Shown piece by piece: positions 1-45,420 of a stretch of 45,420 nt of DNA. The stretch is from Labilithrix sp. (GTDB lineage: Bacteria; Myxococcota_A; Polyangia; Polyangiales; Polyangiaceae): positions 1 to 45,420 of the forward strand of contig JAHBWF010000050.1 of NCBI GenBank assembly GCA_019637105.1, in the 5' to 3' direction. A program made the translations under genes and the position numbers. How positions within the stretch are numbered: position 1 is the first letter of the stretch; each line of letters opens with the position of its first letter. Below the pieces are notes generated by a model. It was not told the DNA's origin. It was given only the letters and a program-made list of their open reading frames with translations, and made no database searches.

Positions 1-585
1 GTCGTAGATGACGAGCCGGCGCTCCGCGATCCGGGCGCGGCCCACGCGGTCCGCCCCCAGATCGACCGTCACGGCGAGCGGCTCGTCGCTCGAGGCGACG
101 AACGGACCGACGAGGCGCTCGACGACCAGCTCCGGGGACGGCCGCGCGAGCCGCCCGCGCGGCGGAGCCTCGGGCGCGGCGGCCGGCCCGCGCCGATCGT
201 CCGGGCGCTGCGGCGCGCGGGTCTGGGGCACGGTCTGTCCGTAGAGGACGTTGGGCGGCTCGCCGGGATCGAGCCAGCCGATCGCCTCGGCGCGCGTGGT
301 CCCGGCGGGGTCCTTCACGCGGACCACGAGCGGCATCTTCGCCTCGACGACCGCGGCGCCCTCGTGGGTCGCGAGGCCCTCGCGCTCGAAGACCACCTGG
401 ACGCTGACCGTGTAGCGACGGCCGGGCTCCGGCACGAAGGTCCGCGCCGTCGCGGCCTCGTCGAGCGCCAGCGTGTCGATCGGGTGCCGTCCGTTCCACG
501 CGAAGAGCGACCCGGAGCCGTTGAACGCCCCGACGACGACGCCGATCGCCCCGAGGAAGACGAGCACGAGGCCGAGACGACGCAC
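1..585 (-). CDS. Membrane-anchored hypothetical protein, 3' end outside window
   Basis: An open reading frame runs on the minus strand from a GTG at 585 down to base 1 without a stop, giving 195 residues of a longer protein. An AAGGGAG ribosome site lies just upstream of the GTG, which decides the start. The N-terminus (MRRLGLVLVFLGAIGVVVGA) is one hydrophobic segment, so the rest is probably periplasmic or extracytoplasmic. The visible part then contains a beta-rich stretch (RRYTVSVQVVFEREG, AKMPLVVRVKDPAG) and a proline/arginine-rich linker around residues 120-145. I recognise no family. It is divergent from the TetR gene, with about 100 bases between them. High confidence that it is a gene, none on function. 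Confidence 0.75.
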   Translation of the reverse strand, partial: MRRLGLVLVFLGAIGVVVGAFNGSGSLFAWNGRHPIDTLALDEAATARTFVPEPGRRYTVSVQVVFEREGLATHEGAAVVEAKMPLVVRVKDPAGTTRAEAIGWLDPGEPPNVLYGQTVPQTRAPQRPDDRRGPAAAPEAPPRGRLARPSPELVVERLVGPFVASSDEPLAVTVDLGADRVGRARIAERRLVIYD

Positions 586-689
586 GCCGCTCCCTTACCA
601 CGGCGCCGAGCGCGCCGGATCGCGTGGACGAAGAGGCTTCCCACGGAAGCGTCGAGCTGGAATCCTGCCATCCGTCGAAGGTTCGCGCG

Positions 690-1442
690 ATGGCCGGCCC
701 CCGGAAGAAGAAGACACGCGCGCAGCCGAGCCTCACCTCGGACCGCGTCCGCGACGAGGCCCTCCGCCTGATCGAGGCCGAGGGGCTCGAGGCGTTCAGC
801 ACGCGCAAGCTCGGGCGCGCGCTCGGCGTCGAGGCGATGGCGATCTACTGGTATTACCCGAGCAAGGACGCGCTCCTCGACGCCGTCGTGGAGACGCTCG
901 TGGCCAAGCTCGGCGGCCCGGCGGCGGCGCCCGGCGAGAGGCCGTCGCCGAGCGCCGCGCCCGCCGACTTCATCGACGCGCTGCGCAGGCTCGCTCACGC
1001 CTACCGCGGACTGGCGCACGCCTACCCGAACGCGTTCCCCCTCCTGGCGTCGCGCCGCTTCGCGACCGAGGGGACGTACCGCTTCTTGAACGACCTGTTC
1101 ACGCTCGCCGAGCGGCACGGCCTCGACGCGCGCACGACGGCGCGCTTCTACCGCCTCGTCGCGAGCTACTGCAGCGGCGTCGCGCTGAACGAGCTCGCGG
1201 GGCTCCGCGAGCGCGAGGCGGGGCGGGACGCGACGGAGGCGGTCCGCGAGCTCCCACGCCTCGCGAGCGTCTTCCAGTGGCTCGCGCCGGAGCACCACGA
1301 CGACGTCTTCTCGTTCGGCCTCGAGCTGCTCCTCGCCGCGCTCCGCGAGCACGCGTCCCGGCCGTCCCCGGCGAGCCTCGCGGCGGCCGGGAAGCCGGCG
1401 CGCGCCGCGAAGACCTCCGCCGCGCGCAGGGCGCGCCCTTGA
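690..1442 (+). CDS. TetR/AcrR-family transcriptional regulator
   Basis: A 250-residue protein with an N-terminal TetR helix-turn-helix: the stretch around residues 30-55 reads TRKLGRALGVEAMAIYWYYP, the usual recognition helix followed by the Y-Y-P-S-K-D/A-L segment. The C-terminal ligand and dimer domain is longer than in minimal TetR proteins and is rich in A, L and R. An in-frame ATG exists at 624, but the start at 690 (MAGPRKKK) has a GAAGG sequence about 8 bases upstream and puts the HTH at the usual distance. The next genes downstream (1516 and 3213) are preceded by a 13-base palindrome, so this repressor may control them; that is inference. The ligand is unknown. Confidence 0.85.
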   Translation: MAGPRKKKTRAQPSLTSDRVRDEALRLIEAEGLEAFSTRKLGRALGVEAMAIYWYYPSKDALLDAVVETLVAKLGGPAAAPGERPSPSAAPADFIDALRRLAHAYRGLAHAYPNAFPLLASRRFATEGTYRFLNDLFTLAERHGLDARTTARFYRLVASYCSGVALNELAGLREREAGRDATEAVRELPRLASVFQWLAPEHHDDVFSFGLELLLAALREHASRPSPASLAAAGKPARAAKTSAARRARP

Positions 1443-1488
1443 CGCGATCGGTCGAAAGAATCGTCGGCGTCGACGTTGCGCGGCCGAC

Positions 1489-1501
1489 TTTACAGTGTAA
1501 A
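1489..1501. promoter_or_regulatory. Palindrome TTTACAGTGTAAA, candidate TetR operator
   Basis: TTTACA-G-TGTAAA is a perfect inverted repeat with six-base arms around one central base. It is AT-rich inside very GC-rich DNA. It lies 15 bases ahead of the TTG start of the 1516 gene and just after the stop of the TetR gene. Size, symmetry and position fit a TetR-type operator for the envelope operon. The link to the adjacent TetR protein is inferred from proximity only. Confidence 0.5.
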
Positions 1502-1515
1502 AGAACGGAGCCATC

Positions 1516-3204
1516 TTGAAGGGGAAGCGGAAACATCCTTCGCGAAGCACGAGGCGCGCGCTCTCTACGGCGGCGCTCGGCGCGGCGCTCCTCGGGGCGA
1601 CGGGGCGCGCCGACGCCGTCGAGCCCTGGTCGGATCCCGACCCCGTCGGTCCGCCCGAGCGCCTCCCGCTCAGCGCGTCGACCGGCTTCCGCGGCGCCGC
1701 CGAGTACCGCGCGAACGGCGTCGCCGTGCGCCCGCTCGACTTGAACAGCTCGCGGGACCGCCACTGGGGCGTCATCGAGCACCGCCTCCGCCTCGACGCG
1801 GGCCTCGACTGGGAGGACAAGGTCCGCCTCGTGACGTCGGCCGACGTGCTCGACGGCGTCCTCTGGGGCGACAACGGCACCCGCGACGACGCGGCCACGC
1901 CGACGAGCGGCGCCAACGTCGGCACGGTCAACCCGAACGCCGCCGGCCCGTGCGTCTCGCTCCGCCCGGGCGAGCTCGCCACCGAGCCGGCGAGCTACCG
2001 CTACGGCCTCTGCGACGCCGATCCGGTCTTCGTCCGCCGGCTCTACGGCGACGTCATCACGCCGGTCGGCCTCCTCCGCATCGGCCGGCAGCCGTTCACG
2101 GAGGGCGCGTCGATCGCGGTCAACGACGGCGACGGTCGGCGGAACCGCTTCGGCTTCGCGCGGCGCGGCAACAGCGCCGACCGCATCCTCTTCGCGACCA
2201 AGCCGCTCGAGGCGTTCAAACCGAAGGCCGAGCGCGACCGGTCCGAGACGCGCGGCGTCTTCCTCATCCTGGCGTACGACCGCCTCGTCACCGACAACCC
2301 CCAGCGCCTCTCCGACGATCTCCACGGGTGGATCACCGCCGTCCGCTGGCTCGAGCCCACGCACCGCCTCGGCGGCGACTTCGAGGCGCGCCTCTTCCAC
2401 GCCTACCGCTGGAGCAAGGACAACGACACCGGCGTCTCCGCGTTCGGCGGCCGCGTGATGTCGAAGATCGGGACGAACCTCCACGCGGGGATGGAGGCCT
2501 CCTTCATCACCGGCTCGACGCGCGAGGTCGGCGACGCCGTCCGCGTCATCACGAACGATCCGTCGATCGTGCAGGACATCCGGCAGCTCGGCGCGCGCGC
2601 CACCATCAAGTGGGATCAGCCGCTCTACTCGCTCTACCTCGAGGGCGACTACGCCTCCGGCGACTCGGACCCGCAGACGCGCACGCCGCTCACGCAGTTC
2701 CGCTTCGCCGACGACGCGAACGTCGGCCTCCTCTTGTTCAAGCACGTGCTCGCGCACCAGAGCGCGCGCGCGGCCGCCGCCGGCGTCGCCGTCCTCCGCG
2801 ATCTCGGCGCGCCCTCGTACCCCCTCGAGCAGGTCGCCACGCGCGGCGCGTTCACCAACGCCGCCGCCCTCTTCCCGCAGGTCGACGTCCGGCCGGTCGA
2901 CAAGCTCCTCGTCCGCGGCGGCGCGCTCTTCGCCTGGGCGCCCGCGCGCCTCATCGATCCGATCGCGTCGCTCCAGCGCCGCGACGGCAACCGCCTCGAC
3001 GACGACCTCGTCAACTTCGTCGGCGGGCGCCCCGGGCGCTACTACGGCACCGAGCTCGATCTCCGCGTGCAGTACCGCATGTTCGATCACTTCGTCGCCG
3101 ATCTCGAGGGCGCCGTGCTCTTCCCGGGCAGCGCGCTCGAGGACGCCAACGGCGACGCGGTCCGGAGCTGGCTCGGCCAGGCCCGCGGGACGTTCTACTT
3201 CTGA
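1516..3204 (+). CDS. Outer-membrane beta-barrel-like protein (possibly TIGR04551-type)
   Basis: A 562-residue protein starting at TTG 1516 with GGAG seven bases upstream. Residues 1-33 form a Sec signal peptide (basic MKGKRKHPSRSTRR, then an alanine-rich core, cleavage likely near GRADA/VEP). The mature part alternates polar and aromatic residues in short strands (RFFHAYRW-like, DQPLYSLYLEGDYASG, GRYYGTELDLRVQYRMFDHFVADLEGAVLF) and ends in aromatic GTFYF, as outer-membrane barrels do. Length and style resemble the uncharacterised deltaproteobacterial TIGR04551 family, recalled rather than tested. It forms an operon with the lipoprotein gene that follows eight bases later. Function is unknown; a porin-like or alginate-export-like barrel is the best guess. 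Confidence 0.7.
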   Translation: MKGKRKHPSRSTRRALSTAALGAALLGATGRADAVEPWSDPDPVGPPERLPLSASTGFRGAAEYRANGVAVRPLDLNSSRDRHWGVIEHRLRLDAGLDWEDKVRLVTSADVLDGVLWGDNGTRDDAATPTSGANVGTVNPNAAGPCVSLRPGELATEPASYRYGLCDADPVFVRRLYGDVITPVGLLRIGRQPFTEGASIAVNDGDGRRNRFGFARRGNSADRILFATKPLEAFKPKAERDRSETRGVFLILAYDRLVTDNPQRLSDDLHGWITAVRWLEPTHRLGGDFEARLFHAYRWSKDNDTGVSAFGGRVMSKIGTNLHAGMEASFITGSTREVGDAVRVITNDPSIVQDIRQLGARATIKWDQPLYSLYLEGDYASGDSDPQTRTPLTQFRFADDANVGLLLFKHVLAHQSARAAAAGVAVLRDLGAPSYPLEQVATRGAFTNAAALFPQVDVRPVDKLLVRGGALFAWAPARLIDPIASLQRRDGNRLDDDLVNFVGGRPGRYYGTELDLRVQYRMFDHFVADLEGAVLFPGSALEDANGDAVRSWLGQARGTFYF

Positions 3205-3212
3205 GGCCCTCG

Positions 3213-4301
3213 ATGAAAGCGCTCACCCACCTCGTCGTCTTGATGCTCGTCGCCGCGATCCTGATCGCGGCCGCGGCGTCGTGCGAGCGCTACGAGGCGC
3301 CGCCGCGACCGACCATCCAGGGGCTCACCTCCGGCGTCCTCGACGATCCGCGCGCGCCGCTCGTGATCGACTTCGGCACGTCGATCGATCCCGACACGCT
3401 CTTCGTCAAGATCGCGCTCTTCGACACCGACATCGAGGGCACGCTGGCCGACGAGGACGACGATCCGGACAACGAGCTCCGTGTGCTCGTCCGGCGCGAT
3501 CCGCTCGAAGGCGACCTCGGCGCCACGGCCGACGTCGACGCGGCCGGCGGCCGCCTGACCCTGACGCTCGACTCGGCGCTCCCCGTCGGGCCGAAGCTCG
3601 TCTTGCTCGTCGAGGGCGGCCTCCGCTCCCCGACGGGCACGGTCTCGCGCCACCGCGTGCGCGTCCCGTTCTCGTACGTCGTCAAGTGCGTCGAGCAGCC
3701 GTCGGCGTTCGCGGTCGGGACGTACTTCGTCCTGCTCGACGTCGAGCAGCCGCTCGGGACGCAGATCCAGCTGCTCGCGTACGTCGACGTCGATCCGAAC
3801 ACCGGCGCGCTCACCGGCCAGTTCACGAACGCGGACCGCAACCCCGAGCAGAGGTGCCCGTCGGCGTGCCCGTCGACCGACGTCTGCCGGCTCCTCCCCG
3901 CGCCCGAGTGCGTCGCGCCGTCGACGCGCGCCGGCTCGGTCGAAGAGTGGCCCGACTTCGTCCCCAACGCGCCGCCGCCGACCGGCTACTCGTTCCTCGT
4001 CCAGGGCTGCGCGGTCGACGACGGCGCCGCGAGCGGCGTCTTCACCGCGCCCACGACGATGGTCGTCGAGAGCCCGAAGGTGACGGTCGAGGGCCTGACG
4101 ATGACCGCGAGCTTCGCGCCCGGAGCCGACGGCGTCGTCCGCGCCACCGGCAGCCTCACGGCGGACGTCGTCCGCCTGGGCACCAACCCGCTCGGCCCTG
4201 GCAAGGGATCGATGTCCGCCGTTCGGCTCCCGGACGATCGCGTGCCGCCCGACGTCCCGCGTCCCCCGGCGGACGCGCGAGGCCCCGATGCCGGCCCGTG
4301 A
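3213..4301 (+). CDS. Lipoprotein, Ig-like N-terminal part, function unknown
   Basis: A 362-residue protein that begins eight bases after the previous stop. A hydrophobic signal ends in a lipobox (IAAAASC, Cys24), so it should be an outer- or inner-membrane lipoprotein. Residues about 35-150 look like a bacterial Ig-like domain (LVIDFGTSIDPDTLFVKIALFD... LTLTLDSALPVGPKLVLLVEGGLRSPTG). A cysteine-rich stretch around residues 205-235 (CPSACPSTDVCRLLPAPEC) probably forms disulphides. The tail is proline-rich. Its close coupling to the barrel protein suggests they act together at the cell surface. No enzymatic motif was seen. Confidence 0.75.
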   Translation: MKALTHLVVLMLVAAILIAAAASCERYEAPPRPTIQGLTSGVLDDPRAPLVIDFGTSIDPDTLFVKIALFDTDIEGTLADEDDDPDNELRVLVRRDPLEGDLGATADVDAAGGRLTLTLDSALPVGPKLVLLVEGGLRSPTGTVSRHRVRVPFSYVVKCVEQPSAFAVGTYFVLLDVEQPLGTQIQLLAYVDVDPNTGALTGQFTNADRNPEQRCPSACPSTDVCRLLPAPECVAPSTRAGSVEEWPDFVPNAPPPTGYSFLVQGCAVDDGAASGVFTAPTTMVVESPKVTVEGLTMTASFAPGADGVVRATGSLTADVVRLGTNPLGPGKGSMSAVRLPDDRVPPDVPRPPADARGPDAGP

Positions 4302-4302
4302 G

Positions 4303-5232
4303 TCAGCGCCCGCGACGGCCGATCGTCTGGAGCACGACCGCGCCGACGATGACCGCGCCGCCGGCCGCGGCCATCGCGCTCGGCCGCTCGCCCGTCGCGA
4401 GGAGCACCCAGAGCGGGTTGAGCACCGGCTCGATCGTCGCGAGGAGCGAGCTCTCGAGCGCGCGGAGGCGGCGGACGGCGACGCCATAGAGGACGTAAGG
4501 CACGCCGATCTGCAGCGTCCCGAGGAGGAACAGCACCAAGAGCGTCTGCTCCCTCGCCGGACCGCTCGGCGGGTGGGCGAGCATCGCGGGCGCCGCCACG
4601 ACGACGGCGAGCGCGTTGCCGAGCGACATCGCGACGAGCGGCGCGCGGGCGGCGAGCTCGGGCGCGAGCCGCTTCTGATCGATCCGGAGGAGCAGCGGGA
4701 GGCCCGCGAAGCCGAAGCTCGAGAGGATCGCGAGGACGTTGCCCGCCGCGCGGCCGCCGTCGAGCTCGCCGCCGAACGTGAGCGCCATCCCGACGACGCA
4801 GGCGCCCGTCGCGAGCAGATCGCTCCGCGTCGGCCTCTCGCCGAGGAGCGGCGCGGAGAGGAGCGCGACGTAGACCGGCGCGGTGTACTGGATGAAGATG
4901 GCGTTGGCCGCCGTCGTGCGCCGCGCGGCGAGCACGAACATCACGACCATGAGCGCGTAGCTCGCCGCCGCCGCCCAGACGAGCGGGCGCCGGAGGAGCT
5001 GCCCCATCACGGCGAGCGGGCGACGCTCGCCGCGGAGCTGCACCGCGATCACGACGATCATGAACGCGAGCGCGAACACGCTCCGGAGGCCCGCGACCAC
5101 GAGCGGCTCGGCGTCGGCGATCTTCACGCCGACGCCGCCCGTGCTCCAGAGCGCCGCCGCCGCGAGGACCAGGAGCGCGCCGGTGCGCCTCGCGCGGCCG
5201 CCGGCGCGCTCACCCTCGAGCGCTTCGCTCAC
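4303..5232 (-). CDS. EamA/DMT-family transporter
   Basis: A 309-residue integral membrane protein with about ten hydrophobic segments in two similar halves, as in the drug/metabolite transporter superfamily. Typical EamA features are present: LAAAALWSTGGVGVKIA near the start, AANAIFIQYTAPVYVALLSAPLLGE in the middle, and SSLLATIEPVLNPLWVLLATGE in the second half. The start is GTG at 5232 with GGAGG seven bases upstream; reading further upstream is an overlap shadow of the next gene. It ends two bases from the convergent lipoprotein gene. It is divergent from the PLP enzyme gene (87 bases apart), so it may export a product of, or import a substrate for, that pair; this is inference. Confidence 0.88.
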   Translation of the reverse strand: MSEALEGERAGGRARRTGALLVLAAAALWSTGGVGVKIADAEPLVVAGLRSVFALAFMIVVIAVQLRGERRPLAVMGQLLRRPLVWAAAASYALMVVMFVLAARRTTAANAIFIQYTAPVYVALLSAPLLGERPTRSDLLATGACVVGMALTFGGELDGGRAAGNVLAILSSFGFAGLPLLLRIDQKRLAPELAARAPLVAMSLGNALAVVVAAPAMLAHPPSGPAREQTLLVLFLLGTLQIGVPYVLYGVAVRRLRALESSLLATIEPVLNPLWVLLATGERPSAMAAAGGAVIVGAVVLQTIGRRGR

Positions 5233-5319
5233 GCGACCCTCCGGGTCGGAGCCGCCGACGTCATCCCCGTCGCCTCGCACGCGAGGCGCGCCGCGTGAAT
5301 CCGTAACCGAGAGGTCGCC

Positions 5320-6672
5320 ATGAAAATTCCCCAGCAGGGTACTCCGCGAGACGAGATCACCAAGGCGATGCGAGCCTACCGCGACGCGGACGCGGACGCC
5401 GCGCGCGCGCGCCTGTTCAGCCTCGTCTACGCGACGCGCCCGGACGTGCTCGAGGTCGCCAAGGAGGCCTACACCTCCTTCTTCTCCGAGAACGCCCTGA
5501 ACCCGATGGCGTTCCCGAGCCTCCGCCGGATGGAGACCGAGGCCGTCGCGATGACGCTGGATCTCATGAACGCGCCGGACGGCGCCGCGGGCTCGATGAC
5601 GAGCGGCGGGAGCGAGAGCCTCCTGCTCGCGCTCAAGACGGCGCGCGACTGGGCGCGCGTCGAGCGCCCGAAGATCACGCGGCCTCGGGTGCTCCTGCCG
5701 GTGACCGCGCACCCCGCCCTCTTCAAGGCCGCGCACATGCTCGACCTCGAGGTCGACGTCGTCCCGATGACCGCCGGGTTCGGCGCCGACGCCGCGGCCG
5801 CGCGGCGCCTCGTCACCGACGACACGATCCTCGTCGTCGGCTCGGCGCCGCAGTACCCCCACGGCGTCGTCGACCCGATCGCCGAGCTCGCGGCGATCGC
5901 CGAGGAGCGCGGCATCCTCTGCCACGTCGACGCCTGCTTCGGCGGGTTCATGCTGCCGTGGGTCGAGAAGCTCGGCCACCCGGTGCCGCCGTTCGACTTC
6001 CGCGTGCCCGGCGTGACGTCGATCTCCGCCGATCTCCACAAGTACGGCTACGCCGCCAAGGGCGCGTCGTCGGTCCTCTACCGGACGCGCGCGCTCCGGC
6101 GCCATCAGTTCTACGTCCACGCCGACTGGCCCGGCGGGCTCTTCGTCAGCCCCGGCGTGCTGGGCACCCGCCCCGGCGGCGCCATCGCGGCGGCCTGGGC
6201 CGTGCTGAAGTACCTCGGGCAGGAGGGCTACCTCGACCTCGCGAAGCGCGCGATGAGCGCGACGCGCACGATCGCGAGCGGCGTCCGCGAGATCGCCGGG
6301 CTGGACGTCCTCGGCGAGCCCGTGATGAGCGCGATCGCGATCGGGACGCGCGCGAGCGGGGCCGAGCCGCCGCTCGACATCTACGTCATCGGCGACCTCA
6401 TGCAGGCGCGCGGCTGGTTCTTCGACCGCGGGCAGTCGCCGCCGAACCTGCACCTCACCGTCAGCCCGGCGCACGAGGCGATCGCCGGCGAGTTCCTCGC
6501 CGATCTCCGCGCGTGCGTCGCGGAGGCGCGCGCGTCGAAGGAGCAGCCGCAGGGCAAGGCCGCCCTCTACGGGATGCTCGGCTCGCTGCCCGACCGCGCC
6601 GTGGTGCGCGACGCGCTCCTCGAGCTGATGGACAGCTTCGACGCCGACGGGGGCGCGCCGGCGGCGTCATGA
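5320..6672 (+). CDS. PLP-dependent lyase/decarboxylase, sphingosine-1-phosphate lyase-like
   Basis: A 450-residue fold-type I PLP enzyme of the group II decarboxylase/sphingosine-phosphate lyase group. GSMTSGGSESLLLA (91-104) matches the phosphate-binding region. HVDACFGGF (202-210) supplies the Asp that pairs with the pyridine nitrogen. SADLHKYGYAAKG (236-248) carries the Schiff-base lysine Lys241. The HKYGYAxKG wording is closer to sphingosine-1-phosphate lyases than to glutamate decarboxylases. GAGAGG lies about nine bases upstream of the ATG. Its stop overlaps the ATG of the amidohydrolase (ATGA), so the two are translationally coupled. The substrate cannot be read from sequence: a phosphorylated long-chain base, an aromatic amino acid or another amine precursor are all possible. 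Confidence 0.85.
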   Translation: MKIPQQGTPRDEITKAMRAYRDADADAARARLFSLVYATRPDVLEVAKEAYTSFFSENALNPMAFPSLRRMETEAVAMTLDLMNAPDGAAGSMTSGGSESLLLALKTARDWARVERPKITRPRVLLPVTAHPALFKAAHMLDLEVDVVPMTAGFGADAAAARRLVTDDTILVVGSAPQYPHGVVDPIAELAAIAEERGILCHVDACFGGFMLPWVEKLGHPVPPFDFRVPGVTSISADLHKYGYAAKGASSVLYRTRALRRHQFYVHADWPGGLFVSPGVLGTRPGGAIAAAWAVLKYLGQEGYLDLAKRAMSATRTIASGVREIAGLDVLGEPVMSAIAIGTRASGAEPPLDIYVIGDLMQARGWFFDRGQSPPNLHLTVSPAHEAIAGEFLADLRACVAEARASKEQPQGKAALYGMLGSLPDRAVVRDALLELMDSFDADGGAPAAS

Positions 6673-7706
6673 CGGCCGCGCTCCCCCACCGCTTCACGTC
6701 GCTCCTCGATCTCGCGCGGCTCCCCTGGTTCTCGGTCGTGGAGGACCCGGCCGCCGGCGGCCGGCCGCGGCTCGTGATGAGCGACGAGAGCGTCGGGCCG
6801 ATCGCCGATCTCCACACGCACCTCGCCCTCGCCTACGTGCGGCCGCCGAGCGTCGACTACGGCGCGCTCCACCCGGAGACGCAGCACTACCTCCCGGCCT
6901 GCTGCGCGATCGACCTCGACGTCTACGCGAACAAGAACATGTCCCCCGAGATCGTGAAGGAGCTCACGCGCGACCTCACCTGGCGGAGCCTCGGCCCGCG
7001 CGGCATGCGCGCGACGCACACGATCCCGAATTTGACGCGCGAGATGGACGAGACGGGCATCCGCGCGTCGGTGCTCCTGCCGATCGACTTCCCGATGCTC
7101 TCCGACAACGCGAGCGTCGCGCTCGCGGCGGCGAAGTCGACGTCGAAGATCCTCTCCGCCGGGTCGGTCCACCCCTACGCGCGCGATCCGGAGCGCCGCC
7201 TCGACGCGCAGCTCGCCGAGGGAGCGCGCGGCGTGAAGCTGCATCCTTCGGTGCAGCTCGTCCGGGCGGACAACCGCCGCGCGAAGTCGCTCTACGAGAT
7301 GTGCGGGGAGCGCGGCATGTTCGTCTTCTGGCACTGCGGGCCGGCGGGCATCGAGCCGAAGCTCGGGCAGTACCTGAACCAGGTGCGGTTCTACGAGGCG
7401 CCGATCCGCGAGAACCCGAAGACGACGTTCATCCTCGGCCACGCCGGCGCGCGGCAGTTCGAGGAGGGCCTCGCGCTCCAGCGGGCCTACCCGAACGTGT
7501 GGCTCGAGACCTCGTCGCAGTCGCTCTCGAACGTGCGCCGGATGGTGCTCGAGGGCGTGCCCGACCGCATCGTCCACGGGTCCGACTGGCCATTTTACCA
7601 CCCGGCGATCAGCGTCGCGAAGGTGCTCCTCGCCACGGAGGACCGCCCGGAGATCCGGCACAAGATCCTCTGGGCCAACGCCGCCCGGCTCCTCGCGATC
7701 GACTAG
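6669..7706 (+). CDS. Amidohydrolase_2-family metal-dependent hydrolase/decarboxylase
   Basis: A 345-residue TIM-barrel amidohydrolase. Metal and catalytic residues are in the expected order: DLHTH (His49, His51) on strand 1, GVKLHP (Lys190, His192), FWHCG (His222), LGHAG (His258) and HGSDWPF (Asp305/306 region) on strand 8. The set resembles PF04909 enzymes, which include both hydrolases and ACMSD-type non-oxidative decarboxylases. The N-terminal 35 residues precede the barrel and may cap it. It overlaps the PLP enzyme gene by four bases, which argues for a shared pathway: one enzyme cleaving or decarboxylating, the other acting on the resulting amide or carboxylate. The actual substrate is unknown. 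Confidence 0.85.
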   Translation: MTAALPHRFTSLLDLARLPWFSVVEDPAAGGRPRLVMSDESVGPIADLHTHLALAYVRPPSVDYGALHPETQHYLPACCAIDLDVYANKNMSPEIVKELTRDLTWRSLGPRGMRATHTIPNLTREMDETGIRASVLLPIDFPMLSDNASVALAAAKSTSKILSAGSVHPYARDPERRLDAQLAEGARGVKLHPSVQLVRADNRRAKSLYEMCGERGMFVFWHCGPAGIEPKLGQYLNQVRFYEAPIRENPKTTFILGHAGARQFEEGLALQRAYPNVWLETSSQSLSNVRRMVLEGVPDRIVHGSDWPFYHPAISVAKVLLATEDRPEIRHKILWANAARLLAID

Positions 7707-7836
7707 CGCGCGACGCCGGCGCGCGACGCCCGGCCGAGACGCGCGGTCGACGGCCGACCTCGCGCCGGCGGCGTGTCCGCGCGGACGCGACGCCGTACGT
7801 CGAGGTCGAGCGCGAGTCGCGGTAGACTCGGGCGCG

Positions 7837-9688
<1,852 letters not shown>

Positions 9689-9705
<17 letters not shown>

Positions 9706-10004
9706 GCGGGATCGGGCCGAGGACGTTCAGGTTGCCGGCGCAGAGGCCGCGAGCGCGGACGACCGTGGCCGGGAGGGAGCCGACGTAGTCGCCGGGTCCG
9801 ACGACGCCGTCGCCGTTCGCGTCGTAGAACGCGGAGAGCGCGATTCGACAGCTCGCGGCGCGGAGCTAACGTCCGCGCGACCATGCCCTCGCGCGTGAAC
9901 GCGACGATCCGCTCGGCGCCACGACGCGGCGCCCCGGGCTCGCCCCCGTCGGGCTCGATCGTCGAAGCGTCGCCGCCGAGGGGCCCGCGCCCGCGCCACG
10001 ACAT
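9689..10004 (-). pseudogene. Decayed secreted or EF-hand-like protein remnant
   Basis: On the minus strand a protein-like tail ends at 9689: RIALSAFYDANGDGVVGPGD followed by YVGSLPATVVRARGLCAGNL and a TGA. The YDANGDGVVGPGDY segment looks like a calcium-binding EF-hand/dockerin loop. In another frame, from an ATG at 10004, upstream sequence reads GGDASTIEPDGGEPGAP and RIVAFTREGMVART, in the style of local lipoproteins. The two parts are in different frames, with a TAG between them at 9866-9868, so an intact gene would need a frameshift. It overlaps the 3' end of the kinase gene by 17 bases. I read this as a degraded gene; chance is not excluded. Confidence 0.35.
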
Positions 10005-10080
10005 CCGGCGAACGTAGCGCACCGCCGAGGCGCCGGCGCCGCGTCGCCCGTCCGGACGCGAAAACCGGGGGCGGGGGCTC

Positions 10081-10110
10081 AATTGAATTTGATTTTCACT
10101 TTCAATCTGG
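10081..10110. promoter_or_regulatory. AT-rich block, candidate promoter of the 10184 lipoprotein
   Basis: About 25 bases of strongly AT-rich sequence (AATTGAATTTGATTTTCACT and onward) stand out from the surrounding GC-rich DNA, some 75-100 bases before the lipoprotein start. ATTGAA and TTCAAT form short inverted arms across it. No clean -35/-10 pair can be assigned. The rest of 9706-10183 holds only the remnant described above and nothing else I can name. Confidence 0.3.
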
Positions 10111-10183
10111 CAAAAGAAGGGCCGGGAGCACGCGGGGTGCGACCACAGAGACGAGGTTTGCCGTGAGCGTTCGAGGAGCGTCG

Positions 10184-11587
10184 ATGTCGAAGAGGAACCT
10201 GGGCTGGGGCTTCGGGACGGCCGTCGTGCTGACCGCGCTCGCCGCCGCGGCGTGCAGCTCGGACGAGACCGACGCGACGGACGGCGTCGACGCGGGCCCC
10301 GACTCTTCCGACGGCGGGGGCACGCCCGCCGAAGACGCCGGGCCCGGCGTCGACGAAGACGCCGGAGGCGACGCGGGAGGAGACGCCGGTGACGGAGGCG
10401 ACGAGGAGCCGCCGCACCCGACGCGGTGCACGACGACCATCGCGCCGGCCCAGAACGACGGCTTCGTCGAGCTCTGCAAGCCGGCGCAGGGGATCGTCCA
10501 GCACGTGCGGATCTCCGGCGTCCAGGTGCCGGCGACGCACGAGTCGGCGCAGGTCGTCTTCGGGTTCGACGCGCCGCCGGCGTCGGCGACCGCGGCCCTC
10601 GCGGACGATCAGCTCCGCGTCCTGCTCTACGGAGGAGGAGCGCCCGCGCCGCCCGCGCTCCTCGAGGCGACGTGGGGCTCGATCCGGCAGGTCCTCGGAG
10701 GCAACGTGCCGTCCCTGAACACGGCCGCTTCGACGGTCTGCTTCGACGTCCACGACGGCGGGGCCGACGCGCCGCCGTACTTCGCGATCTGGGTCCAAGG
10801 GCAAAAGGGAGCCAACTGCCTCGACCGCGCGACGCTCACCGTCGCGAGCGCCCACGCGATCCGCGCGAGCTGGCACGGGGAGGTCGGCGCGCTCGCCAAG
10901 GACGCGAAGGCGTACTACCGCCAGTCCGTCGGGGTGAAGACGAGCGCCACGGTCACGGTGTCGAGCGTCCCGGCGCTCTCCGCCGACACGCTGAAGGCCG
11001 CCGTCGCGTGCTCGACGCCGTGGGTCGCGAACACCGACTGGCAGAAGCTGTGCACGCCCGCCGCCAACGACGTCCGGCACGTGCGCATCGAGAACGCGTC
11101 GGCGACCAGCAGCAGCCGCTATTTCTACGCGGTGCTCGGCCAGGACGCCGCGCCCGCGGGGAACCCCGCCGTCGGACCGGGCAAGCTCATCGTGACGGGC
11201 GGGCAGTCGCAGGGCGGCGCCTCGTGGACGTACTTCCGCTTCGGCGACACCGCCGGTCAGAACTCGACGACCACGTACAGCTACGCCACGGACGCCGACG
11301 CGCCGCTCTACACCGCGGCGCCGAGCACGATCTGCTTCGACGTCGGCACCACGACGACCGGCAACGTCCGCTTCGTGTTCTGGGCCACCGGCAAGAACGG
11401 CGCGGACTGCAGCGACCACGCGACGCTGACCACGGCGAACGCGCTCTACGACAGCACGACCGACGCGGTGACCGGCAACATCTGGCAGGGCCTCATCGCC
11501 GCCGGCAAGGAGAACTTCATCAAGACGAGCGGCGCCGACGTCACGCTCGGCGCCGCCGTCGTCTCGAGCGAGCCCGCCGCGCTCTGA
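10184..11587 (+). CDS. Secreted lipoprotein with two tandem copies of one domain
   Basis: A 467-residue lipoprotein. The ATG at 10184 is preceded by GAGGAG at good spacing and is preferred to the GTG at 10163. The signal peptide ends in AAAAC (Cys24), followed by a typical D/A/G linker (DGVDAGPDSSDGGG). The mature part contains the same roughly 170-residue unit twice. Matching landmarks are LCKPAQGIVQHVRI and LCTPAANDVRHVRI, then STVCFDV and STICFDV, then AIWVQGQKGANCLDRATLT and VFWATGKNGADCSDHATLT. Each unit holds paired cysteines that could form a disulphide. I do not recognise the family. A strong terminator follows at 11621. Confidence 0.85.
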   Translation: MSKRNLGWGFGTAVVLTALAAAACSSDETDATDGVDAGPDSSDGGGTPAEDAGPGVDEDAGGDAGGDAGDGGDEEPPHPTRCTTTIAPAQNDGFVELCKPAQGIVQHVRISGVQVPATHESAQVVFGFDAPPASATAALADDQLRVLLYGGGAPAPPALLEATWGSIRQVLGGNVPSLNTAASTVCFDVHDGGADAPPYFAIWVQGQKGANCLDRATLTVASAHAIRASWHGEVGALAKDAKAYYRQSVGVKTSATVTVSSVPALSADTLKAAVACSTPWVANTDWQKLCTPAANDVRHVRIENASATSSSRYFYAVLGQDAAPAGNPAVGPGKLIVTGGQSQGGASWTYFRFGDTAGQNSTTTYSYATDADAPLYTAAPSTICFDVGTTTTGNVRFVFWATGKNGADCSDHATLTTANALYDSTTDAVTGNIWQGLIAAGKENFIKTSGADVTLGAAVVSSEPAAL

Positions 11588-11620
11588 AGCGACCGCGCCG
11601 TCGGCGGGCGCGCGGAACCT

Positions 11621-11657
11621 AAACGGCGCAGCGGGCGGTCGCCTGCTGCGCCGTTTT
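11621..11657 (+). terminator. Rho-independent terminator (hairpin copy 1)
   Basis: AAACGGCGCAGC pairs perfectly with GCTGCGCCGTTT. The inner part GGGCGGTCGCCT can extend the stem through a G-T wobble and a GGCG/CGCC pairing. The hairpin is followed by TTTT and begins 33 bases after the lipoprotein stop, so it should end that transcript. The same hairpin core recurs at 11882. Confidence 0.85.
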
Positions 11658-11733
11658 CGCGCCGCCGGCGCGCGCACCAGCCACGGACGACGTCTTCGCG
11701 CCGCCGGCGCGCGCACCAGCCACGGACGACGTC
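11656..11733. repeat. Two tandem copies of a 39-base unit
   Basis: The unit TTCGCGCCGCCGGCGCGCGC (first 20 bases) continues to CACGGACGACGTC and is repeated exactly, at 11656-11694 and 11695-11733. The repeat begins inside the T-tract of the terminator. No coding function was seen. Exact identity suggests a recent slip or duplication. Confidence 0.9.
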
Positions 11734-11777
11734 TTACGCCCGGCTCGAAGGACGATCCGCTCGGAGCGCGACGCGCC

Positions 11778-11837
11778 CCAGCAGACCGGCGGCGTCAACG
11801 CAGGCGACGGGCGAGGAGCTCGGCCTCGAGCTCAACG
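11778..11837 (+). repeat. Inverted partial copy of the adjacent dehydratase gene
   Basis: These 60 bases match 59 bases of the dehydratase coding sequence at 13269-13211 (minus strand) with one substitution and one inserted C. They encode the equivalent of QQTGGIKQATGEELGLELN, residues 185-203 of that protein, but read on the plus strand. Similarity stops abruptly on both sides. The copy lies outside the gene, 118 bases beyond its stop, between the two similar hairpins at 11621 and 11882. It is non-coding as it stands because the insertion breaks the frame. Confidence 0.9.
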
Positions 11838-11881
11838 GGCCGTCCGCGAGCCCTCACGGCGAACGCGTGACGCGACACGAC

Positions 11882-11915
11882 GACGGCGCAGCGGGCGGTC
11901 GCCTGCTGCGCCGTC
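11882..11915. repeat. Second copy of the 11621 hairpin
   Basis: GACGGCGCAGC pairs with GCTGCGCCGTC around the same 12-base loop as copy 1. Similarity to copy 1 continues for about 15 bases on the right (TCGCG.CGCCGGCGCG). There is no T-tract on either side. It lies 40 bases beyond the stop of the minus-strand dehydratase gene, so it may protect or help end that transcript. It could equally be a dispersed palindromic repeat. Confidence 0.7.
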
Positions 11916-11954
11916 TCGCGTCGCCGGCGCGCCGGCGACGTTCTTCGCCGGGGG

Positions 11955-13820
11955 CTACTCCTCGGCGGCCGCGTCGAGCGTGGCCTCGGCGCGCGGCGCC
12001 TTCTTCTTGAGCGCGCGGATCTCGCGGAGGATCGTGATGTCCTCCTTGACGCGCTCGGCGACCTTCGGCGCTTCCTTGACCGCCTCGACGAGGCTGACGG
12101 CGAGGTGCGGCGTCTTCTCGAGCGCCTGCTTGCTGCCGGTCACCAGCGCCGTCAAACGCGCCTTCCAGCGCTCCGCGCGCGTCTTCGTGATGTACGGCGC
12201 GACCGCCGCGACGACGTCCGCGTTGTTCCCGCAGTAGACGTGCTTGGCCTTGTAGGACGGGCTCCGGAACTTCGGGTTGGCCTCGAGGAACGCGGCGACC
12301 TGCTCGCGCGTGACGCCGTTCTCGGCGAGCGCGCGCTCGTACTCGGCCTGCGCCGCCTGCTTCGCCTTGAAGAGGTACATCTGCACGCGCGAGTAGAAGT
12401 TCACGCGCCCGTCGCCGCTGGTCTCGACCGGGCAGAAGATCGTGCCGGGGAACTTCTCCGTGATCGCCGTCTGGACGCCGTCCGAGACGCCCGCGCTCGG
12501 CATGCAGCCGAAGGGCTTTACGCTGAGCGTCATGTGGCACTTCTGGTGGAGGACGTTGACGATCAGCTTGCCGACCTCCATGTGGCCTTCGCCGCCGCGG
12601 AGATCGTTGTTGTAGTAGTCGTGCGCCACCCGCGCGACTTCGTCCATCGACGCGAACGTGTAGCCGTAGAGGCCCGCGGTGTAGGCGAAGACCTGGAAGA
12701 GGGCCTTCACGCCCTTGTCGCCGAGGTGGCTGATCGCCAGCTTCTGGAAGACGGAGAACGGCCCGCCGCCGCCGAGGCCGTACTTCGCGGTGTCCCACTC
12801 GCGGAGATCGCCGCGCTCCTTGGTGTCGTTGCGGACCTCCCAGAGCATGTAGAGCATCCAGGCCGCGACCAGCTGGATGTCGCACTCGGCGCCCTCGGCC
12901 TCGAGGAACTCCTGGAGCTGGTAGTTGCCGTCTCCCTCGGTGGTCATCGCCCAGAACTCGCCGATGATCGAGACCTTCGGCTTGACCATGGTCTTGTCGA
13001 CCTCGATCGAGCGGAGGACCGGCTTGCACCGCCAGAGGGCGTGGAGGATGTTCGTGCGCTTCTCGAGCGCCTCGTAGAGGATCCCCTTCGCCTCGGTCAG
13101 CTTCTTGTTCGCGTCGCCCTTGACCTTCTCGTACGGGCGGACGCGGTAGCCGTAGGCGTTGAGGACGTCGCCGGCGATCATGCCCTTGACGATCGCCCAG
13201 AAGAACGTCGCGTTGAGCTCGAGGCCGAGCTCCTCGCCCGTCGCCTGCTTGATGCCGCCGGTCTGCTGGAAGAGCAGGACGCGGAAGCCGTCGAAGCCCG
13301 CGTCGCGGAGCGCCTTCCGGTACTCCGTGACGTACATGCCGAAGCGGCACGGCCCGCACGCGCCCGCCGTGAGGAAGCAGTACTTCTTCACGATCTCTTC
13401 GCTCGTCATGCCGTGCTTGTCGCGCAGCGCGATGAGGTACTGGATCAGGTTGCCGACGGTGAAGTACGTCGGGTTGCACTGGCCGCGGTTGCCGAACTCC
13501 TTGCCGGCCTGGAACGCCGCCGTGTCCGGGACGTTCAGCATCTGGACGTTGTAGCCGACGCCCCGGAGCGCGCCCTCGATGAGGTAGTCGTGCGCGAGCG
13601 TGAGGCCGCCGATGAGGAGGGTGACGTTGTCACGCTCGGTGCGCGTGAACTGCAGGTTCACCATGTCGTCGAGCCACTGCTCGGTCTTGCCGTCGAGTCC
13701 GAGGCGCTTCTTCTCCTCCGCCTCGAACTTCGCCAGCTCGGCGTCGAGGTCCAGGTCCTGGCCCTGGATCTTGAGCTTCTTCTTGCCGTTGATCCCCGTG
13801 ACGGTCGTTGCGTTGCTCAT
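11955..13820 (-). CDS. 2-hydroxyacyl-CoA dehydratase-type subunit (HgdB-like)
   Basis: A 621-residue protein starting at ATG 13820 with GAGGAG upstream, 14 bases after the activase gene stop. It resembles the dehydratase-like C-terminal portion of large CoA-substrate-specific enzyme activases. Cysteines likely to bind an iron-sulphur cluster include Cys115 (NRGQCNP), Cys148 and the Cys155/Cys158 pair (TAGACGPCRFGMY). PFGCMPSAGVSDGVQT and FCPVETSGDGRVNFYSRVQM are further conserved-looking segments. In the family such subunits eliminate water from 2-hydroxyacyl-CoA using a high-energy electron delivered by the ATPase. The C-terminal 90 residues are a lysine/alanine-rich helical extension. The substrate is not evident, and a reductase-like role is also possible. 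Part of its sequence is copied at 11778-11837. Confidence 0.8.
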   Translation of the reverse strand: MSNATTVTGINGKKKLKIQGQDLDLDAELAKFEAEEKKRLGLDGKTEQWLDDMVNLQFTRTERDNVTLLIGGLTLAHDYLIEGALRGVGYNVQMLNVPDTAAFQAGKEFGNRGQCNPTYFTVGNLIQYLIALRDKHGMTSEEIVKKYCFLTAGACGPCRFGMYVTEYRKALRDAGFDGFRVLLFQQTGGIKQATGEELGLELNATFFWAIVKGMIAGDVLNAYGYRVRPYEKVKGDANKKLTEAKGILYEALEKRTNILHALWRCKPVLRSIEVDKTMVKPKVSIIGEFWAMTTEGDGNYQLQEFLEAEGAECDIQLVAAWMLYMLWEVRNDTKERGDLREWDTAKYGLGGGGPFSVFQKLAISHLGDKGVKALFQVFAYTAGLYGYTFASMDEVARVAHDYYNNDLRGGEGHMEVGKLIVNVLHQKCHMTLSVKPFGCMPSAGVSDGVQTAITEKFPGTIFCPVETSGDGRVNFYSRVQMYLFKAKQAAQAEYERALAENGVTREQVAAFLEANPKFRSPSYKAKHVYCGNNADVVAAVAPYITKTRAERWKARLTALVTGSKQALEKTPHLAVSLVEAVKEAPKVAERVKEDITILREIRALKKKAPRAEATLDAAAEE

Positions 13821-13834
13821 GTCTTTCTCCTCGA

Positions 13835-16800
13835 TCACTCGGCGGCGTTGACGGCGCTGTCTACCGGAGTCGCTAGCGACGGTGCGCTCCCGTGCGAACC
13901 TGCGCGGGAGCCGACGACGGGCTGCTCTGCGGCGGCCGTCATGACTCGTGACTGGGCGGGGGCGTCCACGCGCGTGATCGACCCGTCCTTGTTCTTCTTC
14001 CCGAGCTTCACCATGCTCTTGGCCTCCGCGTCCGCGGGGCCCGTCAGGCTGCTCGTCCTGGGCTTGTAGGCGCGCACCTTCTCGCGCAGCGCCTCGATCT
14101 GGAGCCGGAGCGCCTCGTCCTTCACGCGGCGGCTCTCGAGCTGCGTCGCCTTGAGCTCGAGCAGCTCGAGGCGCTTCTGGTCGATGCGATGCGCGAGCTC
14201 GTGCATCTTCTCGCTCGCGTCCTGGAGCCGCTCCTCGTGGAGCTTCAGGGCGTGGGCGTAGGTCTTGACGCGGATCTTGATCGACCCCGCCGGCTTGTTC
14301 GCGTCGATGTCGTGGAGCGCCGCGTACGGGGTCTTCGACTTCTCGATGATGCTGTCGACGAGGCCGTAGATCGGCGCGTCGTGGCCGCACTTGAAGCTCG
14401 AGAGATCGAGCACGACCACGTTCGGGTGGTGGGCCGCGAAGACCGCGCCCCACACCTTCTGCGCGCTGTTGACGGAGTAGTTCTCCGGCCAGACGTGGTT
14501 CAGCTCGAGGGGCGTCTTCTGCTGACCGCTCTCGAGCTCCTCCTTGAAGTAGCGATCGAGGTACTCGCGCGTCTTCGGGATCGAGCGGATCGAGAGGATC
14601 GGGTAGCCGAGGACCTGGAACTCCTCGGGGATGCCGTGGTTGAGGCCCGGATCGGAGTGGTACGGGCGCCCGAGCAGGAGGATCGCGACGCGGTCCTCGG
14701 CCTCGACGGTCTCGAGGATCGCGCGGCCCTTCTCCTGGACGTCGTTCTCGAAGATCGTCTGCGCGCGCCACGCCTCGCGGCACGCGTGATCGTTCTCGTC
14801 CTCCGTGATGCCGAGCCGCGGCCCCCACGTCTCGAAGAGGCGCTTGGCCATGAGGTTCGGCTCGACGAACGAGAGCGCAGGGTCGACGTACTCGATGCCG
14901 CGCTGGGCGAAGAAGTCGACCTCCTTCGTGAAGGCGGCCTTCATGACGTCGGGCGCGCCGGCGACGATGGGGCAGCTCGCGTTGTCCATCGTGTCGGCGA
15001 CGAAGTTCGTCACGTGGGTGAGGATCGGGAAGAAGATGTACTTGAGCGGCTTCTTCGCCGAGTGCTGGTGGAAGATGAGGTTGTGGATGTGCGCCTGCGC
15101 GACCTTGCTCGGGTAGCACGGGTCGATCGAGCCGTACTTGCCCCCCTCGACCCACATCTCTTCGGTCGTCTCGTCGGAGAAGACGACGTTCTGCTTCGGG
15201 ATGCCGAGCGCCTCGAGGTACGTCCGGAGGAACGGCGCCGTCGAGTAGATGTTCAGCACACGCGGGATGCCGACGCGCACGCGCCGGCGCGCCTCCCACG
15301 CCTCCTTGCTCGAGCGCCGGAAGGGGCGCGTGACCTCGACGCGGCGCTGGCCGAAGATGCCCTTCTTGATCTCGATGTCCTTGATCGGCGAGCCGTGCTC
15401 GGGCATCGGCGCGGCGTTGTAGAAGTGCATGAACGCGCGCTTCGCCTCGTAGTCCACCATGTTGGGGAACTGCTGCGCGAGCTTCTTCCGCTCGGCGACG
15501 AGGTCGAGCATCGCCTCCTTCGACTCGACCGTCCCCTTCTCGCAGGAGAAGCCGGCGATGTAGCGGCTCGTGCGGCCGTCCGGCGTCTTCGTGTCGATGA
15601 ACGTGCGCTTGCACTCGTTCGGACAGAAGTGACAGACCGTCTCGGCGTCGTTCTTCGTCGTGTATTCGAGGTCGATGGCGGCGTCGAGCCCGATGAACGA
15701 GCTCTTGCCCTTGCGCTTGACGACCCGGAGCGTCTCCATCGCCGCGCCGATCGCGCCGGCCTCGCCCGTGTGCGGGTGGACGAAGACCTCGCCGTTCGGG
15801 ACGCGCTCCTTGATGTAGTCGACCTGCGCCTTGACCGCCGCGAGGTTGTACTGCGTGCCGCCCTGGAGGACGAACTTGCGCCCGAGCGACGCGAGGCGCG
15901 GGATCTGCACGACGTACTGCCAGACGTTCTTCGGCAGCACCTGCGCAAGGCCCGCGAGCATCTCCTCCTTCGAGAAGCCCTCCTTCTGGAAGTTGACGCG
16001 GTCGGTGTCGAGGAAGACGGCGCACCCGTAGCTGAACTTGGGCGCGAGCTCCGCCTTGAAGGCGACGTCCGCGAACTGCGTGACCGGGACGCCGAACGAG
16101 TCGGCCGTGCCCTGGAGCAGCGTGCCGTTGCCGGCGCTGCACGAGTTCGAGAGGCGGAAGTTGGCGATGTCGCCGTTCTTCATGAACAGGACCTTGATGT
16201 CCTGCCCGCCGATGTCGCAGATGACGTCGACGTCGCCGAAGAAGTGCACCGCGCTGAGCATGTGCGCGACGGTCTCGACGATGTTCACGTCGCTCTTCAC
16301 GCACTCCTCGAGGACGTCGGCGGCGTAGCCGGTCGCGCCGAAGCCCATGACCTCGAGCTCCGCGCCCTGCTTGGTCGCGTACTCCCGCAGCTGCGTGAGG
16401 AGCTCCTTGGTGTCCTGGATCGGGTTGCCCTTCGAGAGCTGGTAGGCCTTCGTCAGGATCTTCCCGCTTTCGTAGTCGACGAGGACCGCCTTGCTCGACG
16501 TCGAGCCGCCGTCGAGGCCGATGACCGCGCGCACCTTCTCCCCGGCACGGAGCGCCTCGGGCACGTACTTCGGGATCTTGTAGAGCTCACGGAACTCCTC
16601 GAGCTCCTGCTCGCTCTTCGACAGCGGCGGGCCCGCGCTCTCGCCGAGGCGCGCCTTGCGGCCGGTCGTGATGTAGTCGCGGAGATCGACGAGGTCGCCC
16701 TTGAGCCAGCCGACGTGGGCCTCCTCGTGCAGGCCGTAGAGCACGGCGCCGAGGGCGGCGTAGTACTGCGCGTTCTCGGGGACGAAGACGAGCTCCTCGA

Positions 16801-17581
16801 TCGGCACGTCCTTCGGGTAGTCGTAGCCGCGCTCGTCCCAGACCTGCGGGATGCGCAGGCGCCAGCAGTCCTGGAGGAACGGCAGGTACGTGTTCGGCCC
16901 GCCGAGCAAGAGGACGCGCGCCTTCAGCGTGTTGCCGCGCGTGAGGACCGAGAGGTTCTGCATGACGATCGCGTCGGCGAGCGAGCAGAGGACCTCGGTC
17001 GACGGGATGCCGCTCTTGATCAGGTTGACGATGTCCGTCTCCGCGAACACGCCGCACTTCGCCGCGACGTGGTGCAGCTTCGAGTCGTCGAAGCGGAGCG
17101 TCGTGACGAGCTCCGGCGGCGCGTTCACCTTCAAGAAGCACTTGTCGATGGTGGCGCCCGTCCCGGACGCGCACTTGTCGTTCATCGACGCCATCGCCGT
17201 CTTCTCGCCGGTCTTCTCGTCCGCCTTGAACATGATGATCTTGGCGTCCTGACCACCGAGCTCGACGACCGAGAGGACGTCGGGGTGGAGGTGCTCGACC
17301 GCGAGCGTGACCGCGTTCACCTCCTGGACGAACTTGCCGCCGGTCGACGGCGCCAGCGGCGCCGAGCCCGAGCCGGTCAGGAAGATGCGCCAGCCGTCCT
17401 TCGGGTGATCGGGGAAGGCCGCGAGGATCGTCTCGAGGAGCTCGAGCACCTTCTCCGGCTGCTTCGTGTGGTGGCGCTGGTAGTCGCTCCAGAGGATCGC
17501 CTTCGACTCGGGATCGACGACGGTGGCCTTCACCGTGGTCGAGCCGACGTCCATTCCGATCGCAAGAAACGATTTCGACAT
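13835..17581 (-). CDS. Fused double BadF/HgdC-type activase with DUF2229-like region
   Basis: A 1248-residue protein; the ATG at 17581 has GGAG seven bases upstream and is preferred to TTG 17596. It carries two ASKHA ATPase domains in tandem. Domain 1 has DVGSTTVK (11-18), ELGGQDAK (107-114), Cys137 in NDKCASGTG and Cys176 in AAKCGVFAETD. Domain 2 has GLDGGSTSSK (355-364), DIGGQDIK (456-463), Cys481 in SNSCSAGNG and Cys520 in YGCAVFLDTD. In homodimeric HgdC the two such cysteines of each chain share one bridging 4Fe-4S cluster, so this fusion may form a pseudo-dimer. A CHFCPNEC motif (649-656, plus Cys679) precedes a DUF2229-like part (VGIPRVLNIYSTAPFLRTYL). A coiled-coil tail follows. It should fuel the dehydratase encoded just downstream. 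Confidence 0.88.
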   Translation of the reverse strand: MSKSFLAIGMDVGSTTVKATVVDPESKAILWSDYQRHHTKQPEKVLELLETILAAFPDHPKDGWRIFLTGSGSAPLAPSTGGKFVQEVNAVTLAVEHLHPDVLSVVELGGQDAKIIMFKADEKTGEKTAMASMNDKCASGTGATIDKCFLKVNAPPELVTTLRFDDSKLHHVAAKCGVFAETDIVNLIKSGIPSTEVLCSLADAIVMQNLSVLTRGNTLKARVLLLGGPNTYLPFLQDCWRLRIPQVWDERGYDYPKDVPIEELVFVPENAQYYAALGAVLYGLHEEAHVGWLKGDLVDLRDYITTGRKARLGESAGPPLSKSEQELEEFRELYKIPKYVPEALRAGEKVRAVIGLDGGSTSSKAVLVDYESGKILTKAYQLSKGNPIQDTKELLTQLREYATKQGAELEVMGFGATGYAADVLEECVKSDVNIVETVAHMLSAVHFFGDVDVICDIGGQDIKVLFMKNGDIANFRLSNSCSAGNGTLLQGTADSFGVPVTQFADVAFKAELAPKFSYGCAVFLDTDRVNFQKEGFSKEEMLAGLAQVLPKNVWQYVVQIPRLASLGRKFVLQGGTQYNLAAVKAQVDYIKERVPNGEVFVHPHTGEAGAIGAAMETLRVVKRKGKSSFIGLDAAIDLEYTTKNDAETVCHFCPNECKRTFIDTKTPDGRTSRYIAGFSCEKGTVESKEAMLDLVAERKKLAQQFPNMVDYEAKRAFMHFYNAAPMPEHGSPIKDIEIKKGIFGQRRVEVTRPFRRSSKEAWEARRRVRVGIPRVLNIYSTAPFLRTYLEALGIPKQNVVFSDETTEEMWVEGGKYGSIDPCYPSKVAQAHIHNLIFHQHSAKKPLKYIFFPILTHVTNFVADTMDNASCPIVAGAPDVMKAAFTKEVDFFAQRGIEYVDPALSFVEPNLMAKRLFETWGPRLGITEDENDHACREAWRAQTIFENDVQEKGRAILETVEAEDRVAILLLGRPYHSDPGLNHGIPEEFQVLGYPILSIRSIPKTREYLDRYFKEELESGQQKTPLELNHVWPENYSVNSAQKVWGAVFAAHHPNVVVLDLSSFKCGHDAPIYGLVDSIIEKSKTPYAALHDIDANKPAGSIKIRVKTYAHALKLHEERLQDASEKMHELAHRIDQKRLELLELKATQLESRRVKDEALRLQIEALREKVRAYKPRTSSLTGPADAEAKSMVKLGKKNKDGSITRVDAPAQSRVMTAAAEQPVVGSRAGSHGSAPSLATPVDSAVNAAE

Positions 17582-17661
17582 CAGGGGCTCCAGCAAGCGG
17601 GTGAACCGCGTGGACGGCGTCCACGGAGGTCCACGAGCGACCGGCGAAGGCCGAGCGCGAG

Positions 17662-17681
17662 TGAACTGACACGTCAGTTCA
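17662..17681. promoter_or_regulatory. Palindrome TGAACTGACACGTCAGTTCA, candidate operator
   Basis: Nine-base perfect arms (TGAACTGAC/GTCAGTTCA) flank a two-base centre. It lies 81 bases ahead of the activase ATG and 241 bases ahead of the STAND gene, in the 340-base divergent spacer 17582-17921. Length and symmetry fit a TetR-family operator of the kind found before acyl-CoA metabolism genes. A TetR encoded in this window (690 or 23745) or elsewhere could bind it. The remainder of the spacer shows a slightly AT-rich stretch at 17695-17735 but no confident promoter. Confidence 0.6.
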
Positions 17682-17921
17682 GGCAGCCTATCGGCTTTCG
17701 GATGGGCTGGAAAACCAAATCCGACGGCCCGTTCACGACAGAAAGCGTCGCCAGAACGTGGTCTTGCGCCGCATCGACCTCGATTAAGGCGCCGGACACG
17801 GGCGGCCGGGGCCCCGGCGCGCGGGTCCGGCGCCCTCGGAACGACCGGCGCGCCGCGGAGCCGCGGGCACGCCGGCGCGCGTCCCGGAGGCCCTCCTCTT
17901 CAGGAGTAGGATGCGCGCGGG

Positions 17922-20228
17922 ATGTCCGGGACGGACGGCGGCGCGCTGATCGGCAGGGACGACGAGCTCGCGCGCGCGCGGCGCCTGATCGGTGCCGAGG
18001 CGCGCCTCGTCACGCTCGTGGGCCCGCCCGGCGCAGGCAAGACGCGCGTCCTGCGCCAGCTCGCGCGTGGCCTCGTCGTCGCGGGGTCGGACGTCCGCGT
18101 CGTCTTCCTCCGCGACCTGACGCCCTCCGGCGTCCTCGCCGGCGTGCTCCGCGCGCTCGGCGGCACGGCGCGCACCGCCCCGCGCGCCTCCGCGATCGCC
18201 CGCGCGGCCGAGCGGATGGAACGGCGCGCGACCGTGCTGGTGCTCGACGAGGCCGAGCACGTGCGCGAGGAGGTGGCCGAGCTCGTCACGGCGTGGCTCG
18301 ACGGGACGACGCACGTGCGCGTCCTCGTCAGCTCGCGCGAGCGCCTCGACGTGTCGTTCGAGCACGTCGTCCGGATCGAGCCGCTCGCCCCCGAGCCCGC
18401 CGCCGCGCTCCTCCGCCACGCGCTCGAGCGCGCGGCGTCGCGCTGGGAGGTGACCGACGCGGACGCGCGAAGGCTCGTGGCGCGCGTCGACGGCCTGCCG
18501 CTCGGGATCGAGCTGCTCGCGTCGCGCGTCGCCGCGCTCGGCCCGGCCGGCGTGCTCGCGGGCGGAGCCAGAGCCCTCGCGCTGCCGCCGCTCGACGAGG
18601 TCCTCGACGAGAGCTACGCGCTGCTCGGCGCAGACGCCCGCCGAGCGCTCGAGGAGCTCTCCGTCTTCCGGGACGGCTTCACGCTCGACGCCGCCGCGCT
18701 CGTCCTGGGATCGAGCGACGACGGCGCGACGAAGGCGATCGAAGAGCTCGTCGACGCGTCGCTCGTCCGGCCCATCGACGGCCCGGGCGAGCGCCCGCGC
18801 TTCGAGATGCTCGGTGTCGTCCAGGCGTTCGCCGTCCGCAAGCTGGCCGCGACCGGACGAGCAGCCGAGGTCGAGCGGCGTCACCTGGGGGCGTTCGTCG
18901 AGCTCGGCGAGCGCGAGCGCGAGGACCTCGCGCCCGAGCGCGCCAACTTGCTCGCCGCCCTCGACCGCGCGAAGGCGTTCGGCGACGGCCGCGCGGCGCG
19001 GGCCCTCGCGCTCGCGCTCGACCCGCTCCTCGTCCGCGGGGGGCCTCCCGATCTCCACCGCGACGTGCTCCTCGGCGCGATCGAGACCCCGGACGAGCCG
19101 CGCGCCGATCCCGCGCGCCTCGCCGAGCTCCATCGCGCGTACGGTCGCTTCCTGGCGCTTCGAGGACGCTTCGGCGAAGCGACCGCCGTCGCGCGCCGCG
19201 CGGCCGCCCTCGCGACGGAGAGCGGCGACCGCCGCGTCGCCGCGTGGGTAGCGTCGTTCGAGTGCTTCGCGCTCAGGCCCACCGGCGACCTCGACGGGGC
19301 GACCCGCGCCGGCCTGGTGGCCCTGGCGTACGCCCACGAGGAGCGCGACCTCGGGCTCGAGGCGATGGCGGAGCAGGCGCTCGGGCTCGTCGAACACGCG
19401 CGCGGCGACCACGCGGCCGCGCTCGAGCGCTACCTCCGCTCGCTCGCGGCGGCGCGCCGGGCGGGCGACGAACGCTCGGCCGGGATCGCGCTCGGCAACC
19501 GCGCGCTGACGCTCCTCTCCATGGGGGACCACGCCGGCGCGAGCGAGGCGTACGAAGCCGCCCGCGCCTGCTTCGCCGCCGCCGGCGATCGCTATCACCT
19601 CGCGCGGATCGCGCCGGTCGACGTGGCGCTCGCGCGCGGCTCCGGCGATCTCGACGCCGCGGAGTCCCGCTTCGCCTCCGCGCTCGACGCCGTCCGCGAT
19701 CACGACGACCTCGCCGGCGAGGCGGAGCTGCTCCTCGAAGGGGCGAGGATCGCCGCGCTCCGCCGCGCCCGCGCGCGCGCCGAGGCGCGGCTCGCGGAGG
19801 CGACGCTCGTCGCTCGAGGCCTCGAGGACGTCTTCCTCGCCGCGGAGATCGACGACGTGACGCGCGCGGTCCGTCGCGCCGAGCGCGGCGAGCTGACGCT
19901 GGAGCTCGACGCCGAGGCGCGCGCGGTCGAGCTCACGGGCGGGGCGGCCGGGCGCGCGAAGATCGACCTCTCCCGCCGCCCCGCGCTCCGCAGGATCCTC
20001 CTCGCCCTCGCCGAGCGGCGCGCGCGCGGCGAGCGCGGGCTCTCGTCCGCCGAGGCGCTCGAAGCCGGATGGCCGGGAGAGCGGATGCGCGCGGAGTCCG
20101 GCTCGGCGCGCGTGTACATGGCCGTCCGGCGCCTCCGGGCTCTCGGCCTCGACGAGGTGATCGTCACGACGGACGCCGGCTACGCGCTCTCTTCGCTCGT
20201 CCACGTCGTCCGCGGACGAAACTGTTAG
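17922..20228 (+). CDS. STAND-type NTPase with TPR-like repeats and C-terminal winged helix
   Basis: A 768-residue protein. The NTPase domain opens with GRDDELARARRLI and has Walker A VGPPGAGKT at 33-41 and Walker B TVLVLDEAEH near 105. An SSRERL sensor and a GLPLGIELLA motif near 190 are typical of AfsR/MalT-like STAND regulators. Residues about 330-640 are alanine-rich helical repeats of TPR type (ALERYLRSLAAARRAGDERS, AGASEAYEAARACFAAAGDR). The last 80 residues (LSSAEALEAGWPGERMRAES, SARVYMAVRRLRALGLDE, TTDAGYALS) look like an OmpR-type winged helix. In SARP/AfsR proteins that domain is N-terminal, so the order here is reversed. Probably a signal-dependent transcription activator. The targets and ligand are unknown. 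Confidence 0.82.
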   Translation: MSGTDGGALIGRDDELARARRLIGAEARLVTLVGPPGAGKTRVLRQLARGLVVAGSDVRVVFLRDLTPSGVLAGVLRALGGTARTAPRASAIARAAERMERRATVLVLDEAEHVREEVAELVTAWLDGTTHVRVLVSSRERLDVSFEHVVRIEPLAPEPAAALLRHALERAASRWEVTDADARRLVARVDGLPLGIELLASRVAALGPAGVLAGGARALALPPLDEVLDESYALLGADARRALEELSVFRDGFTLDAAALVLGSSDDGATKAIEELVDASLVRPIDGPGERPRFEMLGVVQAFAVRKLAATGRAAEVERRHLGAFVELGEREREDLAPERANLLAALDRAKAFGDGRAARALALALDPLLVRGGPPDLHRDVLLGAIETPDEPRADPARLAELHRAYGRFLALRGRFGEATAVARRAAALATESGDRRVAAWVASFECFALRPTGDLDGATRAGLVALAYAHEERDLGLEAMAEQALGLVEHARGDHAAALERYLRSLAAARRAGDERSAGIALGNRALTLLSMGDHAGASEAYEAARACFAAAGDRYHLARIAPVDVALARGSGDLDAAESRFASALDAVRDHDDLAGEAELLLEGARIAALRRARARAEARLAEATLVARGLEDVFLAAEIDDVTRAVRRAERGELTLELDAEARAVELTGGAAGRAKIDLSRRPALRRILLALAERRARGERGLSSAEALEAGWPGERMRAESGSARVYMAVRRLRALGLDEVIVTTDAGYALSSLVHVVRGRNC

Positions 20229-20275
20229 GGACTGTCATTTGAAGGCGACCGCGGCCGGCGGCAGAGCGATCGCCG

Positions 20276-21898
20276 ATGAAGCCCCTCGCCTCGCCTCGCG
20301 TCCTCGCCGCCGGCAGCCCCGCCCTCCTCGCCCTCGTCGTCGCCGCGTGCGCCGCCGCGTGCGCGGATCCCTCCTCGTCGTCCTCGTCCTCCGGAGACCC
20401 TCCTCCCCCGAGCGCGGAGGAGACGCCGGACGCCGGGCCGGAGCCCGTCTCCTGGGCGACGTGCTCGCTCCACACCGAAGGAGGCCCCCCCGCCGCCGAG
20501 TGCGCGACGGTGAAGCTGCCGCTCCGCGCCGAGGACCCGGCGGGCGAGACGATCGACGTGTTCGTGAAGCGCTACCGCCCGGCCGGCGGCAAGGCTCGCC
20601 GCGCGCTCTGGATGCTCCAGGGCGGCCCCGGCGGCTCCGGCTACGCCTTCGAGGGCATGGCGAAGGCGATCGCCACGAGATACCCCGACGTCGAGTTCTA
20701 CATCCCGGACCACCGCGGCACCGGCAGGTCGACGAAGCTGACGTGCGCCGCGCAGGCGCCCGACAGCGAGGGCGGCATCGGCATCTCGAGCTCCGAGTGG
20801 GCGGCGTGCCTCGCGGAGAACCAGGAGCGGTGGGGCGAAAAGCTCGCCGCGTTCTCGACGACGAACGCCGCGAACGACGTCGGGCTCCTCATCGAACGCA
20901 CCCGCCGCGAAGGACAGCCGGTCTTCCTCTACGGCGGCTCGTACGGGACCTACTGGGCGAACCGCTACCTCCAGCTCTACCCCGACCAGGCCGACGGCGT
21001 CGTCATGGACTCGATCGCGGCGCCGGGGACGAGCCTCGCTCGGCAGGACGAAGACGCGAACGAGGCGGCGCGGGAGCTGCTCGCCCTCTGCGCGAAGGAC
21101 ACGAAGTGCGCCGACAAGCTCGGGCCCGACCCGTGGGCGAAGGCGCTCGGCCTCGTCACCGAGCTCGCCGCCGGCCATTGCTCCGAGGTCGAGCCTCCTC
21201 CGGGGTTCACGACGAGCCTCGCCGTGCGCCTGGCGTTCGGGACGATGCTGATGCAGCCTCACCTCCGCGGCTACGTCCCGGCCGCGATCTACCGGCTCGA
21301 TCGCTGCGCGCCGAACGACCTCACGGCGCTCGGCGCCTTCTTCAAGGCGCTCTACGGCGGCGGCGGCGGCGGCGGCGCGAGCGAGATGCTGAAGGGCTGG
21401 GGGTTCGTCCTCTCGAACAACGTCGCCTTCTCCGAGATGTGGGAGACGCCGCCGCCGTCGAGCGAGGCGCTCGCGTCGATCCGCGAGGCCGCGGTCGCCT
21501 CGCGCGAGATCACCGCCGGCCTGCCCGAGCTGTACGAGACCTGGCCACGCTACGTCGAGCCGCGGGCAGGCACCTGGGCGGAGACGGAGACGCCGATCCT
21601 CATGCTCGCGGGCGGCCTCGACCCCGCCACGCTCTTCCGCAAGCAGCTCCCGGCGCGCGATCACTTCCGCGGCGCACACCAGCACTTCGTCGGGATCCCG
21701 TCGGCGACGCACACGGTCATCGCCTCCTCGGCGACGACGGCGAACCGGAGCTGCGGGACGATGATCATGATGAGCTTCCTCGAGGATCCGCGCGGTACGC
21801 CGGACACGAGCTGCCTCGCCGACGTCGTGCCGTTGAGCTTCGACGGCGACCCCGCGACGACGAGCGCGCTCTTCGGAACCGACGACGCCTGGGAGTGA
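20276..21898 (+). CDS. Alpha/beta-hydrolase lipoprotein, TAP/proline iminopeptidase-like
   Basis: A 540-residue lipoprotein with its acylated cysteine at 25 or 29 (VVAACAAACADP) and a serine/proline linker. The hydrolase core shows LQGGPGGSG (114-122, oxyanion hole), YIPDHRGTGRS (142-152) and the nucleophile Ser222 in YGGSYGTY. Asp449 lies in AGGLDPAT and His479 in SATHTV. HGGPG-type motifs and the C-terminal layout are typical of tripeptidyl aminopeptidase/proline iminopeptidase relatives, so it probably removes N-terminal residues from peptides outside the cytoplasm. A run of seven glycines near residue 361 is encoded by a pure GGC repeat at 21357-21377, which is liable to length change. 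It is 47 bases downstream of the STAND gene on the same strand. Confidence 0.88.
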   Translation: MKPLASPRVLAAGSPALLALVVAACAAACADPSSSSSSSGDPPPPSAEETPDAGPEPVSWATCSLHTEGGPPAAECATVKLPLRAEDPAGETIDVFVKRYRPAGGKARRALWMLQGGPGGSGYAFEGMAKAIATRYPDVEFYIPDHRGTGRSTKLTCAAQAPDSEGGIGISSSEWAACLAENQERWGEKLAAFSTTNAANDVGLLIERTRREGQPVFLYGGSYGTYWANRYLQLYPDQADGVVMDSIAAPGTSLARQDEDANEAARELLALCAKDTKCADKLGPDPWAKALGLVTELAAGHCSEVEPPPGFTTSLAVRLAFGTMLMQPHLRGYVPAAIYRLDRCAPNDLTALGAFFKALYGGGGGGGASEMLKGWGFVLSNNVAFSEMWETPPPSSEALASIREAAVASREITAGLPELYETWPRYVEPRAGTWAETETPILMLAGGLDPATLFRKQLPARDHFRGAHQHFVGIPSATHTVIASSATTANRSCGTMIMMSFLEDPRGTPDTSCLADVVPLSFDGDPATTSALFGTDDAWE

Positions 21899-21925
21899 CG
21901 CGGGCGCGGCGCCGCGACGGTCGGC

Positions 21926-23494
21926 TCAGTTCCCGTACGGGTTCGGTGGCGGCGCGATCGCCTTGAGGCCCGACGGCGCGGCGGAGCTCGTCGCGCGCGG
22001 CTTCGGCTTCGCGGACGCGGCGGTCCGCGCCGCCGGCGTCGGCTCGGGGAACGGCTCCGCGGCGGGCGCGGGGTCGTCGACGGGATCGCCGATCGAGATC
22101 GTCGACGGCGACGTCTCGGGCGGGGCGAGGTCGGCGGGCGCCTCGATCGGAGGCGCGGCGACGCTCGCGCTCGCCGGCGATCGCTTCGGCTCCTCCGTGG
22201 AGACCGCGACCACCGCCGCGGCCGTCAGGAGGACGACGAAGCTCCCGATCGCGACCATCCCGATCCGAAGACCGAGGCTCGCCTTCTTCGGCTCCAGCGC
22301 GGCCTTCGGCGGGCTCCGCACCGGACCGCGCCCGATGCTGATGTCTTGCGCCGTGTAGACCTGAAAGCTGACCGGGCCGCCGGCCCCGGGCGCGTCGTCC
22401 GTCACGATCCCGGGCGACGACCACTGGCGGAACGCGCGCTCGTACGACGCCGGCGGCCCTCCCGCGGGCGGAGGGAACGCCGAGCCCGACGCGCGGGGAT
22501 CGCCGCCGGACGCGGGCTGCGCCGGCGCCCACGGCTTGCTCGCGGTGTCGGGTCGGCTCGACGGCGCGGCCGGAGGGACCGGCGCCAGCCCCTTCGTCGT
22601 CGACGCCGGCGCCGGGTAGCCCATCGCGACGGGCGGCGGGACGAACGCCTCGTTCGTCGGCGGGCGGCTCGGCGTCGTCGGGCGCTCCGGCGGAGCGCCG
22701 CCGCTCCGCAGCGACGAGCCGCCGACGATCGCCATCGGCGTGGGCGTGCGACCCGCGGACAGCGGCGCCGTCCCGGGCTTGAGGTTCAGCGCGCCGAACG
22801 GCGCCGTGATGCTCTTCGTCGAGGGGACGACCGGCGAAACCGACGCCGCGGGGCTCTCGAGCGTCGGCGCGTGACCGCCCGGCTCGAGCCCCGCGACGCG
22901 CGCGTCCCGGATCGTCGGCGCGGCGCTCACGAGCCCGCGCGGCGACTCCGCGCCTCCCAGCCGCTGGGTCTCCGGCCCGCCGAGCGCGGGGCGGCTCGCG
23001 GGAGGAGGCGGCGGAGCGGGCGCCCCGATCTCGCGCTGGCGCTGGAGCTGAGCGAGCGCCTGCGCGGGATCGACCGCGGCGTCGCGCTTGTGGATGTGCG
23101 CGAGCGCCTGCTGGAGCTCGCTCGGGAGCGCGGCGTCGGCGGCGTCGCGCTCCCGCATCGACGGGAGCGGCGGGCGCGACGCCTGGCGCGCCGGCGGCAG
23201 CGGCGGGGGCTTCGACGCGGGCGCGCGCGCCGACTCGGGTGAGATCGACGGACGGCGCGGCGCGATCACGCCGCTCGACGACGGAGCGCCGGCGGCCTCC
23301 GCCGCGTCGGGGAGCGAAACACGCGGCGGCAGCGGCGCCTTCGGGTTGCGCGGCGGGATCGCGCGCGCTCCGGCCAGCGGCGCCTGCGGCGCGGATCGCG
23401 GCTCGATCCGGGAAACAGGGTTGACCCCCGTTTCCCTCGAAAGGGCAGGCTCCTGATGAGCTGACTTCGGCGCTCCCGGCTCCGCCATCGCCAT
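21926..23494 (-). CDS. Proline/alanine-rich single-pass membrane protein, function unknown
   Basis: A 522-residue protein of low complexity. Residues 1-390 are rich in P, A, S and R with few hydrophobic stretches. A helical, Q-rich island (LPSELQQALAHIHKRDAAVD, PAQALAQLQRQREI) lies near residue 130. One transmembrane segment (LGLRIGMVAIGSFVVLLTAA) near residue 430 is followed by another P/A/S-rich tail. By charge, the long N-terminal part is likely cytoplasmic and the tail periplasmic. No ribosome site precedes ATG 23494, although a TGTAAT sequence ends about ten bases upstream, so a leaderless transcript is possible. The proposed upstream extension lacks codon-use support. The gene is convergent with the hydrolase and divergent from the TetR gene. 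I do not recognise it. Confidence 0.65.
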   Translation of the reverse strand: MAMAEPGAPKSAHQEPALSRETGVNPVSRIEPRSAPQAPLAGARAIPPRNPKAPLPPRVSLPDAAEAAGAPSSSGVIAPRRPSISPESARAPASKPPPLPPARQASRPPLPSMRERDAADAALPSELQQALAHIHKRDAAVDPAQALAQLQRQREIGAPAPPPPPASRPALGGPETQRLGGAESPRGLVSAAPTIRDARVAGLEPGGHAPTLESPAASVSPVVPSTKSITAPFGALNLKPGTAPLSAGRTPTPMAIVGGSSLRSGGAPPERPTTPSRPPTNEAFVPPPVAMGYPAPASTTKGLAPVPPAAPSSRPDTASKPWAPAQPASGGDPRASGSAFPPPAGGPPASYERAFRQWSSPGIVTDDAPGAGGPVSFQVYTAQDISIGRGPVRSPPKAALEPKKASLGLRIGMVAIGSFVVLLTAAAVVAVSTEEPKRSPASASVAAPPIEAPADLAPPETSPSTISIGDPVDDPAPAAEPFPEPTPAARTAASAKPKPRATSSAAPSGLKAIAPPPNPYGN

Positions 23495-23744
23495 CACGAA
23501 AATTACAGCCAGCACAAAACACGCCAGTGCTTCGAGCCGACAGCCTGAGCATACGCGTTCCCTCTCCTTCTGTCGCTCCAGACGTACACACCGAAAACAG
23601 GCGCCTCGAGGACGCCCGGCCCCGGCGACGGCCGAGGGCGATCGCCTCCTGCCGAGGCAGTGGTTCCTCGACGATCCATGAGGACGGCTCTTCCATTCCC
23701 CAGGCTGGAGCCCCGAGTGGGCGCTGTGTGATACTCGGCGAGTC

Positions 23745-24335
23745 GTGGACAAAGCCGAACGCCGCCAGCAGATCCTGCTCAACGCACGCGACGTCTTCGC
23801 GAAGCACGGCTACCACGCGGCGAAGATCGACGACATCGTGGCGGCGGCGGGCGTCGCGCGCGGCACGTTCTACCTCTACTTCGAGGACAAGCGCGCCATC
23901 TTCGAGGAGATCGTCGACCGCACCTTCGCGCGCCTCGGCCTGTCGATCGTGCGCGTCGACACCGAGCACCCGAGCCGCAGCGTCGGCGAGCAGATCCGCG
24001 ACAACATCCGCGCGGTCGTCCACGCGCTGCTCGAGGATCCGGCGACGACGAAGATCCTCCTCTCCGACGCGGTCGGCCTCGATCCGGCGTTCGATCGGAA
24101 GCTCATCTCCTTCTACGAGGAGACCGGCAAGCTCCTCGAGTCGTCGCTCGCCGACGGTCAGGAGCGCGGGATCGTCGCCCCGGGCGACACGCGCATGTTC
24201 GCCATCATGACGCTCGGCGCGATGAAGGAGATCATGTACCAGGTCACGATGCGCGGCCTCGACTACCCCGAGGACCGTATCGTCGACGAGATCTACGGCT
24301 TCCTCTGCGGCGGCTACCTGCGAAGCACGCGCTGA
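23745..24335 (+). CDS. TetR/AcrR-family transcriptional regulator
   Basis: A 196-residue protein from GTG 23745. The N-terminal domain is a textbook TetR helix-turn-helix: RRQQILLNARDVFAKHGYHA, then IDDIVAAAGVARGTFYLYFE and DKRAIFEEIVD. The C-terminal domain (residues 75-190) is helical and fits the ligand and dimer part. This length and sequence style resemble fatty-acid or acyl-CoA-responsive members, but no ligand can be assigned. It is divergent from the proline-rich membrane protein, with 250 bases between them and no obvious palindrome there. Confidence 0.9.
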   Translation: MDKAERRQQILLNARDVFAKHGYHAAKIDDIVAAAGVARGTFYLYFEDKRAIFEEIVDRTFARLGLSIVRVDTEHPSRSVGEQIRDNIRAVVHALLEDPATTKILLSDAVGLDPAFDRKLISFYEETGKLLESSLADGQERGIVAPGDTRMFAIMTLGAMKEIMYQVTMRGLDYPEDRIVDEIYGFLCGGYLRSTR

Positions 24336-24460
24336 GGAGCCGTCCAGAGTTTCTGAATCGACGACGCGCCGCGGAGGGTGAAGGCCCGCGCTCTTCGGGG
24401 TGGGAGGGCGCGAGACCTCCCGAGCCCTCGGACAGACGCCGAGCGGAGCGCCCGACGGAC

Positions 24461-27013
24461 CTAGCGCACGTGGACGCGCGCGTCGCCGTTCGGGAGCTTG
24501 ACGAGGAGCGTGCCGCGGCGCTCCGGCGTCCACGTCCATCCCTCGCTCGATCGCGCGAGGACCTCGGGCGAGGCCACGCGGGTGACCGCGCCCTCGCCGC
24601 GGAGGACCTGGGCGGGCTCGCGCGTCGCGATCAGCTCGAGGACGAAGCCGCGATCGAACACGGCGCCGTCCTTCACCTCGAACGAGCCGTCGGGGAGGCG
24701 CGCCACGCGCGCGCCGTCCCAGAGATCGAAGCTCCGCGGCGGCCCCGGCGCGACGAGCGCCCAGAGCGGTCCGGCGTCCCTCGCGAACGAGTCGACGTCC
24801 GGATCCGACGCGGGCGCGAGGGTGTCGACGGTGGGCCGGAGCATCGGGACGATCGCGCCCTCACGGAGGAAGAGCGGCAGCTTCTCGAGCGGCGCGTCGA
24901 CCTCGATCGCGCCCTCTCGATCGGGCAGCGCCGGCGTCCCGTCCCAGAAGTCGATCCACGTCCCCGCCGGCACGACGACGCGCCGGCGCGTCTGTCCGCG
25001 CGCGAGGATCGGCGCCACGAGCAGCTCGTCACCGAACAGGTACTCGTCGCTCGGGTGAACGCCGAGCTCGGGGTGCGCGAGGCCCAGCGGGCGCTGGATC
25101 GGCCGGCCGTCGCGCGTCATCCGGACGACGTAGGACCACTCGTACGGGAAGAGCCGCGCGTGGAGGCGCGCGTACGTCCGGTAGACGTCGAGCGACTCGG
25201 CGTCGCGCCCGTTCTCCGGCGTCGAGAGCCACGGCGGCTGGCTCGACGCGTCGCCGACCTCCATGACCGTCGACAGCGCCGTCTGCTCGACCCAGCGGAC
25301 GAACAGCTCCTTGTCCGGCGGGCTGTGGCGGTAGCCGCCGGTGTCCGCGGCGAAGAACGGGAAGCCCGACGCCGAGAGGGAGAGCCCCATCACGACGGTC
25401 GCCGGCAGACCGCCGACGCCGACGATCTCCTCGCCGCGGCGGTTCACGAACCGCTCCTTGTGCTGCGTGAACGTCGCGTCCATGTCGCCCGGCCACACGA
25501 CGACGCCGAGCGTCTGCTCGCCCCAGCGGGCCGCGCGGACGAGGAGGAAGGGCGTCTCCGGCCGCGCGTCGCGGGGCGGCTCGTCCGGCTCGGCGTAGAC
25601 GCGGTGGTAGAGCCCGGAGTACCGGTGATGCATCGTGCGGTCGTCCGATCCGTCGGCGAGCCGCCACACGTTGCGCTTCAAACCGAGCGACGGGACGAAG
25701 TCCTCGCCGTAGTCCAGCTTGAAGCCGTCGACGCCCATCGTCGTGTAGCGCTCGACGAGCCCGCGCCAGAACTTCGCGGCGGCCGGCCCCGTGAAGTCGA
25801 TCGGCAGGCCCCAGGGGTTCAGCGGGACGCCCGACTCGAGCGGGTAGTAGCCGCGCGCCTTCGCCTCGGTCGCCATCGGCTCCGCCGCCGGCTCGAGGTA
25901 CGGCGCGCTCCACAGCGCGACGCGGAGGCCCGCGGCGTGCGCGCGGTCGATCATCGCCTGCGGCGCCGGGAAGCGCTGCGCGTCGAAATCGAACGTGTTC
26001 ACGGCGCGCGCGTAGGGCCGATCGATCCAGATGCCGCTGGTCGCGAGGTCGAGCTCGCGGATCTTGGCGATGTCGTCCTCGACCTCGGCCTGATCTCGGT
26101 GCTCGTTGCGCCAGATCCACGGCCCGAGCGCCCAGGCCGGCGGCGGCTTCGGCGCCCCCGACGCGGTGAAGTACTCCCGGTAGAGATCGAGCGGCGCGTC
26201 GGCGGCGAAGAGGTCCACGCGGAGCGGCTCGGCGCGCGTGGCGCCCGGAGCCAGCGCCGCGACCGCGAACGTGGCCTCGATCGCCGACGGATCCTTGCGG
26301 GCGACGTCGAAGGTCCCGACGCGCGTGGTCGCCGCGAACACGGCCCAGCCGCGCGTGCCGACCAAGAGCGGCACGGGGACGTGGGCTTCGTTGCTCAGGC
26401 TCTCGACCTCGCCGTCGGCCTCCATCTGCATCGCGCGGAGCTTGCCGCGGTTGTCCACCGCGTCGACCTGCTCGCCGAGCCCGTAGAAGCCCTCGCGCGG
26501 ATCGCCGCTCGTGCGGAGCCGCACGCGCGCGAGGGCGATCGCCGGCCGGCCGGGGGCCGTGTCCGCGGGGATCAGCGTGAGCGTGAAGCGGGACGCGCTG
26601 GCGGCGCCGATCTTGAGCGTCGCCGCGAGGCCGTCGCCGAAGTCGAGCCGGACCTCCGCCTCGCGCTCCGGCGCGCCCGGGGCGGCGGCGAAGCGGCGGG
26701 GCGCGCGGAACGTCACGCCCGAGTCCTCGTCGCCGCGTCGCTCGATCTCCCAGGGATCCCAGCTGCGGTCGGGCGCGAGCTCGTCGACGACGCCGACCTC
26801 GAACGCGCGCTCGTCGAGCGTGAGCAGCGTCCGGCCGTCGCGGGTGAGCGTCAGCGCGCGGCCGCCCTGCGCCACCGTCAGGCGGACGCGGCCCTCGCCG
26901 ACGTCGAACGGCTCGGCCTCGAGCCGGAGGGTCGCGTCGGAGCACGCGCTCGACGGCGCGAGCGCGCAGCCGAGGCCGAGCGCGACGACGAGCGGCCGCG
27001 ACCGCCGCCTCAT
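24461..27013 (-). CDS. Glycoside hydrolase family 31 lipoprotein
   Basis: An 850-residue protein with a lipobox at SSAC (Cys24), so it should be anchored outside the cytoplasm. Order: an N-terminal beta domain (30-290), a TIM barrel starting near PPAWALGPWIWRNEH (291-305), and C-terminal beta domains including APILARGQTRRRVVVPAGTW. The probable nucleophile is Asp434 in GFKLDYGED. The acid/base is Asp510 in VVVWPGDMDATF. Both fit GH31, whose members act on alpha-glucosides or alpha-xylosides or work as lyases or transglycosylases. The Trp-Arg-Asn-Glu segment at 301-304 belongs to the sugar site. Its ATG overlaps the stop of the glutamine amidotransferase gene (ATGA), so the two are translated together. 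The sugar specificity is unknown. Confidence 0.9.
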   Translation of the reverse strand: MRRRSRPLVVALGLGCALAPSSACSDATLRLEAEPFDVGEGRVRLTVAQGGRALTLTRDGRTLLTLDERAFEVGVVDELAPDRSWDPWEIERRGDEDSGVTFRAPRRFAAAPGAPEREAEVRLDFGDGLAATLKIGAASASRFTLTLIPADTAPGRPAIALARVRLRTSGDPREGFYGLGEQVDAVDNRGKLRAMQMEADGEVESLSNEAHVPVPLLVGTRGWAVFAATTRVGTFDVARKDPSAIEATFAVAALAPGATRAEPLRVDLFAADAPLDLYREYFTASGAPKPPPAWALGPWIWRNEHRDQAEVEDDIAKIRELDLATSGIWIDRPYARAVNTFDFDAQRFPAPQAMIDRAHAAGLRVALWSAPYLEPAAEPMATEAKARGYYPLESGVPLNPWGLPIDFTGPAAAKFWRGLVERYTTMGVDGFKLDYGEDFVPSLGLKRNVWRLADGSDDRTMHHRYSGLYHRVYAEPDEPPRDARPETPFLLVRAARWGEQTLGVVVWPGDMDATFTQHKERFVNRRGEEIVGVGGLPATVVMGLSLSASGFPFFAADTGGYRHSPPDKELFVRWVEQTALSTVMEVGDASSQPPWLSTPENGRDAESLDVYRTYARLHARLFPYEWSYVVRMTRDGRPIQRPLGLAHPELGVHPSDEYLFGDELLVAPILARGQTRRRVVVPAGTWIDFWDGTPALPDREGAIEVDAPLEKLPLFLREGAIVPMLRPTVDTLAPASDPDVDSFARDAGPLWALVAPGPPRSFDLWDGARVARLPDGSFEVKDGAVFDRGFVLELIATREPAQVLRGEGAVTRVASPEVLARSSEGWTWTPERRGTLLVKLPNGDARVHVR

Positions 27014-27753
27014 CGACGGAACCGCGAGACGAGCCGCGCGAAGTTCCGGAGCGTCTCGGCGGCGAGCGGCGCGTCCACGGCCCGCGCGCGGATGGCCTCC
27101 ACGTCGAGGCCCTCGGCGGCGACGAGGTGCGCGCGCGCGTCGACGTAGCCGCGCATCGCGTCGCCGTCGATCTCGGGATGGAATTGGACGCACTTGGTCG
27201 TGTCGCCGACGGCGAAGATCGCGTGCGGCTCGAGGTCCGTCTCCGCGAGCAGCGTCGCGCCCGGCGGGAGCGTCACGACGCTGTCCTTGTGCGTCGCGTT
27301 GGCGACGAACGACGCCGGCAGCCCGGCGAGGATCGGATCGTCCGGCGCGCCGGCGAGCCGCCGGACCTCGACGCTCCCGATCTCACGCCCGCGCGGGTTC
27401 AGGGCGACCTTCCCGCCCAGCGCCTCGCCCACGAGCTGGTGGCCGAAGCAGATGCCGAACACGGGCACCCTGGCGGCGTGCAGGTCGCGCACGAGTGACT
27501 CGGCGCGGAGCATCCACGCGGCGCGCTCGGTGACGCTGCTGCTCGACCCCGTGAGGATGAAGCCGTCGGCGTCGGTGACGCGCGGCAGCGGCGCGTCCAT
27601 GTCGCGGACGTCGTGCTCGGCCCAGCCGCCCGGCCACGCGGGCGCCGTCTCCCGGCGGATCCACGAGGCGAACTCTCCCCGCCGCGCCGCGACCGGCGCC
27701 GCGGCATCCCCCGTGCGAAGGACGACGAGCTTCACGATCCAGATACCTACCAT
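27010..27753 (-). CDS. Class I glutamine amidotransferase (GATase1)
   Basis: A 247-residue cytoplasmic protein with the GATase1 triad: Cys102 in FGICFGHQL, His192 and Glu194 in VQFHPEID. It is a stand-alone domain of the YfeJ/GuaA-N type, not fused to a synthetase. DGFILTGSSSSVTE (63-76) is the usual oxyanion-side loop. The start is uncertain: ATG 27753 or GTG 27735; neither has a strong ribosome site, and a GC-rich tandem repeat lies right upstream. It overlaps the GH31 gene by four bases. Known relatives release ammonia from glutamine or hydrolyse gamma-glutamyl compounds. A link to sugar hydrolysis is not obvious. Confidence 0.87.
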   Translation of the reverse strand: MVGIWIVKLVVLRTGDAAAPVAARRGEFASWIRRETAPAWPGGWAEHDVRDMDAPLPRVTDADGFILTGSSSSVTERAAWMLRAESLVRDLHAARVPVFGICFGHQLVGEALGGKVALNPRGREIGSVEVRRLAGAPDDPILAGLPASFVANATHKDSVVTLPPGATLLAETDLEPHAIFAVGDTTKCVQFHPEIDGDAMRGYVDARAHLVAAEGLDVEAIRARAVDAPLAAETLRNFARLVSRFRR

Positions 27754-27754
27754 G

Positions 27755-27807
27755 GCCGCGCGGCGGCGCCGCGCTCGCCGCGCGGCGGCGCCGCGCTCGC
27801 CGCGCGG
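27755..27807. repeat. 22-base tandem repeat upstream of the amidotransferase
   Basis: GCCGCGCGGCGGCGCCGCGC followed by TC is present twice (27755-27776 and 27777-27798). A third, partial copy ends at 27807. Each unit contains the palindrome GCGGCGCCGC. It covers the 5' leader of the minus-strand gene and could affect its translation start or expression. Confidence 0.8.
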
Positions 27808-27917
27808 ACCGTCGCGGTCGAAAGATCCGCGCGGCCCCGTGGATCGCGGGAAATCCACGCCGAAAATCGGCGCGATCGGCGCGGGCGTCCGGTCGCGCTC
27901 GCGTGCTAGATTCGAGC

Positions 27918-28865
27918 ATGCTTCGAAGGTTCGCGGTCGGTCTCGCTGGGCTCCTCGTCGTCGTCGCGTGCGGGAGCGAGCCCACGAGCGAGTTCGGTAG
28001 CTCGAGCGGAGCCAACGGCAGCAGCGGCGGCGACGGGGACGGCGGGTCCTCCGGCTCCTTCGACGACACCGACGCCGGGCCGCCTCCGCCCGCGGTCGAG
28101 TGCAAGAAGATGGACATCGTCTTCGTCATCGACAACTCGCAGTCGATGAAGGAAGAGCAGGAGAACCTCGCCAAGAATTTCCCCGAGTTCATCAAGGTCA
28201 TCAACGACTACAAGACGCAGGCGGGCGAGTCGCTCGACTACCGCGTCGCCGTCACGACGACCGACGACCGCACGGACCAGGGCAAGTTCCGCAAGGGCCG
28301 AGGGCAAGGCGCCGACCAGACGTGCAACCCGGGGCCGAACAACAGCCCCTGGCTCGAGCGCACGGACGACGACATCTCGGCGTTCTTCGCCTGCCGCGCG
28401 CAGGTGGGCACGCTCGGCTCGAACGTGGAGCGACCGCTCGAGTCGGCCAAGCTCGCGGTGACCGCACGCATCGAGGACGGCTCGAACGCGCTCGGCGGGA
28501 CGACGTCGTTCATCCGCGAGGACGCGCTCCTGGCGTTCGTCATCCTCACCGACGAGGACGAGGGCAGCGCCAACGGCGGCGAGGTCACGCCCGCCCCGCT
28601 CAAGGACGCCGCGCTCTACGCGACCGACTTCGACGCGGTGAAGATCTTCCGCGGCCGCTGGGCGGCCGCCGTCATCGCGGGCGACCGCGGCTGCCAGTCG
28701 GAGCTCGGGCAGGCCGCCGACGCCGTCCGTTTGAAGCAGTTCATCACGACCACCGGCAAGAACGGCGTCTTCCACTCGATCTGCGACGGCGATCTCACGC
28801 AGGGCCTAAAGGCCGCGCTCAAGACGTTCACCGACGCGTGCAAGGAGTTCCCCGGCGTGAAGTGA
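27918..28865 (+). CDS. von Willebrand factor A-domain lipoprotein
   Basis: A 315-residue lipoprotein (LLVVVAC, Cys18) with a glycine/serine linker (SSSGANGSSGGDGDGGSSGS). MDIVFVIDNSQSMKEEQ near residue 70 is the vWA core strand with an intact DxSxS MIDAS metal site. FVILTDEDEGSANGGE near residue 215 is the fourth strand with its metal-site acid. Several cysteines (CNPGPNN, FFACRAQ, GDRGCQSE, ICDGD, DACKEF) may form disulphides. This architecture is common in myxobacterial surface lipoproteins and probably mediates metal-dependent protein binding. The ATG at 27918 is chosen because it begins the signal peptide; the upstream in-frame ATG adds only five residues. Confidence 0.85.
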   Translation: MLRRFAVGLAGLLVVVACGSEPTSEFGSSSGANGSSGGDGDGGSSGSFDDTDAGPPPPAVECKKMDIVFVIDNSQSMKEEQENLAKNFPEFIKVINDYKTQAGESLDYRVAVTTTDDRTDQGKFRKGRGQGADQTCNPGPNNSPWLERTDDDISAFFACRAQVGTLGSNVERPLESAKLAVTARIEDGSNALGGTTSFIREDALLAFVILTDEDEGSANGGEVTPAPLKDAALYATDFDAVKIFRGRWAAAVIAGDRGCQSELGQAADAVRLKQFITTTGKNGVFHSICDGDLTQGLKAALKTFTDACKEFPGVK

Positions 28866-29069
28866 CGCGCCCGCGGACCGGCGCCACGCGCCCGCTCGAC
28901 CGGCGTCTCACCACGATCGCGCTATCGCGACGCAGCCCGAAGCGCGCCGGCGCGTGCGCTCGCGCGACGCGGGCATCACGCGCGCTCCGCGTCGACCCCG
29001 CGATCCCGAGCGCGCCGCGCCGACAAGGAGTTGCAGGCTCCCGCGTCGGCGTGAAAGACTTTTGATCTC

Positions 29070-30617
29070 GTGACGTCCGAGAGCGAAGCGCCGCAGCATA
29101 CTCAGCAGCTCGTCCTGCCGCTCGACGACTTCGCTTCGAGCGGCGCGCGCGGGCCGGGGATCCCGCGGCTGAACCGCGTGTTCTGCAACCGCAACCTGAA
29201 GATGTCCGGCATCAGCTGGGTCGGGTTCGACATGGACTACACGCTGGCGATCTACGATCAGCCCGCGATGGACGACCTGTCGATCCGCGCCACGATCAAC
29301 AAGCTGATCAAGCGCGGCTACCCGGACTTCATCGAGACGGTGCCGGTCTCGACGCAGTTCCCGGTGCGCGGGCTGCTCATCGACAAGCGCTTCGGCCACG
29401 TCCTCAAGATGGACCGCTACAAGCACGTCCACAAGGGCTACCACGGCTTCCGCGAGCTCACGAAGGAGGAGCTCCGCGCGCTCTACCACTCGAAGAAGAT
29501 CCGCCCGGCCACGCCTCGCTACCACTGGATCGACACGCTCTACGCGCTGTCCGAGGTCGCCACGTACGCCGCGCTCGTCGACGCGATGGAGAAGAAGGGC
29601 TACGCCGTCGACTACGCGCGGCTCTTCACCGACATCCGCGAGTGCATCGACGAGGCCCACCGCGACGGGACCATCCTCGACGAGGTGGCCGCGAACCTGC
29701 CGCAGTTCGTCCACCGCGATCCGAACCTCGCGCCCACGCTCCACAAGCTGCGGAGCGCCGGCAAGAAGCTCTTCCTCCTCACGAACTCGCGCTGGGCGTA
29801 CACCGAGAAGATGATGACGTACCTCCTCGGCGGCGCGATGAGCGAGTACCCGACCTGGAGGAACTTCTTCGACGTCGTCATCGTCGCCGCGACCAAGCCG
29901 ATCTTCTTCACGGAGAAGCGGCCGCTGCTCGAGCGCGACGGCGAGACGGTGCGGCCCGCCGCGGCGCCGCTCGAGCGCGGCAAGATCTACGAGGGCGGCA
30001 ACCTCCAGGACTTCGAGCGCGCGCTCGGCGTCACCGGCGACGAGATCCTCTACGTCGGCGACCACATCTACGGCGACATCCTGCGATCGAAGAAGGACAG
30101 CGCCTGGCGCACCGCGATGATCATGCAGGAGCTCGAGACGGAGATCGCCGCCTACGAGTCGTGCCGCGACGACTTCGCGACCATCGAGGCGCTCGACGAA
30201 CAGCGCGAGCGCCTCGAGGACGACCTGCGCTTCTATCAGGCGCGCATCAAGGAGCTCACCCGCCAGCTCGACCACCGCGGGGCGCGCGAGGCCTCGAACG
30301 GCGGCGCGGCGAACGGCGCCAGCGCCGCCGCGCTCGAGGCCGACCGCATGCGCTTCAAGCGCGCGGTCGAGCGCATCCGCGGGAAGCTCCGGCAGATCGA
30401 GGCGGAGATCAGCGCGCTCGAGCGCCGGAGCGATCTGCGCTTTCACCCGTACTGGGGCTCGCTCCTCAAGGAGAGCGCCGAGCAATCGAGCTTCGGCAAG
30501 CAGGTCGACGACTACGCCTGCCTCTACACCTCGCGGGTGTCGAACTTCCTCTCGTACTCGCCGCAGCAGTCCTTCCGGTCACCTCGTGACGTGATGGCCC
30601 ACGAGATCGGGATGTAG
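29070..30617 (+). CDS. HAD-IG family 5'-nucleotidase (cN-II-like)
   Basis: A 515-residue cytoplasmic enzyme starting at GTG 29070. HAD motif I is FDMDYTLA with Asp54 and Asp56. KLFLLTNSRWAYTE near residue 230 is motif II. YVGDHIYGDILRSKK near residue 328 supplies the metal-binding aspartates. The family (PF05761) includes cytosolic IMP/GMP nucleotidase II, and bacterial members probably dephosphorylate nucleotides. A coiled-coil region (about 365-470) contains a small alanine/glycine-rich insert (ASNGGAANGASAAA). It ends 22 bases before the convergent lipoprotein pseudogene. The preceding 204-base spacer shows no feature I can name. Confidence 0.9.
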   Translation: MTSESEAPQHTQQLVLPLDDFASSGARGPGIPRLNRVFCNRNLKMSGISWVGFDMDYTLAIYDQPAMDDLSIRATINKLIKRGYPDFIETVPVSTQFPVRGLLIDKRFGHVLKMDRYKHVHKGYHGFRELTKEELRALYHSKKIRPATPRYHWIDTLYALSEVATYAALVDAMEKKGYAVDYARLFTDIRECIDEAHRDGTILDEVAANLPQFVHRDPNLAPTLHKLRSAGKKLFLLTNSRWAYTEKMMTYLLGGAMSEYPTWRNFFDVVIVAATKPIFFTEKRPLLERDGETVRPAAAPLERGKIYEGGNLQDFERALGVTGDEILYVGDHIYGDILRSKKDSAWRTAMIMQELETEIAAYESCRDDFATIEALDEQRERLEDDLRFYQARIKELTRQLDHRGAREASNGGAANGASAAALEADRMRFKRAVERIRGKLRQIEAEISALERRSDLRFHPYWGSLLKESAEQSSFGKQVDDYACLYTSRVSNFLSYSPQQSFRSPRDVMAHEIGM

Positions 30618-30639
30618 CGCTCCGCGGACCGCCCTCGCG

Positions 30640-31661
30640 TCAACGGCGGAGCGGCGGCGGGTACGGCGGGACGCCGTTGCCCGTGCCCCAGGTCGCGCGC
30701 CCGCCGTAGGTGCCCTGGCCGTCGGTGTACATGCCGGACGCGCCGTCACCGAACACCGTCGAGTGGTTCACGTACGGCTGCGCCTGTTCGGGGGCCGCCG
30801 GCGGCGGCACCGCGCCCGGCGGGGTCGTCGGCTCCTCGGACGGCTGCGGCGCGGGCACGACCTCGATCTCGACGGAGGTGATCCGCGTCTCACCCACCGG
30901 CTCCTTCTCCTCCTTCGGCCTGGCCTCGCCGGCCTTCGCGGCGCGGCCGGGGGCCTTACCCTTCTGCACGCCGCCGGTGATCGGCCGCTCCGCCGCCTTC
31001 TTCAGCTGCTCGGCCCGCGACGCCGCGGCCTTCTTCAGCTGCGCGCCTTCGGTCTCGGCCGCCTTCTTCAGCTGCTCGGCCTTCGTCTCGGCCGCCTTCT
31101 TGAGCTGATCGGCCTTGACGTCGGCCTCCTTCCTCAGCTCGTCGCCCTTCGCGTCGGCGCGCTTCATGAGCTCTTCGGCCTTGGCGTCGGCCTCCTTCTT
31201 CAGCTGCTCGCCCTTCTCCTCCGCGGCCTTCACCTTCTGCTCGGACGCGGCCTTCGCGTCGGCGCCGAGCTGGCCGGCCGCGCCCGTCGCGCCGGTCTTG
31301 GCGCGCTCGCCCTTAGCCTCGAGCTCCCTCTTCGCCCGATCCGCCTCGATGTCGGCCTCGCCCTTCGCGTGGTCGACGGGCTCCTGAGCTTGCTGCTGCG
31401 CCTGCCCTTGCTCCCGGCGCTCGGCGGTCTTCTCCGCCTCCGCCTTCGCGCGGTCCGCCTCCTCTCGCGCCCGGGCTTCGCTTGATCGGCCTTGTGCTGC
31501 TCCGAGCCTTCTGGTGCTCCGCACTTCTCCTGCTCGGTCAGCTGCCCCTCGGGCTTCTGCTCCGTCCTCTGCTGCTCTTCGGACATCTGCTGGTCCGCGC
31601 GCCCGCACGCCGTCGCTCCTGCGAGCGCGAGCGCGAGCAAACACATGCCGCTGGCTCTCAT
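30640..31661 (-). pseudogene. Frameshifted lipoprotein with hendecad coiled-coil repeats
   Basis: The gene starts at ATG 31661 (GGAGG upstream) with a lipoprotein signal (ALAGATAC, Cys19) and reads to about 31475 as QQMSEEQQRTEQKPEGQLTE and HKADQAK. The compatible sequence then continues in another frame (AREEADRAKAEAEKT) to the TGA at 30640. One base appears missing near AAGCCCGGGCG. The second part has about eight 11-residue units, such as EADVKADQLKK, AAETKAEQLKK, AAETEGAQLKK and AAASRAEQLKK, which form a long right-handed coiled coil. A P/G-rich tail (VPAPQPSEEPTTPPGA) follows. The ancestral product would be a periplasmic or outer-membrane helical lipoprotein. A sequencing error would restore it; programmed slippage is less likely because no standard slippery heptamer is present. 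Confidence 0.75.
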
Positions 31662-31845
31662 GGTTCGCCTCCGTTCGAGCGGCGACTCGTGCACCACGCA
31701 TGCCGTTCGATCGCGAGCCGGCGAGCGACGCGGACCCCTTTCCGCGCAGCGAGCGCGACGACGCGCGCGGCGCGAGGACGGGTGCAAGGCAGCCCCAAGA
31801 GATCGGGATGTAGACGCGACCACGCCCCCGACGTAGACCGCCCCG

Positions 31846-32982
31846 GTGAGCCCAGGCCTTCCGCGCGGGACGATCAAGCTGAAGCCCGAGGACTTCGTCG
31901 TCGACGAGATCCCCGCGTACGAGCCGAGCGGTGAGGGCTCGCACCTCTACGTTCGGTTCAAGAAGACGAACCTGACGACGGACGAGGTCGTCAAGGCGTT
32001 CGCGCGGGCGCTCCGCGTCGAGCGCCGGGACATCGGCGTCGCCGGGCTGAAGGACAAGGTCGGCGTCACCACGCAGTGGATCAGCGTCCCCGCCGCCGAC
32101 GCGTCGACCGACGAGCACGTGGCCTCCGTCGCGATCGACGGCGTCGAGATCCTCGAGCGCCGCCGTCACGCCAACAAGCTCAAGACCGGTCACCTGCGCG
32201 GCAACCGCTTCACCGTCGTCGTCCGCGACGTCGACGCCGCGCGCGCCGGCGAGGTCGTGGCCGCCCTCACGCGCATCGGCGAGCGGGGCGTACCGAACGC
32301 GTTCGGCGAGCAGCGCTTCGGGCGCGACGGCGACACGCACGAGCGCGCCCGCGCCTGGCTCACGGGCAAGGAGCGCGCGCCGAGCGATCCGCGCCTCCGC
32401 CGGTTCCACTTCTCCGCCCTCCAGTCGGCGATCTTCAACGCCGTGCTCGCGCACCGCGTGGCCGACGGGAGCTGGGACGTCCCGCTCCTCGGCGACCTCC
32501 TCAAGAAGGAGGAGACGGGCGGGATCTTCGTCTGCACGGACGTTCAGCTCGACCGTGAACGGGCGCGACAGGGCGAGGTGTGTCCGACCGGACCCATCGT
32601 CGGGGATCGCATGAGGCAACCCGAGGCCGACGCGCTCGATCTCGAGCAACGGATCTCGCTGCCGCTCATCGAAGGCATCGACCTCCGCCGTGCGCGCTCC
32701 CTCGGGGAGGGCACCCGGCGGCCCTTGAGGCTGCGCGTCGCCGACCTGTCGCACTCGTTTCTCGATTCGTCACTTCATGAAGCGGATTCGTCTGCCCTGG
32801 CCGGCGCCCCGCACGCTGGATGCGCCATGACGGTGCGATTCGTGCTACCCAAAGGTGCCTACGCGACGACGGTTCTCTCGAACGCGTTCTCGATCTCCGA
32901 CGCAGGTCGGCTTGAACGTTCAGGCGAACGGCCCGACGAGCGAGAAGAGCGGCAGCTCGCAACACTTACCGAGGAAGAATGA
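31846..32982 (+). CDS. truD: tRNA pseudouridine synthase TruD
   Basis: A 378-residue enzyme that makes pseudouridine 13 in tRNAs. The catalytic Asp70 sits in VAGLKDKVGVTTQWIS, the TruD signature. GNRFTVVVRDV near residue 120 and GVPNAFGEQRFGRDGDTHERA near 150 (NxFGxQRFG) are the other conserved motifs. EDFVVDEIPAYEPSGEGSHLYVRFKKTN opens the fold as in E. coli TruD. The start GTG 31846 lacks a strong ribosome site but gives the standard N-terminus. The C-terminus has a charged tail of about 25 residues. Its last codons overlap the ATG of the exbB-like gene (ATGA), an unusual partnership. Confidence 0.93.
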   Translation: MSPGLPRGTIKLKPEDFVVDEIPAYEPSGEGSHLYVRFKKTNLTTDEVVKAFARALRVERRDIGVAGLKDKVGVTTQWISVPAADASTDEHVASVAIDGVEILERRRHANKLKTGHLRGNRFTVVVRDVDAARAGEVVAALTRIGERGVPNAFGEQRFGRDGDTHERARAWLTGKERAPSDPRLRRFHFSALQSAIFNAVLAHRVADGSWDVPLLGDLLKKEETGGIFVCTDVQLDRERARQGEVCPTGPIVGDRMRQPEADALDLEQRISLPLIEGIDLRRARSLGEGTRRPLRLRVADLSHSFLDSSLHEADSSALAGAPHAGCAMTVRFVLPKGAYATTVLSNAFSISDAGRLERSGERPDEREERQLATLTEEE

Positions 32983-33722
32983 TCGAGCGAGTAAAGAGCG
33001 CGATGGTCGGACTGGGGGCCACGTGGGTCCTCATCCTCATGCTGGTGCTGAGCGTCGTGTCGCTCGCCATCATGCTCGAACGCGCGTGGCTCTACTGGTC
33101 TCTGCGCGACGATGCGGCCGCGCTGATGCGCGACCTGGGGCGCCTGCTCCGCGGCGGAGACCTCGAGGGCGCGCGCCGCCGGCTCGAGGCCTCGCCCAGC
33201 GCCGAGGCGGCCGTCGTGATCGCGGGCATCGTCGAGGCCAAGATGGGACCCGAGGCAGCGGAGGAGGCGATGGCGGGCGCCAGCGCCCTGCAGCGCCTGA
33301 AGCTCGAAAAGCGCCTCACCTTCCTCGGCACAGTGGGAAACAACGCACCGTTCGTCGGGCTGCTCGGGACGGTCATCGGCATCGTCGGCGCGTTCGACGA
33401 GCTCGGGAAGGCGAAGAACGCCACGCTCACCGGCGCCACGCAGGTCGCGCCCGAGGCCGTCATGGCCAACATCGCCGAGGCGCTCGTCGCCACCGCGGTG
33501 GGCCTCCTCGTCGCGATCCCGGCGGTCGCTGCGTTCAACATGTTCCAGCGCGTCGTCCGCGCGACGCTCGCCAACACCGACGCGCTCAGCCACGTCCTGC
33601 TCGCGCACCTCAAGGCGACCGGCGACTCGGGCACGTCCGTCGAGGAAGCCATCGAGAGCGCGGCGCGGAGCGCGGACCGTCCCAGCAAATCGAGCGGCAG
33701 GCCGTCGAAGGAAGCGGAGTAA
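32979..33722 (+). CDS. exbB: ExbB/TolQ/MotA-family proton channel protein
   Basis: A 247-residue inner-membrane protein with three hydrophobic segments: LGATWVLILMLVLSVVSLAI (near 12-32), FLGTVGNNAPFVGLLGTVIG (near 108-128) and ALVATAVGLLVAIPAVAAFN (near 165-185). The spacing and the APFVGLLGTVxGI motif are characteristic. It would form the proton channel that powers TonB with the ExbD-like protein. Its ATG overlaps the truD stop, so its translation may depend on truD. The ExbD start lies five bases after its stop. The C-terminal tail is serine/arginine-rich. Confidence 0.9.
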   Translation: MIERVKSAMVGLGATWVLILMLVLSVVSLAIMLERAWLYWSLRDDAAALMRDLGRLLRGGDLEGARRRLEASPSAEAAVVIAGIVEAKMGPEAAEEAMAGASALQRLKLEKRLTFLGTVGNNAPFVGLLGTVIGIVGAFDELGKAKNATLTGATQVAPEAVMANIAEALVATAVGLLVAIPAVAAFNMFQRVVRATLANTDALSHVLLAHLKATGDSGTSVEEAIESAARSADRPSKSSGRPSKEAE

Positions 33723-33727
33723 GAGAC

Positions 33728-34180
33728 GTGGGCGGCGGCAGCAGCCAAGAGAGCGACGAGCCGATCACCGGGATCAACGTCACCCCGCTGGTCGACATCG
33801 TCCTCGTTCTCCTCATCATCTTCATGGTGACGGCGAAGCTCATCGTCTCGCAGTCCGTCCCGCTCGACCTGCCGAAGGCGGCGACCGGCCAGGACATCCA
33901 GACGGTGTTCAGCGTCGTCCTCGCGGCCGACGGCACGACGCAGGTCGACAGCAAGACCGTGCCGGGCGACGACGCGATCCTGGCGCTGGCGCGCGCGGCC
34001 CGCGAGAAGAACGCCGAGCTGCGCGCGGTCATCAAAGCCGACACGACGGTCCCGCATGGTCGCGTGATCCACGTGCTCGATCTGCTCAAGCAGGCGCAGG
34101 TCGCGAAGATCGCCTTCGGGGTCCAACCCGGCGCCGCCGGCGTGGCGCCGGGAGCGCCGGCGCCGGCTCCGACGAACTAG
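33728..34180 (+). CDS. exbD: ExbD/TolR-family biopolymer transport protein
   Basis: A 150-residue protein from GTG 33728 with GGAG eight bases upstream. GINVTPLVDIVLVLLIIFMV (residues 15-34) is the single transmembrane helix, with the essential proton-carrying Asp in the PLVDIVLVLLI motif. The periplasmic domain (VPLDLPKAATGQD, VIKADTTVPHGRVIHVLDLL) matches PF02472. The A/P-rich tail is local in style. It works with the ExbB-like protein upstream and the TonB-like protein downstream. Confidence 0.92.
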   Translation: MGGGSSQESDEPITGINVTPLVDIVLVLLIIFMVTAKLIVSQSVPLDLPKAATGQDIQTVFSVVLAADGTTQVDSKTVPGDDAILALARAAREKNAELRAVIKADTTVPHGRVIHVLDLLKQAQVAKIAFGVQPGAAGVAPGAPAPAPTN

Positions 34181-34185
34181 AACCT

Positions 34186-34209
34186 TTCGCCTGAGCTTCT
34201 TCAGGTGAA
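34186..34209. other. Hairpin between exbD and the tonB-like gene
   Basis: TTCGCCTGA and TCAGGTGAA form a nine-base stem with one G-U pair around a six-base loop. It begins six bases after the exbD stop and lacks a T-tract. It may attenuate or protect the message between exbD and tonB rather than end it. Confidence 0.45.
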
Positions 34210-34252
34210 GCGAGCGGCGCTGGGCCGAATCTTTGCTGGGAAGTAGCCATCG

Positions 34253-35197
34253 ATGGGTGAGTTGAACGGAGCAGCTCTGGGGCCGAAGAAGAACACGGCG
34301 CGCCGCCCGTCCGCCCCCGCCGCGGCCGCCGCGGCCCCCAAGAAGCGCGCGCGCCCCACGGGGCCGAGCGTCGATCCGATGTCGAGGGTCCTCGCGACGG
34401 GCCCCCGGATCCCCGTCACCGCCGCCATCGCCGTCGCCGTGTTCCTCCACGTCGGCATGGCCGCCGGCGCCACGGCGGCGTCGCTCTTCGACGAGATCTT
34501 CGCGTGGCAGCGCGGCATCCGCGACGTCGTCGACTACCGCCTCTCGCAGTACGAGGTGGACATCCTCAAGGAGGAGGAGCCGCCCCCGCCCGAGCCGGAA
34601 GAAGAGGCGAAGCCCGAGCCGGAAGAAGAGGCGAAGCCCGAGGTCAAGGACCCGACGCCGCCGCCCGAGGCCGCGCCCCCGCAGCCCGCCCAGGCCGCCA
34701 AGGTCCTCACCGCCGATCCGGTCCCGAACGAGGGCCCCGTCGACCTGACGGACACGTTCGTCACGGGATCGGGCAGCACGTACGCCGGCGGCACGACGTC
34801 GTCCGACGGCACGAGCAAGATCGCGGTCTACAACCCGGCGGCGGCGCCGACCGGCGTGCCCGGCGGGACGGGGACGACGCCCGCGCCTCCGGCGCCGCCT
34901 CGCCGCGAGGACAAGTCGCGCGCCCCCGGCATCCTCGGATCGACCGACTGGAACGACTGCCCCTTCCCCGGCGAGGCCGACGCGGAGCAGATCGATCAGG
35001 CGTTCGTGCTCATCCAGGTGAAGGTGAAGCCGGACGGTTCGCCGGAGAGCGTCACCGTCGTGCAGGATCCCGGGCACGGCTTCGGCCGCGAGGCGCGAAA
35101 GTGCGCGATGCGGAAGAAGTACGCGAACGGGCTCGATCCGGACGGCAACGCCGTCGGCGGCACGACGAAGCCCTTCCGCGTGCGCTTCGAGCGCTGA
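34253..35197 (+). CDS. TonB-like energy transducer with proline-rich linker
   Basis: A 314-residue protein. An alanine/basic cytoplasmic N-terminus (about 50 residues) precedes one transmembrane helix (PVTAAIAVAVFLHVGMAAGA). A long proline/glutamate linker (EEEPPPPEPEEEAKPEPEEE) follows, containing an exact duplication of 24 bases at 34592-34615 and 34616-34639. The C-terminal domain (DQAFVLIQVKVKPDGSPESV, AVGGTTKPFRVRFER) is a TonB_C fold that would contact TonB-dependent receptors. A conserved-looking Cys pair (NDCPFPGEAD, RKCAMRK) is unusual for TonB. The exbB-exbD-tonB order supports the call. No receptor gene is in the window. Confidence 0.85.
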   Translation: MGELNGAALGPKKNTARRPSAPAAAAAAPKKRARPTGPSVDPMSRVLATGPRIPVTAAIAVAVFLHVGMAAGATAASLFDEIFAWQRGIRDVVDYRLSQYEVDILKEEEPPPPEPEEEAKPEPEEEAKPEVKDPTPPPEAAPPQPAQAAKVLTADPVPNEGPVDLTDTFVTGSGSTYAGGTTSSDGTSKIAVYNPAAAPTGVPGGTGTTPAPPAPPRREDKSRAPGILGSTDWNDCPFPGEADAEQIDQAFVLIQVKVKPDGSPESVTVVQDPGHGFGREARKCAMRKKYANGLDPDGNAVGGTTKPFRVRFER

Positions 35198-35245
35198 GCG
35201 GACGGCGCGCGCGCGCTTCAGAGCGACGAGCGCGACCCGCCGAGG

Positions 35246-35396
35246 ATTGCGGCCGTGATTCGTTCTGGCTATGTCAGGGCGAATGTCGAACCTCGAGCCG
35301 CGTGAAGAGCTGGCCAACATCGCCGCTTCGCTCCGCGCGTACCTCGAGTGGCAGGTGGACTGCGGGAGCTCGGGCATCCCGCGGCGTCCTCGGCCG
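35246..35396 (+). repeat. Direct repeat A, copy 1 (glycosylase 5' end)
   Basis: About 150 bases starting ATTGCGGCCGTGATTCGTTC recur at 36280-36425 in the same orientation, with roughly nine in ten bases identical and several short indels. The repeat covers what looks like the leader and the first 40-45 codons of the uracil-DNA glycosylase gene. The flanks of the two copies are unrelated. In this copy the reading frame is intact. Confidence 0.9.
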
Positions 35397-35483
35397 GCGC
35401 GGCCCGCGCCGATCGCGCCACTAGCGCTCCTTTCCGGTTTGCGGAGTGTAGTTTCGGGGCGCAGCCCGCGCGCAGGCAGGTGA
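35271..35483 (+). pseudogene. Detached N-terminal fragment of uracil-DNA glycosylase
   Basis: From ATG 35271 the product begins MSGRMSNLEPREELANIAAS, then LRAYLEWQVDCGSSGIPRRP, the style of the helical N-terminal extension found on many deltaproteobacterial family 4 glycosylases. After about 45 codons it runs into the inverted-repeat arm and ends at 35483 with no catalytic domain. The catalytic domain is about 1.2 kb downstream at 36701. This copy preserves the frame that the closer copy (36305) has lost. Probably not functional. Confidence 0.6.
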
Positions 35484-35560
35484 TTCCCACCGGCGAGGAT
35501 GATCCCGCTCCTTGTGCGGGCGAGGTCTCCCCAACCCCGACACCGCTTTGCGGACTGCGG
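35415..35560 (+). repeat. Inverted repeat B, left arm
   Basis: This 146-base arm matches the reverse complement of 35985-36131, with nearly nine in ten bases the same. The best-kept core is AGGTCTCCCCAACCCCGACA followed by CCGCTTTGCG, without mismatch; GGTGATTCCCACCGGCGAGG is also exact. With the right arm it encloses about 420 bases that include a transposase remnant. It contains no gene I trust, although short reading frames cross it. Confidence 0.88.
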
Positions 35561-35758
35561 TCGCAGGGTTTTCGAGTCTGAGCAGGACTCCGCGGCTCTC
35601 GGACCTTGTCGTTCTTCTTTCGACCGTCGTTCACCGGCTCCGGCGTTCGATCGGCTCGATTCTGGTTCGGCGGGCCTCCGAAAACTCTTATTTGTGCATG
35701 ATGCATGTGTTTCTGACCAAGCTCGTGCGACGCACGACCGGCATGCTGCCGTACAGGA

Positions 35759-35950
35759 CCGAAGTTCACGGACGACAACGATGCGGTGACGGCGCACGCC
35801 GGACGGCCTCTCGTGGTGGAGACGATGCGGACGCTGGGCGTCAGCCGTCAGCTCGACGAGGAGCTTCGACTCCGGCGGCGGACAGCGGAACGACCGACGC
35901 CGAGAAGGCGGAGGTGCCGACCCGTCGCGAGTCGCCTGCGCCGCGATTGA
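35759..35950 (+). mobile_element. Transposase N-terminal remnant (IS1380-like)
   Basis: In one frame the DNA reads PKFTDDNDAVTAHAGRPLVV, then ETMRTLGVSRQLDEELRLRR, then arginine-rich sequence to a TGA at 35948. The T-A-H-A-G-x-P-L-V-x-E-T-x-R-x-L-G pattern is typical of the start of IS1380-group transposases. The roughly 350 residues carrying the DDE catalytic part are missing. There is no start codon with a ribosome site. I take it as a dead fragment enclosed by inverted repeat B. Family assignment is from memory. Confidence 0.55.
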
Positions 35951-35984
35951 GGTCGTCCTCCGCACCTTCGTCCCCACCCGCGCT

Positions 35985-36131
35985 CGGCAGTTCGCAAAGC
36001 GGTGTCGGGGTTGGGGAGACCTCGCGCCCGCACAAGGAGCCCAGGATCTTCCTCGCCGGTGGGAATCACCTACCCGCGCGCGGGCACGCGCCCGAAACTA
36101 CCTCCGCAAACCGAAAGAGCCCCAGTGGCGC
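35985..36131 (-). repeat. Inverted repeat B, right arm
   Basis: The reverse complement of this stretch aligns over its whole length with 35415-35560. Differences are short indels and scattered substitutions, some in the stem region CCCGC/GCGGG, so the arms are not freshly copied. Together the arms could fold into a very large hairpin, or mark the ends of a foldback or MITE-like element of about 717 bases (35415-36131). Confidence 0.88.
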
Positions 36132-36279
36132 GTGACTCGCGCGGAAAGGGCCTCGCGATCGGCAACGGGCGACGCGGGCGCGCGAGGGTTTCGACCCCGG
36201 CGCCGCCCCGACAGGATGAGTCGCGCGGGGGTCATCCAACACGCAACGCTCCTGTTGTGGATCGGGCGCCCGGCGGAGC

Positions 36280-36619
36280 ATTGCGGCCGCGAATCGTTCT
36301 GGCTATGTCAGAGGCGATGTCGAACCGAGCCGCGTGAAGAGCTGGCCAGCATCGCCGCCTCCTCCGCGCGTACCTCTGAGTGGCAGCTCGACTGCGGGAG
36401 CTCGGGATCCCCAGGCGTCCGCGCGCGGCGACGGCTGCGGTCCCGCTCCGCAGGTGCTGCAGCGACGCCGAGCGCGGCGAGCGCGGCGACTTCCGCGAAG
36501 GACGAGCCGTCGGACCCGTCGCCCGCGGCGCCCCTCGCCGATCGTTCGTGAGCGCAGCACACCGGGCGGCGCCCCCGGCGGCGCCCTCCGCCCGGCCTGC
36601 TGCCTCCGATCTACGTTGA
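36280..36619 (+). pseudogene. Repeat A copy 2: frameshifted 5' part of the glycosylase gene
   Basis: 36280-36425 is the second copy of repeat A. From ATG 36305 the frame reads [10 protein letters not shown] and stops at 36335, because CTCGAG of copy 1 has become CGAG. One frame over, the sequence continues as [27 protein letters not shown] and an A/S/P linker ([20 protein letters not shown]) to a TGA at 36549. The catalytic frame itself has a TGA at 36617-36619. So the ancestral N-terminal extension is present just ahead of the catalytic part but no longer joined to it in frame. Indel errors in the sequence would be an alternative explanation. Confidence 0.7.
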
Positions 36620-36700
36620 CCGAGAGCTCCCCGCCCCGCCGAAGCGCAGCGAGAGCGCGACGCCGCCCCGCGCACGATCGCGCCGCCGCGCCCGCTCCCG

Positions 36701-37270
36701 GTGGTCGCGTCCGACGTCGCGTCGTGCACCAAGTGCAGGCTCCACGAGACCCGCACCAACACGGTGTTCTCGCGCGGCAACCCCGAGGCCAAGCTCTGCT
36801 TCATCGGGGAAGCGCCGGGCGCCGACGAGGACGCGCAAGGGATCCCGTTCGTCGGCCGCGCGGGTCAGCTGCTCGACAAGATGATCCACGCGATGGGCCT
36901 CGACCCCGACAAGGACGTCTACGTCTGCAACATCATCAAGTGCCGCCCGCCGGGCAACCGACGCCCGGAGCCGGACGAGGTCGCGTCGTGCATCCCGTAC
37001 TTGCACGAGCAGATCGCGCAGATCGATCCGAAGGTCATCGTCGCGCTCGGCAACACGTCCGTCGGGACGCTCCTCGGGACGAAGCTCGGCATCACCAAGG
37101 TGCGCGGCTCGTGGAAGCTCTATCGCGGCAGGATCCCCGTGATGCCGACGTACCACCCGTCGTACCTGCTCCGGTCGAGCCCGCAGCAGGCCGAAGCGAA
37201 GCGTCAGGCGTGGGAGGACCTCCAGGCCGTGATGAAGGAGCTCGGGCTCGCGCGGCCCGCGCGCGGCTGA
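36701..37270 (+). CDS. Uracil-DNA glycosylase, family 4 (iron-sulphur)
   Basis: A 189-residue product from GTG 36701, the length of minimal family 4 enzymes such as that of Thermotoga. It removes uracil from DNA. Motif A is [20 protein letters not shown]. Motif B is HPSYLLR near the C-terminus. The four cluster cysteines are CTKC at the start, [12 protein letters not shown] and ASCIPYL. GTG 36701 is the only start codon between the upstream in-frame stop (36619) and the first cysteine, and no ribosome site precedes it. The natural N-terminal extension lies upstream in other frames. The enzyme may therefore be poorly made, or the gene is at an early stage of decay. Confidence 0.9.
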
Positions 37271-37361
37271 AGGCGGCGACGTCGAGCGCCGCGCGTCGGC
37301 CAGCCCGGCGCGCGCCGCGTCCCGCGAGGTCGCCCCGACGAGCCGGCCGCGGACGCGCGCG

Positions 37362-38282
37362 CTACCGCTCCGGGCGCTCGCGATCGCGATCGGGGACCAC
37401 CGGCACCTCGCGCGCGGCGAACGTCGCCTCGCGCTCGGCCGCCGCGAAGGCCGCCGTCGCCAGCCGGTTGTACGCGTCGACGCGCGTGTAGACGTGGTTG
37501 CCGTGCGCCGAGCAGCTCCCGCCGCGGGAGACGACGCCGACGATCTCGCCGCTGTTGACGTCGATGGCCGGCCCGCCGGAGTCGCCTCGACAGGTCGCGC
37601 GATCGACCTCGAACTCACGCGGGCCGAGGACGGCGCCCGTCGCCGCGTTCGCGCTCGGGCCCGTCGCGAGGACGACGCTCTTCGAGCGCGCGACCTTGTG
37701 GCCGACGATGTTGAGCGGTCCGCCGCCGAAGCCCACGGGCACGACGACGTCGCCGGTCTCGACCGGCGCGTGGAGGCGCATCGTGAGGACCACCGAGTTC
37801 ATCACCGGACGATCGAGGACCAGGAACGCGACGTCCGAATCGCAGAGCACCTGCCCCGTCGGGTGCAGCGTGCGCACCGCGCGCGCGACCGGCGGATCGA
37901 CGTCGGGACGCACGTGGGTGCCCGTGTAGATGGCGATCGCCGAGGGGTCGACGTCCTCGGCGAGGTGATCGCCGTTGTGCGAGCGGCCGCGCGCGTCGCA
38001 CGAGGGCGTCGCCGTCACCGCGCGCGAGACGCAATGACGGGCGGTGAGAACGAGGTTCGGCGCGACGAGCGCGCCGCTGCACAGCGTGATGTGCGAGGGA
38101 GCGTCGGCGAGCGTCGTGGCGATCGCGACGACGCCCGAGGAAGCCTCCTGTTCGACCGCGCGTAACATGCGATCGTCCGGCTGCTGCTGGCGACGTACGC
38201 ACCCCGCTCCGAGGAGCAGGAGTGCCACGGTGGCAAGCGTTGTCGACCTTGTACTGAGAGCTCGACGAGTTGCGTGCGTCAT
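37362..38282 (-). CDS. Trypsin-like serine protease lipoprotein
   Basis: A 306-residue S1-family protease. The signal ends in a lipobox (LLLGAGC, Cys28). The catalytic triad is His83 in VLTARHC, Asp150 in CDSDVAFL and Ser235 in CRGDSGGPA. Cys84-type and Cys231 cysteines suggest the usual disulphides (SGALVAPNLVLTARHC..., GGSCSAHG). It is probably periplasmic or on the cell surface and cleaves protein substrates. ATG 38282 starts the signal peptide; longer in-frame extensions upstream lack a plausible signal. The 295-base gap up to 38577 has an AT-rich patch at 38383-38408 that could hold its promoter. Confidence 0.9.
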   Translation of the reverse strand: MTHATRRALSTRSTTLATVALLLLGAGCVRRQQQPDDRMLRAVEQEASSGVVAIATTLADAPSHITLCSGALVAPNLVLTARHCVSRAVTATPSCDARGRSHNGDHLAEDVDPSAIAIYTGTHVRPDVDPPVARAVRTLHPTGQVLCDSDVAFLVLDRPVMNSVVLTMRLHAPVETGDVVVPVGFGGGPLNIVGHKVARSKSVVLATGPSANAATGAVLGPREFEVDRATCRGDSGGPAIDVNSGEIVGVVSRGGSCSAHGNHVYTRVDAYNRLATAAFAAAEREATFAAREVPVVPDRDRERPER

Positions 38283-38413
38283 GTCTGCGGGTGGAACGGC
38301 AGGAGGCAGGGTCACGTTCAAGACTGCCTCACACCCATCACTCAGCTTGCACGATCGCCCCGCTCTTCGCGAGCCTGAGACGCACAAAATAGTTCGGTAA
38401 AATAGGCCTACAC

Positions 38414-38431
38414 GGTGTGCGGCTCCACACC
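38414..38431. terminator. Small hairpin downstream of the yihY-like gene
   Basis: GGTGTG and CACACC form a six-base stem around CGGCTC. On the minus strand it is followed within about ten bases by TATTTTAC. It lies about 150 bases beyond the stop of the minus-strand membrane protein gene and ahead of the protease promoter region. A weak terminator is possible. Confidence 0.3.
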
Positions 38432-38577
38432 TCCGCGCAGGGTCGCACAACGCCTCGCTCGAGGTCGGCGTCGCGCGTCGAGCTCGACCGCGCGCACACC
38501 CGAGTCGCGGAGCCGAGCAAGTGGGACAGCCGTGACGCGGCGGACGCTCGCGCTGGCGCCCGGTGAGCTCGAGCGTG

Positions 38578-39792
38578 TCAGTCGCCCGCGCCGAGCTCGT
38601 CGCGCAAGCCCTCGAGCTGCGAGTTGAGCTCGGCGCCGACGAGGATCGCGAGGCTCGTCAACCACAGCCAGACGAGGAGGACCGCCACGGCCGCGAGGCT
38701 GCCGTAGTAGACCGTGTAGCTCGCGAGGGTGCGCAGGTAGAGGCTGAAGCCCCACGACACCACGAGCCAAAGACCGACGGCGACGACCGCGCCCGGCACG
38801 AGGCGCCGGCGCACCTCGCGCGCGTGGGAGACGGCGAACCGGTAGAAGAGGCACAGGCCGCCGACGGCGCCCGCGAGCGAGAGCCCGAGCGTCAGGAGGC
38901 GCTCGCCGCCGGTGCGTAGGAGCCTGCGCGCCCGCTTCGGCGTGAGCGTGTGGGCCGACGGGCGCGGCGCGTCGTCGCCGATCTCCGGACCGTCGGCGGG
39001 CGCGCCCTCCCCGTCGTCGGTCTCCGGGGCGATGGCCTCGACCACCGCGACCGCCGGGCGTACCTGCGCGAGCGCCTCCCACTCGATGATCCCGAACGCC
39101 GCCACGCCGCCCGCCGCGAGCGTCGCGATCACCCAGCCGAGCGCGAAGAGGCGCTGTCGCCACCAGGCGCGGCCGGGCGCGCCGACGACCATCTCGACGG
39201 CGTTCATGAGGCCGTGCACTCCGCCCGACGCGACCCAGAGGAAGCCGACGGCCGCGAGCGGGCCGAGGCGATCGGCGCTCGCCAGGTTGCTCACCTCGTT
39301 CTTCACCACGGCCTCGGCGGTCGGCGGGAGCGTGTCGAGCAGGATCCCCAGGACCGCGGCCACGCCCTTGCGCTGGGCGACGAGGCCGAGGACGTACCCG
39401 GCGAAGACGAGCAGCGGCAGGAGGCTCAGGAAGAAGTGGAACGCCATCGCCGGCGCCGCGCGGAAGACGCCGTGGTAGCGGAGCCCCTGCCCGAGCCGGA
39501 CGAGGACGCGCAGCACGCGCTGGCGCCGGGGCGCGCTCGCGGGCAAGAGCGGCGCGATGCGCCCGCGCGGATGGAGCACGTCGCTCGAGACGGGAACGAC
39601 CTGCGAAGGGCGGAGCGACGCGCGGATGGAGTGCGCGAGGCCGAGGGCGCCGCTCGGTCGATCGGGCGGCGCGCCGTCGCGCGAGCTCGGAGGTACGTCG
39701 GCCTGCGGCACGCACAAAGGAGAGTCGCTTTCGCCGGCCACGTCAAACGCAGCGCGCCCGCGCGGCCGGGCTCGCGGCGGCGCGGGGCTCAC
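38578..39792 (-). CDS. YihY/BrkB (UPF0761) family membrane protein
   Basis: A 404-residue protein if GTG 39792 is the start. The first about 100 residues are arginine/proline-rich, so a later start is possible. Six hydrophobic segments follow: PAMAFHFFLSLLPLLVFAGY, LGPLAAVGFLWVASGGVHGL, LFALGWVIATLAAGGVAAFG, LLTLGLSLAGAVGGLCLFYR, LVPGAVVAVGLWLVVSWGFS and YGSLAAVAVLLVWLWLTSLA. The order and the YTVYYGSLAAVxxLLxWLW motif are typical of the family once called ribonuclease BN and now regarded as membrane proteins of unknown function. An acidic loop (ETDDGEGAPADGPEIGDDAP) between segments 3 and 4 is larger than usual. It is divergent from the DUF3105 gene, only 41 bases away. Confidence 0.85.
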   Translation of the reverse strand: MSPAPPRARPRGRAAFDVAGESDSPLCVPQADVPPSSRDGAPPDRPSGALGLAHSIRASLRPSQVVPVSSDVLHPRGRIAPLLPASAPRRQRVLRVLVRLGQGLRYHGVFRAAPAMAFHFFLSLLPLLVFAGYVLGLVAQRKGVAAVLGILLDTLPPTAEAVVKNEVSNLASADRLGPLAAVGFLWVASGGVHGLMNAVEMVVGAPGRAWWRQRLFALGWVIATLAAGGVAAFGIIEWEALAQVRPAVAVVEAIAPETDDGEGAPADGPEIGDDAPRPSAHTLTPKRARRLLRTGGERLLTLGLSLAGAVGGLCLFYRFAVSHAREVRRRLVPGAVVAVGLWLVVSWGFSLYLRTLASYTVYYGSLAAVAVLLVWLWLTSLAILVGAELNSQLEGLRDELGAGD

Positions 39793-39833
39793 CTGCAGCC
39801 AACAGCAGGCTTTGTCTCCGGCGATTCGCGAGT

Positions 39834-40481
39834 ATGGTGTTCGCGGTGAGCGCTCGCTTCCTCGTCCACGCCCTGCTCGTCGTCCCGTTCCTTTGCGTCG
39901 TCGCCTGCGGCGACGACGACGACGCGGCGAGCCCGCCCGCGGGGGTCGACGGCGGCGGCGGAGAGGCCGCCGCGCCGGTCTGCGCCGAGGTCCCGGCGCC
40001 GGAGAAGCCCGCGGCGTCGTGCGACGTGACGATCGAGTCCCCGCCCATCTCCGGCGCGAACCACGTCCCGGAGGGGACGGCGCTGAGCTACTGCTCGAAC
40101 CCGCCCTCGAGCGGCGATCACTACCCCGTGTGGGCCGCGTTCCAGCAGTACTCGTCGCCCGTCGAGTGGCCGTACCTCGTCCACAGCATGGAGCACGGCG
40201 CGATCGTGCTCCTCTACAACTGCGATGCGCAAGGGTGTCCGGAGATCGTCGACGCCCTCGTCAAGGTCCGCGACGACGCCGCGCCCGATCCGCTCTGCGC
40301 CGACGGCACGAAGCGGATCATCATCGCGCCGAGCCCGACGATCCCCACGAAGGTCGCCGCCGCCGCGTGGGGCAAGACCTACCGGGCCGACTGCGTCGAC
40401 GCCCCCACCCTCGACGCCTTCGTCCGCGACAACTACGCGAAGGGCCCCGAGAACCTCTGCGTCGCAGGGCGTGCGTTCTAA
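39834..40481 (+). CDS. DUF3105-like lipoprotein
   Basis: A 215-residue lipoprotein (VPFLCVVAC, Cys25) with an acidic linker (GDDDDAAS). The mature part matches the DUF3105 pattern: SYCSNPPSSGDHYPVWAAFQ near residue 83 and YLVHSMEHGAIVLLYNC near 117. The His and Glu in HSMEHGA could bind metal. Four or more cysteines suggest disulphides. The function of the family is unknown. The start may be ATG 39834 or GTG 39846; both give a working signal peptide. Confidence 0.85.
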   Translation: MVFAVSARFLVHALLVVPFLCVVACGDDDDAASPPAGVDGGGGEAAAPVCAEVPAPEKPAASCDVTIESPPISGANHVPEGTALSYCSNPPSSGDHYPVWAAFQQYSSPVEWPYLVHSMEHGAIVLLYNCDAQGCPEIVDALVKVRDDAAPDPLCADGTKRIIIAPSPTIPTKVAAAAWGKTYRADCVDAPTLDAFVRDNYAKGPENLCVAGRAF

Positions 40482-40556
40482 CCCGCGAGCGTCGAGCTCG
40501 GTTCTTCTTCGGCTTCGGCGAGCGAGACGAGCTTCGCCGGGCCGCGCTTGTCCGGG

Positions 40557-40898
40557 TCAGCCGACGCGGGGCCCCTTGGGCGGGGGCTCGGGCGCGTAGC
40601 CGTCGTCGTACCGCGGAGGCTCGGCCGGCGCGGCCGGCGCGGCGTCCTGCTTCGCCTCGGCGGGCGGTGCGGCCGGCGGCGGCGCCGCCGCGGGGCTCGA
40701 GCCCGAGACCTTGCCGACGACCTTCTCGATCTCGCTGCCGATCGACTCGAACGCGCGGCCGACCTCTTTGGCGGCGTCCTTGGCGACGTCCTCGAGCTTG
40801 TCGGTGGGCAGCTTCTCGACCGCGCCCTTGGCAGCGCGGAAGAGGAGCCCGAGCCCTTCCTTCAGGTCGTCCACCGGCCTCGGCTTGTCGTCGCTCAT
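40557..40898 (-). CDS. Small acidic/helical protein with proline-alanine tail
   Basis: A 113-residue protein from ATG 40898. Residues 1-62 are charged and amphipathic (MSDDKPRPVDDLKEGLGLLF, LPTDKLEDVAKDAAKEVGRA), and the rest is P/A-rich ending in PPPKGPRVG. It lacks a signal or membrane segment, so it is probably cytoplasmic. Codon use fits the genome. No family recognised. Confidence 0.65.
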   Translation of the reverse strand: MSDDKPRPVDDLKEGLGLLFRAAKGAVEKLPTDKLEDVAKDAAKEVGRAFESIGSEIEKVVGKVSGSSPAAAPPPAAPPAEAKQDAAPAAPAEPPRYDDGYAPEPPPKGPRVG

Positions 40899-40963
40899 GC
40901 GCCGATGATGACCACCCGCCGGCGGTCTGTCCACCCTCGCGAGCGCGGCCCTGCGGCCGCCGC

Positions 40964-41224
40964 CTACGGGCGGTTCGGGGCCGTATTGGCGATGAGGCGG
41001 CGGTCCATCTCGCGACGGTTGGGCTCCTCGAGGTGGCGCGGCCGCGGCTTCGGCGCGGGCTTCTCCGCGATCGGGGCGTCGGCGACCTCGAGGTCGCCTT
41101 GGCCAGGCGGGATCCACGCCGGATCGCTCGAGGGATCGACGGCCAGCGGCGGCTCCGTCGAGGCGCACCCGGCGCCGACCGTGAGAGCCCCGAGGACGAC
41201 GGCGAGGACGAGACCGAGTCGCAT
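40964..41224 (-). CDS. Small lipoprotein
   Basis: An 86-residue protein starting at ATG 41224 with AAGGTGGG upstream. A hydrophobic signal ends in VGAGC (Cys20). The mature part is short and proline-rich (AEKPAPKPRPRHLEEPNRRE), so it may span part of the periplasm or the peptidoglycan. A palindrome that could hide its ribosome site lies at 41232-41243. Confidence 0.7.
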   Translation of the reverse strand: MRLGLVLAVVLGALTVGAGCASTEPPLAVDPSSDPAWIPPGQGDLEVADAPIAEKPAPKPRPRHLEEPNRREMDRRLIANTAPNRP

Positions 41225-41231
41225 GCCCACC

Positions 41232-41243
41232 TTGGTGCACCAA
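41232..41243. promoter_or_regulatory. Palindrome TTGGTGCACCAA at the small lipoprotein leader
   Basis: A perfect 12-base palindrome lies eight bases upstream of the lipoprotein ATG, directly before its AAGGTGGG ribosome site. On the minus strand the outer bases CACCT and AGGTG can extend the pairing past one bulged T, drawing the ribosome site into the stem. It could act as an operator or as an RNA hairpin limiting translation. Confidence 0.4.
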
Positions 41244-41332
41244 AGGTGCCAGCCGTCGCCTCGACGAACACCTCGAAAAGAGCTGGAGATGCGCGGGGCG
41301 CAGCGGAGCGCTCGCGGCCCGGGTGGGGTCGC

Positions 41333-41348
41333 GCGATCCGCGGATCGC
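41333..41348. promoter_or_regulatory. 16-base perfect palindrome
   Basis: GCGATCCGCGGATCGC reads the same on both strands. It lies in the 272-base spacer between the diguanylate cyclase stop (41497) and the small lipoprotein start (41224), so it may be part of the lipoprotein control region or a transcript-end structure. In such GC-rich DNA a chance palindrome is possible. Confidence 0.35.
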
Positions 41349-41402
41349 TCGGAGATCACCTCGCCGCCCCCTCCCCGGCGGCCCCGTCGTGAGGGCGGCG
41401 CG

Positions 41403-41480
41403 CCCGCCGATCGGCCGGAGCGACGGCCGCGCGCCCGACGCCGCCCCGCCGATCGGTCCGGAGCGACGGCCGCGCGCCCG
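41403..41480. repeat. Two tandem near-identical 35/36-base units
   Basis: Units at 41403-41437 and 41445-41480 both read CCCGCCGATCGG, then CCGGAGCGACGGCCGCGCGC and CCG. The second has one extra T. The period is about 43 bases. They follow the diguanylate cyclase gene on its downstream side. No coding role was seen. Confidence 0.85.
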
Positions 41481-41496
41481 CGAGGCCGGACGTCGC

Positions 41497-43656
41497 TCAC
41501 GCGCTCTTCACGCGCGCGGCCGACGTCGGCAGGCGCGCGGCCGACGTCGGCGGCGGCGTGTAGAGGCTCACGCGGTCGCGGCCGCCGCGCTTGCTCGCGT
41601 ACAGCGCCTCGTCGGCGGCCTTGAACAGCTCGTCCCACTTCTCGCCGGCGACCGGGAACGTGGCGACGCCGACGGAGCACGTCACCGAGAGCGGACCGTT
41701 CGGCGTGTGGAACACGGTCTTCGACAGCTCGTCGCGGATGCGCTCGCCGAGCAGGAGCGCGCCTTGCTCGTCGGTCTGCTCGCAGAGGACCACGAACTCC
41801 TCGCCGCCGAAGCGGGCGACGACGTCGGTCGTGCGCTTCACGCGCTTGAGGATGTCGCCGAGGCCCTTGATCACGAGATCGCCGACGTCGTGGCCGTAGG
41901 TGTCGTTGACCTTCTTGAACCAGTCGATGTCGGTCACGAGCACGCTCAGCTTGCGGCCGAAGCGGTGCGCGGCGGCGACCTTCTGCGCGGCGGCGTCGAG
42001 CATCGCGCGCTTGTTGAGGAGGCCGGTCATGCCGTCGGTCGTCGCCATGGTCTCGAGCTTGTGGACCATGCGCGCGTTGGAGAGGCTGACCGCGAGGTGG
42101 CTCGCGAGGACCTCGAGCGTCGGCCGCACTGTGTCGCCGAAGGCGTGGCGGCGGCGCGCGCCGAGGATGAGCGTCCCGAGCACGCGGTTGTGGTGGAGCA
42201 GCGGCAGCACGAGCAGCGACGGCACCGCCGGCCACGCGAGGCGCTTCGTCAGCACCATCTGGTGCGCCGAGTCGTACTCGCCCTTGTACGGGAGCGGGAA
42301 GCGGTTGGTGACGACCATCGAGACCAGGCCGGTGTTGTGCTTGAAGCGCTGCCCGACGAGGTCGTCGATCTCGCCGCCGTTGCTCGTCGCCGCGCAGACC
42401 TCGTGCATGCGCGTTCCCTCGTCCCAGACCGTGACGGCCGCGAGGTCGAAGCTCGCGATCTCGCGCGCCGCGCGGACGCCGGCCTCGACGACGTCGCGCT
42501 CGCTGAGCGCCGCGCCGAGCGCCTGCGCCGCGCGGTAAAGCTTGCCCTGCTCCACCTTCGCGCGCTCGAGCTGGACGAAGACGCGCTCGTTCTGGATCGC
42601 GCGGAGGCAGTAGCGCGCGGCCTGCGCGGCGAGGTCGTGCTCGTGCGGGGTGAACGCCTTGCTCTCGACGCGGTCGAGCGCGAGCACGCCGCGGACGACG
42701 CCGTCCTCCACCACGGGGATCGCCGCGAGCGCGCGGATCGGGCACGGCCCGGCGTAGTACGGGACCTTGTACGAGGGCCGGAGGTTCTCGAGCAGCACGG
42801 CCTCCTTCTTCGCGATCACCGCCGCGCAGACGCCGTCGCCGATCGAGAACGGCGCGTCGTGGATCTCGTCCGACGCGGTCGACAGCTCGCTGATCCGGAG
42901 GTGCGTGCCCGAGTCGGTGCGCCACAAGAGGACGGCGGTGTGCAGATCGAGCGAGCGGCGGAGCAGCTCGAGCGCGTAGTGAACCGACTGGTGGATCTCC
43001 TCGACGCTCGACCGCGCCAGGCGCTCCTCGGCGTCCTCCTTCTTGGCCGCCGCCTCGCCGGCGCCCAGGAGGCGATAGCTGCGCGCGTCCTCGCGGAGCC
43101 GCTCGAGCTCGCGCTCGACGCGCGCGCGCGCCGTCACGCGGATGCGCGCGACCTCCGCCCGGAGCAGGATCAGGTTGAGGAGCGCGAACGCGGTGGCGAA
43201 GCCGGCCTGGGTCGCGAGCGCCTCGAGGCTCGCCTCGCCGAGGGTCTTGTAGCGGATGAGCGCGTCGAGGATGACCACCCAGCCGACGACGGCCAGCCCG
43301 GCGACGGGGCGGCCGAACGAGGCGACGAGCGCCACGAGGACGTAGGTCGCGGGGGAGAAGCGGCCCGAGAGGGTGCCGTCGAACCGCAGCAGCGCGGCGT
43401 CGAGGCCGACCGCGAGGAGCGCGCCGAGCTCGAAGTCGAGCAGGAACGGCGCGTCCCCGGTCAGCCTGAGCTTCGCGCGGAGGCGCTTGCCGAGGAAGAC
43501 CGCCCAGGCGATCGCCGCGAGGATCGGGAGGGGGCCGATCGGCGCGGCGGCGCCGCCCGCGATGACCCACGCCGCGAGCGCGCAGGTCACGAGCAGGCCG
43601 AGGCCCTTGCGAGCGAGGCGGCGAACGAGGAGCGTCGCGCGTACGAGCGAGTCCAC
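41497..43656 (-). CDS. Diguanylate cyclase with membrane domain and two GAF-like domains
   Basis: A 719-residue protein. Residues 15-170 hold about five hydrophobic segments. A short coiled coil (170-215) leads to two GAF-like domains (about 220-355 and 375-525). The GGDEF domain has active-site GGEEF at 617-621. RTTD at 608-611 is an intact inhibitory I-site five residues upstream. It should make c-di-GMP at the membrane in response to a signal and be product-inhibited. The last 18 residues contain the duplicated heptapeptide PTSAARL/PTSAARV, from an exact DNA repeat of period 21. The start GTG 43656 precedes the first membrane segment; the ribosome site is weak. It stands alone. Confidence 0.92.
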   Translation of the reverse strand: MDSLVRATLLVRRLARKGLGLLVTCALAAWVIAGGAAAPIGPLPILAAIAWAVFLGKRLRAKLRLTGDAPFLLDFELGALLAVGLDAALLRFDGTLSGRFSPATYVLVALVASFGRPVAGLAVVGWVVILDALIRYKTLGEASLEALATQAGFATAFALLNLILLRAEVARIRVTARARVERELERLREDARSYRLLGAGEAAAKKEDAEERLARSSVEEIHQSVHYALELLRRSLDLHTAVLLWRTDSGTHLRISELSTASDEIHDAPFSIGDGVCAAVIAKKEAVLLENLRPSYKVPYYAGPCPIRALAAIPVVEDGVVRGVLALDRVESKAFTPHEHDLAAQAARYCLRAIQNERVFVQLERAKVEQGKLYRAAQALGAALSERDVVEAGVRAAREIASFDLAAVTVWDEGTRMHEVCAATSNGGEIDDLVGQRFKHNTGLVSMVVTNRFPLPYKGEYDSAHQMVLTKRLAWPAVPSLLVLPLLHHNRVLGTLILGARRRHAFGDTVRPTLEVLASHLAVSLSNARMVHKLETMATTDGMTGLLNKRAMLDAAAQKVAAAHRFGRKLSVLVTDIDWFKKVNDTYGHDVGDLVIKGLGDILKRVKRTTDVVARFGGEEFVVLCEQTDEQGALLLGERIRDELSKTVFHTPNGPLSVTCSVGVATFPVAGEKWDELFKAADEALYASKRGGRDRVSLYTPPPTSAARLPTSAARVKSA

Positions 43657-43910
43657 TTGTTCCGAACCTTCGGGGAGGTCCCGCGTGCGAACTGCACCGG
43701 GCCTCCTCGTCCGCTATCAGCCCCCCGGCGGCGGGGGCAAAGGAACGACGAACTCGGCAACTTGTTTGACAGCCCCGAGCGGCCTCGAGCCCAGCCGGGG
43801 GCCCGCGCCCCGCGTCCGCGCGGAGATCCGCCGTCCCAGCGCGCGGAAATCCGCCCGCGCGGCCGCACGACGGGCGTGCATCGGCGGGGCGACGTGCGTA
43901 AAACTCCCTC

Positions 43911-44912
43911 GTGGCGGAAGCGGACGGCGCGGCCCAGGAGCGAGAACCGACGGCCCGGGACGCGGCCCTCGAGGAGACGCGCGGGCTCCGCGGCGCGCCC
44001 GTCACCGGCGCGCTCTTGGCCGCCAACGCCGGCGTCTTCGCCGCGCAGGTCTCGCTGGCGGGCCACCTGCGCTTCGCGCTCGGCGGCGCCGATCCGCAGG
44101 ACCACACGCTCTGGAACGCCATCCTCCGGTGGCTCGGCGGCAACGACTCGACGTTCACCATCGCCGACACGCGGCTTGAGACGCTGGTGACCTCGTGCTT
44201 CCTCCACGGGTCGATCCTCCACCTCGGCTTCAACCTGCTCGTCCTGTGGCAGGTCGGCCCGTTCCTCGAGCGCGCCGTCGGGCGCGCGCGCTTCCTCCCG
44301 CTCTACCTCGGCTCCGGGATCATGGGCAGCGCCTTCAGCGCGATCGCGGGCCGGCTCTTCGGCGCGTCGCTCAGCATCGGCGCCTCGGGGGCCATCTGCG
44401 GGCTCATCGGCGCGATGCTCGTCCTCGGCGCGCGCACGCAGGGGTGGCGCGGGCCGCTCGCGCGGCAGATGGCCGGGTGGCTCGCGTTCCTCTTCGTCCT
44501 CGGCCTCGCCAAGAACCTGCAAGGCGGGATGGTCCAGGTCGACAACGCGGCGCACGTCGGCGGCGCGCTCGGCGGCGTCATCATCGCCGCCACGTGGCGG
44601 CGCGGGGTCACCTACACGGCGCAGCTCTCGCGGATCGTCGTCGGCGTCTGCGTCGCCGCCGTGATCGTCGCCGGCCTCACGGTCTACGTCCGCAACCGGA
44701 CCGATCGCTACCTCTTCATGGGCGTGGACGAGCGTCTGAACGCGGCGAGCCGCGCCGCGCGCAGCGGCCAGTGCGACGAGGCCGACCGCGCGATGAAGCG
44801 CGCCCAGCGCCTCGACCCGGGCAACGAGCGGCTCCACGATCGCGCGCAGGAGATCAACCGCGAGTGCCTCACGCCGTCCTCGCCGCCGCCGCTCGACTCC
44901 GCGCGACCTTGA
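43911..44912 (+). CDS. Rhomboid-family intramembrane serine protease
   Basis: A 333-residue membrane protein from GTG 43911. FLHGSILHLGFNLLVLWQVG (97-116) holds the HxxxN-type histidine/asparagine motif. GASGAICGLIGA carries the nucleophile Ser159. VDNAAHVGGALGG carries the catalytic His215. Six or seven hydrophobic segments fit. After the last one (IVVGVCVAAVIVAGLTVYV) there is a soluble C-terminal part of about 85 residues resembling a single TPR-like helical pair (DERLNAASRAARSGQCDEAD, RAMKRAQRLDPGNERL), which may recruit substrate. The preceding 254-base spacer shows nothing I can name. Confidence 0.92.
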   Translation: MAEADGAAQEREPTARDAALEETRGLRGAPVTGALLAANAGVFAAQVSLAGHLRFALGGADPQDHTLWNAILRWLGGNDSTFTIADTRLETLVTSCFLHGSILHLGFNLLVLWQVGPFLERAVGRARFLPLYLGSGIMGSAFSAIAGRLFGASLSIGASGAICGLIGAMLVLGARTQGWRGPLARQMAGWLAFLFVLGLAKNLQGGMVQVDNAAHVGGALGGVIIAATWRRGVTYTAQLSRIVVGVCVAAVIVAGLTVYVRNRTDRYLFMGVDERLNAASRAARSGQCDEADRAMKRAQRLDPGNERLHDRAQEINRECLTPSSPPPLDSARP

Positions 44913-44916
44913 AGGA

Positions 44917-44941
44917 CGAGCATGGCTCGGGATCATGCTCG
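44917..44941. terminator. Hairpin after the rhomboid gene
   Basis: CGAGCATG and CATGCTCG form a perfect eight-base stem around a nine-base loop, four bases after the rhomboid stop. There is no T-tract, so it may be a weak terminator or a 3'-end stabiliser. Confidence 0.5.
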
Positions 44942-44996
44942 GCCATGACGCGACGCGCGCTGGTCCCGTCCCCGCGCGGCGCGCTATGGTCGACGC

Positions 44997-45420
44997 GTGG
45001 ACGCGTTCATCCCGTACGGCAGCTACTTCTCCACCCCGTTCGCGAAGTGGCAGGGCTCGCTCGCGAACGTCCCGTCGACCGATCTCCTGGTGCACGCGGC
45101 GCGCGCGTTCCTCGACGGGCGAGGTCTCCCGCCCACCGCCTTCGACTACGGCGTGCTCGGCGTCACCGTCCCGCAGCGGCAGGTCTTCTACGGCCTGCCG
45201 TGGCTCCTCGGGAGGCTCGGCGCGACGGCGGTGGGCGGCCCCACGATCGCGCAGGCGTGCGCCACGAGCGCGCGCTGCCTCGCCGTGGCCGCGCAGGAGG
45301 TCGCGTCCGGAGGGGCCCGGACGACGCTCGTGCTCACGACCGACCGGACCTCGAACGGCCCGCACCTCTACTACCCGAACCCGAAGGGGCCCGGCGGCAC
45401 GGGCGCCCACGAGGACTGGG
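44997..45420 (+). CDS. Thiolase-like acyl-CoA acetyltransferase, 5' part
   Basis: An open frame from GTG 44997 continues past the right edge (141 codons visible). MDAFIPYGSYFSTPFAKWQG is followed by a thiolase N-terminal fold. The predicted active-site cysteine lies in TIAQACATSARCLAVAAQEV, where thiolases have a C-x-S-[GS]-[LMA] motif followed by a helix. RTTLVLTTDRTSNGPHLYYP matches the next strand. Thiolases condense or cleave acyl-CoA. The left part differs from classical FadA-type thiolases, so a divergent subgroup is likely. Confidence 0.8.
   Translation, partial: MDAFIPYGSYFSTPFAKWQGSLANVPSTDLLVHAARAFLDGRGLPPTAFDYGVLGVTVPQRQVFYGLPWLLGRLGATAVGGPTIAQACATSARCLAVAAQEVASGGARTTLVLTTDRTSNGPHLYYPNPKGPGGTGAHEDW

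Follow-up and report, generated by a model that had tools for sequence, protein, structure and literature searches.

Just outside the 3′ end of a minus-strand gene of Labilithrix sp. (contig JAHBWF010000050.1) lies a 60-base inverted near copy of a stretch from within that same gene, and this copy is probably the scar of a template switch. The whole stretch of DNA that was analysed, 45,420 nucleotides, is referred to here as the window. The sequence-only reading had named an inverted duplication or template switch among its explanations, and this proved to be the best supported of them: the copy is inverted and nearly identical, its source is intact, and it is absent in the relatives tested. 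It looks like a harmless scar and not a working element, and in kind it is an ordinary mutation.

The inverted copy and its source gene

The reverse-complement match between 11778-11837 and 13211-13269 is real, with one substitution and one inserted base in 60 alignment columns. BLAST extended it to 66 columns at 94% identity, with an E value of 4.1e-21 in the window and 6.0e-21 in the own draft assembly (8,454,228 bases), and it is the second-strongest among the inverted pairs listed for the window. The two arms are about 1.36 kb apart. The substitution falls at gene base 13253, which is A in the gene and G in the copy, and the inserted base is a frame-breaking C at 11799; once this C is set aside, the copy equals its own gene at 58 of 59 bases. 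The genes and stretches concerned are the following.

10163-11587, plus strand: convergent gene, 474 aa, from reading frame and homology; it stands beside the same source gene in the relatives L081 and L083
11778-11837, plus strand: inverted copy of gene bases 13269-13211, with the gene-sense letters on the plus strand; from alignment (one substitution, one inserted base)
11955-13820, minus strand: source gene, 621 aa from a likely ATG at 13820; from reading frame and homology searches
13211-13269, minus strand: source stretch within the gene; aligned in 18 relatives
13835-17596, minus strand: acyl-CoA dehydratase activase gene (BcrAD_BadFG, DUF2229), from domain matches; its upstream limit is taken from the longest reading frame

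The activase gene lies upstream of the source gene on the same strand, its product matches BcrAD_BadFG, DUF2229 and an acyl-CoA dehydratase activase model, and the likely ATG of the source gene is 14 bases past its end. The source gene itself had been labelled a dehydratase. Its product, taken for the searches as a 631-codon frame starting at 13850, had no Pfam match up to an E value of 10 and neither an NCBIfam match nor a PDB sequence match up to 0.001; the label is thus unconfirmed and rests on context. Homologues of the source gene were matched in 49 of the 59 genomes searched, the own genome included, some of them by short or weak matches. On the far side of the convergent gene, a 622-aa reading frame at 7837-9705 carries a protein kinase domain and a sulfatase-modifying-factor (FGE) domain.

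The own assembly is a draft of 334 contigs (8.45 Mb, 91.5% complete), in which we scored the best 40 of 779 first-look candidates for the copy stretch. Among these, the next match overlapping the copy reached 45.5 bits, compared with 98.7 bits for the match to the gene. The possibility that the 60 bases are a common repeat therefore fails, as no third copy comes near in score within that set. A dispersed repeat or mobile element was also considered and rejected, since for neither the copy nor the hairpin unit described below did the scored candidates (best 40 of 779) include a similarly strong match in another part of the draft genome.

Relatives and the age of the copy

To compare the same locus in related genomes, we took 20 relative stretches around the gene. 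L088, in which the gene is cut before its end, was left out, and L096, which holds only the gene's end, was left out of the comparison of the source stretch. In all 18 relatives with the source stretch in view, the source is present and the inverted copy is absent from the 3′ flank (0.7-3.5 kb compared), which identifies the copy as a derived state. The best inverted gene match in these flanks reached at most 35.6 bits, as against 98.7 in the window. The same held more widely: no inverted gene match of at least 50 bits was present in the flanks of 80 named loci, and no inverted copy in any of the 76 whose 3′ flank spans 500 bases or more, a set that overlaps the 18 (L191, L207, L215 and L221 have less than 500 bases and are outside the 76). 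Most of the named relatives are draft genomes under the labels Myxococcales, Polyangiaceae or Labilithrix sp. One direct gene match of at least 50 bits was present in the flanks of the 80 loci, at L149. In the genome concerned (G012, which also holds L085), a 364-base direct copy of the gene's 3′ end, 100% identical, lies about 3.2 kb downstream (L085 4865-5228 and 8416-8779).

A search of 59 genomes, among them the own one, listed 17 places in other genomes that overlap the copy stretch with at least 50 bits, and all of them fall within positions of the gene; with no more than 12 candidates scored per genome, a diverged copy could be missed. Below 50 bits there were weak matches in the gene and elsewhere, for example 40 bases at 88% in G056, and these were taken as chance.

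The bases themselves indicate where the copy came from. The inserted C is lacking in all 18 aligned relatives. At the substituted position, the window gene and its closest relative, L080, have A and the copy has G, a base also found in L085. By parsimony, both differences would have arisen on the copy's branch. The window gene and L080 differ at three positions, and the copy carries the window gene's base at each of them (3/3), although some of these bases also occur in other relatives and not all are unique to the lineage. An origin from a relative's gene was rejected: the window gene is nearest, with 1 difference in 59, compared with 4 to 21 in the relatives. The copy would thus derive from the gene of its own lineage, and the simplest timing is after the separation from L080. 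Because it is absent from relatives, carries both differences and shares the own gene's bases at 3/3 positions, the copy is, judged from sequence comparison, young, made within its own lineage and decaying.

The convergent gap and the right end of the copy

The copy lies in an intergenic gap of 367 bases between the convergent genes, in which the following elements were recognised.

11623-11654, no strand assigned: hairpin copy 1, 32 bases, with AA before and TTT after; terminator-like by eye; from sequence and folding
11649-11726, plus strand: 39-base unit, twice in tandem, 95% identical; from repeat comparison
11838-11934, no strand assigned: 97 bases between the copy and the 12-base piece, a presumed later insert with hairpin copy 2; from sequence and folding
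11883-11914, no strand assigned: hairpin copy 2, the identical 32 bases without a T run; from sequence and folding
11935-11946, plus strand: 12-base exact continuation of the copy, matching gene 13211-13200; probably its detached right end; from sequence match

Hairpin 1 folds at −32.6 kcal/mol on the plus strand and hairpin 2 at −32.5 kcal/mol on the minus strand, and for each of them none of 200 shuffles was as good. Hairpin 2 lies between the gene's stop codon and the copy, and hairpin 1 on the copy's other side. Neither was scored as a terminator by a consensus scan. Rfam gave no match reaching the gathering score over 11500-12000, and a known RNA family was rejected as a candidate on the same grounds, all matches being below that score.

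These elements bear on the idea that the copy works as a 3′ antisense tail, in which read-through of the minus-strand message would add 60 bases antisense to its own coding region, pair with it and alter decay or translation. The orientation fits, since a minus-strand transcript running past 11778 would carry the antisense sequence, and the terminator scan leaves room for read-through; a duplex with the own message is possible in principle. For such a role, however, the region would have to be transcribed, the transcript would have to run through a strong hairpin, and selection would have to act. The −32.5 kcal/mol hairpin stands between the stop codon and the copy, every relative tested lacks the copy, the copy is already decaying, and the region gave no Rfam match at the gathering score. 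We consider a functional antisense tail highly improbable.

The gap has been rearranged. L081 (G007) and L083 (G004) were the only syntenic relatives among 19 stretches, with close homologues of the 474-aa and kinase genes, although several of these stretches are short on the convergent-gene side and other syntenic relatives could be missed. In both, the gap contains a Cys-rich gene (220-222 aa) that is missing from the window's gap. This gene was matched in 5 of 13 genomes of the genus, own included, and the own genome has two homologues on other contigs (C127, 3869-4534, and C201, 49932-50597; 84% and 81%). Neither has a homologue of the 474-aa or kinase gene beside it in the 3.7-kb loci searched, and with these neighbours absent at both, a move of the Cys-rich gene away from the gap is unproven. 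Compared with L080, L081 and L083, the gap had no convincing match except at its ends and at the copy, which matches the gene itself. L080, the closest relative by source gene, is not syntenic downstream.

The copy had been described as stopping sharply at both ends. This holds on the left, where no convincing homology extends further; a 9-mer at 11767-11775 was dropped as a left continuation, as it occurs 14 times in the window, both strands counted. On the right the description may not hold: gene sequence resumes at 11935-11946, exactly from the point where the copy ends. Counted over both strands of 1.98 Mb of other own-genome DNA, the eight 12-mers that carry the gene on close to that end turn up 13 times; at this rate, the 117 bases of right flank should hold about 0.0004 exact gene-continuing 12-mers by chance. 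For looser 11-mers, a Markov model put the expectation at 0.005 in 307 bases. A short match at 11930-11946 is not in itself rare, since a second 12-base gene match (11930-11941 with gene 13176-13165), out of gene order, overlaps the first. As the 12-mer continues the gene where the copy stops, a longer, interrupted copy is possible. On this evidence the original copy was probably about 70 bases long and was split afterwards by 97 bases holding the second hairpin.

The extent of the homology also bears on the suggestion that the fragment is the last remnant of a lost inverted paralogue or of a larger inverted duplication. Partial duplication does occur near this gene, as the 364-base direct second copy of its 3′ end in G012 (100%) attests, and weaker gene matches of 9 to 12 bases are scattered elsewhere in the gap, mostly out of gene order. 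Yet only the 60-base block and the 12-base continuation stand out in gene order: no convincing similarity extends beyond the fragment on the left, and only 12 bases do so on the right. The identity to the own gene (58/59, with the own bases where L080 differs) exceeds what would fit an old gene whose remaining sequence has entirely disappeared, and the source gene gave a single match in the own draft genome, with no second copy or paralogue. A lost paralogue is very unlikely.

We also weighed an assembly or amplification chimera. Amplification is known to produce chimeric sequences, and the own assembly, in 334 contigs, is incomplete. A fresh chimera would nonetheless look different from what is found here: the copy departs from its source twice, two junctions occur within about 60-170 bases, and a 12-base continuation stands apart. 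We give an artefact very little weight.

Origin of the copy and comparable cases

We favour a local template switch because the copy is inverted, near, short and precise and its source is intact. During replication or break repair in the convergent gap, a DNA end would have moved onto the opposite strand at a distance of about 1.4 kb, copied about 60-70 bases inside the minus-strand gene and then returned, leaving an inverted templated insert. The hairpins may have caused the stalling that led to the switch, and a duplicate of the terminator-like hairpin probably split the inverted copy later. The copy presumably has no coding role, and it has decayed by its one substitution and one frame-breaking insertion.

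A nearby inverted copy with its source retained argues for the switch. Against it, no examined relative keeps the pre-event gap, and the switch points and any microhomology cannot be placed; a distance of about 1.4 kb is also longer than that of typical hairpin-type template switches. Moreover, the capture of short pieces in end joining leaves the same pattern. In this main rival, end joining at a double-strand break in the gap would take up a short piece of free DNA from the own cell or a sister, in either orientation and with no polymerase switch. The rearranged gap, lacking the gene present in both syntenic relatives, is consistent with such a break, and the source is indeed the own lineage. 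A source only about 1.4 kb away in 8.45 Mb, however, favours a local switch over a random piece, and we judge capture unlikely.

A local template switch has parallels in described systems. In the four-point model of short-range template-switch mutations, set out for great apes with switches confined to a single replication fork and recognised by comparison with a known ancestral sequence (PMC7954356), an inverted copy of a nearby stretch is likewise inserted between two switch points with its source intact; unlike the cases presented there, our source is about 1.4 kb away and the copy is judged against relatives. In Escherichia coli, hairpin-forming repeats of quasipalindromes stall replication and provoke strand switching (PMC7202029). 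Two strong hairpins similarly flank the present copy, but the switch described in that work perfects an imperfect hairpin, whereas the present copy was taken from a coding stretch some distance away. Template switching also makes RNA hairpins, with bacterial examples in rRNA loops, in a study whose reference list points to work on the excess of inverted repeats in prokaryotes (PMC8794818); new reverse-complement copies arise there too, although its cases are close stems or loops of RNA genes, whereas here coding sequence was copied into a gap. Templated insertions from microhomology-mediated break-induced replication, described in cancer (PMC8421209), resemble the copy as short templated inserts in complex junctions and differ from it in setting, ours lying in a bacterial gap. 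A literature search on template switch mutations in bacterial genomes found none; searches on the mechanism brought up related work, with nothing on the present locus among the titles listed, and we make no claim that the copy is unpublished.

In a natural bacterial lineage, the locus offers a single-genome example of an inverted templated insert whose source is intact; the insert is young compared with its nearest relatives and was probably interrupted later. Such cases help to measure how often template switching builds sequence between bacterial genes, and one case changes nothing alone. A bolder idea is that template switching recurs in this gap as a hotspot: terminator hairpins would repeatedly halt replication and draw in inverted pieces of the adjoining gene, whose message would gain a heritable antisense tail from such scars. 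If so, a terminator region would create new antisense control from nothing, but we hold this to be highly improbable.

We also surveyed inverted pairs of at least 60 bits within 5 kb in 101 own-genome stretches (2,023,492 bases, 24% of the genome, window included); pairs crossing stretch ends are missed by this survey. Seven were found: three long pairs at 68-72%, which are probably genes facing each other, one of 84 bases (79%), one at 35414/35987 in the window (88%), the copy itself, and one at L233 (8581-8630 and 8835-8884; 51 columns, 92%, 205 bases apart). Outside the window, which was chosen for the copy, the L233 pair is the one short pair above 90% in 1.98 Mb. Short high-identity inverted pairs are rare in the own genome, and the present copy may not be unique. 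The 88% pair in the window (35414-35558 and 35987-36132, 150 columns) lies inside a direct pair (35232-35403 and 36266-36435, 87%). Within this unit, 35767-35946 had no Pfam match, and the middle of 35232-36435 reads partly like a decayed transposase N-terminus, which we take to be IS1380-like.
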